A stretch of 46,046 nt of DNA, taken from a virus. Below the pieces are notes generated by a model that was given only the letters and a program-made list of their open reading frames with translations, did not search any database and was not told where the DNA came from. Positions 1-46,046 of the stretch are shown piece after piece (within the stretch, counting starts at the first letter, position 1; every line of letters starts with the position of its first letter). Where the stretch lies: IMG/VR virus record IMGVR_UViG_3300027734_000116, positions 1-46,046 of that record. The stretch is one strand, 5' to 3'. A program made the translations under genes and the position numbers.

Positions 1-1701
1 AAATATTGCTGCACTTGTTGTTCCAACATTTGTAACAGTTGCAGGAGAACCTGAAGCACCTGTAACTGTTGTTCCAACAGAAATTGTAGCAGCTTGACCT
101 GCTCCCCCTGGTGATCCAGAAGTACCAGCAGAGCCTGACGTACCAGAAGATCCAACAGGACCTCCAGCACCAGATGTTCCTGATGATCCTGAAGTTCCTG
201 TTGCACCACTTGTAGCAGAAGTACCTGCACTTCCACCAAGTCCACTAGAACCAGACGAACCAGAAGTTCCTGCTGTTCCAGTTAATCCACTTGTTCCATT
301 ACTTCCACTAATTCCAGAACTACCTGAAATTCCTGAAGATCCTGATGTTCCTGTTGCACCACTAGATGCAGAGGTACCAGCACTACCACTAGTTCCAGAA
401 GAACCTGATGAACCACTAGAACCAGAAGAACCAGAAGTTCCTGATGTACCTATTGTTCCATCAACTCCAGAACTACCTGAAGATCCTGCTGTTCCATCAA
501 TACCACTAGTACCATTAATGCCAGAAGTTCCTGCACTACCACTAGAACCAGAAGAACCTGATGTTCCAGATAAACCACTAGATCCTGATGTTCCTGCTGT
601 ACCATCTCCTCCAGCAGCACCTGTTAAGTTAACTATCCAAGATGAGAATGTTCCTGATCCTAAAACAGATGTAACATTAACAACTAAACCTCCTCCAACA
701 CTATCGTAAAAAGTAACAGTACCAACCATAAAGTTGGAGCTGTTGTATACAATTGATAATTCTTGACCTATAGTATATGCAAGTCCTGTTCCAACAGTTA
801 ATGATTGTGATATTATACCAATAGTTAATCCAGTAGTTGAACTTGTTTTATATCTATCTCCTGAAAGTCCTGAAGAACCTGATGTACCATTTGATCCTGT
901 TACACCAGATGTACCAGCTATACCACTTGTACCAGATGTACCATGAGTTCCATTAATACCTGTTGTTCCACTAGTTCCATTTGTTCCACTAGTGCCATTG
1001 ATTCCAGAAGTTCCATTGGTTCCTGAACTAGCAGATGTACCACTAGTTCCAGTGGTTCCATTTGTACCATTAAGACCAGTAGTACCACTTGATCCATTTT
1101 CTCCTGACGTACCAGATGAGCCTGATGTACCAGATATTCCTGAAGTTCCAGTAGTTCCTGATGTACCAATAGTTCCTGATTGTCCAGAAGTGCCACTAGT
1201 TCCAGTAGTTCCTGAAGTTCCACCTGAACCACTAGTACCATTTGTTCCATTCATTCCTGCTGTACCAGCTGATCCTGATGTTCCAGATGCTCCTGAAGAA
1301 CCACTTGATCCAGACGAGCCAGATGTTCCATTTGCGCCAGTAGTACCACTTGTACCAGACTCTCCTTGAGAGCCAGTTGATCCTGATATTCCAGAACTTC
1401 CTGAAGTACCACCAGATCCATTTTGACCAGATGTTCCAGACGTGCCACTTAACTCTTGAATATTTCCAATTGCTTCATCTATCTGCTCAATAGCAGTTGT
1501 TAAATCTGTAAGAGTTTGTATTCCTGTATTTGGAAGATTAGGCCCTACGTAAGTTACATCATTAGAGCTAATTCCACAATTTGAATTGGTGTTACAGCCA
1601 CATTGACCACTGCAAGAGATTACACCACAACACCCACAACCTTGTTGTGAGGTAGTGTATATCACTTCATTGTAACATGGCATTCCTGGTAAACAAGACA
1701 T
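1..1701 (-). CDS. Collagen-like fibre protein, C-terminus cut by window edge
   Basis: The open frame runs 567 codons from an ATG at 1701 to the left edge with no stop. Residues 1-84 form a Cys-rich head (pattern CGCCG...CSGQCGC, about 11 Cys) followed by a short helical stretch. About 85-280 is a continuous Gly-X-Y collagen-like block dominated by GTSG/GSSG triplets. About 280-361 is a non-collagen beta-rich domain (starts [10 protein letters not shown]). A second Gly-X-Y block follows, then near the edge a segment with [20 protein letters not shown], a pattern common in phage tail-fibre repeats. Its place at the end of the virion operon suggests a trimeric tail or capsid fibre used in host or mucus adhesion; that role is inferred. 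Opposite-strand Pro/Val-rich frames here are shadows of the repeats. Confidence 0.85.
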
Positions 1702-1705
1702 ATTA

Positions 1706-1972
1706 TTATTTGTTTATTAAGATTATTACTTTACTTCCAATCATCTCTACAGTGAAGTTTATACAATAGTCAGGGTTACACTGTTTATACTCTAGTATTC
1801 TTTGGTAGTTCAATAAGTCTTGAATTACCTCTCCAGAGATATAATGATTTAAGGAATATATGATATTGTTGTATTCATAATTAGCTAGCTCTGCTAGTCT
1901 ATTATTAATATCTTGAAGCAACACAGGGATGCTTCCATAATATAAGGAATTAGTTAGCCTTGGTGTTAGCAT
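1706..1972 (-). CDS. Small hypothetical protein (88 aa)
   Basis: This is an 88-residue protein I do not recognise, rich in Asn, Tyr and Ile, with a predicted helical middle ([18 protein letters not shown]) and a hydrophobic beta-like end (VIILINK). It lies 4 bases upstream of the collagen-like fibre gene, and its start overlaps the end of the Cys-rich small gene upstream. The tight packing in the virion operon supports a real gene, perhaps a tail or fibre accessory. No function can be read from the sequence. Confidence 0.6.
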
Positions 1973-2087
1973 CTTGTTGTTGTTTTATTTCTTCTTGCTT
2001 AACAGCATAATTACATGCTGAGCAATATCCATTTGTTAGTTGACATCCACATCCCACCTTAGTGTGACATCTTTTACAATTAGCCAT
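1950..2087 (-). CDS. Tiny Cys-rich putative zinc-binding protein (45 aa)
   Basis: The start at 2087 overlaps the TAA of the upstream gene (TAATG), and the stop lies inside the start of the downstream gene. The product has six Cys in two clusters, CKRCHTKVGCGC and CSACN, plus a His, which fits one small zinc ribbon or knuckle. The tail is Lys/Gln-rich. The coupled start and dense Cys pairs make chance unlikely. Small Cys-pair proteins of this sort are common near phage structural genes; the role is unknown. Confidence 0.6.
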   Translation of the reverse strand: MANCKRCHTKVGCGCQLTNGYCSACNYAVKQEEIKQQQDANTKAN

Positions 2088-2644
2088 TATACAAAATTAT
2101 TTATGTAGTTATTTCCTGAACAACCACAGTTAGCTCTAATGAAATTATCTAACATCATGTCTGCTTGCGCATACAACTTATTAGCTGTAGCAATAGCAGA
2201 GTTATTAGCAGCTGCAATTGATCCTTGAATCAAGTAATAAATACTATTTAATGTAACCTTTGCTTGTGTTCTAATAGGACCATCACATACCATCATATCA
2301 AGTTTCATAAATGCATTATCAAACTTCTCTTGAATCTGAGCAGTACGCATAATATTATGCTCTACATGATATGTTGCAGCAGGAGATATTGAATATACAA
2401 TAAAGTATACACCATCTGGCAAAGGAGCCAATGGTTGACCTACAGCTGTCAATCCTAATGATGTAGAATTAAATACATTAAAATCATCAGGAGTAAAAGG
2501 TAAACTTGCTATAACTGTAGTGTTAGGTATTGTTATTTCAATAGTTGGGGCCACTGGCACACCAACATATACTGATATATCAGCAACACCTAATGTTAAA
2601 GTGTTGTAGGTATTTATTACTAGAAAATCTAAAGTTGTTGCCAT
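2087..2644 (-). CDS. Putative virion protein (185 aa)
   Basis: The product has 185 residues. The N-terminal half is beta-rich with many Thr, Val and Pro (VPVAPTIEITIPNTTVIASL), like an immunoglobulin-type or beta-sandwich tail domain. The C-terminal half is helical (residues about 95-170, including an Ala/Asn-rich stretch) and ends with CGCSGNNY. It sits between a 379-residue virion protein and the fibre cluster, downstream of a terminator hairpin, so it may be a tail or collar component. I cannot assign it to a named family. Confidence 0.65.
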   Translation of the reverse strand: MATTLDFLVINTYNTLTLGVADISVYVGVPVAPTIEITIPNTTVIASLPFTPDDFNVFNSTSLGLTAVGQPLAPLPDGVYFIVYSISPAATYHVEHNIMRTAQIQEKFDNAFMKLDMMVCDGPIRTQAKVTLNSIYYLIQGSIAAANNSAIATANKLYAQADMMLDNFIRANCGCSGNNYINNFV

Positions 2645-2648
2645 GCTG

Positions 2649-2697
2649 TTAAAAAATAATGCCAGAGGACAGAGATTATCCTCTTACCCTCTGGCAT
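2649..2697 (-). terminator. Intrinsic terminator between virion genes
   Basis: Read on the minus strand there is a perfect 10-bp stem (ATGCCAGAGG at 2659-2668 against CCTCTGGCAT at 2688-2697), with a further AGGA/TCCT pairing inside the loop. It is followed by TTATTTTTT. It lies between the stop of the 379-residue gene (2720) and the start of the 185-residue gene (2644), so it can stop or dampen transcription into the fibre genes. Confidence 0.8.
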
Positions 2698-2719
2698 AGG
2701 TTATATGACTCGCTTTTTA

Positions 2720-3859
2720 TTAAGGAATCAAGGTAGTAGTTGTACTAGTTGAAGGCCAAATAGTAGTAGTTGTACTAGTAGTTGAAGTGATTGGACCACT
2801 GTCATCAGTTACAGCACCTAAAGCAGCAACTAAGATATCTTCGATGTCTTGAGCTAAAGCTTGAGGAGCAGCAATAATAATAGTTGAATCTTCGTGGATA
2901 TAATCACCCCACTGATAAGCAGACTTATCATATTCGTTGAACTTGATATAGTAAGTATCGTATACAGTACCATCAGTTACCCAAGACTCAAAGTTCTCAT
3001 TGTAACCATTCATTCTGTATAGATGCTTCAAATATCCAGCTTGGTAGCTATAGAAGTTCTTCTCTAATTGTTGAATCTCAGCAGAAGTTCCAGATGGATA
3101 AGTTGCACGTTGAGTAACTTCCACTAGAGCCACATTGTTACAAGGATCTGCTACAATAAAGTCAGCAGTAGTAGCTGGACCAGAGAAGATGAAAGTTCTA
3201 AAGTACATACGATCATACTCCCAAGGGAATGCAGCGATATCACATGGCTGTCCATAAACAGTTAATGGCTTACCAGAGATACGTAAGATTGCAGATGCAT
3301 TATTACCAATACGTTGGAATTGATAGAACGTAGAGAATGAAATGTTGTCAGGGTTGTTACCTGGAGCATCCAAATTTAAGTGATAGATCAAATCATCGAT
3401 TAATGCAGGAACGTCAACATCAGTACAAGGATCTCCACCACAAGCTAAACAAGGAGCATTAACAGTTACACTACGAGTGAAACCATTGAAGTACAATGTG
3501 TTGATGTAAGAAGAAAATGCACGTAACGTTAAAGTTACAATTTCGCCTGGTTTTACAGTGAAATCAGTAATATCAGTTACTTGGTTAGCAGCAACAGGGT
3601 TACCTGTAACTTTATACCATTCAGTGATATTCTCAGAAGAGATCTTGTCAGAACGCTTCGAGCCTTGTAAATACGTATTAGTACGTCCTTGAGCAGCATA
3701 GAAATATGGAGCAGCACCAATGTTACCAGTGGTTGCAACAGCATACGTGTTCAAGTATAAACCAAACTGACCAGCAGTTAAGTTTTGCGTAGAACCAGTG
3801 CTAGGCAATGTGTTGCCTACTGGAACTACGAACAGGGTGGTTAATGAAAAATCAGCCAT
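2720..3859 (-). CDS. Putative virion structural protein with Thr/Ser-rich tail (379 aa)
   Basis: The protein is mainly beta-rich, with Cys pairs in the middle (APCLACGGDPC, about residues 135-145). The last 25 or so residues are a low-complexity Ser/Thr run (TSTTSTTTTIWPSTSTTTT). Its position between the connector-like gene and the fibre genes points to a tail, tube or appendage component. The family is not recognised with confidence. The Thr-rich end may be a flexible, possibly glycosylated surface tail; this is speculation. The start at 3859 follows an A/T-rich leader. A strong terminator follows the gene. Confidence 0.7.
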   Translation of the reverse strand: MADFSLTTLFVVPVGNTLPSTGSTQNLTAGQFGLYLNTYAVATTGNIGAAPYFYAAQGRTNTYLQGSKRSDKISSENITEWYKVTGNPVAANQVTDITDFTVKPGEIVTLTLRAFSSYINTLYFNGFTRSVTVNAPCLACGGDPCTDVDVPALIDDLIYHLNLDAPGNNPDNISFSTFYQFQRIGNNASAILRISGKPLTVYGQPCDIAAFPWEYDRMYFRTFIFSGPATTADFIVADPCNNVALVEVTQRATYPSGTSAEIQQLEKNFYSYQAGYLKHLYRMNGYNENFESWVTDGTVYDTYYIKFNEYDKSAYQWGDYIHEDSTIIIAAPQALAQDIEDILVAALGAVTDDSGPITSTTSTTTTIWPSTSTTTTLIP

Positions 3860-3879
3860 TTATATATTTGTTTAATTGT

Positions 3880-4611
3880 TTACTCGTTTGTTTGTATTCT
3901 GTACATTGAGCTCTGAACAGCAGATTGATTCTCAGTGTACATTGCAAGATTTTGAACTGTTAAATCTAAAATTTCATCTTCTAGATATAATTCTAATTCG
4001 CAATCTTGGTCAAAGGATGGTTGGCCATCTAACATTATATATCCAGTCTTATTGATATAATCAGGATATCTCATGTATGAAACGTATATACTTGTTGGTG
4101 TAAATGTACCATCTGTAAATACGCTTATTTCGTCTGTGCCTAAAAAGTTAAAAGATTCTTGATATTCAAATGATGGAGCATAATGAACATTATTTAGTAA
4201 AATGTTTAAATCTCCATGCTTTGCAAGATCTCTATTAATCCAAATCTTTCTACCTACACACCTTCCTTTGTCAGCTAAAAAATAACTATCAATATAAAAC
4301 ATGTAAGTTGGACATAGTAATGTAATGTCTGCTTGCCATTGATTTATTTGACTATTTATTAAGGTTAATGGTAATTGACCATCGTTGTAATTTACCACTA
4401 ACCTTTGTAAGTCTTCGTAACGTTTCTTAAACGCATCTAGACCAAGACCAGAAACTGTACTAAAACCATCTACCTTTTGTTTTATTAACTTAATCTGTGC
4501 CTCATTGAGTGCCAAGATTTTGTCTTCTAATGGTATTTGTTGATGTTCATTAGTAGATAGTTTATTTAGTTTTTGATCAATCTTATATAATAAACTATCT
4601 ACTGGGATCAT
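3880..4611 (-). CDS. Putative head-tail connector (ring/adaptor) protein (243 aa)
   Basis: Residues 1-80 are helical (MIPVDSLLYKIDQKLNKLST onward) and about 95-215 are mixed alpha/beta with a YMRYPDYINKTGYIMLDG segment. The end is a long helix (CELELYLEDEILDLTVQNLA). This plan, a beta core plus C-terminal helix with an RYPDYI...DG...CELELYLEDEI pattern, resembles ring or adaptor proteins of crAss-like phages as I recall them. It overlaps the upstream gene by 4 bases (ATGA). The connector role is inferred from position and this resemblance. Confidence 0.5.
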   Translation of the reverse strand: MIPVDSLLYKIDQKLNKLSTNEHQQIPLEDKILALNEAQIKLIKQKVDGFSTVSGLGLDAFKKRYEDLQRLVVNYNDGQLPLTLINSQINQWQADITLLCPTYMFYIDSYFLADKGRCVGRKIWINRDLAKHGDLNILLNNVHYAPSFEYQESFNFLGTDEISVFTDGTFTPTSIYVSYMRYPDYINKTGYIMLDGQPSFDQDCELELYLEDEILDLTVQNLAMYTENQSAVQSSMYRIQTNE

Positions 4612-5576
4612 ACTGTTGCTAATTTTTTACCTTTTAACTTTTGCTCTAAGATTAGTAAATCATCTTGATGATCTTCATCTGCAAGGTATTTAACTAATTC
4701 TTCTTCATCAATTGCCATTTCTAGTTCTCCCATATAAACCTTACCATTAGGTTTTACACGATAAATAGAATGTGTAATTGCTTGTTTAACTAAATCTTTA
4801 ATTGCAAGCAATTGGTCTTTCATATCTGCGAATCTATTGAAGACTTCAATTGGAGATAAACCTTGGTATTTTCCCTCTTTGAATTCAGTTTGTTTTAACA
4901 AGTTATCCACTTGGTTATAAACAACTTCTTCTTTAGTTTCTTCTGTTACAGGTAAGCCTAACATTCTTGCTACTTTCTTTTTCTTATCAGGAGACATAGA
5001 ATCAAACTTGACAATTGCCTTGTTGATTACTTGCTTCTTCTTGTAAAGAACTGCATTTTCAATCTCATCATCTACAACATAGAATTGTGTATCTGCTGGA
5101 TATTCTCCACGCTCCCAAGCTTGATATGAACTAGCAATAGTTGGATGAACTCTCAACCATGCAAATGCTAACTCTTGCATTGGATTAGTGAAATCAAAAT
5201 AGTTATCACCATCTAATAACTTTACAGCTTGTACGTGCATCATATCATCAATGCCTTGAGATAATCCATAGTTCCAAAACTTAGAACGAGGACCAAGATC
5301 AACATCACCTAGTGCATACTCTAAACGTTTGCGTAACTCTGTAACACGATCTATTTCTAGTTCGCGTTCTGTAGGATCAGCGATACGTCTGATATATGCA
5401 GCATCAGGATTCAATCCTGTACGATACTGACCATCCATTTCCTTGTAAGGATATTTAAAAACACCTGTACCTGGAACTCGTGTCAAACCTTCACGTGAAA
5501 GTCCACCTTGCATTGTCTGCAATTGTGAGTTGTTGTAATCTTTCTTAATAGTAGAAATTTTGCCTGTCTTACCCAT
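4608..5576 (-). CDS. Virion-associated protein downstream of the capsid gene (322 aa)
   Basis: The N-terminus is basic and disordered-looking (MGKTGKISTIKKDYNNSQLQ). The middle and C-terminal parts are helical and charged, and the end is highly acidic then basic (DDLLILEQKLKGKKLATV). It follows the major capsid gene across a structured 176-base spacer and precedes the connector-like gene with a 4-base overlap. A head-associated or internal (cargo) protein is plausible. I do not recognise a named domain. Its leader shares a roughly 30-base A-rich motif with the leader of the 413-residue acidic gene. Confidence 0.6.
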   Translation of the reverse strand: MGKTGKISTIKKDYNNSQLQTMQGGLSREGLTRVPGTGVFKYPYKEMDGQYRTGLNPDAAYIRRIADPTERELEIDRVTELRKRLEYALGDVDLGPRSKFWNYGLSQGIDDMMHVQAVKLLDGDNYFDFTNPMQELAFAWLRVHPTIASSYQAWERGEYPADTQFYVVDDEIENAVLYKKKQVINKAIVKFDSMSPDKKKKVARMLGLPVTEETKEEVVYNQVDNLLKQTEFKEGKYQGLSPIEVFNRFADMKDQLLAIKDLVKQAITHSIYRVKPNGKVYMGELEMAIDEEELVKYLADEDHQDDLLILEQKLKGKKLATV

Positions 5577-5752
5577 ATGTAGTTTAATTTTTAATTGGTT
5601 TTTAGCAGAGTGCTATCCATCGAAGGAATAGCGACCAGGGACACCCCAATCCAAGCACTCTGTATCAAGAACACTCTCCCCCATAGGAGGGAGGAGAGAG
5701 GGAGAGGTTCTTGTGCTTATCGATTGATAAGCGTGGGACAAAGTCCCATGTA
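5577..5752 (-). other. Highly structured spacer after the capsid gene: four hairpins and a shared leader
   Basis: There are four dyads in 143 bases. TGGGAC/GTCCCA lies at 5734-5748. GCTTATC-GATT-GATAAGC is at 5715-5732. CAAGAAC-ctctccc pairs with gggagag-GTTCTTG at 5666-5713, a 14-bp stem with one bulge. CAGAGTGCT/AGCACTCTG is at 5606-5662 with alternative inner pairing. The spacer is far more GC-rich than its surroundings. The final 28 bases before the next start carry the leader motif AAAAACCAATT...AAACTAC. It could be a 3' mRNA stabiliser, a processing site, a partial terminator or a small RNA. Confidence 0.65.
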
Positions 5753-7306
5753 TTAGAATTGAGGGATTTCTTCGATCAAGACTGTGCGAGACAAGTCTTC
5801 AATGAACACATCACAACGATCCTTCATCCAGATTTCGTATCCTGGGAATTTGTTCGCAGAACTCATACCTTGAGACTTAGCAAAGCCTAAGTGGTGACGA
5901 GTACCATCGATATAACCCCAAGTCATAGAAGGTGCACCCTTCATACGAACCTCACGAATGTTATTAACCATTGAACCATCAGACATTGGAGATACGTCAA
6001 ACACCATAAATACTGGAGTTGATTTCTTGTTTTGTCCAAATTCTAAGTTAGTTTGAGGAAGATCTAATTCTTTTAAGTGAATTAACTCAACACGACCAGT
6101 CTCACGAGTAACCATTGCATCGAATGCAAAGTTGTAAGTGATGTGTTGTCCTTCTCCTTGCATGTAACGATTACCTGAATCAGCCATGAAAGTTAAACCT
6201 GAATTCAAAGCATCAGTCTTAAGTGCTTGTTGGAACACGTCGAAGCCAGCTTCGTTAGTGTACATTTTAACACGACGATCCTTAACATCCACACGACGAT
6301 AGAATAAATCACCAAACACTGAACGAATCAAGTTAGCAGTGAATTCTCCACGATTGTATTGAACCAAGTTACCATTGTTACGCATACGATGGTATACACC
6401 AGCAGAAGTACGCTTCAATTCTTGCTTAGAACCATTAGACTTAACAGTACCTGGACGAGCCCAGATCATACGCTTAACCTTTAATTCTAACATAGACTTA
6501 CGCATCCAGAACTCAACGAATGGCTCCCACTTAACATCATTACGAGTTAAAGGAAGTTGGTTACGACGTTGAGGAGCATATACTAAGATATCTAAAGCTG
6601 AACCATCAGCATTAACTAACATCTTGTCATCAGCCCATTCAGTAATTTTGTGCTCATATCCATATGCAGAACTCAATGATTCGAACATAGTGATTTGCTC
6701 ACCTAAACGTGGCAATCCTAAAAGGTCTTGATCAAATTCACCAATAGCAGCATCAACTAATTCAAGCTCTAAACCAATCTGTAAGAATACAGGTGATACG
6801 AAGTCAACTTGAGGATTGTCAGTTACTAATGTGAAAGTGTATAAATAACCCATGTTCCATGGTTGAGGATCTTTGATCGCATACCAACGAGGACCATACT
6901 GACGAGTACCTACAGAAACGATTGCGTTCTTAGAGAATTCGTTAGTGTCAATAATCACTTGAAATTCTTGACCATCGATACCTGGCTTATCCAACTCTAA
7001 AGTGGAATCAGGAATGTCGATGATTTTAGGGAATTTGTAAGGAACTTGTACTTGCCACTTCCAAGCATCACTATTGTTGTCGATGTAGTAAGGAGTTGAC
7101 TTGTTGATCATGTCCAAGAAGTCATTGCTGTACAACGAACTCTGAGTGTACAAACTGATGATCTTCTTGTCATAGTCTGCTGGCTCAGTTGAGTGAAAGC
7201 TTTCCAAGTGGTTTGAATCTGTTAGTTTACCTACTGCACGTTTGTCCATAGACGCTACACGAGCATAAGTAAAGCCAGTTAAACCAGGGATAGTTTGAAT
7301 TGCCAT
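5753..7306 (-). CDS. Major capsid protein
   Basis: This 517-residue protein lies just downstream of the portal and an acidic scaffold-like gene, the standard place for the capsid subunit. The sequence, from MAIQTIPGLTGFTYARVASM onward, has the length and general look I associate with crAss-like major capsid proteins. It probably has the HK97 fold, which cannot be verified by eye. Codons are among the most C-ending in the left half, fitting high expression. It is followed by a hairpin-rich spacer that may protect or process its mRNA. The start at 7306 has an A-rich AACAAAAAATGG context. Confidence 0.75.
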   Translation of the reverse strand: MAIQTIPGLTGFTYARVASMDKRAVGKLTDSNHLESFHSTEPADYDKKIISLYTQSSLYSNDFLDMINKSTPYYIDNNSDAWKWQVQVPYKFPKIIDIPDSTLELDKPGIDGQEFQVIIDTNEFSKNAIVSVGTRQYGPRWYAIKDPQPWNMGYLYTFTLVTDNPQVDFVSPVFLQIGLELELVDAAIGEFDQDLLGLPRLGEQITMFESLSSAYGYEHKITEWADDKMLVNADGSALDILVYAPQRRNQLPLTRNDVKWEPFVEFWMRKSMLELKVKRMIWARPGTVKSNGSKQELKRTSAGVYHRMRNNGNLVQYNRGEFTANLIRSVFGDLFYRRVDVKDRRVKMYTNEAGFDVFQQALKTDALNSGLTFMADSGNRYMQGEGQHITYNFAFDAMVTRETGRVELIHLKELDLPQTNLEFGQNKKSTPVFMVFDVSPMSDGSMVNNIREVRMKGAPSMTWGYIDGTRHHLGFAKSQGMSSANKFPGYEIWMKDRCDVFIEDLSRTVLIEEIPQF

Positions 7307-7334
7307 TTTTTGTTTATGTTTAATTTAATAATTG

Positions 7335-8576
7335 TTAATTACTCCACCATGAGTTAGGCTTATCTGACTTGGAAGATTTTACACCTGAACTTTTAGTAGC
7401 TTGTCTTGCGACTTCACCAAACAGACTATCTGTCTTCTTGGTAACTCCTGATTTCTGAATGGTTGATAATGTTGGATCTTTTTCTAAAATCTTTAGAAGT
7501 AGAGCAACCTTCACTTTCATTTCGTGGTTCTCAGGACGCTTAAGTTCCAGAACAGTGCGATCAAAATCTGTTAAATTTTCACCAGAATTTGTTTTCCACT
7601 TTTCTGTTATTAAAAAATCTTGTAGTTCAGTTGCTAACTTTGGATTAAGAGGAATGCCATCAAACTCCTTTGCTTTAAGCTTATCTTGCAATATCGAAGT
7701 GACATTGTTTGAATATTGTTGCTTGTAAGCCTGTTGTTGTTGTAATTGGGCAGCTTTCTCTTGCTCCAGTTTTTGAAGCTTTACAGCTTCTTTTTTAACC
7801 AACACTTTATGATGTTTAGCAGCAACGCTTTCTAGATCACCATAATTTTTGAGTCTTTCGATCTCTGTTGTTATATCTTCAGGATCATAATCTTGATCTG
7901 CTAAAGTCTGTTTAATAATTGCTATTTGGTTTCCTTCGTCTGATAAATCTAGATCAGTGAATGATTGAATAGCGTTGTATGTGCCAAAGTAATCTTTAGG
8001 ATCAACTCCATTTACAAATATTGCAGTGAAGGCATTTTGATAATCTTCACCAAAACGTCCTATAAAGTTTTCTACAATCTCAGATGCACCTTTCTTCTTC
8101 TCAGATTCAAAGCGTTCTAAGAACTCTTCTGCTGTGTTAATATTTACATCTCCCTCGTCTTCATCTTTTGTGAAACCTCCTAATTTAAAAAGGTCTCTAG
8201 AAAATGCTGCGAAAGGGTTAATTGCATCATCATCTTCTTCTTCTTCAGATGTTGCTGCTTCTGGAGCTTCTTTAGCTTTTGCTATTGGAGCTGCCTCTTC
8301 TTCCTCTTCTTCTTCATCACCTCCTAATAAAAAGTCTGTGATTGATCGAGAATTATCTTCTTTCTTTTCTTCTTCTTCTTCAACCTTAGCAGAAGCTTTA
8401 GTTGCTTTAGGAGCTGGAGTTTCTTCAGCTTTAATATCTTTAATATCATCAGGACTTGCTGAGGCTGTATCAGGACCTAATAAATCATTTAATAGTTCTG
8501 TACTCCCCATACCCATTTCCATGGTATCCTGAATGCTGAAGTTCCCAATATTTGGGGTTTCTAAGTCATTGGCCAT
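7335..8576 (-). CDS. Acidic scaffold-like head protein (413 aa)
   Basis: Residues 1-130 are disordered and strongly acidic, with long Glu/Asp runs (KVEEEEEKKEDN, GGDEEEEEEEAA, SEEEEDDDAI). Residues 130-400 are helical, with a Gln/Lys coiled coil near 265-295 and a basic Ser-rich end (SSGVKSSKSDKPNSWW). Position between portal and capsid genes, acidity and coiled coil are what scaffolding proteins show, but in crAss-like phages such a protein could also be head cargo. The antisense Ser-rich frame at 8134-8532 is a shadow of the Glu runs. Confidence 0.6.
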   Translation of the reverse strand: MANDLETPNIGNFSIQDTMEMGMGSTELLNDLLGPDTASASPDDIKDIKAEETPAPKATKASAKVEEEEEKKEDNSRSITDFLLGGDEEEEEEEAAPIAKAKEAPEAATSEEEEDDDAINPFAAFSRDLFKLGGFTKDEDEGDVNINTAEEFLERFESEKKKGASEIVENFIGRFGEDYQNAFTAIFVNGVDPKDYFGTYNAIQSFTDLDLSDEGNQIAIIKQTLADQDYDPEDITTEIERLKNYGDLESVAAKHHKVLVKKEAVKLQKLEQEKAAQLQQQQAYKQQYSNNVTSILQDKLKAKEFDGIPLNPKLATELQDFLITEKWKTNSGENLTDFDRTVLELKRPENHEMKVKVALLLKILEKDPTLSTIQKSGVTKKTDSLFGEVARQATKSSGVKSSKSDKPNSWWSN

Positions 8577-8718
8577 ACGTAGTTTGTTTTTTTGAATTGG
8601 TTTTTCGATATAAAAATATGTTGTATTAAATTAATAACAAATAGAATATGCCCAAAATGGTTGAATATTCTAGATAATATAGCATTAATAAAATCTTCTC
8701 TAACCAAGATGGTTAGAA
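8577..8718 (-). other. Spacer between portal and acidic gene: hairpin and shared leader
   Basis: Next to the portal stop is a perfect dyad, TCTAACC-AAGAT-GGTTAGA at 8699-8717. On the minus strand it is followed by GAAGATTTTA, so it may be a weak terminator. At 8577-8608, just before the 413-residue gene, is the leader AAAAACCAATT...AAACTAC that also precedes the 322-residue gene. No small gene is evident. Confidence 0.5.
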
Positions 8719-11304
8719 TTACTTACTCTTCGATCCTCTATTACGTGCATTTATCTTTGCAATCTCTAAATCATTATCTTGATTTTTAAGATCTGCATCT
8801 ATCTTTCTGTTCTCTACAGCTATTTTTTCTTTACCTAATTGATTCTTTCCTTGAATATCCTTCATCTTAGTTTCATAATCTTTAGTTGCGTTATTTGTTT
8901 CTGCAGCAAGCTTAGTCATTTCAAGAACGTCAGGAGTACCAGAGATATCAGCATCTACTAATGGGCCTGCTTTAGATTCAGCTGCAATCAATGCAATTTG
9001 TACCTTATTGATTCTATCTAGCTCGTTTTGATAATCATCATGTGCTATTTTCTCAGCTTGCATCTGTTGAGCTTGTTGTATTTGTTCTTGAGCAATTTGT
9101 TTTTGTTGATCAAGTTGTTGTTGCTGTTGTTGCATCTTCTGATCTTCAAGTTGTTGCTGACGCTCTTTAAGAGTCTTGAACACTTTCTTCATCTGACGAA
9201 CAGAGTTTGTAGAATAAAGCTCAATGACATCATGTAAGCTTCCACCATTCTGAAGAACAGCTTGAGACAATCCTCTGATCTCATTGAACATCTTCTGATC
9301 TTCTGGACGATTAGTTAAGAATACTTTAAGATCTCTGAATTTAAGATCTGTTCCATTAACTTGTACAAATGCAGATTCTCCTTCAGATGTTATGTATGAT
9401 ATAGTTGATTGAGGCTTTTTAGCTTCAACATATAAAGATGCATCTATAATAGCTTGATACACTTGGCCTAACACATACTCGTGTGCTACAAACAATGGCT
9501 CTGTCTGTGAATAACTTTGTGTGATTGCAGCATTAGTACCTGTAGCAGTTTCAGAAGCTGAGACAGATCCTAAACGTTGTTTAGACATACCAATTAGTTC
9601 CCAACACTCATTCTTTAATTGTTGAGCTAATGTGTAACGAGATTGAATCTCTTGCGTACGTGTCATATCAATATCCCTAAACTGATTGAATGAGCTTGGA
9701 GATTTTAAGTTCTCTGGAGAGTCATCAATAAATACAACACCTCTGTTACGAGCTTCCATCTCCCAGATATCAAGAGCATCTTGTGCATCTCCATCTTTAG
9801 GAATAGGAATATGTCTAATAGACATCAATTGCACCTTACCAATTTCTTTTTCAAGAAGTTTATAAAGTTGGTTCATACAAACATTGTAAAGAACCTGGAA
9901 TGGTTTCATTAAGTCTACTAAAGACTTTGCCTCTGTATTTTTAATCTCATGCACCAATCCAATAATAGGACAGTAGTTTAATAACTTGAATGGTTTGATG
10001 TGGTAGATATCTGGTCCAATCTTAATACCTTGATACCATTGATTAATCCATCCCCACTCTAATGAGATCTGTGTAGGGATAGTGTTGCTTTTATAATTCT
10101 CGTCAACTAACGTTGATTGCTCATTACCCATCTCATCAAGATAGATGAGCTTACCAATCTTCTTTTTAGAAATCCAATACGCTCTTACTACTACATACTT
10201 GTATCCAAATGAAGACACATTTGATGTTAAGCCCAAGAAGTCTTGTAAGCCATCATCGTTCTGTTTCATCTCAGACTCAATCATCATACGAGTCTGAAGA
10301 ACAAGTGGGTCGAATGTATCGTATTGAATTGAATCAATACCATTACCTGCCTCTGGATTACCAAGGTTAGACTCACGAACATTAATTAAACCATAGTCTT
10401 GTAATGATGATCTTAAGTGATCAATCTCATCTTTAGTAAGATCAGGAATGCTCTCAATAATCTCAGACAATTCCATAACCTGTACAGTGCCAGCAGCATA
10501 CGCACCTTGAGCACGTCCTGTTGGATCTGATACATATTTACGATCTGGTGTAGATAGGAACCAAGTGTTCTTTGGATTGGCTACTTCTATATTATATCCA
10601 AGCTTAGAGTTATCTTCATATATATGATAGAACTCACGAGCAGAAATTAACATATCTCTGAATGCATCCTCACTCTTCTCCTTCATTGTGAAATCTGCTT
10701 TCTGACATGTAAGCACATGGTTAGCCCATTTCTCTGCAATAGATGTATATGAATCAAGCTCATCTTTGACTTGTTCTAAAGTCATTTGTTCAAGTTGCTC
10801 ACCATCAATTTCTTCTCCTTGCATGGCAGCTTTTTCAAGAATCTTTTGCTTAGCTGTATTTATAACATACTCTTGAAGTATGCCTGTCTTGAATTCTAAT
10901 TCTTCTGCTTTTGAATCATCATCAAATGCTTTAACTCTAAATGCATCAGGACGTTTTGATATCTCACCAACCAACTCATTTAAAGGAGTGGTGATGATAG
11001 AATACATCTTTACATAGGCTGGTAATTCTAGATCAGCTGTCAACATATCTGTGAAGCTTTTCACCTGAGGAGCTGACTGATAAAAATCCTCCATACGAAG
11101 GATGCCTTTAACAAGATCATAGTTTTTAACAAACGTATCTCTATTCTTTACGTACTCAGCATAGGACTTATTAGCAAAATAGTCCATTGTATTCTTGATC
11201 CAACTCTCATCCATTTTCTCCTTCTCAGTTTTGAACTGATCAGGAAAGATGTTCAGATAAGCATATCTGATGGTCGCATCTTTGGTATATCTAATAATTG
11301 CCAT
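8719..11304 (-). CDS. Portal protein
   Basis: The product has 861 residues, large for a portal but in keeping with crAss-like portals. It follows the large terminase directly (start overlaps the terminase stop by one base). The body is mixed alpha/beta. Residues about 690-861 are a Gln-rich coiled coil (QKMQQQQQQLDQQKQIAQEQ) ending in a basic tail (NARNRGSKSK). It would form the dodecameric gate at the capsid vertex through which DNA is packaged and ejected. The extended Gln-rich C-terminus could be a barrel or bind cargo. The call rests on position, size and recalled resemblance. Confidence 0.75.
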   Translation of the reverse strand: MAIIRYTKDATIRYAYLNIFPDQFKTEKEKMDESWIKNTMDYFANKSYAEYVKNRDTFVKNYDLVKGILRMEDFYQSAPQVKSFTDMLTADLELPAYVKMYSIITTPLNELVGEISKRPDAFRVKAFDDDSKAEELEFKTGILQEYVINTAKQKILEKAAMQGEEIDGEQLEQMTLEQVKDELDSYTSIAEKWANHVLTCQKADFTMKEKSEDAFRDMLISAREFYHIYEDNSKLGYNIEVANPKNTWFLSTPDRKYVSDPTGRAQGAYAAGTVQVMELSEIIESIPDLTKDEIDHLRSSLQDYGLINVRESNLGNPEAGNGIDSIQYDTFDPLVLQTRMMIESEMKQNDDGLQDFLGLTSNVSSFGYKYVVVRAYWISKKKIGKLIYLDEMGNEQSTLVDENYKSNTIPTQISLEWGWINQWYQGIKIGPDIYHIKPFKLLNYCPIIGLVHEIKNTEAKSLVDLMKPFQVLYNVCMNQLYKLLEKEIGKVQLMSIRHIPIPKDGDAQDALDIWEMEARNRGVVFIDDSPENLKSPSSFNQFRDIDMTRTQEIQSRYTLAQQLKNECWELIGMSKQRLGSVSASETATGTNAAITQSYSQTEPLFVAHEYVLGQVYQAIIDASLYVEAKKPQSTISYITSEGESAFVQVNGTDLKFRDLKVFLTNRPEDQKMFNEIRGLSQAVLQNGGSLHDVIELYSTNSVRQMKKVFKTLKERQQQLEDQKMQQQQQQLDQQKQIAQEQIQQAQQMQAEKIAHDDYQNELDRINKVQIALIAAESKAGPLVDADISGTPDVLEMTKLAAETNNATKDYETKMKDIQGKNQLGKEKIAVENRKIDADLKNQDNDLEIAKINARNRGSKSK

Positions 11305-13328
11305 TATGTAAACAGTTTTTGTTTAGGTCTATTATTGAAAAGCCCTCTAGACTCTTCAAACAATTTATTTTTCTTAATTCTTGAATGCATAGCCATTACT
11401 CTAGCATCTCCTGAAGATCCCACTCTTCCCATAATAGGATCCATCTTCATAGCTAATGCTACTGCTAATTCAGCTGCGATGATTCTATCAAAGTTACCAT
11501 CTTCATTATACTGAATCATTTCTTCCAAAAGTACAGGGTCAAATATCTTAACCATACCTTTCTTTTCACTAATAATTTCTCCTGCTTCATTCTTTTCAAC
11601 AAGCAGAGTTTGTTCTGTATATTTCTTAAGACATCCATGTAGGAAGTCTCTTATTTTTTCTGCTGAACGATGTATACCATAGTCACGTCTCACAGTAGTA
11701 TTAGGTACCACTTCTTTTAACCATTCAGGTTGTTTCTCTAAATAGTGAGCATCATTCTTAGAAATCATGTAATCAATAAATGAAACCTCATCATTCTCAC
11801 ACAATGCTCTAGCATTATAATATTTAATCAAGAGTCTAGCTTGTTCTTCCCAAACTTCCTTCTTATCAGGACGAGCACAATACGAGGCTACAAACATATC
11901 TTGATACTTCTCTCCTGTAATTGCATGCATTCTCTTATAGATGTATACAGCTCCCAATGATGTTGAATAAGCAGCTTTACCTTGACGATATGGATCGACT
12001 CCAGCTACATATAATCCATAAGGAGGATTCTCTACAGGAAACTCATATATAACTATAGGAGCATCCTTATGATCTGTATTCTTAAGAGGGAAGTTGGTGA
12101 TGGGCAATTTGTCTGTAAACTCATGCTTTATACCATCGCCATCATCATATAGCACAACAGGTGTACCAGTACGTTCATTAGCTAGAAGTCTGGCCTTTTG
12201 TCGTTTTGCTCCCTCTATATCAAATATATTAGAATCTTCATTTAAAAATATATCATCCACTTCTTGTGGATAGTACATCTTCTCTTTTAAATATGCAAGT
12301 CTATCACCAGCCCTTTTAAGTCTTTCAAGATTATCATTGGTTATCTTTGTAGCTAGTTCTTCATCAGACACTAACATCCTTACATTATGTAAATCATTCT
12401 TCTTTGGTAGATCTAAATATGCACCAAGAGAACTTTCATACTTGGCCTCCATCCTAAACTTGTGAGAGATGAATAGTCCATGTATACGTTTTTCATCTTT
12501 AGCATTATTGTATTCTAAGAAGTTATAGTTGCCAACATCGAACATTAAGCTCTTGGCATCCATAAATTTCTTCATATCCCCACCAGTCCCAGTAAGAATT
12601 GGTGAGCAGCCCCAGCCAAAGGGTGTTGTGAAACCAGGCACAGCTGCTTGAAAGCCTCGTAGGAAATTTCCTTTACCAATTTCATCTATAATTAATCTTC
12701 TAGGTTTTGTACCAGCAATAGCTTCTTCGTTATTACCTTCGTCTAAGTTACGTATTAATATCTGCGAGAAGGGAATACGTTCTCCTCCTCTTGTCTTTAC
12801 ACCAAGCGTCACTTGGTTCTTCCAATTATCCTCTACACGTTGCCATTTCCAGGCTTCTGGTAGATAGTTTAATCCTTTGTCAATCTTATCTGTAATAAGC
12901 TTAATATCTGCTGCATTCAAACCAGCAATAATGTTCTGCGAGTTCTCATCAAAGGTTGCCCCATGTGACACATACGATGCCTCTAGAACAGACTTAGCAA
13001 AACGTCGAATACCAAGGATAACTAATCCCTTTTTCTCCTTCTGTGCTCTATCAATCTCAGAGCTCACAATCCACTCATTATCACGAAGGGATGGATTAGC
13101 ATATTTCTGTGCTATTCTACCATAATCATCTATAACGTCAATCTCTGTATGCCATGCATTAAGATGCCAGTAGAGGAATGGGTTAATGTAGGTGTCTCCC
13201 ATCATACAACCATTCTTACAAAGCTCCTCGTGAAATGCATAAAAAGCATCATACTCAACACTGCCAGGTGTGGGTAGACGCTTCTGATTCATCAGCCAAT
13301 CTTTATAATCGACCTTATGTAGTTTCAT
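11304..13328 (-). CDS. terL: Terminase large subunit
   Basis: The product is a 674-residue packaging motor. The ATPase domain has a Walker A of the phage type, GIRRFAKS (residues 106-113), and a Walker B RLIIDEIGKG (211-220) with the catalytic Glu. The nuclease domain begins near YVAGVDPYRQGK (about residue 440, first acidic residue), with ALCENDEVSFIDYM about 80 residues later and further acidic residues towards the C-terminus. It cuts concatemeric DNA and pumps it through the portal encoded directly downstream. The start at 13328 overlaps the upstream gene by 14 bases. Confidence 0.92.
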   Translation of the reverse strand: MKLHKVDYKDWLMNQKRLPTPGSVEYDAFYAFHEELCKNGCMMGDTYINPFLYWHLNAWHTEIDVIDDYGRIAQKYANPSLRDNEWIVSSEIDRAQKEKKGLVILGIRRFAKSVLEASYVSHGATFDENSQNIIAGLNAADIKLITDKIDKGLNYLPEAWKWQRVEDNWKNQVTLGVKTRGGERIPFSQILIRNLDEGNNEEAIAGTKPRRLIIDEIGKGNFLRGFQAAVPGFTTPFGWGCSPILTGTGGDMKKFMDAKSLMFDVGNYNFLEYNNAKDEKRIHGLFISHKFRMEAKYESSLGAYLDLPKKNDLHNVRMLVSDEELATKITNDNLERLKRAGDRLAYLKEKMYYPQEVDDIFLNEDSNIFDIEGAKRQKARLLANERTGTPVVLYDDGDGIKHEFTDKLPITNFPLKNTDHKDAPIVIYEFPVENPPYGLYVAGVDPYRQGKAAYSTSLGAVYIYKRMHAITGEKYQDMFVASYCARPDKKEVWEEQARLLIKYYNARALCENDEVSFIDYMISKNDAHYLEKQPEWLKEVVPNTTVRRDYGIHRSAEKIRDFLHGCLKKYTEQTLLVEKNEAGEIISEKKGMVKIFDPVLLEEMIQYNEDGNFDRIIAAELAVALAMKMDPIMGRVGSSGDARVMAMHSRIKKNKLFEESRGLFNNRPKQKLFT

Positions 13329-13656
13329 TACGTTGCTTTAACCACTTCTCAGCTTTAGAGCTCATGCTTACGCCACCTCTCACTTCCACTTTAGCCTCTT
13401 CTTTCTCACGTAGTTTATCAACCACCTCAAGAAGAGCTAAATAGTTCTTCATTGTCTCTTGGATGAACTTACCCTGAGCCTCAATAGAGGCAATAACCAT
13501 GGGCATTACACCACCTTTTGTTGTTGGTTTCCACTCAATTCTATCCTTTAGCTCATGCATAGGATTATTATCAACATATGTTCTCCATGATGATAATTGT
13601 TCTTCAGCCCATTCGAGCTCTGTATTAATATATGTAGTTTTCTTTGGTGCTGCCAT
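13315..13656 (-). CDS. Possible small terminase subunit (113 aa)
   Basis: This is a 113-residue, largely helical protein (LEWAEEQLSSWRTYV, IQETMKNYLALLEVVDKLRE) with a basic C-terminus, directly upstream of and overlapping the large terminase gene. Position, size and helical character fit a DNA-recognising small terminase subunit. I do not see a clear helix-turn-helix, so the call is contextual. The GC-rich codons resemble those of the neighbouring terminase start. Confidence 0.45.
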   Translation of the reverse strand: MAAPKKTTYINTELEWAEEQLSSWRTYVDNNPMHELKDRIEWKPTTKGGVMPMVIASIEAQGKFIQETMKNYLALLEVVDKLREKEEAKVEVRGGVSMSSKAEKWLKQRNETT

Positions 13657-13657
13657 G

Positions 13658-13936
13658 TTAGTCTAGGTCTTCTTCGTCTTCATGCAGTATGTTATGTAAC
13701 TGCATTCCATCCTTTATAATCTTATCTATCTCTGATTCATCTGGATGAGGAACATCCATCGTGAGTTGTGCTTTGTATCTAATGAGTGCCCAATGCATCT
13801 CTTTATCTGTTATTCCCCACACATCTTTATATTCATCTAGGGCTGTCTCTATGTGTCTGCCTAGATTATATGTTGGAAAGGCTTCTTTTAATTCTATAAG
13901 AACTGCGAGAATTTTTTCATAGTAGTTTACTTTCAT
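13658..13936 (-). CDS. Small hypothetical protein (92 aa)
   Basis: This is a 92-residue helical, acidic protein (MKVNYYEKILAVLIELKEAF; end LHNILHEDEEDLD) in the packaging operon. It is one base from the possible small terminase gene, and its start ATG overlaps the stop of the upstream gene. I do not recognise it. Similar small acidic helical proteins occur in this place in related phages as far as I recall. Confidence 0.6.
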   Translation of the reverse strand: MKVNYYEKILAVLIELKEAFPTYNLGRHIETALDEYKDVWGITDKEMHWALIRYKAQLTMDVPHPDESEIDKIIKDGMQLHNILHEDEEDLD

Positions 13937-14187
13937 TATATAAGTTGATTAAAATCCTCATCTGTAAGCTTAGTAATTATGTTGATTTCACCACTTTGTA
14001 TTTCATCATCATCATCCAATTCAAAATTATCTATAGCTTCTTGATTGATATATTCTTCTGTAAATATGACAGAGATTCTATTGTCCTTTTCAGATGCTAT
14101 TATATCAATAAAATCTACACCCTTATTATATAAGTCCATAAAGACATCTATAATTTCATCAAGAGGAACCTTCTTTATAATAGCCAT
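13936..14187 (-). CDS. Small acidic hypothetical protein (83 aa)
   Basis: This is an 83-residue acidic protein with an alpha/beta look (MAIIKKVPLDEIIDVFMDLY, then IIASEKDNRISVIFTEEYI) and an Asp/Glu cluster (DDDDEIQSGE). It is packed between neighbours with overlapping stop and start (TAATG-type) downstream and a one-base gap upstream. The function is unknown. Confidence 0.6.
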   Translation of the reverse strand: MAIIKKVPLDEIIDVFMDLYNKGVDFIDIIASEKDNRISVIFTEEYINQEAIDNFELDDDDEIQSGEINIITKLTDEDFNQLI

Positions 14188-14188
14188 C

Positions 14189-14497
14189 CTACATGGTTTG
14201 TTTTTTTAATTTTTCTTCTTCTTCTACTGTGCTCACCATAGGAACCCAATATCTTAATGGACACATGCAAGAAAGACATGCCACCTTAGCTCTTAACATA
14301 CAACCACATTCTGTGCAATGATCATCTGGCCTATTTGTTTGATGATTTTTAGAATGCTTTGGACAAGCTTCGCAGATCTCCAACCTGTCCTTGCTCACTT
14401 GCTCAATTGTTGCTTTCATTTCAGAAGGGGGAATTAACATATTTTTCCAGCCTTCATAGATTTGTTTAAACTGTTTTACTTTATCAAAGTTAATCAT
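14189..14497 (-). CDS. Cys-rich zinc-ribbon-like protein (102 aa)
   Basis: Residues 1-40 are helical. The second half carries three Cys pairs with His: CEACPKH, HCTECGCMLRAKVAC and CLSCMCPLRYW, which fits one or two bound zinc ions. Proteins with this CxxC-PKH...CxxCGC...CPLxxW pattern recur in tailed phages near structural genes; I know no proven role. It overlaps the IHF-like gene by 8 bases, which argues for co-translation in the packaging operon. Confidence 0.65.
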   Translation of the reverse strand: MINFDKVKQFKQIYEGWKNMLIPPSEMKATIEQVSKDRLEICEACPKHSKNHQTNRPDDHCTECGCMLRAKVACLSCMCPLRYWVPMVSTVEEEEKLKKQTM

Positions 14498-14840
14498 GGT
14501 CTATCGTTGGTTTTAATAGATTTATTTGATCGATTGTTTTACTAACTATAACACTAGCTTTCTGTCTTTCTACCTCTGTCTTTGTTTCATCATCCACTGT
14601 GGCTTGAAACGTGTCTCTTTTCCCTATAAGCTTAGCCATCTTTCTGTGAGCTTTTTTAACATTAAGCATAAACTTCCCAAATCCTGATAATTCTACAGAA
14701 TGGTTTACATCCATAGCCTCATTAGCACTCTGGAATTGATGATTGACAACAGCCTCTATCATCTTCTCATTTATAGACAGCTTTACAGCTAATGTCCTTA
14801 TAAGAAACTCCTTATGTGACATACTCTGTGGCTTATTCAT
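14490..14840 (-). CDS. HU/IHF-like DNA-binding protein
   Basis: The 116-residue product has the helical start (KEFLIRTLAVKLSINEKMIE) and the beta-arm signature VELSGFGKFMLNVKKAHRKM, which matches the HU/IHF pattern of a hydrophobic-Gly-Phe-Gly-x-Phe turn followed by a basic arm. A helical tail replaces the usual ending. crAss-like phages carry a conserved IHF-like protein in this part of the genome. It may bend DNA during packaging or act in late transcription. It overlaps both neighbours by 8 bases. Confidence 0.7.
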   Translation of the reverse strand: MNKPQSMSHKEFLIRTLAVKLSINEKMIEAVVNHQFQSANEAMDVNHSVELSGFGKFMLNVKKAHRKMAKLIGKRDTFQATVDDETKTEVERQKASVIVSKTIDQINLLKPTIDHD

Positions 14841-15195
14841 TATGCTCCATCTTTATCTCCAATGTTATGTCATTAGAGAAATTAAGAATTATAACAGGGT
14901 TCACTTTTATCTTGCTGCCATCCTTAACAAACACACCAATTCTTTTCAGCTTTGATATAATGTTGTTAATTGTAGGACTGGTGCTATTGTATTTCTTACA
15001 AAAATCTTCTCGTATACTTGAATAAGAAATGTTCCCACGAATAGCTGTAAATGCTACAAGCTGTATCTCCCTTTGTGTAAGTTTTAAACCATTGACAGTG
15101 GACAATACACTATAATACTTTTCAGCCATTGCATAATTATCCTCTATCTTCCTAAGAAACTTCTGGACAATAATCTTCTTGCTACTGTTTTCCAT
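14833..15195 (-). CDS. Winged-helix-like DNA-binding protein (120 aa)
   Basis: This is the first gene of the leftward operon. Residues 35-95 read as a helix-turn-helix: LTQREIQLVAFTAIRG, then SYSSIREDFCKKYNSTSPTI (turn plus recognition helix), then ISKLKRIGVFVKDGSKIKVN (a wing). This resembles LuxR/MarR-type readers. As the leader gene directly behind a Bacteroidota-type promoter containing a dyad, it is a good candidate for a late-gene activator or autorepressor; that is inference. Confidence 0.65.
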   Translation of the reverse strand: MENSSKKIIVQKFLRKIEDNYAMAEKYYSVLSTVNGLKLTQREIQLVAFTAIRGNISYSSIREDFCKKYNSTSPTINNIISKLKRIGVFVKDGSKIKVNPVIILNFSNDITLEIKMEHNE

Positions 15196-15209
15196 ATTTA
15201 GTTTGGTGG

Positions 15210-15240
15210 CAAATATATGTATATTCCTTGGAATATCAAT
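15210..15240 (-). promoter_or_regulatory. Bacteroidota-type promoter with internal operator-like dyad
   Basis: On the minus strand, TATATTTG (15210-15217) matches the -7 consensus TANNTTTG. ATTG (15237-15240) lies 19 bases upstream, matching the -33 element and its spacing. The spacer holds a perfect dyad, ATATTCC-TT-GGAATAT (15221-15236). The expected start is near 15204, giving a leader of only about nine bases before the ATG at 15195. The dyad placed between the two boxes is where a repressor would block the host polymerase. Confidence 0.65.
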
Positions 15241-15266
15241 GACTGTTATTGATTTCCATTGCTATA

Positions 15267-15416
15267 TTATATATTAAATTTTGTAATTACAAATGAAATC
15301 GTAATTACTAAAAGATGAATATCAAGCCTCTTCATAGAATAATAATGTAACTCCTTAGCTCTAAACTCAAAACCTATCCCAAACTTAGAAATATTATTAA
15401 AACGAATATCTATCAT
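15267..15416 (-). CDS. Possible tiny membrane-associated protein (49 aa)
   Basis: The frame starting at ATG 15416 encodes 49 residues, beginning MIDIRFNNISKFGIGFEF and ending in a hydrophobic stretch (IHLLVITISFVITKF). Tiny phage proteins with an FNKFGIGF-like N-terminus and hydrophobic C-terminus are familiar to me, which supports it. The frame stays open upstream to 15548 but there crosses C-runs and reads as Gly-rich nonsense, so the shorter start is chosen. It sits directly upstream of the operon promoter. Confidence 0.45.
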   Translation of the reverse strand: MIDIRFNNISKFGIGFEFRAKELHYYSMKRLDIHLLVITISFVITKFNI

Positions 15417-15664
15417 GATGTTTCTGTTTACGTGAAAGGAAGCCCCCCCCTTTCCCCCCCAAAGATGAGGAAACTTTTTTGAAATAAAAAATTTGTCAAT
15501 AGGAAATTTTTCATTGGCCCCTCCCCCAAAATTTTTTATAGCCCCCATACCCCTTGTGTCTATGGGAGGGGAGTCCTCATCATATTACAACCCCCAAGGA
15601 AATTAGTGGGATGACGTTATCCCCCTGTCATCATCTAGGCAGATGTTAAATAGCCATAATTATA
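15417..15664. other. Divergence-point spacer with C/G-run cluster
   Basis: No convincing gene is seen. On the plus strand there are C-runs at 15443-15450 (8), 15454-15460 (7), 15518-15521, 15523-15527, 15542-15546, 15550-15553, 15591-15595 and 15621-15625, in an otherwise AT-rich genome. There are also short dyads: CCCATA/TATGGG at 15544-15565 or so, GATGAC/GTCATC around 15610-15632, and CATCT-AGGC-AGATG just after. The minus strand could form G-quadruplexes. This is where leftward and rightward transcription part, so it may be an origin, a packaging site or a promoter region. No TANNTTTG box is seen ahead of the first rightward gene. Confidence 0.6.
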
Positions 15665-15865
15665 ATGAAAAATTACCAAAGAGTACAAAGGGTGTTGCAA
15701 GTATTTCTACTAGTCATGTCACTCTTAGCATTAGCACAGATTTGCTATTTAGTTGTAACTAGAGAGTACAGTAACAATCATCTGATTCTGATTGGCATCT
15801 TCTGCATGCCATTGATCATGTCAGTGTTTGTTGCAATTGATTTACTAAAACAAAAACTAAACTAA
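15665..15865 (+). CDS. Small membrane protein, two TM segments (66 aa)
   Basis: This is the first rightward gene. The product has two hydrophobic segments (LQVFLLVMSLLALAQICYLV, about residues 11-30, and LILIGIFCMPLIMSVFVAI, about 41-59) with a short polar loop. It is presumably an inner-membrane protein made early; such proteins often act in superinfection exclusion or host takeover, but nothing specific shows this. It starts in an AT-rich ATAATGAAAAA context. Confidence 0.6.
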   Translation: MKNYQRVQRVLQVFLLVMSLLALAQICYLVVTREYSNNHLILIGIFCMPLIMSVFVAIDLLKQKLN

Positions 15866-15908
15866 CAACTATCCTTGGTAGTGGGAAGGTAAACTACCAT
15901 TCAATACA

Positions 15909-16127
15909 ATGATAGTAAATCCAAGACAGGCTTACAAGATGCTACAATGGCACAGTGTCTATGAAGGCGAATTAGAATCTAATGAAGAAGATGCAGAACT
16001 ATGTGATGCATTAATAGAAGTAATGAAAGATTGTCATGATATTATTCCAGATAATGAATCGAATACATATCACACAATGTACAAGTATTATCAATACCTT
16101 AAATCAATCAATCACTTAAACAATTAA
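15909..16127 (+). CDS. Small hypothetical protein (72 aa)
   Basis: This is a 72-residue, helical and acidic product (YEGELESNEEDAELCDALIE) that I do not recognise. It follows the membrane protein gene after 43 bases and precedes the next gene by 4 bases. Small acidic early proteins in phages often bind host proteins; there is no direct evidence here. Confidence 0.6.
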   Translation: MIVNPRQAYKMLQWHSVYEGELESNEEDAELCDALIEVMKDCHDIIPDNESNTYHTMYKYYQYLKSINHLNN

Positions 16128-16131
16128 ATCA

Positions 16132-16446
16132 ATGAAATTCAGGACAATTATTTATGGATCTTTCGATCAACCAGAAGTATTCACAGCTCATGACGAGCTT
16201 GGTGATATAATAAAAATAGATAAAGAGCTGTTGGAATATCAAACTTACAAAAATGGAGATAAAGAAGACTTTCTCAGATTTCCATTCTATTGCGAAGTTC
16301 GTAGAGCTACCAGTGGTGAACAAGTAGCTCACAAATGCTTCATGTACTCATACGATGCACTTAAATATGCAAATATGGAAATAGATGTATTAGAACATGA
16401 AATACATGAACTACTAGAACAACGTTCATCAAATCAAATCCTTTAA
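16132..16446 (+). CDS. Hypothetical protein (104 aa)
   Basis: The product is 104 residues: a beta-rich N-terminus (MKFRTIIYGSFDQPEVFTAH), a middle with FLRFPFYCEVRRATSGEQVA, and a helical acidic end. The phrase FPFYCEV faintly recalls the KYPFY/LPFYC core of the paralogous family encoded at 16706, 17758 and 18332, so it may be a distant member. The function is unknown. Confidence 0.6.
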   Translation: MKFRTIIYGSFDQPEVFTAHDELGDIIKIDKELLEYQTYKNGDKEDFLRFPFYCEVRRATSGEQVAHKCFMYSYDALKYANMEIDVLEHEIHELLEQRSSNQIL

Positions 16447-16485
16447 TCAATTAAATAAATCAATTCACAATTAAATCAAACACAA

Positions 16486-16662
16486 ATGGAAGTATCAGTT
16501 AGAAAAGAAGAGGGTGTATCAGATGCATACCTTAGAGCACATGAGTCAATTATGATGGCAGTAAAGCTATTTGAGCAACGTTACTTAGATCGTGATGAGC
16601 TATCAAAAATTGTGCTACACGCTGCAGAAAACAGTAAATACTTACTATCACTTAATGATTAA
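16486..16662 (+). CDS. Small hypothetical helical protein (58 aa)
   Basis: The ATG at 16486 is preceded by CAAACACAA, the usual A-rich start context here. The 58-residue product is all-helical and charged (begins MEVSVRKEEGVSDAYLRAHE; ends ENSKYLLSLND). It fills an otherwise empty gap, which supports it. The function is unknown. Confidence 0.55.
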   Translation: MEVSVRKEEGVSDAYLRAHESIMMAVKLFEQRYLDRDELSKIVLHAAENSKYLLSLND

Positions 16663-16705
16663 CAACCAAACCTTTGGCAGAAGAATAAACTGTCGTAATA
16701 AACAA

Positions 16706-17350
16706 ATGAAAGCTTACATAATTCAATCAGGACACTTCTCTCAAGCAGGGAATTTCATGGGATTCTCAGCAAAAGGTGAGAAGATTCACATCTACAAGAA
16801 GGACATTATTAGACTATTTCCACAAGTTGGAATAGTCTATCGATGTTTGGGACGATATGAGAAAGAACTAGTCAAATTACCATTCTACTGTCTAGCAGAA
16901 GAGCAGGAATTTGATTACATGGATCATAATGGACAGAGAACAGGACACAAGTTTACTAGACTCACAGCATTTGTGATAAGTGACAAAAAGTATGAGATCA
17001 AAACTGCAGCAGTTAATAATTATGATTACACTCATCCTTACTCAAGCTACAATAATGATCATCTACTAGATCATATCCACAATCTAAAGATTGATCATGA
17101 GGTATCATACAATAAAATGGCAGAGATGTGCAATGATCTAAGAGAAGAGAATGAAGAGCTAATAGATGAGAACAAAAGGCTCAAGTGGGATCTAGAATAC
17201 TCACAGTCAGAACGTGAGAGACTAGAGCTATTGTGCAAAGAGCTTGAGACTAATAAGTTCACTGAGTCACATAAGACACAGATCAAGATAGCACAATCTG
17301 CTATAGGACTGACTAAGCAAGTACTAGATAAATTAATTAATAACGTTTAA
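16706..17350 (+). CDS. Paralogous family member 1, with coiled-coil extension (214 aa)
   Basis: The start at 16706 (AACAAATGAAAG) is chosen because upstream in-frame codons overlap the 58-residue gene and because MKAYIIQSGHF lines up with the starts of the paralogs. Residues 1-100 match the family pattern (HFSQAGNFMGFSAKGEKIHI, then LPFYCLAEEQEF, then RLTAFV). Residues about 125-214 form a long charged coiled coil not present in the paralogs. The N-terminal pattern suggests a small beta-barrel, perhaps an OB fold; no function is established. Identity to the other two members is low, so common descent is likely but not proven. Confidence 0.65.
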   Translation: MKAYIIQSGHFSQAGNFMGFSAKGEKIHIYKKDIIRLFPQVGIVYRCLGRYEKELVKLPFYCLAEEQEFDYMDHNGQRTGHKFTRLTAFVISDKKYEIKTAAVNNYDYTHPYSSYNNDHLLDHIHNLKIDHEVSYNKMAEMCNDLREENEELIDENKRLKWDLEYSQSERERLELLCKELETNKFTESHKTQIKIAQSAIGLTKQVLDKLINNV

Positions 17351-17363
17351 ACAATAAATAACA

Positions 17364-17666
17364 ATGGCAAATTACTTAAAATTTCTTGACAAAACGTCAA
17401 ATGAACTAGTGTCTCTCTTTAGCATTGATGAGAGAATCTGTAAAGAAGTGTATCACGTAGAACCTCATGATAAAGATTGGGGATCTGATGTGTTTGATTG
17501 GTACAATACAATTGGCTTCCAATTATCAACTGGCAAAAGCATAGAAGAAGTTAGACAACACTATGTCACTTCTGACTTGTGGACAGAAGAACTTCCTACA
17601 ATACTTCCTGTAATAGAGTTCTTAGAGAATAATTACACACCAAAAGCATCATGGCGTTGGTCATAA
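17364..17666 (+). CDS. Hypothetical protein (100 aa)
   Basis: This is a 100-residue acidic, Trp-rich protein (YHVEPHDKDWGSDVFDWYNT; end PKASWRWS), with its start in TAACAATGG. It lies 13 bases after paralog 1. I do not recognise it. The aromatic, acidic composition hints at a nucleic-acid mimic or protein-binding module, without proof. Confidence 0.55.
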   Translation: MANYLKFLDKTSNELVSLFSIDERICKEVYHVEPHDKDWGSDVFDWYNTIGFQLSTGKSIEEVRQHYVTSDLWTEELPTILPVIEFLENNYTPKASWRWS

Positions 17667-17685
17667 TGTTCATTAGAACAAAACC
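17667..17685 (+). repeat. Upstream repeat of paralog genes, copy 1
   Basis: TGTTCATTAGAACAAAACC includes the dyad GTTC-ATTA-GAAC. A 16/19 match (TGTTCATCAGACCACAACC) lies at 18215-18233, ahead of the third paralog. Copies sit 73 and 99 bases before the translation start at 17758 and 18332. It may be an operator or promoter element shared by the two genes. Confidence 0.4.
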
Positions 17686-17757
17686 TTTAATCAATCAATA
17701 ATTTTAATTTAACAACCAATCCTCTGGGACAGGAGAAGACATCTGAACACAAACACA

Positions 17758-18159
17758 ATGACAAGTACAACTTTAATGACAGCAGTAATTAACAATGGTC
17801 AGTTCTCAGTAAATGGTAACTTCAGTGGCTACACAGCTACAGGAGTGAGAGTTCACATCTACGCACGTCAGATGTCAGCAATAGGCTGGGAAGCAGACGA
17901 TGATGTGAAATATCCATTCTATGCATTAGCAAAGGAGAAGGAGATCACACCATTCGAAGCAGATGGTAAGACACTATCTGAGACCAAGTCTATCAGACTA
18001 ACTGCTACAGCAGTGTTTACCACTGTCGATGCACTAGCAGCTGCTAAGGGCGAAGTGGTGTTAGTCGAAGCTAAGGTTAACAGCATCATAGCCAAGCAGG
18101 CTGTGGCAGCTGGACTAAGCGAAGACACCATGAAAGACTTGCTATCAGTAGCAGTCTAA
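17758..18159 (+). CDS. Paralogous family member 2 (133 aa), possible abundant early protein
   Basis: This 133-residue protein is about 73% identical (by hand count, ungapped over 124 residues) to the one at 18332. The core is GQFSVNGNFSGYTATGVRVH, then KYPFYALAKEKEI, then RLTATAVF, with a helical end (IIAKQAVAAGLSE...LLSVAV). The repeated Gly-strand pattern could be an OB-like barrel; this is untested. Codons are unusually C-ending (AAC, TTC, TAC, ATC) for this region, fitting high expression. It is monocistronic, with its own terminator. The start could also be 17776, which aligns better with the paralog. Confidence 0.75.
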   Translation: MTSTTLMTAVINNGQFSVNGNFSGYTATGVRVHIYARQMSAIGWEADDDVKYPFYALAKEKEITPFEADGKTLSETKSIRLTATAVFTTVDALAAAKGEVVLVEAKVNSIIAKQAVAAGLSEDTMKDLLSVAV

Positions 18160-18172
18160 CAGTGTGCTAAGA

Positions 18173-18200
18173 GAAGGGAGGATTACGCTCCCTTCTTTTT
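18173..18200 (+). terminator. Intrinsic terminator after paralog 2
   Basis: There is a perfect 8-bp stem, GAAGGGAG (18173-18180) and CTCCCTTC (18188-18195), with a 7-base loop followed by TTTTT. It lies 13 bases after the stop of the 133-residue gene and makes that gene an independent unit. Confidence 0.85.
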
Positions 18201-18214
18201 CCCTCTACAAAAAC

Positions 18215-18233
18215 TGTTCATCAGACCACAACC
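18215..18233 (+). repeat. Upstream repeat of paralog genes, copy 2
   Basis: TGTTCATCAGACCACAACC matches the copy at 17667-17685 at 16 of 19 positions. Just downstream, CATTAGGA occurs twice (about 18234 and 18271) around an AT-rich TAGTATAGTATATATATG stretch. The whole may be the promoter and operator of paralog 3. Confidence 0.4.
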
Positions 18234-18331
18234 CATTAGGAGTTTGATGTAGTATAGTATATATATGCTCATTAGGAACTTAGACATCTCCTATCAAGTA
18301 TGTCATAACAAACAATCTAATATCAAGTACA

Positions 18332-18718
18332 ATGAAAAATTATGTAATCAACAATGGAGGATTCACTGCCAATGGTAACTTTAGTGGTTATACAGCAATG
18401 GGTGAAAGAGTACACATTTATGCTCGTCAAATGGCTTCTAATAATTGGGAAGCTAATGAAGACGTTAAGTATCCTTTTTATTGTCTAGCTGTAGAAAAGG
18501 AGATTGAGCCTTTTGGTGCTGATGGTAAAACTCCTACAGGTGAGAAGGTGAAGCGTTTAACTGCTACATCTGTATTCCTAACTGTAGATGCTTTGGCTGA
18601 AGCTAAAGGTGCTACTGTATTGGTAGAAGCTAGAGTTAATAACATCATAGCTAAGGAAGCTGTCGCTGCTGGTTTAAGTGAAGCATCTATTGCTGATCTA
18701 TTATCTGTAGCTGTTTAA
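18332..18718 (+). CDS. Paralogous family member 3 (128 aa)
   Basis: The product is 128 residues, about 73% identical to member 2 but written with mostly T-ending synonymous codons (TTT, TAT, ATT, GCT) where member 2 uses C-ending ones. Conserved parts: GNFSGYTA, RVHIYARQM, KYPFY, ADGKT, RLTAT, TVDALA, IIAKxAVAAGLSE and DLLSVAV. It has its own leader (about 130 bases) and terminator. The near-identical C-terminal helix suggests a conserved partner. No function is known to me; a DNA- or RNA-binding barrel is one possibility. Confidence 0.75.
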   Translation: MKNYVINNGGFTANGNFSGYTAMGERVHIYARQMASNNWEANEDVKYPFYCLAVEKEIEPFGADGKTPTGEKVKRLTATSVFLTVDALAEAKGATVLVEARVNNIIAKEAVAAGLSEASIADLLSVAV

Positions 18719-18725
18719 CAATAAT

Positions 18726-18757
18726 AAAGGGGAGAGAGCGATCTCTTCCCTTTATAT
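18726..18757 (+). terminator. Terminator-like hairpin after paralog 3
   Basis: This is a 12-bp stem, AAAGGGGAGAGA (18726-18737) against TCTCTTCCCTTT (18742-18753), with one G-U pair and a GCGA tetraloop. It is followed by ATATATG rather than a long T-run, so termination may be partial. It ends the monocistronic unit of paralog 3. Confidence 0.7.
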
Positions 18758-18971
18758 ATGTATATATAGTAAACTAATGGTATTTTGCAGTTTATCCCTA
18801 GGGAGAAATAAACTTTTATGGTAAAATAGCATCAGAATTATATATATCTGTGTGTAATTTTGTGGTGGTGTAAAGCATCATGGCTATTAATATCGTTCTC
18901 ACAAGAGCTATAATTGTGGTGAACACTGAAAATATATAGCATTAATAATAATCCTTTAACATAATAAAGAA
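18758..18971 (+). other. AT-rich spacer without a clear gene
   Basis: The spacer holds a small dyad, GTTTAT...ATAAAC around a CCCTAGGG palindrome (about 18789-18813). It also has a TAATTTTG sequence (about 18856) that matches the -7 consensus TANNTTTG but lacks an obvious -33 partner. The string AATATATAGCATTA ends this spacer region and recurs at the end of the following gene (about 19290-19303), a small duplication. A 19-codon frame starting at an ATG near 18880 is too short to call. Confidence 0.4.
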
Positions 18972-19298
18972 ATGGAGAATCTTAAAGATTTAATTAAAGA
19001 GTGCATAGATGATCGTGATGATGTACTATGTATTAGTTTATCATATAATGATCATGATAACAATGATGACGAAACATTTATATATCTTCCTATTAATGGA
19101 GATATGAATGAGTTCATGGATAAGTTAGATATAATGATTGATCCTATATGGGTCAATCTTGATGCTACTGTTTGGTTTACTAATAATAGATGGGCTACGT
19201 ATGATGTCACTTATGATTATTGCTATGGTCATTGGTATTATCATCGTCGTCCTGATATACCAGAATATTTAAATAAAGAAATTAGTGTAAATATATAG
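18972..19298 (+). CDS. Acidic hypothetical protein (108 aa)
   Basis: The 108-residue product is rich in Asp, Asn, Tyr and Trp (SYNDHDNNDDETFIYLPING; YDYCYGHWYYHRRPDIPEYL). The strongly acidic character could mean DNA mimicry, as some early phage proteins use against host nucleases, but there is no specific motif. It starts in AAAGAAATGG and precedes a small membrane protein gene by 4 bases. Confidence 0.6.
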   Translation: MENLKDLIKECIDDRDDVLCISLSYNDHDNNDDETFIYLPINGDMNEFMDKLDIMIDPIWVNLDATVWFTNNRWATYDVTYDYCYGHWYYHRRPDIPEYLNKEISVNI

Positions 19299-19302
19299 CA
19301 TT

Positions 19303-19500
19303 ATGAGAAAGTTTGATTACATACTACCTGCTATTGTAGGTGTATTTTTGTTTGTTGTTTCATTACAACTACTGCATGGTATTACATCATTTAATGATGG
19401 AACTAATTTTATGAGATTATTCTATGGTACGATAATTATGATTTTCTCATTACTATCTATATTTATTGCTATCAACGAATATAAGCACCACAACCACTAA
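19303..19500 (+). CDS. Small membrane protein, two TM segments (65 aa)
   Basis: Two hydrophobic segments (ILPAIVGVFLFVVSLQLL, about residues 7-24, and LFYGTIIMIFSLLSIFIAI, about 39-57) flank a polar loop, and the C-terminus is His-rich (EYKHHNH). The layout is like the 66-residue protein at 15665, but the sequences do not clearly align. It is likely in the inner membrane; the role is unknown. Confidence 0.6.
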   Translation: MRKFDYILPAIVGVFLFVVSLQLLHGITSFNDGTNFMRLFYGTIIMIFSLLSIFIAINEYKHHNH

Positions 19501-19536
19501 TACATAAATTATCCACACATTCTAAATCATCAAAAG

Positions 19537-19698
19537 ATGAAAACATTTAACGTTACCTTAAGCCAATATTTATGTTGGTGTAAGAACTATCCATTAGTGA
19601 TGCATGACTATGTTTATGCCAATAACTATGTGATGGTAAAGATTAAAATTAGCCTATTAAAACAACTATTAACAACAGGCTATAAAGTTATGAATTAG
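19537..19698 (+). CDS. Small hypothetical protein (53 aa)
   Basis: The 53 codons start at ATG 19537 (ATCAAAAGATG context). The product, MKTFNVTLSQYLCWCKNYPL onward, is aromatic and slightly basic with a hydrophobic end. It fills the gap between the membrane protein gene and a strong terminator, so it is probably real. The function is unknown. Confidence 0.5.
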   Translation: MKTFNVTLSQYLCWCKNYPLVMHDYVYANNYVMVKIKISLLKQLLTTGYKVMN

Positions 19699-19716
19699 GT
19701 TAAAGGTTGAATGCAT

Positions 19717-19755
19717 AGAGCTCTTGGACATTGTCCTTGAGCTCTTTTATTTTTT
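19717..19755 (+). terminator. Strong intrinsic terminator
   Basis: AGAGCTC (19717-19723) pairs with GAGCTCT (19739-19745). An inner GGAC-ATT-GTCC stem is separated from it by a TT/TT internal loop, and TTTTATTTTTT follows. It closes the transcription unit of 18972-19698. Confidence 0.85.
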
Positions 19756-19777
19756 CACATTTTAAACATGCATAGAC

Positions 19778-20167
19778 ATGAGAGATCAATTAAATGAGCT
19801 ATTAAAACTAGCTAAGCAATTACGTAGTACAATTCAGATAAACAATGTAGATGAACAGCACATTCTAGTATCTACTTGGATAACTGTAAGAAGAAGTGGT
19901 AAAGAATATTATTCTGTATCATTTTTTAGTGGCATTACTAGTAGAAAGTTAGAAGTGTCTTTATTTGAAAAGGGAGATTATAATAGTAATTCTGTTACTA
20001 TTAGTGTAGAAAATGTTAGTGATGTTGAACTAGATGAGATCGTATTGCGTAGTAAAGGAGATATTATTACCTTTATTGCAAAATTAGATGACACTCGTGA
20101 AAAACGAAGATTAGATAAGATTATAGAGCTTCAAAATCAACTAAAAGAACTAAATGAAATACAGTAG
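19778..20167 (+). CDS. Hypothetical protein with helical ends (129 aa)
   Basis: The product has a helical N-terminus (MRDQLNELLKLAKQLRSTIQ), a beta-rich middle (ILVSTWITVRRSGKEYYSVS) and a coiled-coil C-terminus (LDKIIELQNQLKELNEI). It starts a run of tightly packed or overlapping genes that continues to the DNA polymerase, and overlaps the next gene by 14 bases. The function is unknown. Confidence 0.6.
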   Translation: MRDQLNELLKLAKQLRSTIQINNVDEQHILVSTWITVRRSGKEYYSVSFFSGITSRKLEVSLFEKGDYNSNSVTISVENVSDVELDEIVLRSKGDIITFIAKLDDTREKRRLDKIIELQNQLKELNEIQ

Positions 20168-20555
20168 TGCACAACTAATATTTCCACAATATTACCCTGA
20201 TCAATTAGAGAAGGGTATGTATTTTGTGACAATGGAAGGTCTCGTTCAAGAGAATCCATATGTACATATATATGAGCTTGATCATATTCCAAGAGATCAA
20301 GGTGCATATATCGAGAAGCATGGACTACCTGTCCAGCCTCATCTCATCATGAGAACAAGTAGCAATCCTGATATAACACCATCAGTAGTAGCATATCCAG
20401 AACAAATAAAACTATCTGTAGAAGAAATGAATTTCTGTTCTGCAAGAGGCTATGTTGATATACTTACATATGATGATGGAGAAACAGTATTAGAAAAGAA
20501 TGGTGACGTAGTCTTTTATATTGATGAAGAGTATGATGAATATGAAGACGAATAA
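20154..20555 (+). CDS. Hypothetical protein with acidic tail (133 aa)
   Basis: The product is 133 residues, with an alpha/beta look and aromatic residues at the N-terminus (FPQYYPDQLEKGMYFVTMEG). It ends with a very acidic stretch (YIDEEYDEYEDE). The start overlaps the upstream gene (AATGAAATACAGTAG). I do not recognise it. Confidence 0.6.
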   Translation: MKYSSAQLIFPQYYPDQLEKGMYFVTMEGLVQENPYVHIYELDHIPRDQGAYIEKHGLPVQPHLIMRTSSNPDITPSVVAYPEQIKLSVEEMNFCSARGYVDILTYDDGETVLEKNGDVVFYIDEEYDEYEDE

Positions 20556-20566
20556 AACTACATAGA

Positions 20567-21109
20567 ATGTTAAAATATACATATCTAAATGCCACACAGA
20601 AGCAGAAGGTGAGAGATTTCTTTCTAGCTAAATTTAAATTTGAGCATGTTGTAGGACTAGCAGGTCCAGACATTAATCAATACATTGATAGATTGGCATC
20701 AGAGGGATGTAAACAATTTGAGATATATGAAAACGATTCTCAAACATTTATGTCTCAGGTGTTTAAAATCAATAAGCCTGTTCACATGATATATGGTGAT
20801 ATATTAACTGCAGATGCAGATAGAGATAATACATTGTATGATCTTGATTTTTGTAGATCTGTAAATCATTTAACACCACATATTAGGAAGTTTCAAAAGA
20901 ATTTCATGATGACATTTAGTATAAGAATAAAGGGAGGGTCAGATAGCACTACAAAAATATTCTTTGATTCAAGAAATGAATCAATTATATCACGTACAGA
21001 TATCACATCACCTATAGTTCATACTGAATACATCACAACTAAAGGAAAATATTTATTCACGCAATATTATGACACATCACCTATGTGTACTATTGCAAAA
21101 ATCAATTAG
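20567..21109 (+). CDS. Putative degenerate methyltransferase-like protein (180 aa)
   Basis: Residues about 25-100 read like a Rossmann methyltransferase core: HVVGLAGPDINQYIDRLASE, then QFEIYENDSQTFMSQ (acidic residue at the end of strand 2), then MIYGDIL. The usual catalytic motifs of DNA methylases are not evident, and the protein is short. It may be a SAM-binding remnant or simply a similar fold. It is packed in the early operon, 5 bases before the next start. Confidence 0.35.
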   Translation: MLKYTYLNATQKQKVRDFFLAKFKFEHVVGLAGPDINQYIDRLASEGCKQFEIYENDSQTFMSQVFKINKPVHMIYGDILTADADRDNTLYDLDFCRSVNHLTPHIRKFQKNFMMTFSIRIKGGSDSTTKIFFDSRNESIISRTDITSPIVHTEYITTKGKYLFTQYYDTSPMCTIAKIN

Positions 21110-21113
21110 TAAA

Positions 21114-21443
21114 ATGGAAAAGGATTATTTTTATTCACAAACTGAACTTGGAGAGATGATAAATGCTCTTTCAATGTCAAATGCATCAGTAGCATCATTA
21201 TCACGAGAGTTTGCAGTTAGGTATAATCGTGGAAAGACTGGTGTATATATGAAACTACACACTCTTACTAAAGGTATAGTGAGACCAGTAAAAGAAAAGA
21301 TTCAAAAACCTGCAAAGATTAGTGTTAAGAAAGTGTCATTGCCAAAAAACATTGGTATTGATATACCAGAAGGTACAAGTTTTGACTTTACGAATGTTAA
21401 ACGTGTAATATTACAAAAGAAATCATTAACAATCTATTTTTAA
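21114..21443 (+). CDS. Putative small DNA-binding protein (109 aa)
   Basis: The start at 21114 (TTAGTAAAATGG) is chosen because it follows the upstream stop by 4 bases; an earlier ATG lies inside that gene. Residues 10-50 resemble a helix-turn-helix (LGEMINALSMSNASVASLSR, then FAVRYNRGKTGVYMKLHTLT), as in small phage DNA-binding proteins. A Lys-rich linker and a beta-like end (RVILQKKSLTIYF) follow. A regulatory role is inferred only. Confidence 0.5.
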   Translation: MEKDYFYSQTELGEMINALSMSNASVASLSREFAVRYNRGKTGVYMKLHTLTKGIVRPVKEKIQKPAKISVKKVSLPKNIGIDIPEGTSFDFTNVKRVILQKKSLTIYF

Positions 21444-21454
21444 ACCAATTCAAA

Positions 21455-21646
21455 ATGAGAAATAAAGTGAGAGTATATGATAGAGATTCTGGGTGCTATT
21501 GCACTGCATTATTACAAGATCTTAAAGATGATAAATTAGCTGAAATAGTTGTTGAGTTTCATAGAGACAGATCTACAAAAAAAGGAGAAACACCAAAATA
21601 TGAGGTGTATGATATTAGACCAGTTAAAAAAGTTAATTTAAAATAA
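21455..21646 (+). CDS. Small hypothetical protein (63 aa)
   Basis: This is a 63-residue basic, beta-rich protein (MRNKVRVYDRDSGCYCTALL; end YDIRPVKKVNLK), possibly a small barrel. Its stop overlaps the start of the oxygenase gene by one base (TAATGG). The leader ACCAATTCAAAATGAG resembles part of the late-gene leader at 5577 and 8577, perhaps by chance. Confidence 0.55.
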   Translation: MRNKVRVYDRDSGCYCTALLQDLKDDKLAEIVVEFHRDRSTKKGETPKYEVYDIRPVKKVNLK

Positions 21647-22296
21647 TGGAAAACTTAGAAATCATAAGTTTATTTCCAACTCCTGTACTCAGAGTAAGAG
21701 TGCAGGAGTATTTTCAAGATGAAATATGGAAATTAAAGCAGCTTAAGCTTGAGCATGTATATGGTAATGATATTATCAAAGATATTAATCATTTTAAATC
21801 AATAGAGTCATATTGTTTAGACTTACCAGGTATGGAGAAACTAAAGGCTTATATTGAGAAAGAGGTTAAAGATTTCTATGTACATGGACTAGCTATTGAT
21901 GGTGACATCAAGATAACGCAGAGTTGGGTTAATAAGAATATAAATGGTGGTGGCACACATTACCACTATCACCATAATTCTGTAATTTCAGGTGTGTATT
22001 ATATAGATGTACCAGACAACAGTACATTAATAAAGTTTTATAAAGCTGATGTAGATAGGTCAACAGTGTATAGATTAGAACCAGAAGTTAATCCTAATTT
22101 ATTAGAAGGTAATCCATATGCTCAAACTAAAACTACTATACCTGTTGCTAATCATGAGATATTGTTATTTCCTAGCTATCTACCACACTCTGTACCAGAT
22201 ATGGCTACAAATAAAGATAGATGGTGCTTAGCATTTAACACTGTTCCAACTGTACTAGGATCAAGAGAAACATTAACTGAATTAATAATATCATGA
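21646..22296 (+). CDS. 2-oxoglutarate/Fe(II)-dependent oxygenase family protein 1
   Basis: The 216-residue product shows the jelly-roll signature of the 2OG-FeII_Oxy_5 type: WVNKNINGGGTHYHYHHNSV, then SGVYYIDVP (about residues 97-125), a distal LFPSYLPHSV carrying the second metal-binding His (about 177-186), and RWCLAFNT with the likely 2-oxoglutarate-binding Arg. The start ISLFPTPVL is also typical of this family. Such enzymes are common in cyanophages and environmental phages; substrates are unknown, and protein or nucleotide hydroxylation is possible. It overlaps the next gene by 4 bases. Confidence 0.8.
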   Translation: MENLEIISLFPTPVLRVRVQEYFQDEIWKLKQLKLEHVYGNDIIKDINHFKSIESYCLDLPGMEKLKAYIEKEVKDFYVHGLAIDGDIKITQSWVNKNINGGGTHYHYHHNSVISGVYYIDVPDNSTLIKFYKADVDRSTVYRLEPEVNPNLLEGNPYAQTKTTIPVANHEILLFPSYLPHSVPDMATNKDRWCLAFNTVPTVLGSRETLTELIIS

Positions 22297-22556
22297 AAGC
22301 AGAAGATAGAGCAGAAATTAAATTATTATCGTTTTTCTTAACATTTATTGTTATATTAGCATCATTATTAGCATTTGTATGGATGGTTTTTGTTACTTAT
22401 AACTCACAGAATGAGGGAGTTCCAGATAAAAGTAGGTTTATGAAAAATAAAATAGAAAGATTTGGAGTAGCTAGAGAAGAAAACATCTATATAGACGATA
22501 GAGATCCAAATGCTAGATATACTGCACATGGTAGGTTAATAACAAAATCTGAATAA
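22293..22556 (+). CDS. Small single-span membrane protein (87 aa)
   Basis: One hydrophobic segment (LLSFFLTFIVILASLLAFVW, about residues 11-30) follows a charged N-terminus (MKAEDRAEIK). A polar, basic-acidic C-terminal domain follows, probably periplasmic or cytoplasmic depending on topology. It overlaps the oxygenase gene (ATGA). The function is unknown. Confidence 0.6.
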   Translation: MKAEDRAEIKLLSFFLTFIVILASLLAFVWMVFVTYNSQNEGVPDKSRFMKNKIERFGVAREENIYIDDRDPNARYTAHGRLITKSE

Positions 22557-22557
22557 T

Positions 22558-22776
22558 ATGATAAAGGATAAGGTAACAGCAGGAATACTTACAATTGTAA
22601 TATTGTATTTTACTATAAGAGTATTTGCAATGATATATGGCGTAGTTAGAATATTAAATGCGTCTGAATTTATTCCTGTTGATACCACTTATCATAATTA
22701 TCCAGAATTAGATAGAACTCATCTTATATTTAAAAACTATGAAAACAATCAAATTAAAATTGACAGTACTAGATGA
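22558..22776 (+). CDS. Small membrane protein (72 aa)
   Basis: An N-terminal hydrophobic segment (AGILTIVILYFTIRVFAMIY, about residues 8-27) could be a signal anchor. The remainder is polar. The gene starts one base after the previous stop and overlaps the next gene by 38 bases, an unusually long overlap that still leaves both frames intact. The role is unknown. Confidence 0.55.
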   Translation: MIKDKVTAGILTIVILYFTIRVFAMIYGVVRILNASEFIPVDTTYHNYPELDRTHLIFKNYENNQIKIDSTR

Positions 22777-22978
22777 AACTAATCCAGTGCTAGTAGATGA
22801 TGCAAACAATGTTGTTGTTGCATCTAGTCGTATGGCATGGGTAGTTCAAGAAGGAGGCAAGATAGTTAATGCACCTCCTGCTCTTCTTGCAGAACACATT
22901 GGTGAAATAGTCAATGTTCAAGCAGATAAGTCAGGTAAACCTGTAATGTTAAACGATAAAGCAATTATAGTATTATGA
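22739..22978 (+). CDS. Small hypothetical protein (79 aa)
   Basis: This is a 79-residue beta-rich protein (MKTIKLKLTVLDETNPVLVD; VVVASSRMAWVVQEGGKI; IGEIVNVQ). It is compact and soluble-looking, and might be a small barrel. The start ATG (ACTATGAAAAC) lies within the preceding gene, and the stop overlaps the next start (ATGA). The function is unknown. Confidence 0.6.
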   Translation: MKTIKLKLTVLDETNPVLVDDANNVVVASSRMAWVVQEGGKIVNAPPALLAEHIGEIVNVQADKSGKPVMLNDKAIIVL

Positions 22979-23244
22979 GCACAACAAGAGGCAGAACGCT
23001 TGCAGATTTCTATCACCCAACACAGGATGATGTATTTTGTAGTGTAGAAATCAAATGGGCACATCATTCATCACCTGCTACATTAGAACAGCCAGGTGAT
23101 GATGATATAGTTATTGAGGATGCTAAATTAATAACCTATTGTGGTGAATATATTAATAATATGGAAGTACCTGATTGGGTAACATATGATGATATGTATG
23201 AAGCAATAGATCCAATGGATTATTATGATGACTATGATAACTAA
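22975..23244 (+). CDS. Acidic hypothetical protein (89 aa)
   Basis: The 89-residue product has a very acidic C-terminus (DWVTYDDMYEAIDPMDYYDD). It overlaps the previous gene by 4 bases and the next by up to 20. It is unrecognised; the charge could suit protein interaction or DNA mimicry. Confidence 0.55.
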   Translation: MSTTRGRTLADFYHPTQDDVFCSVEIKWAHHSSPATLEQPGDDDIVIEDAKLITYCGEYINNMEVPDWVTYDDMYEAIDPMDYYDDYDN

Positions 23245-23479
23245 ACCACATCCAATTTTTTATGTTTTAACCTTTGCTACATTTGTAATGAGTGCAGCAA
23301 TATTAAATAAGACTGTAATGAAAAACGAATTAAATATCACAATTAATCAATGGGGAATTACTATTGATAGACATTTGTCTGAAGAATATACACGTAAGAA
23401 ACAAGAATATCTACGTAAATATAATCTTAAAGAAATCAAAACTAACAATACCAGGACAGCATTAGAACAATGGAACTAG
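23225..23479 (+). CDS. Small single-span membrane protein (up to 84 aa)
   Basis: One hydrophobic segment near the N-terminus (IFYVLTFATFVMSAAIL) is followed by a soluble basic-acidic part with helical SEEYTRKKQEYLRKYNLKE. Three ATGs (23225, 23228, 23234) can start it; 23234 gives the shortest overlap with the upstream gene (ATGATAACTAA). It overlaps the second oxygenase gene by 10 bases. The function is unknown. Confidence 0.55.
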   Translation: MMTMITKPHPIFYVLTFATFVMSAAILNKTVMKNELNITINQWGITIDRHLSEEYTRKKQEYLRKYNLKEIKTNNTRTALEQWN

Positions 23480-24039
23480 TAGATTTCATACACAGAAAAG
23501 ATCTCCTCACTAAACAAGAATGTGAGGAGATTATTAATATATTCGAAGCAAATGATAAATATTTGTTTCCAGGATATGTTTCTAAAGGATTAGATGAAGA
23601 TGTAAAACATTCATCAGATTTTACTATTTGTCAAGAAAACCAAAGTACAATTAAAAGACTATATGGTGATAAACTTGACGATGTTGTAGATAAAATGGTT
23701 GATGAAATGTATAAATACATGGACAAGTTTCCAATATTTCTAAACACTACAGTTAATATTGATGCTTACAATATTCAAAGATATCTTCCAGGTCAAGGAT
23801 TTAAAGCTTGGCACTATGAAACACGAGAAAAAGATGTTAGATTATTTGTATGGATGGTATATCTAAATGATGTAGAAGATGGTGGTACAGAGTTTATGTT
23901 TCAAAGACATACAGAACCAGCAACACAAGGTAAGTTATTATTCTTCCCTGCTGATTGGACTCACACACATCGTGGACAAGTTAGTCATACACAGAGTAAA
24001 TACATTCTAACAGGATGGATATCTTTAGTAACGCAATAA
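23470..24039 (+). CDS. 2-oxoglutarate/Fe(II)-dependent oxygenase family protein 2 (prolyl-hydroxylase-like)
   Basis: The 189-residue product resembles prolyl 4-hydroxylase-type enzymes: IQRYLPGQGFKAWHYETR carries the first metal pair as H-x-E in place of the usual H-x-D. WMVYLNDVEDGGTEF follows, then GKLLFFPADWTHTHRG with the distal His, and YILTGWIS at the 2-oxoglutarate end. It is not closely similar to the oxygenase at 21646 (different subfamily and start). A protein or nucleotide substrate is unknown. It is tightly packed, with an ATG overlap into the next gene. Confidence 0.8.
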   Translation: MELVDFIHRKDLLTKQECEEIINIFEANDKYLFPGYVSKGLDEDVKHSSDFTICQENQSTIKRLYGDKLDDVVDKMVDEMYKYMDKFPIFLNTTVNIDAYNIQRYLPGQGFKAWHYETREKDVRLFVWMVYLNDVEDGGTEFMFQRHTEPATQGKLLFFPADWTHTHRGQVSHTQSKYILTGWISLVTQ

Positions 24040-24170
24040 TGAAAGCATATCAAAGAAGTAAAATAACCATTTGGTTAGAAGACTTTGTTTATAACATTGC
24101 TATTAGAATAATGAGAGTAGCAATATGGGTAATTGATAAACAAAAACAAAGAAATGACAGAAATATATAA
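24039..24170 (+). CDS. Tiny amphipathic protein (43 aa)
   Basis: The ATG at 24039 overlaps the TAA of the oxygenase gene, and the 43 codons run into the next gene start. The product is basic and amphipathic (WLEDFVYNIAIRIMRVAIWV, then KQKQRNDRN), so it may sit on the membrane. Start-stop coupling supports translation. The function is unknown. Confidence 0.5.
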   Translation: MKAYQRSKITIWLEDFVYNIAIRIMRVAIWVIDKQKQRNDRNI

Positions 24171-24315
24171 CTATGTATTCCACTACAATCATCATGAAGA
24201 ATTATGGTGGGCTATTCCAAGAGAGAGTTATCTTGATTATTGGAATGGAGAGAAACATTCATGTTTGTTTGCATTATCTATGAAAGATTTAATAGAGATA
24301 ATAGAAGACAAATGA
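24154..24315 (+). CDS. Small hypothetical protein (53 aa)
   Basis: The start at 24154 (AAAGAAATGACAG) is preferred over an in-frame ATG at 24133. The product, MTEIYNYVFHYNHHEELWWA onward with SYLDYWNG, belongs to a kind of very short conserved protein that I recall from other Bacteroidota phages (YxFHYNxxxxxWxAxPRxxYxxYWNG). It overlaps the polymerase start (ATGA). The function is unknown. Confidence 0.65.
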   Translation: MTEIYNYVFHYNHHEELWWAIPRESYLDYWNGEKHSCLFALSMKDLIEIIEDK

Positions 24316-26261
24316 ACGTTCTAATTTATGATATCGAGACAATGCAGGAACTATTCCTAATACATGTCTACGATCCAAAAGAAGATGAACATTATGATTT
24401 CCTAATTAGTCAGTGGCAGAATAACTTTGATGCATTTGTAAAACTAATGCAAGATAAGCCAGACTATTATTGGGTAGGTTATAATAATCTTCGTTTTGAT
24501 GCTCAAGTGGTAGAATGGGTAATACGTAATCATGATGATTGGCATGAGCTCGCAGGTCTAGAAATATGTGCTAAGATTGCACAAAAGGCTCAAGATGTTA
24601 TTGAAGACGCCAATTATGAACAGTTCCCAGAGTATCGTGAAGAGGATTTGTCGTTCAAACAGATAGATTTGTTTAAGGTTAATCATTATGATAATAAGAA
24701 TCGTATGGTTAGCCTTAAACGTCTAGAGTTTGAGATGGATCTTGAGAACATTGAGGAGATGCCTATACATCATACAAAGCGTAACATGACTCAAGAAGAG
24801 ATAGATGTTACAATGAACTATTGTATTAATGATGTAATGGCAACCTATGAGTTCTTTAAGGTTACAACAGGTGATACAGAACATCCCTTGTATAAAGGAA
24901 ATGATCAATTACAATTAAGACTAGACATACAAGAAGAGTTTGATATTAACTGTATTAATTATTCTGATAGTAAGATTGGTGATGAGATGATTAAGAAGTA
25001 TTATTGTGAAGAGAAGAAAATTACATATGCTAATCTACCTCGCACAGGATTCTTTAGAAAGAAGATAACTGTATCACAATGTAGACCTGATTATGTAAAG
25101 TTTCAAACTAACCAGCTCATTGAGTTTAAAAAGTACATAGATAAACTAGTATTAGGACTTAATGATGACTTTAAAGAAAGTATAAATTTTTATGGCAACA
25201 CTTATACGTTTGCTAAAGGAGGCTTGCACACAGAGAACAAGCCAGAGGTATTTGAAGCTGATGATCAGTTTGAAATCATTGATTGGGATGTGTCTAGTTA
25301 TTATCCTGCTATCATTATCAATAATGGCAGGTATCCTGCACATCTTGGTAAAGAGTTTCTTACTGGCTATAAGCGTATGTTTGAGAGGCGTCTTGAGCTT
25401 AAGCCACAGGCTAAAAAGAGCAAACGCATTGCAGGCATTGTTGGTGCCCTTAAGCTTGCTGTCAATTCTGTATATGGTAAGTCTTCTGATATGCAGAACT
25501 GGATCTATGACAGACAACTTACTATGTTCACTACTCTTACTGGAGAGCTTAGCTTGCTTATGCTTATTGAAGCGTATGAACTAGCAGGTATACATGTAAT
25601 ATCAGCTAATACAGATGGTGTAACTATTAGAATAGAAAAGACACATCTTGATGAGATGCATGAGATTAATGCATGGTGGTGTGAGCTAACTCAGTATGAG
25701 CTTGAGCGTACAGATTACAGTAAGATTATATTCTCAACAGTTAATGATTATCTAGCAGTTAAGACCAATGGAGAAGTTAAGAAGAAAGGTGATTTCCTTA
25801 CAGATTTTGAATTACATAAAAACAAATCTGCTAGAGTGGTGCCTCTTGCTCTTGAGCGCTATTATTGCGATGGTATTCCTGTTGCTGATAGCATCAGTAA
25901 TCATAGTAACATCTTTGATTTTTGTCTCAGACAGAAGGCTAGCAGAGACTTTCATTATGAAGGTAAGTTCAATGGCAAGACTACTATCTATAATAAACTA
26001 ATTAGATATTATGTATCTAACACTGGTGAGAAACTATTAAAGATAAAGAACCCAGAATGTCTATCCAACGCTGCACCAATATCACAAGTGGAAGCAGGCG
26101 AGTGGGTAATGACAGTGTGTAATAAGCTATCTAAAGATCATCCTCTAGATAATATTAATCATTCTTATTACATAGAGAAAGCAGAAAGAATTATTAACAA
26201 GATTGATTACAATGGTAAGAAAAGACCTGTAATTATTCCAAACCAACTAAATTTATTTTAA
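24312..26261 (+). CDS. Family B DNA polymerase
   Basis: The product is a 649-residue replicative polymerase. The start at 24312 (ACAAATGAACG, overlapping the previous stop) puts exonuclease motif I, YDIET, at residues 6-10. Exo II is VGYNNLRFDA and Exo III is YCINDVMATYEF. Polymerase motif A is DVSSYYP (catalytic Asp 326), motif B KLAVNSVYGK, and motif C NTDGV (Asp 435). All catalytic Asp residues are present, so it should have both polymerase and 3'-5' exonuclease activity. The length is short for the family, with no clear protein-priming insert. It stands at the head of the replication block and directly before the hairpin array. Confidence 0.93.
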   Translation: MNVLIYDIETMQELFLIHVYDPKEDEHYDFLISQWQNNFDAFVKLMQDKPDYYWVGYNNLRFDAQVVEWVIRNHDDWHELAGLEICAKIAQKAQDVIEDANYEQFPEYREEDLSFKQIDLFKVNHYDNKNRMVSLKRLEFEMDLENIEEMPIHHTKRNMTQEEIDVTMNYCINDVMATYEFFKVTTGDTEHPLYKGNDQLQLRLDIQEEFDINCINYSDSKIGDEMIKKYYCEEKKITYANLPRTGFFRKKITVSQCRPDYVKFQTNQLIEFKKYIDKLVLGLNDDFKESINFYGNTYTFAKGGLHTENKPEVFEADDQFEIIDWDVSSYYPAIIINNGRYPAHLGKEFLTGYKRMFERRLELKPQAKKSKRIAGIVGALKLAVNSVYGKSSDMQNWIYDRQLTMFTTLTGELSLLMLIEAYELAGIHVISANTDGVTIRIEKTHLDEMHEINAWWCELTQYELERTDYSKIIFSTVNDYLAVKTNGEVKKKGDFLTDFELHKNKSARVVPLALERYYCDGIPVADSISNHSNIFDFCLRQKASRDFHYEGKFNGKTTIYNKLIRYYVSNTGEKLLKIKNPECLSNAAPISQVEAGEWVMTVCNKLSKDHPLDNINHSYYIEKAERIINKIDYNGKKRPVIIPNQLNLF

Positions 26262-26641
26262 TGGCAGGAACAGACAAACAAAGAGAAGAGATTAACAGAA
26301 AGTTAGTCACTATGCAAATGGAAATGATAGGGTTAACCTATCAGGACGCAATGGACACACCAGAATTCTGGAGAGTGTATACATTGACAACAGAACAAAC
26401 ATTAGAATGGCGTAAGGCTGCTCTTCCACTTATCAAGAAAACTTTTAAGTGTAATAAGACAAGAGCACAGTCAACAATGAGTTGGTTCGAGCTTAATTTA
26501 GGATTGCGTGAGTATAATCCAGAAGAGGTTGATACAACACACATCCACACAACAATACCACCTGAAGCACATATACTTAAAGATCAACAGCCTACATTTT
26601 TACAAAAGGTTAAGAAGTTCTTTAGAGGATATTATGATTAA
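26261..26641 (+). CDS. Hypothetical protein downstream of the polymerase (126 aa)
   Basis: This is a 126-residue helical protein (MAGTDKQREEINRKLVTMQM; FKCNKTRAQSTMSWFELNLG) with an aromatic basic C-terminus (VKKFFRGYYD). Its ATG overlaps the polymerase stop (TAATGG), so it is translationally coupled and may work with the polymerase. It is not recognised. The stop lies inside the first hairpin of the array that follows. Confidence 0.6.
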   Translation: MAGTDKQREEINRKLVTMQMEMIGLTYQDAMDTPEFWRVYTLTTEQTLEWRKAALPLIKKTFKCNKTRAQSTMSWFELNLGLREYNPEEVDTTHIHTTIPPEAHILKDQQPTFLQKVKKFFRGYYD

Positions 26642-26660
26642 CACTAAGTGTTAGTTAAAA

Positions 26661-26719
26661 TTATATGCAAAAGGGTATAAAAGTGCAATATTTTACACTT
26701 TTATATGCGAAAGGGTATA
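26661..26719 (+). repeat. 19-base direct repeat pair, 40-base period
   Basis: TTATATGCAAAAGGGTATA (26661-26679) and TTATATGCGAAAGGGTATA (26701-26719) match at 18 of 19 positions, starting exactly 40 bases apart. Their inner edges form the arms of the second hairpin. Iterated AAAGGGTATA boxes with near-helical spacing are what an initiator or regulator binding site would look like. Confidence 0.65.
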
Positions 26720-26885
26720 GTTTATATTAGTAATATAAACTATTGTGCAATATAATGCACATTAATTCGACTATTTGTCGAATTGTGTAACATAATTTGA
26801 CAAGTTTTGTTACAAAAATAGGCGCAATTCGAAAATAATAAGCGCATTGGTAGTATTACTACCAATTTTAGGAATTATTTAAACT

Positions 26886-26910
26886 AGCCTCAGAGAAATC
26901 TGGGGCTTTT
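26886..26910 (+). terminator. Terminator-like hairpin inside the array
   Basis: A 9-bp stem, AGCCTCAGA/TCTGGGGCT with one G-U pair, and a GAAA tetraloop is followed by TTTT. It is the only dyad in the array with a classic terminator look and probably ends the polymerase transcript. Confidence 0.7.
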
Positions 26911-26976
26911 CTATTACTGAATTTGTCACAGTTTTACTACTGACTTTGGCATATTGTAAACAATTTTGTTTACATA

Positions 26977-27016
26977 TTATAATTTTCACACAACACTGTT
27001 TTATAATTTTTACACA
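26977..27016 (+). repeat. 16-base direct repeat ahead of the helicase operon
   Basis: TTATAATTTTCACACA (26977-26992) and TTATAATTTTTACACA (27001-27016) match at 15 of 16 positions, 24 bases apart. Each contains TATAAT. The second ends 18 bases before the start codon at 27035. It may be a duplicated promoter box or operator for the operon. Confidence 0.5.
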
Positions 27017-27034
27017 TTTTAAATCACAAAAAAC

Positions 27035-27586
27035 ATGGGAGCAGAAGCTTTTATCACAAGACAAAGAGGAATGAATGCTAGCGAAGCATACACACTCGCT
27101 GTAGAAGCAGCAGAATCAGAATTTGGCAGAGATGCCTACAATGGTACAATCAGTACAACAACTAGTTTTAAAGATGTCACTGCTGAATTTCGTAAGAGTA
27201 AGAAAGAAAGACATCAGTTTATTGATGATATGTTAGAGAATGCAGGTAAGCGTGAATGTTATGTTATTGAAGAAGAATCACCTGTAAAGAACAACAACAA
27301 GATTAAATCTGTTGTTGATCACACTGTTGTTAAAGGCACCAGTAAGTGGGAGCTTCGTTACAATGTGTACACAGGATGGGAAGACAAACAGTTGAAGTCT
27401 TTCAAGACTAAAACTGATGCTGTTAAATATGCTCGTGAGTATACAGAGAACAAACAAACCACTACTTTTGTACGCATGGAGAAGATTCTTACTAATCAAG
27501 ATGCTAATGTAGCTTGTATTAAATACAAGAGATCTACACAAGAGAGAGAAGGGACGTATATATTCTTTGGCTACGCTGCTTGTTAA
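27035..27586 (+). CDS. Conserved phage hypothetical protein (183 aa)
   Basis: The first gene after the hairpin array encodes 183 residues, starting MGAEAFITRQRGMNASEAYT. I recall proteins beginning in this way (MGAxAFI...A.EA...AV..A..E.G...Y.GTI) in many phages near replication genes. The N-terminal domain is alpha/beta, and the middle is charged and flexible. The C-terminal part has SKWELRYNVYTGWEDKQLKS and a beta-rich ending. No activity is known to me. Confidence 0.65.
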   Translation: MGAEAFITRQRGMNASEAYTLAVEAAESEFGRDAYNGTISTTTSFKDVTAEFRKSKKERHQFIDDMLENAGKRECYVIEEESPVKNNNKIKSVVDHTVVKGTSKWELRYNVYTGWEDKQLKSFKTKTDAVKYAREYTENKQTTTFVRMEKILTNQDANVACIKYKRSTQEREGTYIFFGYAAC

Positions 27587-27587
27587 T

Positions 27588-27713
27588 ATGGAAAATGAAT
27601 TATATAGAGCTATAGAAGCTGCAATTATACGTTGGAGTTTTAATGGTAATGAAACAGCAGGTTCTTTAACTAGAGAGATTATGTTATTAATTAAACAACA
27701 AAGCAATGGCTGA
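27588..27713 (+). CDS. Tiny hypothetical protein (41 aa)
   Basis: Forty-one codons from ATG 27588 directly follow the upstream stop (GTTAATATGG), with the stop overlapping the next start (ATGGCTGA). The product is a single predicted helix pair (begins MENELYRAIEAAIIRWSFNG). The coupling supports translation; the function is unknown. Confidence 0.5.
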   Translation: MENELYRAIEAAIIRWSFNGNETAGSLTREIMLLIKQQSNG

Positions 27714-27912
27714 TATAGCAATGTGTAGGGACATGGAATGTCCTGTGAAATTTAAGTGCTACAGGCACACAGCACCATGGAATCAGTTTAGACAATCTGT
27801 CTTTGCTGAATCACCTCGTAAGGGGGATAAATGTGAAAGTTATTGGGATAATGAAGGACGTACCTTGGACCCAAAGTTTAGAGAGTATGAAAATTATAAT
27901 GATAAATCATGA
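27706..27912 (+). CDS. Small Cys-containing protein (68 aa)
   Basis: The N-terminus carries CRDMECPVKFKCYRHTA, three Cys in C-x4-C-x5-C spacing plus His, with one further Cys in KGDKCESYW, enough for one metal site. Very similar short proteins (MADIAMCxxxxCPxxxxCYR) recur in phages of Bacteroidota as far as I recall. It overlaps both neighbours. The role is unknown. Confidence 0.65.
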   Translation: MADIAMCRDMECPVKFKCYRHTAPWNQFRQSVFAESPRKGDKCESYWDNEGRTLDPKFREYENYNDKS

Positions 27913-28175
27913 TACATATCGAGGATTATGAGATGGAAAATCTCAAGGATTTAGTATATTTGCAAGAGGAGAAGGAGCTATTTTATCGCTCACTAAATGA
28001 CCCAGGTATCGCTCAAATTGAAGCTTTTATGAGCGATAAAGTCTATTTATGTGATCTAGAATCTCTACAAGAGAGGGCTAAGATTAATGTATGCATTCCT
28101 CAAAGTTTAATTGCTAAAATAGATCATAGAATAATTAGAAATTATGAATGTAAAATTGACGCTCTATCATTTTAA
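27909..28175 (+). CDS. Hypothetical acidic protein (88 aa)
   Basis: The product is 88 residues, helical and acidic (MENLKDLVYLQEEKELFYRS), and not recognised. It overlaps the Cys-containing gene (ATGA) and, by 32 bases, the helicase-loader candidate downstream. Translation coupling suggests that it belongs to the replication operon. Confidence 0.55.
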   Translation: MIHIEDYEMENLKDLVYLQEEKELFYRSLNDPGIAQIEAFMSDKVYLCDLESLQERAKINVCIPQSLIAKIDHRIIRNYECKIDALSF

Positions 28176-28770
28176 AGAGTTACTCAAGAATGGTTTTAGT
28201 TTAGACATGGTCTTTCTCCTCAAACTAGTGGAGGAAGGCCATGATTTAAAAGATGCATGTAATGGAGATCCTAAACTGGAGATCCTTGCTCAAGGTATTT
28301 ATCGCAAAGGATTAATATCAGGAGAGAATAAAATCACACTAACAGGTAAGAATGTTCTTAAGTTTCTTAAAGAGGAAGCTCCTAAGGATAAGATCATTAA
28401 GAAGAAGCCTGCCACTGAAGATTTTCAAAGATGGTGGAAAGCATTTCCAGGCACTGATACATTCAAGCATAAAGATAAAAGCTTTGCAGGCTCTAGATCT
28501 TTACGTAGAGATGTAGAGAACTGTAGACTTAAGTTCAATGCAATTTTGTCAGAGGGAGAGTACACTGCAGATGATTTAATCGCTGCTGTTGAGTTTGATG
28601 TTCTTCAGAAGAAAGAGAACTCATACAAATCAGGAGAGAATAAACTTAAATACATGCAGAACAGTTTGACATATTTGACACAAAGAAGCTTTGAACCATT
28701 CATCGAGCTTGTAAAGCAGGGAATCACAATCGAAGAAAAACCCAAACCAGTAGGAACAACAGATATATGA
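28144..28770 (+). CDS. Possible helicase loader or replication accessory protein (208 aa)
   Basis: Residues 1-75 look like a winged helix (NVKLTLYHFKELLKNGFSLD, then GLISGENKITLTGKNVLKFL). Residues 90-190 form a helical domain (DFQRWWKAFPGTDTFKHKDK; SLRRDVENCRLKFNAILSEG; KYMQNSLTYL) of the kind found in phage replication proteins paired with DnaB. The stop overlaps the DnaB-like start. The helicase-loader role is inferred from context and layout, with no ATPase motif present. Confidence 0.5.
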   Translation: MNVKLTLYHFKELLKNGFSLDMVFLLKLVEEGHDLKDACNGDPKLEILAQGIYRKGLISGENKITLTGKNVLKFLKEEAPKDKIIKKKPATEDFQRWWKAFPGTDTFKHKDKSFAGSRSLRRDVENCRLKFNAILSEGEYTADDLIAAVEFDVLQKKENSYKSGENKLKYMQNSLTYLTQRSFEPFIELVKQGITIEEKPKPVGTTDI

Positions 28771-29837
28771 TATTTCAAGATTTAGCCAAGGCAGTACAAG
28801 ATGGTATTGATGGTAAGAACAGTGGTATACCTATGGGCTTTGATAGACTTAACAGATACATTGGTATCAGGAAGTCTATATACACTCTTGTAGGTGGTCT
28901 AACAGGTTCTGGTAAGACATCTTTTATAGATGATGCATATGTCCTCAATCCATTTGATTGGTATATATCTAAGTATGGTCAGGCTTCTGATATCAAGCTA
29001 AAGATTATATATAGATCCATGGAGCGTAGTAAGACATACAAGATGGCTAAATGGGTAGCTAGAAAGATATTCTTAGATACTGGTATAATCATTCCTGTTA
29101 GTAAACTATTAGGTTGGCAGAAGGAGAAGATGACGCATGATGAGCATGATTTGTTTCTAGGACAGAGAGACTATATTGGCAGCATGTCAGATATCATTAC
29201 AATCATTGATGGTCCAGATAATCCAATAGGCGTAGCTAAACATTTAAAAGAACATGCTGAAGCTAATGGTAGAATAGAAGAGATTGATAAGTATAACAGA
29301 GTTTATATTCCTGATGAAGATAACACAGTAACACTGGTTGTTATTGATCATATTGGTTTATTAAAAGTTACCAAGGATTATAATACAAAGAAGGCAGCTA
29401 TCGATAAGATGTCTGAAGAGCTGAGATATGCTCGTGATATGTATGGATATTCACCAATAGTTGTAAGTCAGTTCAATCGTGACATTGCTAATCCTATGAG
29501 GATTAAGAATGGTGATGTAGAACCACAGCTAGAAGACTTCAAGGATAGTTCATCAACACAAGATGATGCTGATGTTGTACTAGCACTGTTTGATCCTATG
29601 CGTTATAAAGTTACAGACCCTAGTGGTTATGACTTAGATAGGCTTAAAGATGAATTTGGTGGTAAGTATTATCGTTCACTAAGACTAATTAAAAATAGTT
29701 ATGGTGAGGATGATATTCGTATTGGTCTAGGTTTTCTAGGTCAAGTGGGTATGTTCAAAGAACTACCAAGAATGAAGAATATAACAGAGTATGATTATCA
29801 ATCAATAGTAAATAAAACATATTTTTTAGAACCTTAA
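28767..29837 (+). CDS. DnaB-type replicative helicase (ATPase domain only)
   Basis: The product is a 356-residue RecA-fold ATPase. Walker A is GGLTGSGKTSF (about residues 43-53). Walker B is VTLVVIDHIGLLKV (about 190-203). The DnaB C-terminal helix region has SEELRYARDMYGYSPIVVSQ, followed by a sensor-like QLEDFKDSSSTQDDADVV. The N-terminal primase-binding domain of bacterial DnaB is missing, as in many phage helicases, so it probably couples differently with the separate primase at 32777. It is co-transcribed with the loader candidate. Confidence 0.85.
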   Translation: MIFQDLAKAVQDGIDGKNSGIPMGFDRLNRYIGIRKSIYTLVGGLTGSGKTSFIDDAYVLNPFDWYISKYGQASDIKLKIIYRSMERSKTYKMAKWVARKIFLDTGIIIPVSKLLGWQKEKMTHDEHDLFLGQRDYIGSMSDIITIIDGPDNPIGVAKHLKEHAEANGRIEEIDKYNRVYIPDEDNTVTLVVIDHIGLLKVTKDYNTKKAAIDKMSEELRYARDMYGYSPIVVSQFNRDIANPMRIKNGDVEPQLEDFKDSSSTQDDADVVLALFDPMRYKVTDPSGYDLDRLKDEFGGKYYRSLRLIKNSYGEDDIRIGLGFLGQVGMFKELPRMKNITEYDYQSIVNKTYFLEP

Positions 29838-29848
29838 ATAACAAAACA

Positions 29849-30040
29849 ATGGCAACAAAAGACGAAATTTTTAGTTTAATGAAGCAGTACACAAAGTTTG
29901 ATGACATGTTTATGAAAGCTGTAGCAGCAGATAATAGAGCTGAAGCAGAAGATATTAAACTTCAAATGAGTAAAATACGTGAACAACTAGCTTCCTTAGG
30001 TGAAGTAGCACAACCTCCACAAGATGAACAACCTTCGTAA
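29849..30040 (+). CDS. Small helical protein (63 aa)
   Basis: The product is 63 residues, an acidic helical hairpin (MATKDEIFSLMKQYTKFDDM; EDIKLQMSKIREQLASLG) ending in a Pro/Gln tail (QPPQDEQPS). It sits between the DnaB-like and SF2 helicase genes and overlaps the latter by 17 bases. It may be a helicase partner; nothing in the sequence proves this. Confidence 0.55.
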   Translation: MATKDEIFSLMKQYTKFDDMFMKAVAADNRAEAEDIKLQMSKIREQLASLGEVAQPPQDEQPS

Positions 30041-31118
30041 TCAAAGACAAGAAGAATTTGCACAGATATGGTTAGATAAGAAATGGGGCATCCTAAATCT
30101 ATGTCCAAGGTTTGGTAAGATATATACAACAATTAACATTTTGGAAAAAATGAATTCAAATATATCTATCATAATCGCCTATCCTGACCTTAAAATCAAG
30201 AATAGTTGGGAACAGGATTTCAAAGCACGTAGTTACAACAATTCACAAATCACCTATACAACACACCTATCTTTACATAAATATGTAAACAATGAGTATG
30301 ACATGGTGATCATTGATGAGATACATTTGTTAAGTGATGCGCAGATTGATGCTTTGTATGATTTGACATTAATCAATCATCAAGTGTTAGGACTGACAGG
30401 CACTCTATCAACCTCAACAGAGTCTGAGCTTGACATGAGATTAGATCTTCCTGTATTGGCATACTACCCTATTGAACAAGCTATCCAAGAAGGAGTTATT
30501 GTTGACTATCAAATAACAATAATCAAGGTTCCCTTGGACAATAAGGTAGTTCAAACTGTTAAGGGTAAAGCCAGAACAGAGAAGAAGCATTTTGACGCGT
30601 GTAGTTGGGTGATTAATCAATTATCTCAAATGGGTAAAGACACAATGATGTTACGCCTGAAGAGAATGAGAATCGTCCAAGGAAGTATTGCTAAGTTAAA
30701 TATGACTAAGGCAATATTAAACAAGTATAAACAAGAACGTATACTTGTATTTTGTGGTACTACCAATGCTGCAGATAGTTTAGGCATCCCTTCACACCAT
30801 AGTAAATCGCCTGACAAAGAGGGCTTCAAAAAGTTTACAGAAGGAGAAGGAAACCATATGGCTGTTGTAAAGATTGGTAATACAGGTGTTACATACAAAC
30901 CTTTAAACAAAGTGATTTTAAATTACTTTGACAGTAACGCTGAGAATCTAGCTCAAAAGGTGAATAGATGCATGGCTATGGAATATAACAATCCAGACAA
31001 GAAAGCACAGATTTATATCATCTCCACCAATGAGGAAGTAGAAGAAAAGTGGTTAAATAAGTCACTTGAATTTTTTGATAAAGACAAGATTAAAGTTGTT
31101 AATATCTCTGAAATTTAG
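30024..31118 (+). CDS. SF2 DNA helicase
   Basis: The 364-residue product has motif I in a reduced form, CPRFGKIYTT (about residues 24-33; the GKT Thr is replaced by Ile). Motif II is MVIIDEIH and motif III is LGLTGTLS. In the second domain it has ILVFCGTTNAADSL, motif V-like KIGNTGVTYK and motif VI-like QKVNRCMAM. It resembles the compact UvsW/SNF2-like helicases found in crAss-like replication blocks. Likely roles are fork remodelling or origin opening. The unusual GKI in the P-loop should be noted when judging activity. Confidence 0.75.
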   Translation: MNNLRNQRQEEFAQIWLDKKWGILNLCPRFGKIYTTINILEKMNSNISIIIAYPDLKIKNSWEQDFKARSYNNSQITYTTHLSLHKYVNNEYDMVIIDEIHLLSDAQIDALYDLTLINHQVLGLTGTLSTSTESELDMRLDLPVLAYYPIEQAIQEGVIVDYQITIIKVPLDNKVVQTVKGKARTEKKHFDACSWVINQLSQMGKDTMMLRLKRMRIVQGSIAKLNMTKAILNKYKQERILVFCGTTNAADSLGIPSHHSKSPDKEGFKKFTEGEGNHMAVVKIGNTGVTYKPLNKVILNYFDSNAENLAQKVNRCMAMEYNNPDKKAQIYIISTNEEVEEKWLNKSLEFFDKDKIKVVNISEI

Positions 31119-31155
31119 TAACTTAGAGTAAGTAAATTAACTAAATAAATTAAAC

Positions 31156-31827
31156 ATGGCAAGTAAACTGATTGGGATCGTTGGATCCACTGGTACAGGC
31201 AAATCGACATCGATTAAGCACCTAAATCCAGAAGAAACCTACATTATCAATGTAGCAAAAAAGGAGTTACCTTTTAAAGGTTCTGAAACTCTGTACAATA
31301 CAGAAAAGAAGAACTACAGAGAAGTTGATGACGCAGTTGAGATCACTCGATTGTTACAAAACATTTCTCAGAAAGCACCACACATTAAAAACATCGTGAT
31401 TGAGGATTCAAACTACATCATGGGTTTCAATATTGTGTCACGAGCAACAGAAGTTGGGTTCACTAAATTTAGCATCATGGCTAGAGATATGGTGGCCTTG
31501 TTTCAAGAAGCTCGTAAATTACGTGACGATTTGAAAGTGTTCTATTTCACTCACCCAGAAACTATTGAAGAAGGTGGAGAGATTATAGGATACAAAATCA
31601 AGACAGCAGGCAAGCTGATTGACAATCAAATCTTATTAGAGGGCCTATTAACTATGTGTCTCTACACTTATGTAGAAGAAAACAAAGATGGCACTTGTAC
31701 GTATAACTTTGTAACCAATAGGTTTAGAAAGTTCCCTGCCAAGACTCCTGATGGTATGTTTGCTGACATCAAGATTCCTAATAATTTACAAACAGTAGTA
31801 AACACAATAGACGAATATTATAAATAA
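31156..31827 (+). CDS. P-loop ATPase, RecA/Sak4-like
   Basis: The product is 223 residues with a clear Walker A GSTGTGKST (about residues 9-17), a Walker B-like NIVIEDSNYIM and a sensor VFYFTHPET. This arrangement fits phage AAA_24/Sak4-type ATPases that work with an SSB in annealing or recombination, and an SSB-like gene lies 9 bases downstream. It differs from the full RecA at 44504. The Sak4 assignment is inference from pairing and length. Confidence 0.65.
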   Translation: MASKLIGIVGSTGTGKSTSIKHLNPEETYIINVAKKELPFKGSETLYNTEKKNYREVDDAVEITRLLQNISQKAPHIKNIVIEDSNYIMGFNIVSRATEVGFTKFSIMARDMVALFQEARKLRDDLKVFYFTHPETIEEGGEIIGYKIKTAGKLIDNQILLEGLLTMCLYTYVEENKDGTCTYNFVTNRFRKFPAKTPDGMFADIKIPNNLQTVVNTIDEYYK

Positions 31828-31836
31828 CTAGAAACA

Positions 31837-32694
31837 ATGGCAATAGGTGGATCAAAAAGAGAAATCCCACAAGGTGGAGATTTTCCAAAGAAGGTTGGTA
31901 TATTTGAAGCAAAAGTACTTGCTATCAACCCAAGTGCAAAAGAATTCAAAGATATCTTAGGGATAGAATTGAAAGATGACAGTAACGCAACTAACTATTA
32001 CGACGACGTTAAGAAGAAGTTAAAAGTTAATGTATGGTTACAAGATGTAAACAGTGACTTTAGAACTACTGCTACGTTCTGGTTAGAACATGGTGAGAAA
32101 GTTAATAAGGATGAAACAAAGAAACAATATATCAATAACATTGGTGTATGTAGTTGGGCTAGTAGTGAAGATCTTCTTCCTGTATGGTTTGCTAAGCGTC
32201 ATAATCGTGTAGCACATATAGGCGAAGAGGAATTTTTAGGATTTGTACGTATATGGTTGGGAGGTCTTGACTTTTCTGATCTAGAAACTGAGATTATGCT
32301 AGACTGGAAGAAAGTTATGTCAGGTGATTTAACAGACTTAAAAGATCAAATTGATGGTGAGTTTACACAAACTGTTGGTGCATTAGCTACAGTAAAAACT
32401 GTTGACAAAGAAGATGGTCCTAAGTCATATCAAAACATCTTTATCAAATCATTCTTTCCTGGATATTCTATCAAGAGTATGCGCCTAGTTGATTACAACA
32501 ATCCTGATGTAGTGAGAGGTTTAAAATTCAGGAAAACTGCTGAGCTAAAGATGCACGAGCGATTTATTGTTAATGCAACAGGAGAATATGGTTGTAAAGA
32601 TTATTATACATTCGAAGAGTTGCATGACTATGACCCTGATTCAAATTTAGTAGAATCAGACAAAGTGATTGCAACTGATAGTGCAGATTTTTAA
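31837..32694 (+). CDS. SSB-like single-stranded DNA-binding protein candidate (285 aa)
   Basis: The protein is beta-rich with OB-like alternation (VGIFEAKVLAINPSAKEFKD; LKVNVWLQDVNSDFRTTATF; YINNIGVCSWAS) and an acidic C-terminal tail (SDKVIATDSADF), a feature of SSBs that recruit partners. It is linked with the P-loop ATPase upstream and ends in a strong terminator. crAss-like and other Bacteroidota phages carry such a protein after this ATPase. The assignment rests on context and pattern, not on catalytic residues. Confidence 0.6.
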   Translation: MAIGGSKREIPQGGDFPKKVGIFEAKVLAINPSAKEFKDILGIELKDDSNATNYYDDVKKKLKVNVWLQDVNSDFRTTATFWLEHGEKVNKDETKKQYINNIGVCSWASSEDLLPVWFAKRHNRVAHIGEEEFLGFVRIWLGGLDFSDLETEIMLDWKKVMSGDLTDLKDQIDGEFTQTVGALATVKTVDKEDGPKSYQNIFIKSFFPGYSIKSMRLVDYNNPDVVRGLKFRKTAELKMHERFIVNATGEYGCKDYYTFEELHDYDPDSNLVESDKVIATDSADF

Positions 32695-32724
32695 GATTTT
32701 CTATTTTATATCATCTATTATAGT

Positions 32725-32760
32725 AAAGCCCAGTCTATTTTAGATTGGGCTTTCTTTTCT
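32725..32760 (+). terminator. Intrinsic terminator after the SSB-like gene
   Basis: A 12-bp stem with one wobble pair, AAAGCCCAGTCT/AGATTGGGCTTT (32725-32736 and 32742-32753), and a short ATTTT loop is followed by CTTTTCT. It separates the helicase/SSB operon from the primase operon. Confidence 0.85.
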
Positions 32761-32776
32761 AAACTAAATAAATTAA

Positions 32777-33787
32777 ATGGGAATAACAGGAAGATTAAAA
32801 CCTTCTTTCCTTACGCCAGAAAAGATACTCGAAAAGATAACAGAGTATGACATATTTAAATATTATATGCCCAATACTGATTGGGAGCCAAATGTTGTGA
32901 CGTTTTCTCCATTTAGAAACGAGCGTAATCCATCATTTATGATTGGAAATAAGCAAGGAAGATTAACGTTTATTGATTTTGCAGATACTAGTAAGAGAGG
33001 TTCTTGTTTTGATTTTGTTAAAATGTCTTTTAATCTTAAAGATTTAAAAGAAGTCTTAGCACTAATTGATAGAGACTTTGGACTAGGATTTTCTAGAGAA
33101 ACCAATACAGAACAATACAAACGTATTGTCTCACAATACATCCAACCAGTACGTGCTGTCAAAGCATATTCTAACATTCAAGTGGTTGTGAAAGCATTCA
33201 CTAATGACGAATTGGCCTATTGGAATCAGTATCATCAAAGTCTTGATGACCTGAAAGCAAATAATGTTTATAGTATATCTAAGGTTTATCTTAACAAACA
33301 ACTGTTCCCAGTTCCTTTTGAGCTGAGGTTTGGTTATTTGTATGATGATAAATGGAAGATATATCGTCCACACGCTAAGGATAAGAAGAGTAAATGGGTA
33401 CCAAACAATGTACCCATAACTGCGATGGATGGTAAAGATGACATCAAACAATGTGATGTAGCATTTATCAACAAATCAAAGAAGGATTATATGGTGATGA
33501 AGAAACTTTTTCCATGCAGCTGTGCTGTACAGAACGAGGGCCTAGGTTGTTTCTCTCCTGAGAACGTTGAATATATCAAGAGTAACTCTGTTAGTCAGAT
33601 ACTTAGTTTTGATTCAGACGTAACAGGCGTAGAGAATTCACAACAAATCACCAAGATATTCAACTTTGATTACTGTAATGTACCCAGAAAGTATTTATCT
33701 GAGGGCATTAAAGATTGGGCTGATCTAGCAAAAGTCCATGGTATGCAAGCAATAGAAAACTATCTAAAAGAAAAAGAACTACTATGA
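32777..33787 (+). CDS. DnaG-type primase
   Basis: The product is 336 residues. The N-terminal part, VVTFSPFRNERNPSFMIGNK, then FIDFADTSKRGSCFDFVKMS, is the DnaG zinc-domain sequence pattern, though the usual CHC2 Cys set is mostly lost. The TOPRIM domain is recognisable at FINKSKKDYMVMKKLFP and ILSFDSDVTGVENSQQ (metal-binding DxD, about residues 275-280). The lost zinc ligands suggest a changed template-recognition mode, as in other phage primases. It makes primers for the polymerase at 24312 and starts its own transcription unit after a terminator. Confidence 0.85.
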   Translation: MGITGRLKPSFLTPEKILEKITEYDIFKYYMPNTDWEPNVVTFSPFRNERNPSFMIGNKQGRLTFIDFADTSKRGSCFDFVKMSFNLKDLKEVLALIDRDFGLGFSRETNTEQYKRIVSQYIQPVRAVKAYSNIQVVVKAFTNDELAYWNQYHQSLDDLKANNVYSISKVYLNKQLFPVPFELRFGYLYDDKWKIYRPHAKDKKSKWVPNNVPITAMDGKDDIKQCDVAFINKSKKDYMVMKKLFPCSCAVQNEGLGCFSPENVEYIKSNSVSQILSFDSDVTGVENSQQITKIFNFDYCNVPRKYLSEGIKDWADLAKVHGMQAIENYLKEKELL

Positions 33788-33957
33788 ACGTAGAAGAATT
33801 AGCAGCAGCTGTTGAAGATCTTGTGTATGAGATACAACAAGAGACAGAATGGTTAGAGACTACAGAAGGAGACTCTATAGAATGCATAGGTATAGAAAAC
33901 CTAGAAGGAATATTAAATAAATTTTTTGGATTTAAACTTAGAATATCACAATCATGA
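33784..33957 (+). CDS. Small acidic protein (57 aa)
   Basis: The ATG at 33784 overlaps the primase stop (ATGAACG), and its own stop overlaps the next start (ATGA). The 57 residues are acidic and helical (MNVEELAAAVEDLVYEIQQE), ending in GFKLRISQS. The coupling on both sides makes it very likely to be translated. The function is unknown. Confidence 0.6.
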   Translation: MNVEELAAAVEDLVYEIQQETEWLETTEGDSIECIGIENLEGILNKFFGFKLRISQS

Positions 33958-34733
33958 AAAGAACAGACTACACAAGCTTGAAGCATTTGGTAACAGCAGT
34001 GCCTGTACCAGCACAAACAGCAACTTACAAACCAGTAAGCAATGCACAGTTAATTGATCTTACACTAGCAGCTATTGATGGTGCAGGCTTTACATTAGGT
34101 AAGGAAGCATATACACTAGCAGCTGATGGACAAGTGTCTACAGGTAAGTTTACACTAACCAACATTATGGATAGTGAGATGCAAATCCAGATTGGATGGC
34201 AGAACAGTTATAATCGTCAGGTTAGTTTGAAGTTTGCTATTGGTGTAAACATCATGATATGTTCTAATGGTGTAGTGTCTGGTGACATGGGTACATTCAA
34301 GAAAGCTCATAAGGGCTCTATTCAAGAGTTTACACCATCAGCCATTACTGAATACATCAAGAGCGCAGGTGATGCTTTTAGAGAGATGCAGATACAACGT
34401 GAGTTGATGAAGCAGGTAGAAATTACTAAGCGTCAGCAAGGTGAGCTACTAGGACGTATGGTGGTAGAAGAGCAAATCATTAGTACAATGCAGCTTAACA
34501 TTATTCGTAAGGAGATAATTAAACCTTCTTATGATTATGGTGTAGAAGGCACACTGTGGGATTTGTATCAACACACAACACATTCAATGAAAGAATTACA
34601 TCCAGCAACATGGATGAATGATCATATGAGTGCTCATGATTTCTTTGTAAACACACAAGGAGAACTAGTAGCTAGTCAGAGACCAGCTATTATCAGTGTA
34701 CCAGAATATAGACAATTAGAACTATCATTATAA
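33954..34733 (+). CDS. DUF932-like phage protein (259 aa)
   Basis: The product is 259 residues. The core, IQIGWQNSYNRQVSLKFAIG, then VNIMICSNGVVSGDMGTFKK, matches my memory of the DUF932/phage-plasmid family: a Ser-Tyr-Asn-Arg...hydrophobic...Cys-Ser-Asn-Gly signature after a beta-rich N-terminus. A long helix (REMQIQRELMKQVEITKRQQ) follows. The family is widespread in phages and conjugative elements near replication or DNA-modification genes; its biochemical role is unproven. Confidence 0.7.
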   Translation: MKRTDYTSLKHLVTAVPVPAQTATYKPVSNAQLIDLTLAAIDGAGFTLGKEAYTLAADGQVSTGKFTLTNIMDSEMQIQIGWQNSYNRQVSLKFAIGVNIMICSNGVVSGDMGTFKKAHKGSIQEFTPSAITEYIKSAGDAFREMQIQRELMKQVEITKRQQGELLGRMVVEEQIISTMQLNIIRKEIIKPSYDYGVEGTLWDLYQHTTHSMKELHPATWMNDHMSAHDFFVNTQGELVASQRPAIISVPEYRQLELSL

Positions 34734-35449
34734 TGAATTGGGAAAAGTTTAAAGATTTATTTGATGAAAGCTGGCATCCTAAGATGAAGCCTTTCATAGA
34801 GAGCGAGGCTTGTGATAAAATCTACGAACAACTAAAAGCTGATAGTAAGAGGGGCAAGACAATTGCTCCTCTCTCTCAGAATGTTTGGAGATGTTTTAAA
34901 GAAACACGCTTTCAAGATGTTAAAGTTATTCTTATAGGTTTATGTCCATATCACACAATGGCACATTATAAACCTGTTGCTGATGGATTGATGATGAGCT
35001 GTTCTACAACTAAAGTGTTGCAACCAAGCTTGTTTCAATTATATCAGGGCATAGAGAAGGAACTGTATGGTGGTTTTGCTTTCGATAGAGATAGAAACCC
35101 AGATTTAACATTCCTAGCTAAGCAAGGAGTGTTACTATGTAACGCAGCCCTCACTACAGAAATTCATAAAGCAGGATCTCATTTAAAGATATGGGAACCA
35201 TTTATGCAATATCTGTTGGAGGAAGTATTTTCATTTACAGGTATACCAATAGTGTTCTTTGGTAAAGAAGCAGGTAAGCTTAAGAGGTATGTCTCACCAT
35301 TCACATTTCATTTTGAATTGAGTCATCCAGCTTCAGCTTCTTACAGGAACAGTCATTGGGATACAGAAGGAGTATTCACAAAAATCAACACGCTAATCAA
35401 AGAAACCAATGGGTATAAAATTGATTGGCTAGAAAAAGCAGAAATATGA
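34733..35449 (+). CDS. ung: Uracil-DNA glycosylase fold protein lacking the catalytic Asp
   Basis: The product is 238 residues. It aligns with family 1 UDG: DVKVILIGLCPYHT corresponds to the GQDPYH water-activating loop, PVADGLMMS to the LAFS region, LLCNAALTT to LLLNTVLTV (uracil-binding Asn kept), and FELSHPASASYR to the HPSPLS leucine loop. However, the Gln-Asp of GQDPYH reads Leu-Cys, so the Asp that activates water is replaced by Cys. It may be inactive as a classical glycosylase, act with altered chemistry, or serve as a uracil-DNA binder or processivity factor. It is coupled to the rIIA-like gene (ATGA). Confidence 0.75.
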   Translation: MNWEKFKDLFDESWHPKMKPFIESEACDKIYEQLKADSKRGKTIAPLSQNVWRCFKETRFQDVKVILIGLCPYHTMAHYKPVADGLMMSCSTTKVLQPSLFQLYQGIEKELYGGFAFDRDRNPDLTFLAKQGVLLCNAALTTEIHKAGSHLKIWEPFMQYLLEEVFSFTGIPIVFFGKEAGKLKRYVSPFTFHFELSHPASASYRNSHWDTEGVFTKINTLIKETNGYKIDWLEKAEI

Positions 35450-37791
35450 TCTTAGAAAAACAAACACAATCTTTAATACATGAAGTGGGTAGCACACAAG
35501 CTACTATTGGTATGTCGTTAGATCTTGACAGTGCACAGGTTTTGATGCAGATGTTGAGTAAGAACCTATATGCAGACGCAATTGGTTCAACTGTTAGAGA
35601 GTGTGCTAGTAATGCACTAGACTCTCATCGTAGAGCAGGTAAGGCTAATCATCCTATTATTGTTAGCTTTAAGAATAACAATAGTGCCTATGAATTCTCT
35701 GTTGAGGATTTTGGCATTGGTTTAGATGCTAATGATGTAGAGAACATTATTAGCAAGTATGGTAAGAGCACAAAGCGTGAGTCTACCACAGAGCTTGGTA
35801 TGATGGGCCTTGGTTTCAAAGCCCCTCTTGCATATGCTTCTAGCTTCTATTTCATTGCACGTAAAGATGGAAGAGAGCGTAAGTATATGATGTATGAAGG
35901 AGAAGAAGTCAACTCAATTGACTTGTTGTACGATAGTGCAACTTCTGAAGGTAATGGTGTAAAGATCATCATTCCTGTTAAGTGGAGTGATGCCTACGAA
36001 TTCAAGAAGAAGATTAAGGAACAACTTGCATATTTTGAGAATGTCTATTTTGATGTTCCTGATATGGACAATACATTCAAAATCTATAGAAGTGAGCATT
36101 ATCAAATATCAGACGTATGTCCTGATCATGAAATGCACGTATGTCTAGACAATGTGTATTATCCATTAGACTTTGATAAGCTTGGTATTAGTAGAATTTA
36201 TCATTGTAGAATAGGATTAAGGTTTAGTCTTACAGATGGATTGTTTCCTACGCCAAATAGAGAGTCATTAAGATACACTCAGGAAGCTAAGCAACTTATC
36301 AAGAATAAGATTACAACTCTGGCTAATGAGTTCATGACTAAGTATAATGAAACTATTGCTGACACAGATGACGTACGTGCAGTGGTAGATCATTTCTCTA
36401 CTGGATTTAGACACATTACAGATCACAATGGTGATAAATGGGAGATATCTGAAATACTAAAGCATGCTACAATACCAGCACGTACGCCTACATTAATAGG
36501 ATGTAAGTATTTTACAGCAGAAAGTCTTTATAAAATAAGAGACTATATGCTTAATGAATATGAATGTAAATATGAGCTAAGTAATTACAGAGCTAGAATA
36601 TCTGAGTCTCGTAGTAGATGGGATTCAGATGTAACTTTTACATCTTTACATAGAGCTGACAAGATTGTTGTATTCACAGGAATATTTGGTGATCGCAAGC
36701 GTCGTTATATTAAAGAGCTATGGGCCAAGAAGTCTGCAAAGTTTATTAAGAAGTCTCATGCTTTTACATTATTCTCTAAAAACAAAGATTGGAGTAAGAA
36801 CAGCTATAATACAAGTAATCCAGACATGGGTTGTTATCACGACTTGTTAAAGTTGTATAACTATCCTAAGTCACAATGGAGAGAAGTGATAACTGAATTC
36901 CAAACTTGTCTTAATAAGGTTACAAATAGCTTTGTAGATTTAGATGCTATTGATGTTCCTGAAGCATGGATTGTTGCTGACAAAGCTAAAAACTTTAAGC
37001 CTAAACCTAAAGCTGCCAAGAATGGTAAGGTGAAGGAGAAGGGTGATGTTAACGTTAAGCAAGCAACAGCTCCAGAAAGAGAAACAGGATCTAATGCTAA
37101 GTTTGTTCCTATGGTATATGATGGTAAAGAGCTTCATAAGAGAAAGATGCTCACTGTATATGCTAAAGAAGAAGAGCGCACATCTCTTGATCATTTGTTT
37201 GGAATGTTTAGGAAAATGGAGAATGAAATAAAGTTTGTCATTATGTCTGATAGAGAAATTAAAGTGTTGGAGATGTATAATCTTCATAACTTTATGCCTC
37301 TAGCTACATTCTTGAAAGGTCATAACAAACCATTCAAGAGGATGATGACAGCTAAGTTAATCTTTATGTTTAAAGGATTATACAGTAAGGTGTTTGACGT
37401 TCGTAATGTATTAGATGAAGTTAACTCAGGTTTAAAGAAAGATCTTGATGAGCTATATGATTATCAAGAGAAGATGATTTATACATGGGCTAAAGAAACT
37501 AATACTGATCTTAAGCTTGATGAATATGCCTCTAATTATAATCTTTATGACTTAGAGATGTTTACTAAACTCAATCGTATAGATAAACTCTTTTCTAAAC
37601 ATCCTTTCATGAAGAAGTTATGTAACAAAATGCATGGTAGTTATGGAAATGCTTTTGATTACAAAGGTTTATTAGATGTTATGAAAGACATGTGTCGTTA
37701 TAAAAACATGCGCATGAATGCTAGTAACTATAATATTACTGAAGGACACGTTCCTGTAGAGGAAGGTCAATTATCATTATTTGTAGCTTAA
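35446..37791 (+). CDS. rIIA: rIIA-like GHKL ATPase
   Basis: The product is 781 residues. The start at 35446 overlaps the upstream stop (ATGA) and is preferred to an upstream in-frame ATG at 35425. The GHKL ATPase fold is clear: N-box TVRECASNALDSHRRAG (about residues 44-60), G1 box VEDFGIGLDA (about 84-93), and G2 box ELGMMGLGFKAPLAY (about 111-125). A long helical C-terminal part follows. T4 rIIA controls lysis inhibition and rex exclusion; here the pairing with a rIIB-like gene directly downstream supports orthology. The precise function in crAss-like phages is unknown. Confidence 0.85.
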   Translation: MILEKQTQSLIHEVGSTQATIGMSLDLDSAQVLMQMLSKNLYADAIGSTVRECASNALDSHRRAGKANHPIIVSFKNNNSAYEFSVEDFGIGLDANDVENIISKYGKSTKRESTTELGMMGLGFKAPLAYASSFYFIARKDGRERKYMMYEGEEVNSIDLLYDSATSEGNGVKIIIPVKWSDAYEFKKKIKEQLAYFENVYFDVPDMDNTFKIYRSEHYQISDVCPDHEMHVCLDNVYYPLDFDKLGISRIYHCRIGLRFSLTDGLFPTPNRESLRYTQEAKQLIKNKITTLANEFMTKYNETIADTDDVRAVVDHFSTGFRHITDHNGDKWEISEILKHATIPARTPTLIGCKYFTAESLYKIRDYMLNEYECKYELSNYRARISESRSRWDSDVTFTSLHRADKIVVFTGIFGDRKRRYIKELWAKKSAKFIKKSHAFTLFSKNKDWSKNSYNTSNPDMGCYHDLLKLYNYPKSQWREVITEFQTCLNKVTNSFVDLDAIDVPEAWIVADKAKNFKPKPKAAKNGKVKEKGDVNVKQATAPERETGSNAKFVPMVYDGKELHKRKMLTVYAKEEERTSLDHLFGMFRKMENEIKFVIMSDREIKVLEMYNLHNFMPLATFLKGHNKPFKRMMTAKLIFMFKGLYSKVFDVRNVLDEVNSGLKKDLDELYDYQEKMIYTWAKETNTDLKLDEYASNYNLYDLEMFTKLNRIDKLFSKHPFMKKLCNKMHGSYGNAFDYKGLLDVMKDMCRYKNMRMNASNYNITEGHVPVEEGQLSLFVA

Positions 37792-37817
37792 ATTTTAACA
37801 TTATAAACAATCACAAA

Positions 37818-39287
37818 ATGAACAATGCAAGTTTAGATTTTTTCAAGTCTCTTATTGATAGAGACACAAAATTAGCAGAGATGTTGTTGAAAGAAACAAC
37901 AGCTCCTGCGTACACTCTTACTACTACATCTAGCGATACTAGTAGTACAATTCTTCTTAAGCCATATTCAAACATCAAGTTTGTAAATGACGTATTAACT
38001 ATTGTACTTAATGATGGTAATATCATTAGCAAGCATCCTGCTACAATGGATGATTTCAGACGTGCTCGTGATGCAAGGAATGAAATAGAGCTGTTCACTG
38101 TATGTAGTTCTAAAGAAGGACTAGAAGAGAAGCGTAAGTTTGAAGAAGAGGTTAAGCGCAATGCAGCTATACTAGAAGGTTGTAAAGCTCTTGCTAAGTT
38201 AGATGACTTTGAGCTTAGAGATGGTTCTTTGTATATGACAGGAATCAATCGTAGTCTTCCTCCTATGATGGTGGAAGAGTTTGCTTCAATTGTAGGTAGG
38301 AGGAATCCTCTTGAGCCTATAAGTGAAGAATATGAAGCGCTTAAAAGATTCTGGATGTGGTGTTGCTTAAACCCACGTGCTGAAGTGGCTGAGAAGTTAT
38401 TTGAATTCTTAAAGAAGAATAGCTTCAAGATTACTAAGCAAGGATTCTTCGCAGCTTTACGTAACGTTGTCACCATCCATGGTGGTACAGAACTTGTGCA
38501 GTTTATCAGCGAGTCTTACAACAAGGTGAAGGCTGTATGGAAGAAGAGTCCAGAAAATTATGTAGTATTCTTAGAGAATGGTGAATACAAACTTGTCCAT
38601 GTAGATGATCTTTATGATGATGAGTGGACAGAATGTGGATATTGCTATGGTGAGGAAGTACCTGAAGAAGATCAAGAAGATTGTGTATGTCCAGTGTGTG
38701 ATGGAGAAGGTGGATACGATGATGTGGTTCGTAAAGAGAATGGCGAACTAATTGGTGGATTGACAGATTTATATCTTGATCTACCTAATCGTGCAGAGAA
38801 TCGTTTCACAGATGCTCACACTGGTACATTTGACATTCGTGTAGGTAAAGTGGTAGAGATGCCAATGGAACAATGTAGATGGAACACAGATGACTGTGGT
38901 GCAGCAGGTTTACATTTTACTAGTGATGAGATTCATTATGTAGGATGTGGCGACCAGTCTGTCCTAGTTCTAATTAATCCAATGAAGGTTGTTGGTATTG
39001 GTGAAAGTAAAGGTAGATGTTATGAGTATCTACCAATCATGACTGTACCACGTGAAGAAGCTACTAGCTTGTTACACGATCTAGACTTTGACACTCTTGA
39101 GCTTGATGACGCCTATGCTATCAATGAATTAGATGGCTTAGCTGATAAAGTGAAAGCAGGATTCGCAGCTGAAGCTAAGAAGCATGCAGTTAATTTCCCT
39201 ACCATATCTATGAATGATGTGAGAGATATAATTAACTCTCTTAATGAGATGAAGGCTGTTATTGGTGACAGAGTTAAGTCCATATAG
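37818..39287 (+). CDS. rIIB: rIIB-like protein with a zinc-finger-like insertion (489 aa)
   Basis: The N-terminal part (SNIKFVNDVLTIVLNDGNII, then ATMDDFRRARDARNEI) and DGSLYMTGINRSLPPMMVEE match the rIIB pattern of a hydrophobic beta start and lP...v..f helix. About residues 275-305 hold CGYCYGEEVPEEDQEDCVCP, then VCDGEGGYDD, a two-CxxC-type metal site that recalls the DnaJ zinc fold. A C-terminal domain of unknown type follows (TDAHTGTFDIRVGKVVEMPM; GLHFTSDEIHYVGCGDQSVL). The zinc part and long C-terminus exceed T4 rIIB (312 residues). It presumably works with the rIIA-like protein encoded upstream. Confidence 0.75.
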   Translation: MNNASLDFFKSLIDRDTKLAEMLLKETTAPAYTLTTTSSDTSSTILLKPYSNIKFVNDVLTIVLNDGNIISKHPATMDDFRRARDARNEIELFTVCSSKEGLEEKRKFEEEVKRNAAILEGCKALAKLDDFELRDGSLYMTGINRSLPPMMVEEFASIVGRRNPLEPISEEYEALKRFWMWCCLNPRAEVAEKLFEFLKKNSFKITKQGFFAALRNVVTIHGGTELVQFISESYNKVKAVWKKSPENYVVFLENGEYKLVHVDDLYDDEWTECGYCYGEEVPEEDQEDCVCPVCDGEGGYDDVVRKENGELIGGLTDLYLDLPNRAENRFTDAHTGTFDIRVGKVVEMPMEQCRWNTDDCGAAGLHFTSDEIHYVGCGDQSVLVLINPMKVVGIGESKGRCYEYLPIMTVPREEATSLLHDLDFDTLELDDAYAINELDGLADKVKAGFAAEAKKHAVNFPTISMNDVRDIINSLNEMKAVIGDRVKSI

Positions 39288-39324
39288 TTGTTATGTTGGG
39301 AGTAAATGTTATATTTGCTCCCAA
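39288..39324 (+). promoter_or_regulatory. Promoter-like boxes overlapping a hairpin, ahead of the HNH gene
   Basis: TTG (39288-39290), a 19-base spacer and TATATTTG (39310-39317) fit the Bacteroidota -33/-7 pair. An 11-bp stem (TTGGGAGTAAA at 39296-39306, TTTGCTCCCAA at 39314-39324, one wobble) covers the -7 box. There is no T-run after it. The expected transcript start is near 39324, 12 bases before the HNH start codon. Confidence 0.5.
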
Positions 39325-39335
39325 CTAATACAATT

Positions 39336-39749
39336 ATGGCTAAGAGAAAAGTAACACCTAAGACTAGAAATAGTGGAACATTGACAGAATCAGCATTCTG
39401 GAGTTTCATTAGAAGTGGTCTAAGGCAGAAGTCTAGATGGTGGAAACCAATAGCAGAATGTAAAGCGAAAGCTAAGCGTATATACAAAGGACCTTTAAAA
39501 AGGCAGAAGTTTGAATATCAATGTAATCAATGTAAGAATTGGTTTCCTGATAAGAAGATTAATGTGGATCATATTATACCAGCAGGTACATTAACCTGCG
39601 CTAATGATCTTCCAGGTTTTGTAGAACGTTTGTTCTGTGAGGTAGATAACTTACAGGTGTTATGCGAAGGATGTCACAATGCTAAAACAAAATCAGAAAA
39701 AGATGCGAAAGGAACTACAAAAGTTGTACAAGCCAGAAATGGACTCTAA
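39336..39749 (+). CDS. HNH endonuclease
   Basis: The product is 137 residues, from the ATG at 39336 (ATTATGGCTA); an earlier in-frame ATG at 39306 falls in the hairpin. It has the full HNH set: CNQCKNWFP, NVDHIIPAG (catalytic His), DNLQVLCEGCHNAKT with the second Cys pair and final His. A basic N-terminus (MAKRKVTPKTRNSG; KAKAKRIYKGPLKRQKFEY) should bind DNA. It might be a free-standing homing nuclease or serve in packaging or recombination. It overlaps the following gene. Confidence 0.85.
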   Translation: MAKRKVTPKTRNSGTLTESAFWSFIRSGLRQKSRWWKPIAECKAKAKRIYKGPLKRQKFEYQCNQCKNWFPDKKINVDHIIPAGTLTCANDLPGFVERLFCEVDNLQVLCEGCHNAKTKSEKDAKGTTKVVQARNGL

Positions 39750-39954
39750 AGTACTATGGGCAGACTTAACTTCAAAAGAGGTTAGGGAATGTTACAAGTT
39801 AGGTGAAGACTTCACAATTATTCATAAAGAGGAGGTTATGATCTTGACACCAGAACAATTAAAGAATGAAATAGTAGGCAAGACAGATTCAGGACGTGGT
39901 TATGAACTGTTTGCTTATATATGGAAACCAACTAAAAAAATAAATGAGTTATGA
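39739..39954 (+). CDS. Small hypothetical protein (71 aa)
   Basis: The start at 39739 (AGAAATGGAC), 11 bases before the HNH stop, is preferred to 39679, which would overlap the HNH gene by 71 bases. The product (begins MDSKVLWADLTSKEVRECYK, then EEVMILTPEQLKNEIVGK) is alpha/beta and unrecognised. The stop overlaps the next start (ATGA). Confidence 0.55.
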   Translation: MDSKVLWADLTSKEVRECYKLGEDFTIIHKEEVMILTPEQLKNEIVGKTDSGRGYELFAYIWKPTKKINEL

Positions 39955-40112
39955 AAAAGAAACAAGCAAAAAGATTTAAAGTAATTTATGTACCTTTTGG
40001 AAAAGAGGACAAAGAATGGATACATGTTACAGCTCAGTCTGTAGAACAGTTACACAAAATGCTTAAGAATGATGTTGTTGTATCAATTGTTGAAGAACCT
40101 TTTGAAGACTAA
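39951..40112 (+). CDS. Small hypothetical protein (53 aa)
   Basis: Fifty-three codons from ATG 39951 are coupled at both ends (overlaps of 4 and 1 bases). The basic N-terminus (MKKKQAKRFKVIYVPFGKE) and the pattern TAQSVEQLHKMLK...VVSIVEEPFED suggest a small alpha/beta fold. The function is unknown. Confidence 0.55.
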   Translation: MKKKQAKRFKVIYVPFGKEDKEWIHVTAQSVEQLHKMLKNDVVVSIVEEPFED

Positions 40113-40381
40113 TGGAAGAGAAACAAGCAATAGTATCCATCAATAAGAACTCTTCATTCACAGAGATTTGGTATGAAGGTTCTGTAGAGTTTAATGGTAA
40201 AACACATAACTTCTGGCTAGTTAATCCTAGAGGATTAGATGAGCAAGGTAGAGAGTATGAGATAGAAGTTAAGTGGTGGTTCAAGCGTGTTCCTATGGAA
40301 GTAAGAAGAATGCATGACCAAATAGTAGAAGCATATTACGAATCACAAAACAAAAAACAAAATGATAAAGGGAACGAGTAA
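40112..40381 (+). CDS. Small hypothetical protein (89 aa)
   Basis: The product has 89 residues. The N-terminal half is beta-rich (FTEIWYEGSVEFNGKTHNFW), the C-terminal half basic and helical (VPMEVRRMHDQIVEAYYESQ). The ATG overlaps the previous stop (TAATGG), and the end overlaps the nuclease start by 20 bases. It is not recognised. Confidence 0.6.
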   Translation: MEEKQAIVSINKNSSFTEIWYEGSVEFNGKTHNFWLVNPRGLDEQGREYEIEVKWWFKRVPMEVRRMHDQIVEAYYESQNKKQNDKGNE

Positions 40382-41408
40382 AACAGAAGCAAGTTATAGA
40401 GCTATCGTAATGGATAGCTCTTCTAGTCTAAAGGAGTTTTCACAAGACAGAAAGAAGTATTATCGTAAGTATGTACTTGGTGAGAAAGTTGTAGATGAGG
40501 ATAATAAGGCAGCTACCATGGGTAGGTTAGTAGAAACTAAACTTATGGAACCAGAGTTGTTTGATGACAAATTCTATCTATCTACATGTCAAAGTGTACC
40601 AACAGGACTAATGTTAGATTTTGTGGAGGCGTTGTACAAACACATGAAAGAGGCCACTAATGCAAATGGTGAGATCACTCGTGAGTTTGGTGATGTTGCT
40701 CAAGATGCATATAAAGATTCTGGATTCAAGATTACGTATGATGCTGTCATGAAGAAGTTCATAGACTCTGAAGCAGAAGCGTATTTTGATGAGATTATGT
40801 TGGTTAGAAGTAAAGGCATGACAGTTGTTAGTATAAATGATGTCACAAATTCTGAAAATATTGTGACAGAATTAAAGACTAACCCTTTCACTGCATCTAT
40901 AGTTAATCAAGATAAAACATCTAGATATGATGTATACAACCAGCTTCAGGTAGAGAACTATCAAGTACATGGTCATAAGTTTAAGAGTATGATGGACAAG
41001 GTGATTATAGATCATGAGAATAAAATTATTCAAGTTTATGATTTAAAATGTACCTGGAGTGTTGAAGGTTTCTATAAAGAATATTATCTTTACAGAAGAG
41101 CATATATTCAAGCATTCTTATACTGGCATGCTGCACATTATCATTTCAAAGGACTAGTAGATGATGGATATACAGTTGCCTATCCTAGTTTTATTGTCTG
41201 TGATAGCACTAACTATTTTAGTCCTCTCATCTATACACTAGATACAGAAGACATGGAAAATGCTAGAGATGGTTTTAGTCTTAAAGGATATGTCTATCCA
41301 GGCGTATTAGAAACAATAGACGATCTTAAATGGGCTATTGAGAATGACGTATGGAATATATCTCGTAAGAATTATTCAAATGGTGGCATTGTAAACATAA
41401 AAGGATAA
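40362..41408 (+). CDS. PD-(D/E)XK nuclease
   Basis: The product is 348 residues. KFKSMMDKVIIDHENK, then IQVYDLKCTWSVEGFYKEYY holds the catalytic D...(D/E)xK core with D-L-K (about residues 210-235). YYLYRRAYIQAFLYWHAAHY provides the QxxxY-type helix typical of RecB/Cas4-like and lambda-exonuclease-like enzymes. The N-terminal part (SSSSLKEFSQDRKKYYRKYV; AATMGRLVETKLM) matches the start of these nucleases, including a G-R-L-V-E motif. A 5'-3' exonuclease for recombination is likely, together with the SSB-like and ATPase proteins. Confidence 0.8.
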   Translation: MIKGTSKTEASYRAIVMDSSSSLKEFSQDRKKYYRKYVLGEKVVDEDNKAATMGRLVETKLMEPELFDDKFYLSTCQSVPTGLMLDFVEALYKHMKEATNANGEITREFGDVAQDAYKDSGFKITYDAVMKKFIDSEAEAYFDEIMLVRSKGMTVVSINDVTNSENIVTELKTNPFTASIVNQDKTSRYDVYNQLQVENYQVHGHKFKSMMDKVIIDHENKIIQVYDLKCTWSVEGFYKEYYLYRRAYIQAFLYWHAAHYHFKGLVDDGYTVAYPSFIVCDSTNYFSPLIYTLDTEDMENARDGFSLKGYVYPGVLETIDDLKWAIENDVWNISRKNYSNGGIVNIKG

Positions 41409-41966
41409 ATGGAGTTAAAGAAAACAATCACAAGTATATTTATAGTGCCCACTCTTAAAATCAATAGAGATAAGCTTAAAGAAAATGGTTATCTAAATGG
41501 TTATATGAGCGATGCTAGAAGAGATGTACAGTATCAAAATGCTGTATATCTCTTGTTTAAACCAAGTAATCTAGATAAGTTTAGAGAATTCTTAGATGAT
41601 GAGTATCAGCGTACAAAACAAATGATTGATGATTATGATTATGAAGATGGTTTTGTAGTAGTTGTATATACATTAGATAAGAAATGGAAGAAAGATTTTG
41701 CACTTGTTAGAGAAGGTTTGTATTCTCAAACATCTAAAGAGTTTCAAGATTCTTTTCCAAAAGTTATTAAGATTATAAAAAGTGGTTTACATAGAGATGA
41801 GATATCTTTACAATATAGAATCTTTAAAAAAACAGATGACTTACGTACATATTGGGAAGAAAGACTCGACATGCAGTTTACAGAAGATATGGAAGTATGG
41901 GATGGTTTTACTATAGAAAATGAAGAATTAGATTTAGACAAAATTAAACAAGAAGAACTTGTATGA
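41409..41966 (+). CDS. Hypothetical protein (185 aa)
   Basis: The gene directly abuts the nuclease stop (start 41409). The product is charged alpha/beta (TSIFIVPTLKINRDKLKENG; DYEDGFVVVVYTLDKKWKKD), ending in an acidic helix. I do not recognise it. Coupling with the nuclease suggests a role in the same process. Confidence 0.6.
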   Translation: MELKKTITSIFIVPTLKINRDKLKENGYLNGYMSDARRDVQYQNAVYLLFKPSNLDKFREFLDDEYQRTKQMIDDYDYEDGFVVVVYTLDKKWKKDFALVREGLYSQTSKEFQDSFPKVIKIIKSGLHRDEISLQYRIFKKTDDLRTYWEERLDMQFTEDMEVWDGFTIENEELDLDKIKQEELV

Positions 41967-42367
41967 AAGGAATAGAATTATTAGAGCAGAACCCAGAATC
42001 TGCTAAACTTATTTGTAGCTATTACTTAGAAGTAATGCTACAATCATTAAATGATGAAAGTCTTCCTGAAGATTTTAAAGATCACGTAAGAGCACAAGCA
42101 ATGGACAATCGTAACATTGCTGCTATACTTGATGGTAATCCTAGAAACTTATTTGATTTCTTTGATCATCATAACATGTATATTAATGTTACAACATTTC
42201 CTGATACATTATTTTTCACTTATTCTATAATGAATGAGATAGCTACTAGTGGATCAAATAATGTTTATAGAACTAGAAAAGAAGCTGAATCAGGAGCTAT
42301 TGAACAAGCTATAAAACAGCTAGAAACTAGACTAACTAATTCAATTATTGATAAGGAAAATAGTTAA
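41963..42367 (+). CDS. Hypothetical protein (134 aa)
   Basis: The product is helical and acidic (GIELLEQNPESAKLICSYYL; end ATSGSNNVYRTRKEAESGAI, then EQAIKQLETRL). The C-terminal YRTRKEAESGAIEQAI pattern recalls a short helical motif seen at the ends of many small phage proteins. It overlaps the upstream gene (ATGA) and precedes a terminator. The function is unknown. Confidence 0.6.
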   Translation: MKGIELLEQNPESAKLICSYYLEVMLQSLNDESLPEDFKDHVRAQAMDNRNIAAILDGNPRNLFDFFDHHNMYINVTTFPDTLFFTYSIMNEIATSGSNNVYRTRKEAESGAIEQAIKQLETRLTNSIIDKENS

Positions 42368-42386
42368 TCTTAATTTTCAAAAGTGG

Positions 42387-42433
42387 TTGTTTGGTAAGGG
42401 TCACAAAGTTACATTTGTGGCCCTTATTTTTTT
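42387..42433 (+). terminator. Terminator with overlapping promoter-like boxes, before nrdJ
   Basis: A 12-bp stem with one wobble, AAGGGTCACAAA/TTTGTGGCCCTT (42396-42407 and 42414-42425), is followed by ATTTTTTT. The same bases also fit TTG (42387-42389), a 20-base spacer and TACATTTG (42410-42417), the Bacteroidota promoter pair, so the element might both end one unit and start the next. The termination part is firm, the promoter part tentative. Confidence 0.75.
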
Positions 42434-42457
42434 AACAACACATAAACAATTAAACAT

Positions 42458-44308
42458 ATGGATTTAGGATTAGAAGCCTTGAGTAAAATTACAGTTTTTA
42501 GCAAGTATGCAAAATTTATTCCTGAGCTAAACAGGAGAGAGACGTGGGATGAAATCATTGGTCGATATGAGGCAATGATGATCAAGAAGTATCCTTATTT
42601 AGAGGAGTCAATCAAGGAGTCTATTCCAATGATTAAAGACAAGAAGATCTTGCCTTCTATGAGAGCACTACAGTTTGCTGGTGCTGCAGCTGAAGTTAAC
42701 AACGCTCGTATATACAACTGTTGTTACTTACCAATTGATAGTATTCATAGTTTCTCTGAGACAATGTTCTTATTGTTAGGAGGTACAGGTGTAGGCTATT
42801 CAGTACAAACACATCATGTTTTTGAACTACCAGACATCACTAAACCAGGCAAACCTCGTACCTATCTAATTGAGGATAGTATTATGGGTTGGGCTGATGC
42901 TGTAAAGGTGCTAATGAAAGCTTATCTAGAAGGTGGATTCATGCCTAAGTTTGACTTTCGTGCTATTCGTGAGAAAGGTGCACGTCTTGTAACAGCAGGT
43001 GGTAAAGCACCAGGACCAGAGCCATTGAAGATTTGTCTTACACACATTCAAGCCATCTTAGATAGAAAAGGTCCAGGTGAAGGATTATCCACTCTAGAAT
43101 GTCATGATATACTATGTCACATTGCTAACTCAGTGTTAGCTGGTGGTATACGTAGAAGTGCAATGATTTGTTTGTTTGATTATACAGATGAAGAGATGAT
43201 TACATGTAAGTATGGCAACTGGTGGGAGCTTAACGAACAACGTGGACGTTCTAACAACTCTGCAGTGTTACCTCGTGGTGAAGTGAGTAAAGAGCAATTT
43301 ATGGATCTATGGAAACGTGTAGAAGCATCAGGATCTGGAGAACCAGGTTTGTATTGGAGTAATGAATTAGATTGGGGAACAAACCCATGTTGTGAAATTG
43401 CATTACGCCCTTACCAATTTTGTAATCTATGTGAAGTGAATGTAAGTGACATAGAAGACCAGTATGATTTAAACAATCGTGTAGCTGCTGCAGCATTCTT
43501 TGGCACCTTACAGGCAGGTTTTACTGACTTCCACTATCTTCGTCCTGTCTGGTCTAAAACAACTCAGCACGATGCTTTATTAGGTATTGGTATGACTGGT
43601 ATAGGAAGTGGTGAGATTATGAAATACGACTTAAAGATGGCAGCCACTGTAGCTAAGAAAGTTAATCAGATGATCTCTGAGAAAACTGGCATTAATGAAG
43701 CAGCTCGTATTAGTTGTGTTAAACCTTCAGGTACTACATCTCTAGTGTTAGGAACTGCTTCTGGTATTCATGCTTGGCATAATGATTATTATTTACGTAC
43801 AATGCGTTTCAACAAGAACGAAGACATTGCACAGTATCTAATGGCTAATCATCCTGAGTTATGTGAAGATGATGTATTACGCCCTACAGATACTGTATGT
43901 GTACGCATTCCTGTTAAAGCGCCAGAAGGTTCTATATTACGTACTGAGACAGCTCTTGATACACTAGAAAGAGTTAAACATTTCTCTACTAACTGGATTG
44001 GTTCAGGACATATAGATGGAGAGAACACTCATAACGTAAGTGCTACCATCTCTGTTAAAGAAGATGAGTGGGAAACTGTAGGTCAGTGGATGTGGGAGAA
44101 TCGTGAGTTTTACAATGGTTTGTCTGTACTACCTTATTGGGGTGGGTCTTATCAGCAAGCTCCTTTCGAGGACATCACTGAAGAGAAATATAATTCACTA
44201 ATAAGTGAACTTAAAGAGATCGATATCACTAAAATTAAAGAGGTAGCTGATGAAGTCAACTTTAATGAATCAGTCGCCTGTGGTGGAGGTGCCTGCGAGC
44301 TTGTCTAG
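42458..44308 (+). CDS. nrdJ: Class II (adenosylcobalamin-type) ribonucleotide reductase
   Basis: The product is 616 residues. The reductase barrel is clear: NARIYNCCYLPI (first redox Cys), GGTGVGYSVQ, NPCCEIALRPYQFCNLCEVN carrying the radical-site Asn-Pro-Cys-x-Glu pattern (about residue 310), CVKPSGTTSLVLGTASGIH, and the redox-active end CGGGACELV. The form fits the monomeric class II RTPR type, which makes dNTPs without oxygen using vitamin B12. No small-subunit gene lies nearby, in line with class II. It is shorter than the Lactobacillus enzyme (739 residues). It follows a terminator. Confidence 0.85.
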   Translation: MDLGLEALSKITVFSKYAKFIPELNRRETWDEIIGRYEAMMIKKYPYLEESIKESIPMIKDKKILPSMRALQFAGAAAEVNNARIYNCCYLPIDSIHSFSETMFLLLGGTGVGYSVQTHHVFELPDITKPGKPRTYLIEDSIMGWADAVKVLMKAYLEGGFMPKFDFRAIREKGARLVTAGGKAPGPEPLKICLTHIQAILDRKGPGEGLSTLECHDILCHIANSVLAGGIRRSAMICLFDYTDEEMITCKYGNWWELNEQRGRSNNSAVLPRGEVSKEQFMDLWKRVEASGSGEPGLYWSNELDWGTNPCCEIALRPYQFCNLCEVNVSDIEDQYDLNNRVAAAAFFGTLQAGFTDFHYLRPVWSKTTQHDALLGIGMTGIGSGEIMKYDLKMAATVAKKVNQMISEKTGINEAARISCVKPSGTTSLVLGTASGIHAWHNDYYLRTMRFNKNEDIAQYLMANHPELCEDDVLRPTDTVCVRIPVKAPEGSILRTETALDTLERVKHFSTNWIGSGHIDGENTHNVSATISVKEDEWETVGQWMWENREFYNGLSVLPYWGGSYQQAPFEDITEEKYNSLISELKEIDITKIKEVADEVNFNESVACGGGACELV

Positions 44309-44399
44309 AGAATTCTTAGCAAGTAGAGGCGTCTGCTGTGGCAGCAAGTGCTTAAATTGTCCTTACACTCCTAAGTGGGTTAAGGGATCTAAAGATTAG
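44265..44399 (+). CDS. Tiny DUF5522-like Cys-rich protein (44 aa), overlapping nrdJ
   Basis: The ATG at 44265 lies inside the nrdJ end in another frame (44-base overlap). The product ends with GVCCGSKCLNCPYTPKWVKG, the CC-x3-C-x2-CPY pattern I associate with DUF5522-type proteins, which are tiny, conserved and probably metal-binding. This motif is too specific for chance in a random frame. The bacterial versions have no proven role known to me. The overlap suggests translation coupled to the reductase. Confidence 0.6.
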   Translation: MNQSPVVEVPASLSREFLASRGVCCGSKCLNCPYTPKWVKGSKD

Positions 44400-44421
44400 T
44401 ATTTAGATTGTGAAGAGTTCC

Positions 44422-44461
44422 AAATAGCCTAGAGGTTTTGCTTCTAGGCTATTTCTTTTTT
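44422..44461 (+). terminator. Strong intrinsic terminator before recA
   Basis: A perfect 12-bp stem, AAATAGCCTAGA (44422-44433) against TCTAGGCTATTT (44443-44454), is followed by CTTTTTT. It ends the nrdJ unit and makes recA the head of a new one. The gene start at 44504 lies 43 bases downstream, in an A-rich AAAAAAATAAACGAAATGG context. Confidence 0.88.
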
Positions 44462-44503
44462 AATGAATTATTTGTAACTTTATATAACAAAAAAATAAAC
44501 GAA

Positions 44504-45571
44504 ATGGCAAAAAAGCAAACAGAAGCAGCTTCAGGTAAATCTAAGCTAGAGGACGCATTAGACGCCCTAAACAAAAAGTATGGCGTGGGTACTATCTTAT
44601 CACTAGGTGATAAAAACCACAATGAATACGATCTTATCTCGACAGGATCTATTGCATTTGATCACATCGCTCTAGGTGTGGGAGGTTTCGTTAAAGGGAA
44701 ACTTTATGAACTTGTAGGCTGGGAGGGTTCAGGTAAATCTACTATCTGTGGACATGCTGTAGCTAACTGTCAAGCTGATGGTGGCAAGGTTTTGTACATC
44801 GATGGCGAGCATGCTGTTGATCCTAATTACTTTACTGCTCTAGGTGTAGATATTGCAAGCATGTTAATTGCTCAGCCAACTTGTGGCGAGGAGGGTTTTC
44901 AAATTGCTATGGATATGATTAACACAGGAGAGATTGATCTTGTTATCATTGACTCAGACTCATCTTTAATCCCTAAGAAGGTTTTGGATGGCGAGGTTGG
45001 TGATAGTTCTATTGGTCGTAAGGCTAAGCTTAATAGTGATGTCTATCCTAAACTAAAAGGTATTCTATCTAAGCATCAGACATGTGTAATTGTTGTATCT
45101 CAGTATCGTGAGAAGATTGGTGTTATGTTTGGCGATCCTCGTACAACTCAGGGAGGTCATGCATTGAAGTTCTATGCTGACGTTCGTGTAGAGGTGAGTA
45201 AGACTCTTGCTAAGGAAGGTACAGAAGCTTATGGTAATCTAACTAAGATCAAGACTATCAAGAACAAGATGGCTCCTCCTTTCAAGGGCGTAGAGTTTGA
45301 GATATTGTTTGGCGTAGGTATTGATCGTATGCTAGAGATCATGGATATGGCTAGTGATCTTGGAATCTTACGTAAGTATGGTAAGACTATCACATACAAT
45401 GAGATCAAGTATGAGCTTGACGAGTTTAGAACTCTATTAACAGACAATGAAGAATTCTTTGACAAACTACGTCAGGATATTGTTAGTAAAATTAATAACG
45501 TAAACGAAATAAACGAAACAGAAGATGAAGATACACTTCAAGAAGTTGGATTCGAAGGCACAGAAGCCTAA
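44504..45571 (+). CDS. recA: RecA recombinase
   Basis: The product is 355 residues, starting at ATG 44504; an earlier in-frame ATG at 44438 lies in the terminator. LEDALDALNKKYGVGTILSL matches the RecA N-terminus. Walker A is GWEGSGKST (about residues 72-80), with VLYIDGEHAVDP following and Walker B-like LVIIDSDSSLIP. Loop-2 region EKIGVMFGDPRTTQGGHALK is complete. It drives strand exchange in recombination-dependent replication. The size and all core motifs are normal, so it should be active. It overlaps the dUTPase gene by 47 bases. Confidence 0.95.
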   Translation: MAKKQTEAASGKSKLEDALDALNKKYGVGTILSLGDKNHNEYDLISTGSIAFDHIALGVGGFVKGKLYELVGWEGSGKSTICGHAVANCQADGGKVLYIDGEHAVDPNYFTALGVDIASMLIAQPTCGEEGFQIAMDMINTGEIDLVIIDSDSSLIPKKVLDGEVGDSSIGRKAKLNSDVYPKLKGILSKHQTCVIVVSQYREKIGVMFGDPRTTQGGHALKFYADVRVEVSKTLAKEGTEAYGNLTKIKTIKNKMAPPFKGVEFEILFGVGIDRMLEIMDMASDLGILRKYGKTITYNEIKYELDEFRTLLTDNEEFFDKLRQDIVSKINNVNEINETEDEDTLQEVGFEGTEA

Positions 45572-45947
45572 GTTTGGTAAGCCAGGAGATGCAGGTGCAG
45601 ATCTTGTAGCTACATCACTTGATTTATCTAGAGACAGTCAAATAGTATATAGTACAGGATTAGCAGTAGAGATACCAGAAGGAATGGTGGGACTTGTGTT
45701 CCCACGTTCCTCTGTACGTAACACAGATTTAACTATGTCCAATTCTATTGGTGTAATTGATAGTGGTTATAGAGGTGAGATAATGGTTACATTCAACTTA
45801 AAGAATCCATGGTCAGATATCTATAACGTAGGTGATCGTATTGCTCAACTAGTAATCATGCCTGTACCATTAGCACAATATGTAGAAGTAGAAGAATTAT
45901 CAGAAACTGAAAGAGGAACAGCAGGACATGGTAGCACAGGAGTGTAG
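45525..45947 (+). CDS. dut: dUTP diphosphatase
   Basis: The product is 140 residues with all five trimeric dUTPase motifs: PGDAGADL (I), FPRSSVRN (II), GVIDSGYRGEI (III), VGDRIAQLV (IV) and ERGTAGHGSTG (V). It hydrolyses dUTP to dUMP, limiting uracil in DNA and feeding thymidylate synthesis. Its presence beside an altered UDG-fold protein is notable. The start at 45525 overlaps the recA end by 47 bases, and its end overlaps the next gene by 20 bases. Confidence 0.95.
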   Translation: MKIHFKKLDSKAQKPKFGKPGDAGADLVATSLDLSRDSQIVYSTGLAVEIPEGMVGLVFPRSSVRNTDLTMSNSIGVIDSGYRGEIMVTFNLKNPWSDIYNVGDRIAQLVIMPVPLAQYVEVEELSETERGTAGHGSTGV

Positions 45948-46046
45948 TGTAGATGGCTGCAACAATCGTGTATGGGGTAAGGGTTTATGTTTGAGTCACA
46001 TCAAGCGTAAACCCATCACTCCTAAACGAGGTGGGCTGATATCAGT
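45928..46046 (+). CDS. Zinc-motif protein, cut by the right edge
   Basis: The frame starts at ATG 45928 inside the dUTPase end and stays open to the edge (39 codons seen). It shows CSVDGCNNRVWGKGLCLSHI, a C-x4-C...C-x2-H zinc motif followed by basic residues (KRKPITPKRGG). This kind of N-terminus precedes nuclease or recombination domains in several phage proteins, but the part that would decide is outside the window. Confidence 0.55.
   Translation, partial: MVAQECSVDGCNNRVWGKGLCLSHIKRKPITPKRGGLIS

Follow-up and report, generated by a model that had tools for sequence, protein, structure and literature searches.

On comparison of the sequences, the RNA of the spacer behind the major capsid protein (MCP) gene of a crAss-like phage contains a three-way junction that has retained its shape in a large group of related phages, changes on one side of a pair being matched on the other. 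The RNA folds, its fold is under selection as coding-strand RNA, and the element is limited to the MCP boundary. The spacer lies in IMG/VR virus record IMGVR_UViG_3300027734_000116, the whole of which (46,046 nucleotides) was analysed and is referred to below as the window. The original prediction, that a GC-rich spacer with four hairpins follows the capsid gene, is confirmed as an observation, while its interpretation as a stabilising 3′ end, a processing site or an independent small RNA is partly supported and incomplete. As to function, we see an even chance that the spacer is a conserved gene-boundary RNA module of the late operon of crAss-like phages, in which a leaky terminator-type hairpin and the stable junction would keep capsid mRNA above the downstream mRNAs.

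The spacer and its upstream hairpins

The whole intercistronic spacer is 176 nt long (5577..5752, minus strand) and separates the MCP stop from the ATG of the next gene, P0002; 437 homologous spacers are present in relatives. Its RNA reads from 5752 down to 5577 on the minus strand, which is the transcribed and coding strand, with the MCP stop at 5753 and the P0002 ATG at 5576. The upstream gene (5753..7306, minus) encodes a Crassvirales MCP (Pfam Crass_capsid, 6.5e-26; PHROG 11589, major head protein, 5e-32). P0002 (4608..5576, minus), a member of the virion gene block, matches PHROG 16383, a family of unknown function (4e-9). The portal and terminase genes near the MCP gene have matches to phage families, those of the terminase search being Cellulophaga, Flavobacterium, Bacteroides and human-gut crAss-like phages.

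As predicted, the spacer begins right after the MCP stop and is GC-rich (51.7% versus 35.3% for the window). Folded on the transcribed strand it reaches −70.4 kcal/mol (z = −5.50; none of 200 dinucleotide shuffles as good), and the opposite strand gives z = −4.77 (0/200 shuffles as good). When folding energy was scanned over the window in sliding 140-nt frames, two places on the minus strand stood out as most stable: the spacer and 7–286, which codes for a collagen-like repeat. This repeat belongs to a minus-strand gene in the first 1,000 nucleotides of the window (1–1000), the product of which is a collagen-like Gly-Thr-Ser-Gly-Ser-Ser repeat protein that runs off the window end, and the very stable mRNA folding near the window start is a by-product of these repeats. 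Elsewhere in the window, the neighbouring genes at 17758–18159 and 18332–18718 look like diverged copies of one another (NGNFSGYTA...RVHIYARQM in both) and have clearly different base compositions, with a strong terminator-like hairpin (GGGAGGATTACGCTCCCTTCTTTTT) following the gene at 17758–18159. The segment at 15430–15620 is non-coding, lies between divergent gene blocks and contains several C runs and a C-rich/G-rich dyad.

All four dyads predicted within 5606–5748 are present there in the minus-strand fold, the fourth of which (5606–5662) is a three-way junction and not a hairpin. The junction, its conserved hexaloop and the terminator-like character of the long hairpin upstream of it had not been seen in the original prediction. 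Directly behind the MCP stop, the fold places the short hairpin A1 (TGGGAC/GTCCCA; 5734..5748, minus), a variable position that is occupied in relatives by other sequences and other hairpins. It is followed by the short hairpin A2 (GCTTATC/GATAAGC; 5715..5732, minus), also from the fold, which is found only in close relatives, with an identical or similar hairpin in L001, L003 and L006.

The next element, hairpin B (5666..5713, minus), is long and bulged (about 15 bp), with a C-rich loop and a terminator-like inner stem that was recovered both by folding and by a terminator scan (5698–5674). The hairpin occurs in 85 relatives at lengths of 9–19 bp (mostly 13–17), with several different outer stems, each of which is mutually pairing; these stems were compared one by one, as a MAFFT alignment had yielded only a poor automatic consensus fold for hairpin B. 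In the window, nine pairs of the inner stem are followed by TGTTCTTGAT (5 T in 8), and the scan calls this arrangement terminator-like, though the tract can pair upstream. The earlier statement that no T-run follows the hairpins holds in part only: TGTTCTTG (5 T in 8) stands behind the inner stem, even if these bases are able to pair with the upstream A-rich arm. Across the relatives, the terminator scan found a terminator-like site in 50 of 200 spacers versus 9 of 400 shuffles. The U-rich tail behind hairpin B is better in some relatives; in most close relatives it is poor or paired, so that termination may be weak or absent. Taken together with the hairpins of other Crassvirales (see below), these comparisons make it plausible that hairpin B, which resembles a degraded terminator, is a weakened one and that the junction was added in this phage group.

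The spacer ends in the A-rich leader of P0002 (CUAAAAACCAAUU...AACUACAU-AUG; 5577..5605, minus), which is kept in nearly all relatives, where it ends in ACUACAU before the P0002 ATG, and which is repeated before inserted HNH-like genes.

The three-way junction and its conservation

A first protein search of IMG/VR yielded at least 80 close relatives, and further searches raised the set to 437 spacers, 200 of them distinct, from phages with an MCP 87–100% identical to that of the window. The spacers of relatives are usually 120–200 nt long and share a common plan, in the order variable short hairpins, hairpin B with its C-rich loop, a compact element of ~60 nt and the A-rich leader. In most relatives, three stems (P1, P2 and P3) meet in a three-way junction within the compact element.

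In the window, the junction RNA (5606..5662, minus; covariance models R1 and R2) is closed by P1, in which 5656–5662 pair with 5606–5612. This outer stem, CAGAGUG(C)/(G)CACUCUG, encloses a variable arm, P2, and P3, which carries the hexaloop UUCGAU (5619..5624, minus). Column counts over 94 sequences and loop variants over 150 spacers give the hexaloop the consensus UUYRNU: the first U is present in 93/94 sequences, the second U, the pyrimidine and the purine in 94/94 and the last U in 89/94. Behind P1, neither the C nor the second A varies in the same 94 sequences.

The original prediction had named covariation in relatives among its checks, and the base pairs proved strongly conserved through compensatory changes, which rules out an absence of base-pair conservation. 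The first alignment (plain MAFFT, 46 sequences, RNAalifold) gave 16 pairs, 14 with compensatory double changes, and the covariance-model alignment of 94 distinct sequences likewise has double compensatory changes in 14/16 pairs; the latter alignment is fitted to the model and kinship inflates its counts, against which the slid-partner controls and the MAFFT alignment guard in part. Over the 94 sequences, 93.9% of cells in the junction helices pair (98.3% in P1), and the covariation score of the junction is 0.618, compared with 0.188 for shuffles and 0.04–0.11 for the slid-partner controls. The inner extension of P2 covaries too. P3 has four covarying pairs; a fifth (columns 45–61) is without compensatory change and is unpaired in 35/79 cells. 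A simple descriptor was defined by a UUYR hexaloop, a loop stem with a minimum of 3 pairs and, 0–2 nt away, a closing stem with a minimum of 6; it fits 150 of 161 distinct spacers and 2 of 483 shuffled ones.

On the coding strand, G-U occupies 79 cells versus 31 for A-C, which indicates that the selected molecule is the RNA of that strand. The same bias argues against a DNA-level cruciform or a packaging signal, both of which were considered and set aside. In the window, GAUUGG of P2 could also form a pseudoknot with CCAAUU of the leader; this was dropped, as the P2 side is not kept by eye (e.g. in L004).

Of 20 phage records, comprising the window and 19 relatives, 19 have a single strong copy of the junction, located behind the MCP gene, and no further copy at significant score; the exception is the record of L078 (G013), which has none. 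Among fetched loci, 75 of 77 sources have one strong match, adjoining the MCP gene. Pattern matches with no MCP gene nearby have poor model scores, look like chance coding sequence and were not accepted as occurrences outside the phage group. In distant relatives (Leptolyngbya phage Lbo-JY46 and L225–L236), with an MCP about 25–29% identical, there was no significant model match to the junction. The window element has no Rfam match, searches of the local region and of the relatives returning only sub-threshold chance matches, and no Rfam ribozyme model scores at E≤10 in 5540–5800. The junction appears to be an RNA family absent from Rfam.

One spacer, L313, has an unrelated P1 (GGAGGGG/CCCCUCC) and retains the layout and the loop UUCGAU. 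This sequence (JACIXZ010000023.1) is a crAss-like phage contig in a Tissierellales metagenome-assembled genome, probably through a binning error.

Natural variants at the gene boundary

In about a dozen spacers (L009, L010, L028, L054, L068, L097, L258, L366 and others), small HNH-like genes, recognised by eye and without a Pfam match, stand behind the junction. Such insertions (L009, L010, L028, L054, L068, L097 and others) put about 330–500 nt between the junction and P0002. L102 and L312 instead have another kind of HNH-like gene, which overlaps the MCP stop and is located between the MCP gene and the hairpins. The module is whole in the insertion-bearing relatives, whichever neighbour, MCP or P0002, is displaced. 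The start of the HNH-like genes behind the junction (ACUACAU-AUGGG) repeats the start context of the displaced gene, which suggests that these genes were inserted at that gene's start. A natural deletion is found in L078, where the MCP is 93% identical, hairpin B and the leader are kept and the junction is absent; the junction has thus been dispensable at least once.

Transfer RNA genes are found at the same boundary. L280 has a tRNA-Thr-like gene (1638–1710; 45.7 bits, with a decayed T-loop) in the place of the junction, while two different tRNA-Met genes stand directly behind the junction in L052 (7728–7801; 60.2 bits) and L396 (4206–4274; 42.7 bits). A near relative of L280, L324, looked like a further, decayed tRNA but has no Rfam tRNA match. 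There are only 0–3 tRNA-like matches per such phage record, and three tRNA cases at the MCP boundary among 200 spacers are suggestive, not decisive. The window itself has no tRNA by the ARAGORN/RF00005 test, with no RF00005 match in its record (G000).

Function of the boundary and comparison with known systems

For the gene-boundary module, the following sequence of events can be proposed. Hairpin B occupies the position of the terminator-like hairpin of several other Crassvirales, and a fraction of the transcripts probably halts or is slowed there. The junction, just downstream on the read-through RNA, would then form a very stable and specifically shaped block that may be recognised or cut there, and the capsid mRNA would gain a protected 3′ end and accumulate above the mRNAs of the downstream virion genes. 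We infer from the comparisons that termination is leaky, that the 3′ end is protected or cleaved and that capsid dosage is affected as a result. The original suggestion of a structural or processing element fits the comparative evidence, in that the element is always at the MCP boundary and at no other place, and terminator-like hairpins occupy this boundary in several other Crassvirales. A literature search found no transcript map of such a phage.

The junction could also be a processing site that mimics tRNA, in which P1 would stand for the acceptor stem and P3, capped by the UUYRNU loop, for the T-arm, and at which RNase P and/or RNase Z would cut the read-through RNA between MCP and P0002. 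P1 is 7 bp long, P3 abuts the 3′ strand of P1 at 0–2 nt, the conserved loop UUYRAU resembles a T-loop, the layout and UUCGAU are retained on the unrelated P1 of L313, and tRNAs occur in the junction's place (L280) or directly behind it (L052, L396). Known RNase P substrates include acceptor/T-arm minihelices and, from phages, M3 RNA, C4 RNA and an mRNA of T4 (PMC11143913). Compared with these tRNA and tRNA-like substrates (phi80 M3 RNA, C4 antisense RNA and T4 gene 32 mRNA; PMC11143913), the junction has in common a 7-bp stem, an adjoining arm with a T-loop-like loop and an origin in a phage transcript; unlike them, it is without a D-arm, CCA or an Rfam tRNA match and has a P3 of 4 bp and a loop of 6 nt. 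Against the T-loop consensus UUCRANN, the U, U, Y and R are nearly invariant, but the T-loop adenosine is present in only 80% (75/94 sequences), the loop has 6 nt instead of 7 and its closing pair is mostly C-G, not G-C. The geometry of 7 + 5 = 12 bp is not supported, because the fifth P3 pair fails covariation; a 12-bp RNase P ruler was considered and rejected for the same reason. A total of 12 bp is modal (85/150) but includes chance extension. Moreover, tRNA genes move between phage genes anyway. We consider processing at a tRNA-like site unlikely though credible. It is slightly less probable again that the element is a D-arm-less mimic that evolved at the capsid boundary of a large crAss-like phage group, or decayed there from a tRNA gene, and would recruit host tRNA-processing enzymes to separate the capsid mRNA from the late operon; if true, such a mimic at the capsid boundary would be tRNA punctuation in a phage.

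The junction stands 20–30 nt upstream of the P0002 start, a proximity that allows for a 5′-UTR role in translational control of P0002. A protein- or ligand-binding element in this 5′ UTR, for example one that provides translational feedback by a virion protein reading the hexaloop, would account for the contrast between a stem that varies freely and a loop whose bases, like those flanking it, do not, which is typical of a binding site, and for the position just upstream of the P0002 leader; in L102 and L312, furthermore, the HNH-like gene parts the junction from MCP and not from P0002. The insertions in L009, L010, L028, L054, L068, L097 and others, however, part it from P0002, and the junction does not overlap the start region, which makes this role quite unlikely. 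A simple intrinsic terminator or 3′-stabiliser of stacked hairpins, in which the shape of the junction would be incidental, agrees with the very stable hairpins directly behind the stop codon, the terminator-like inner stem and the terminator-like hairpins at the equivalent place in other Crassvirales. Such a structure leaves unexplained why the hexaloop hardly varies, why the C and A following P1 never do and why the three-way layout stays constant over widely varied stems, and we regard it as decidedly improbable. The independent small RNA of the original prediction, released from the MCP 3′ UTR and acting in trans, found no supporting evidence and is most improbable: the fold is compact, stable and conserved in a 3′ UTR, but there is no promoter-like site in 5400–5900, what is conserved is a structure and not an extended single-stranded seed, and nothing points to a target.

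The gene-boundary module can be set beside several known arrangements. Stabilising hairpins of the REP/BIME type lie between cistrons and bring about differential expression of neighbouring genes via a stable structure between them. They are repeated in the genome, whereas the junction is present as one copy per genome and has a specific three-way fold. The pRNA of Phi29 is a phage RNA with a three-way junction; only this shape class is held in common, as sequence, layout, place and phage group differ and the window element has no Rfam match.

Phages of the Crassvirales are highly abundant, and we know of no clear account of how a single operon lets them produce capsid protein in large excess over the other virion proteins. 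With a conserved, well-defined RNA present once per genome exactly at the capsid boundary, and with natural variants (L078, L280 and the HNH-like insertions), this question of capsid dosage becomes directly testable. The closest comparison is within the order. A terminator-like hairpin lies directly behind the MCP gene in phi17:2, cr10_1, cr272_1, crAss001 and DAC15, of which only cr272_1 does not show a clear U-tract, and the distant relatives L228, L229, L231 and L232 have one hairpin with a U-rich tail in this place; Carjivirus communis and cr8_1 have a very short, unstructured spacer there. The window resembles crAss001, DAC15, phi17:2, cr10_1 and cr272_1 in having a stable hairpin directly behind the capsid gene within a similar gene order. 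By contrast, where those phages have a single hairpin, the hairpin of the window is bulged, its U-tract is poor and a separate conserved three-way junction follows.
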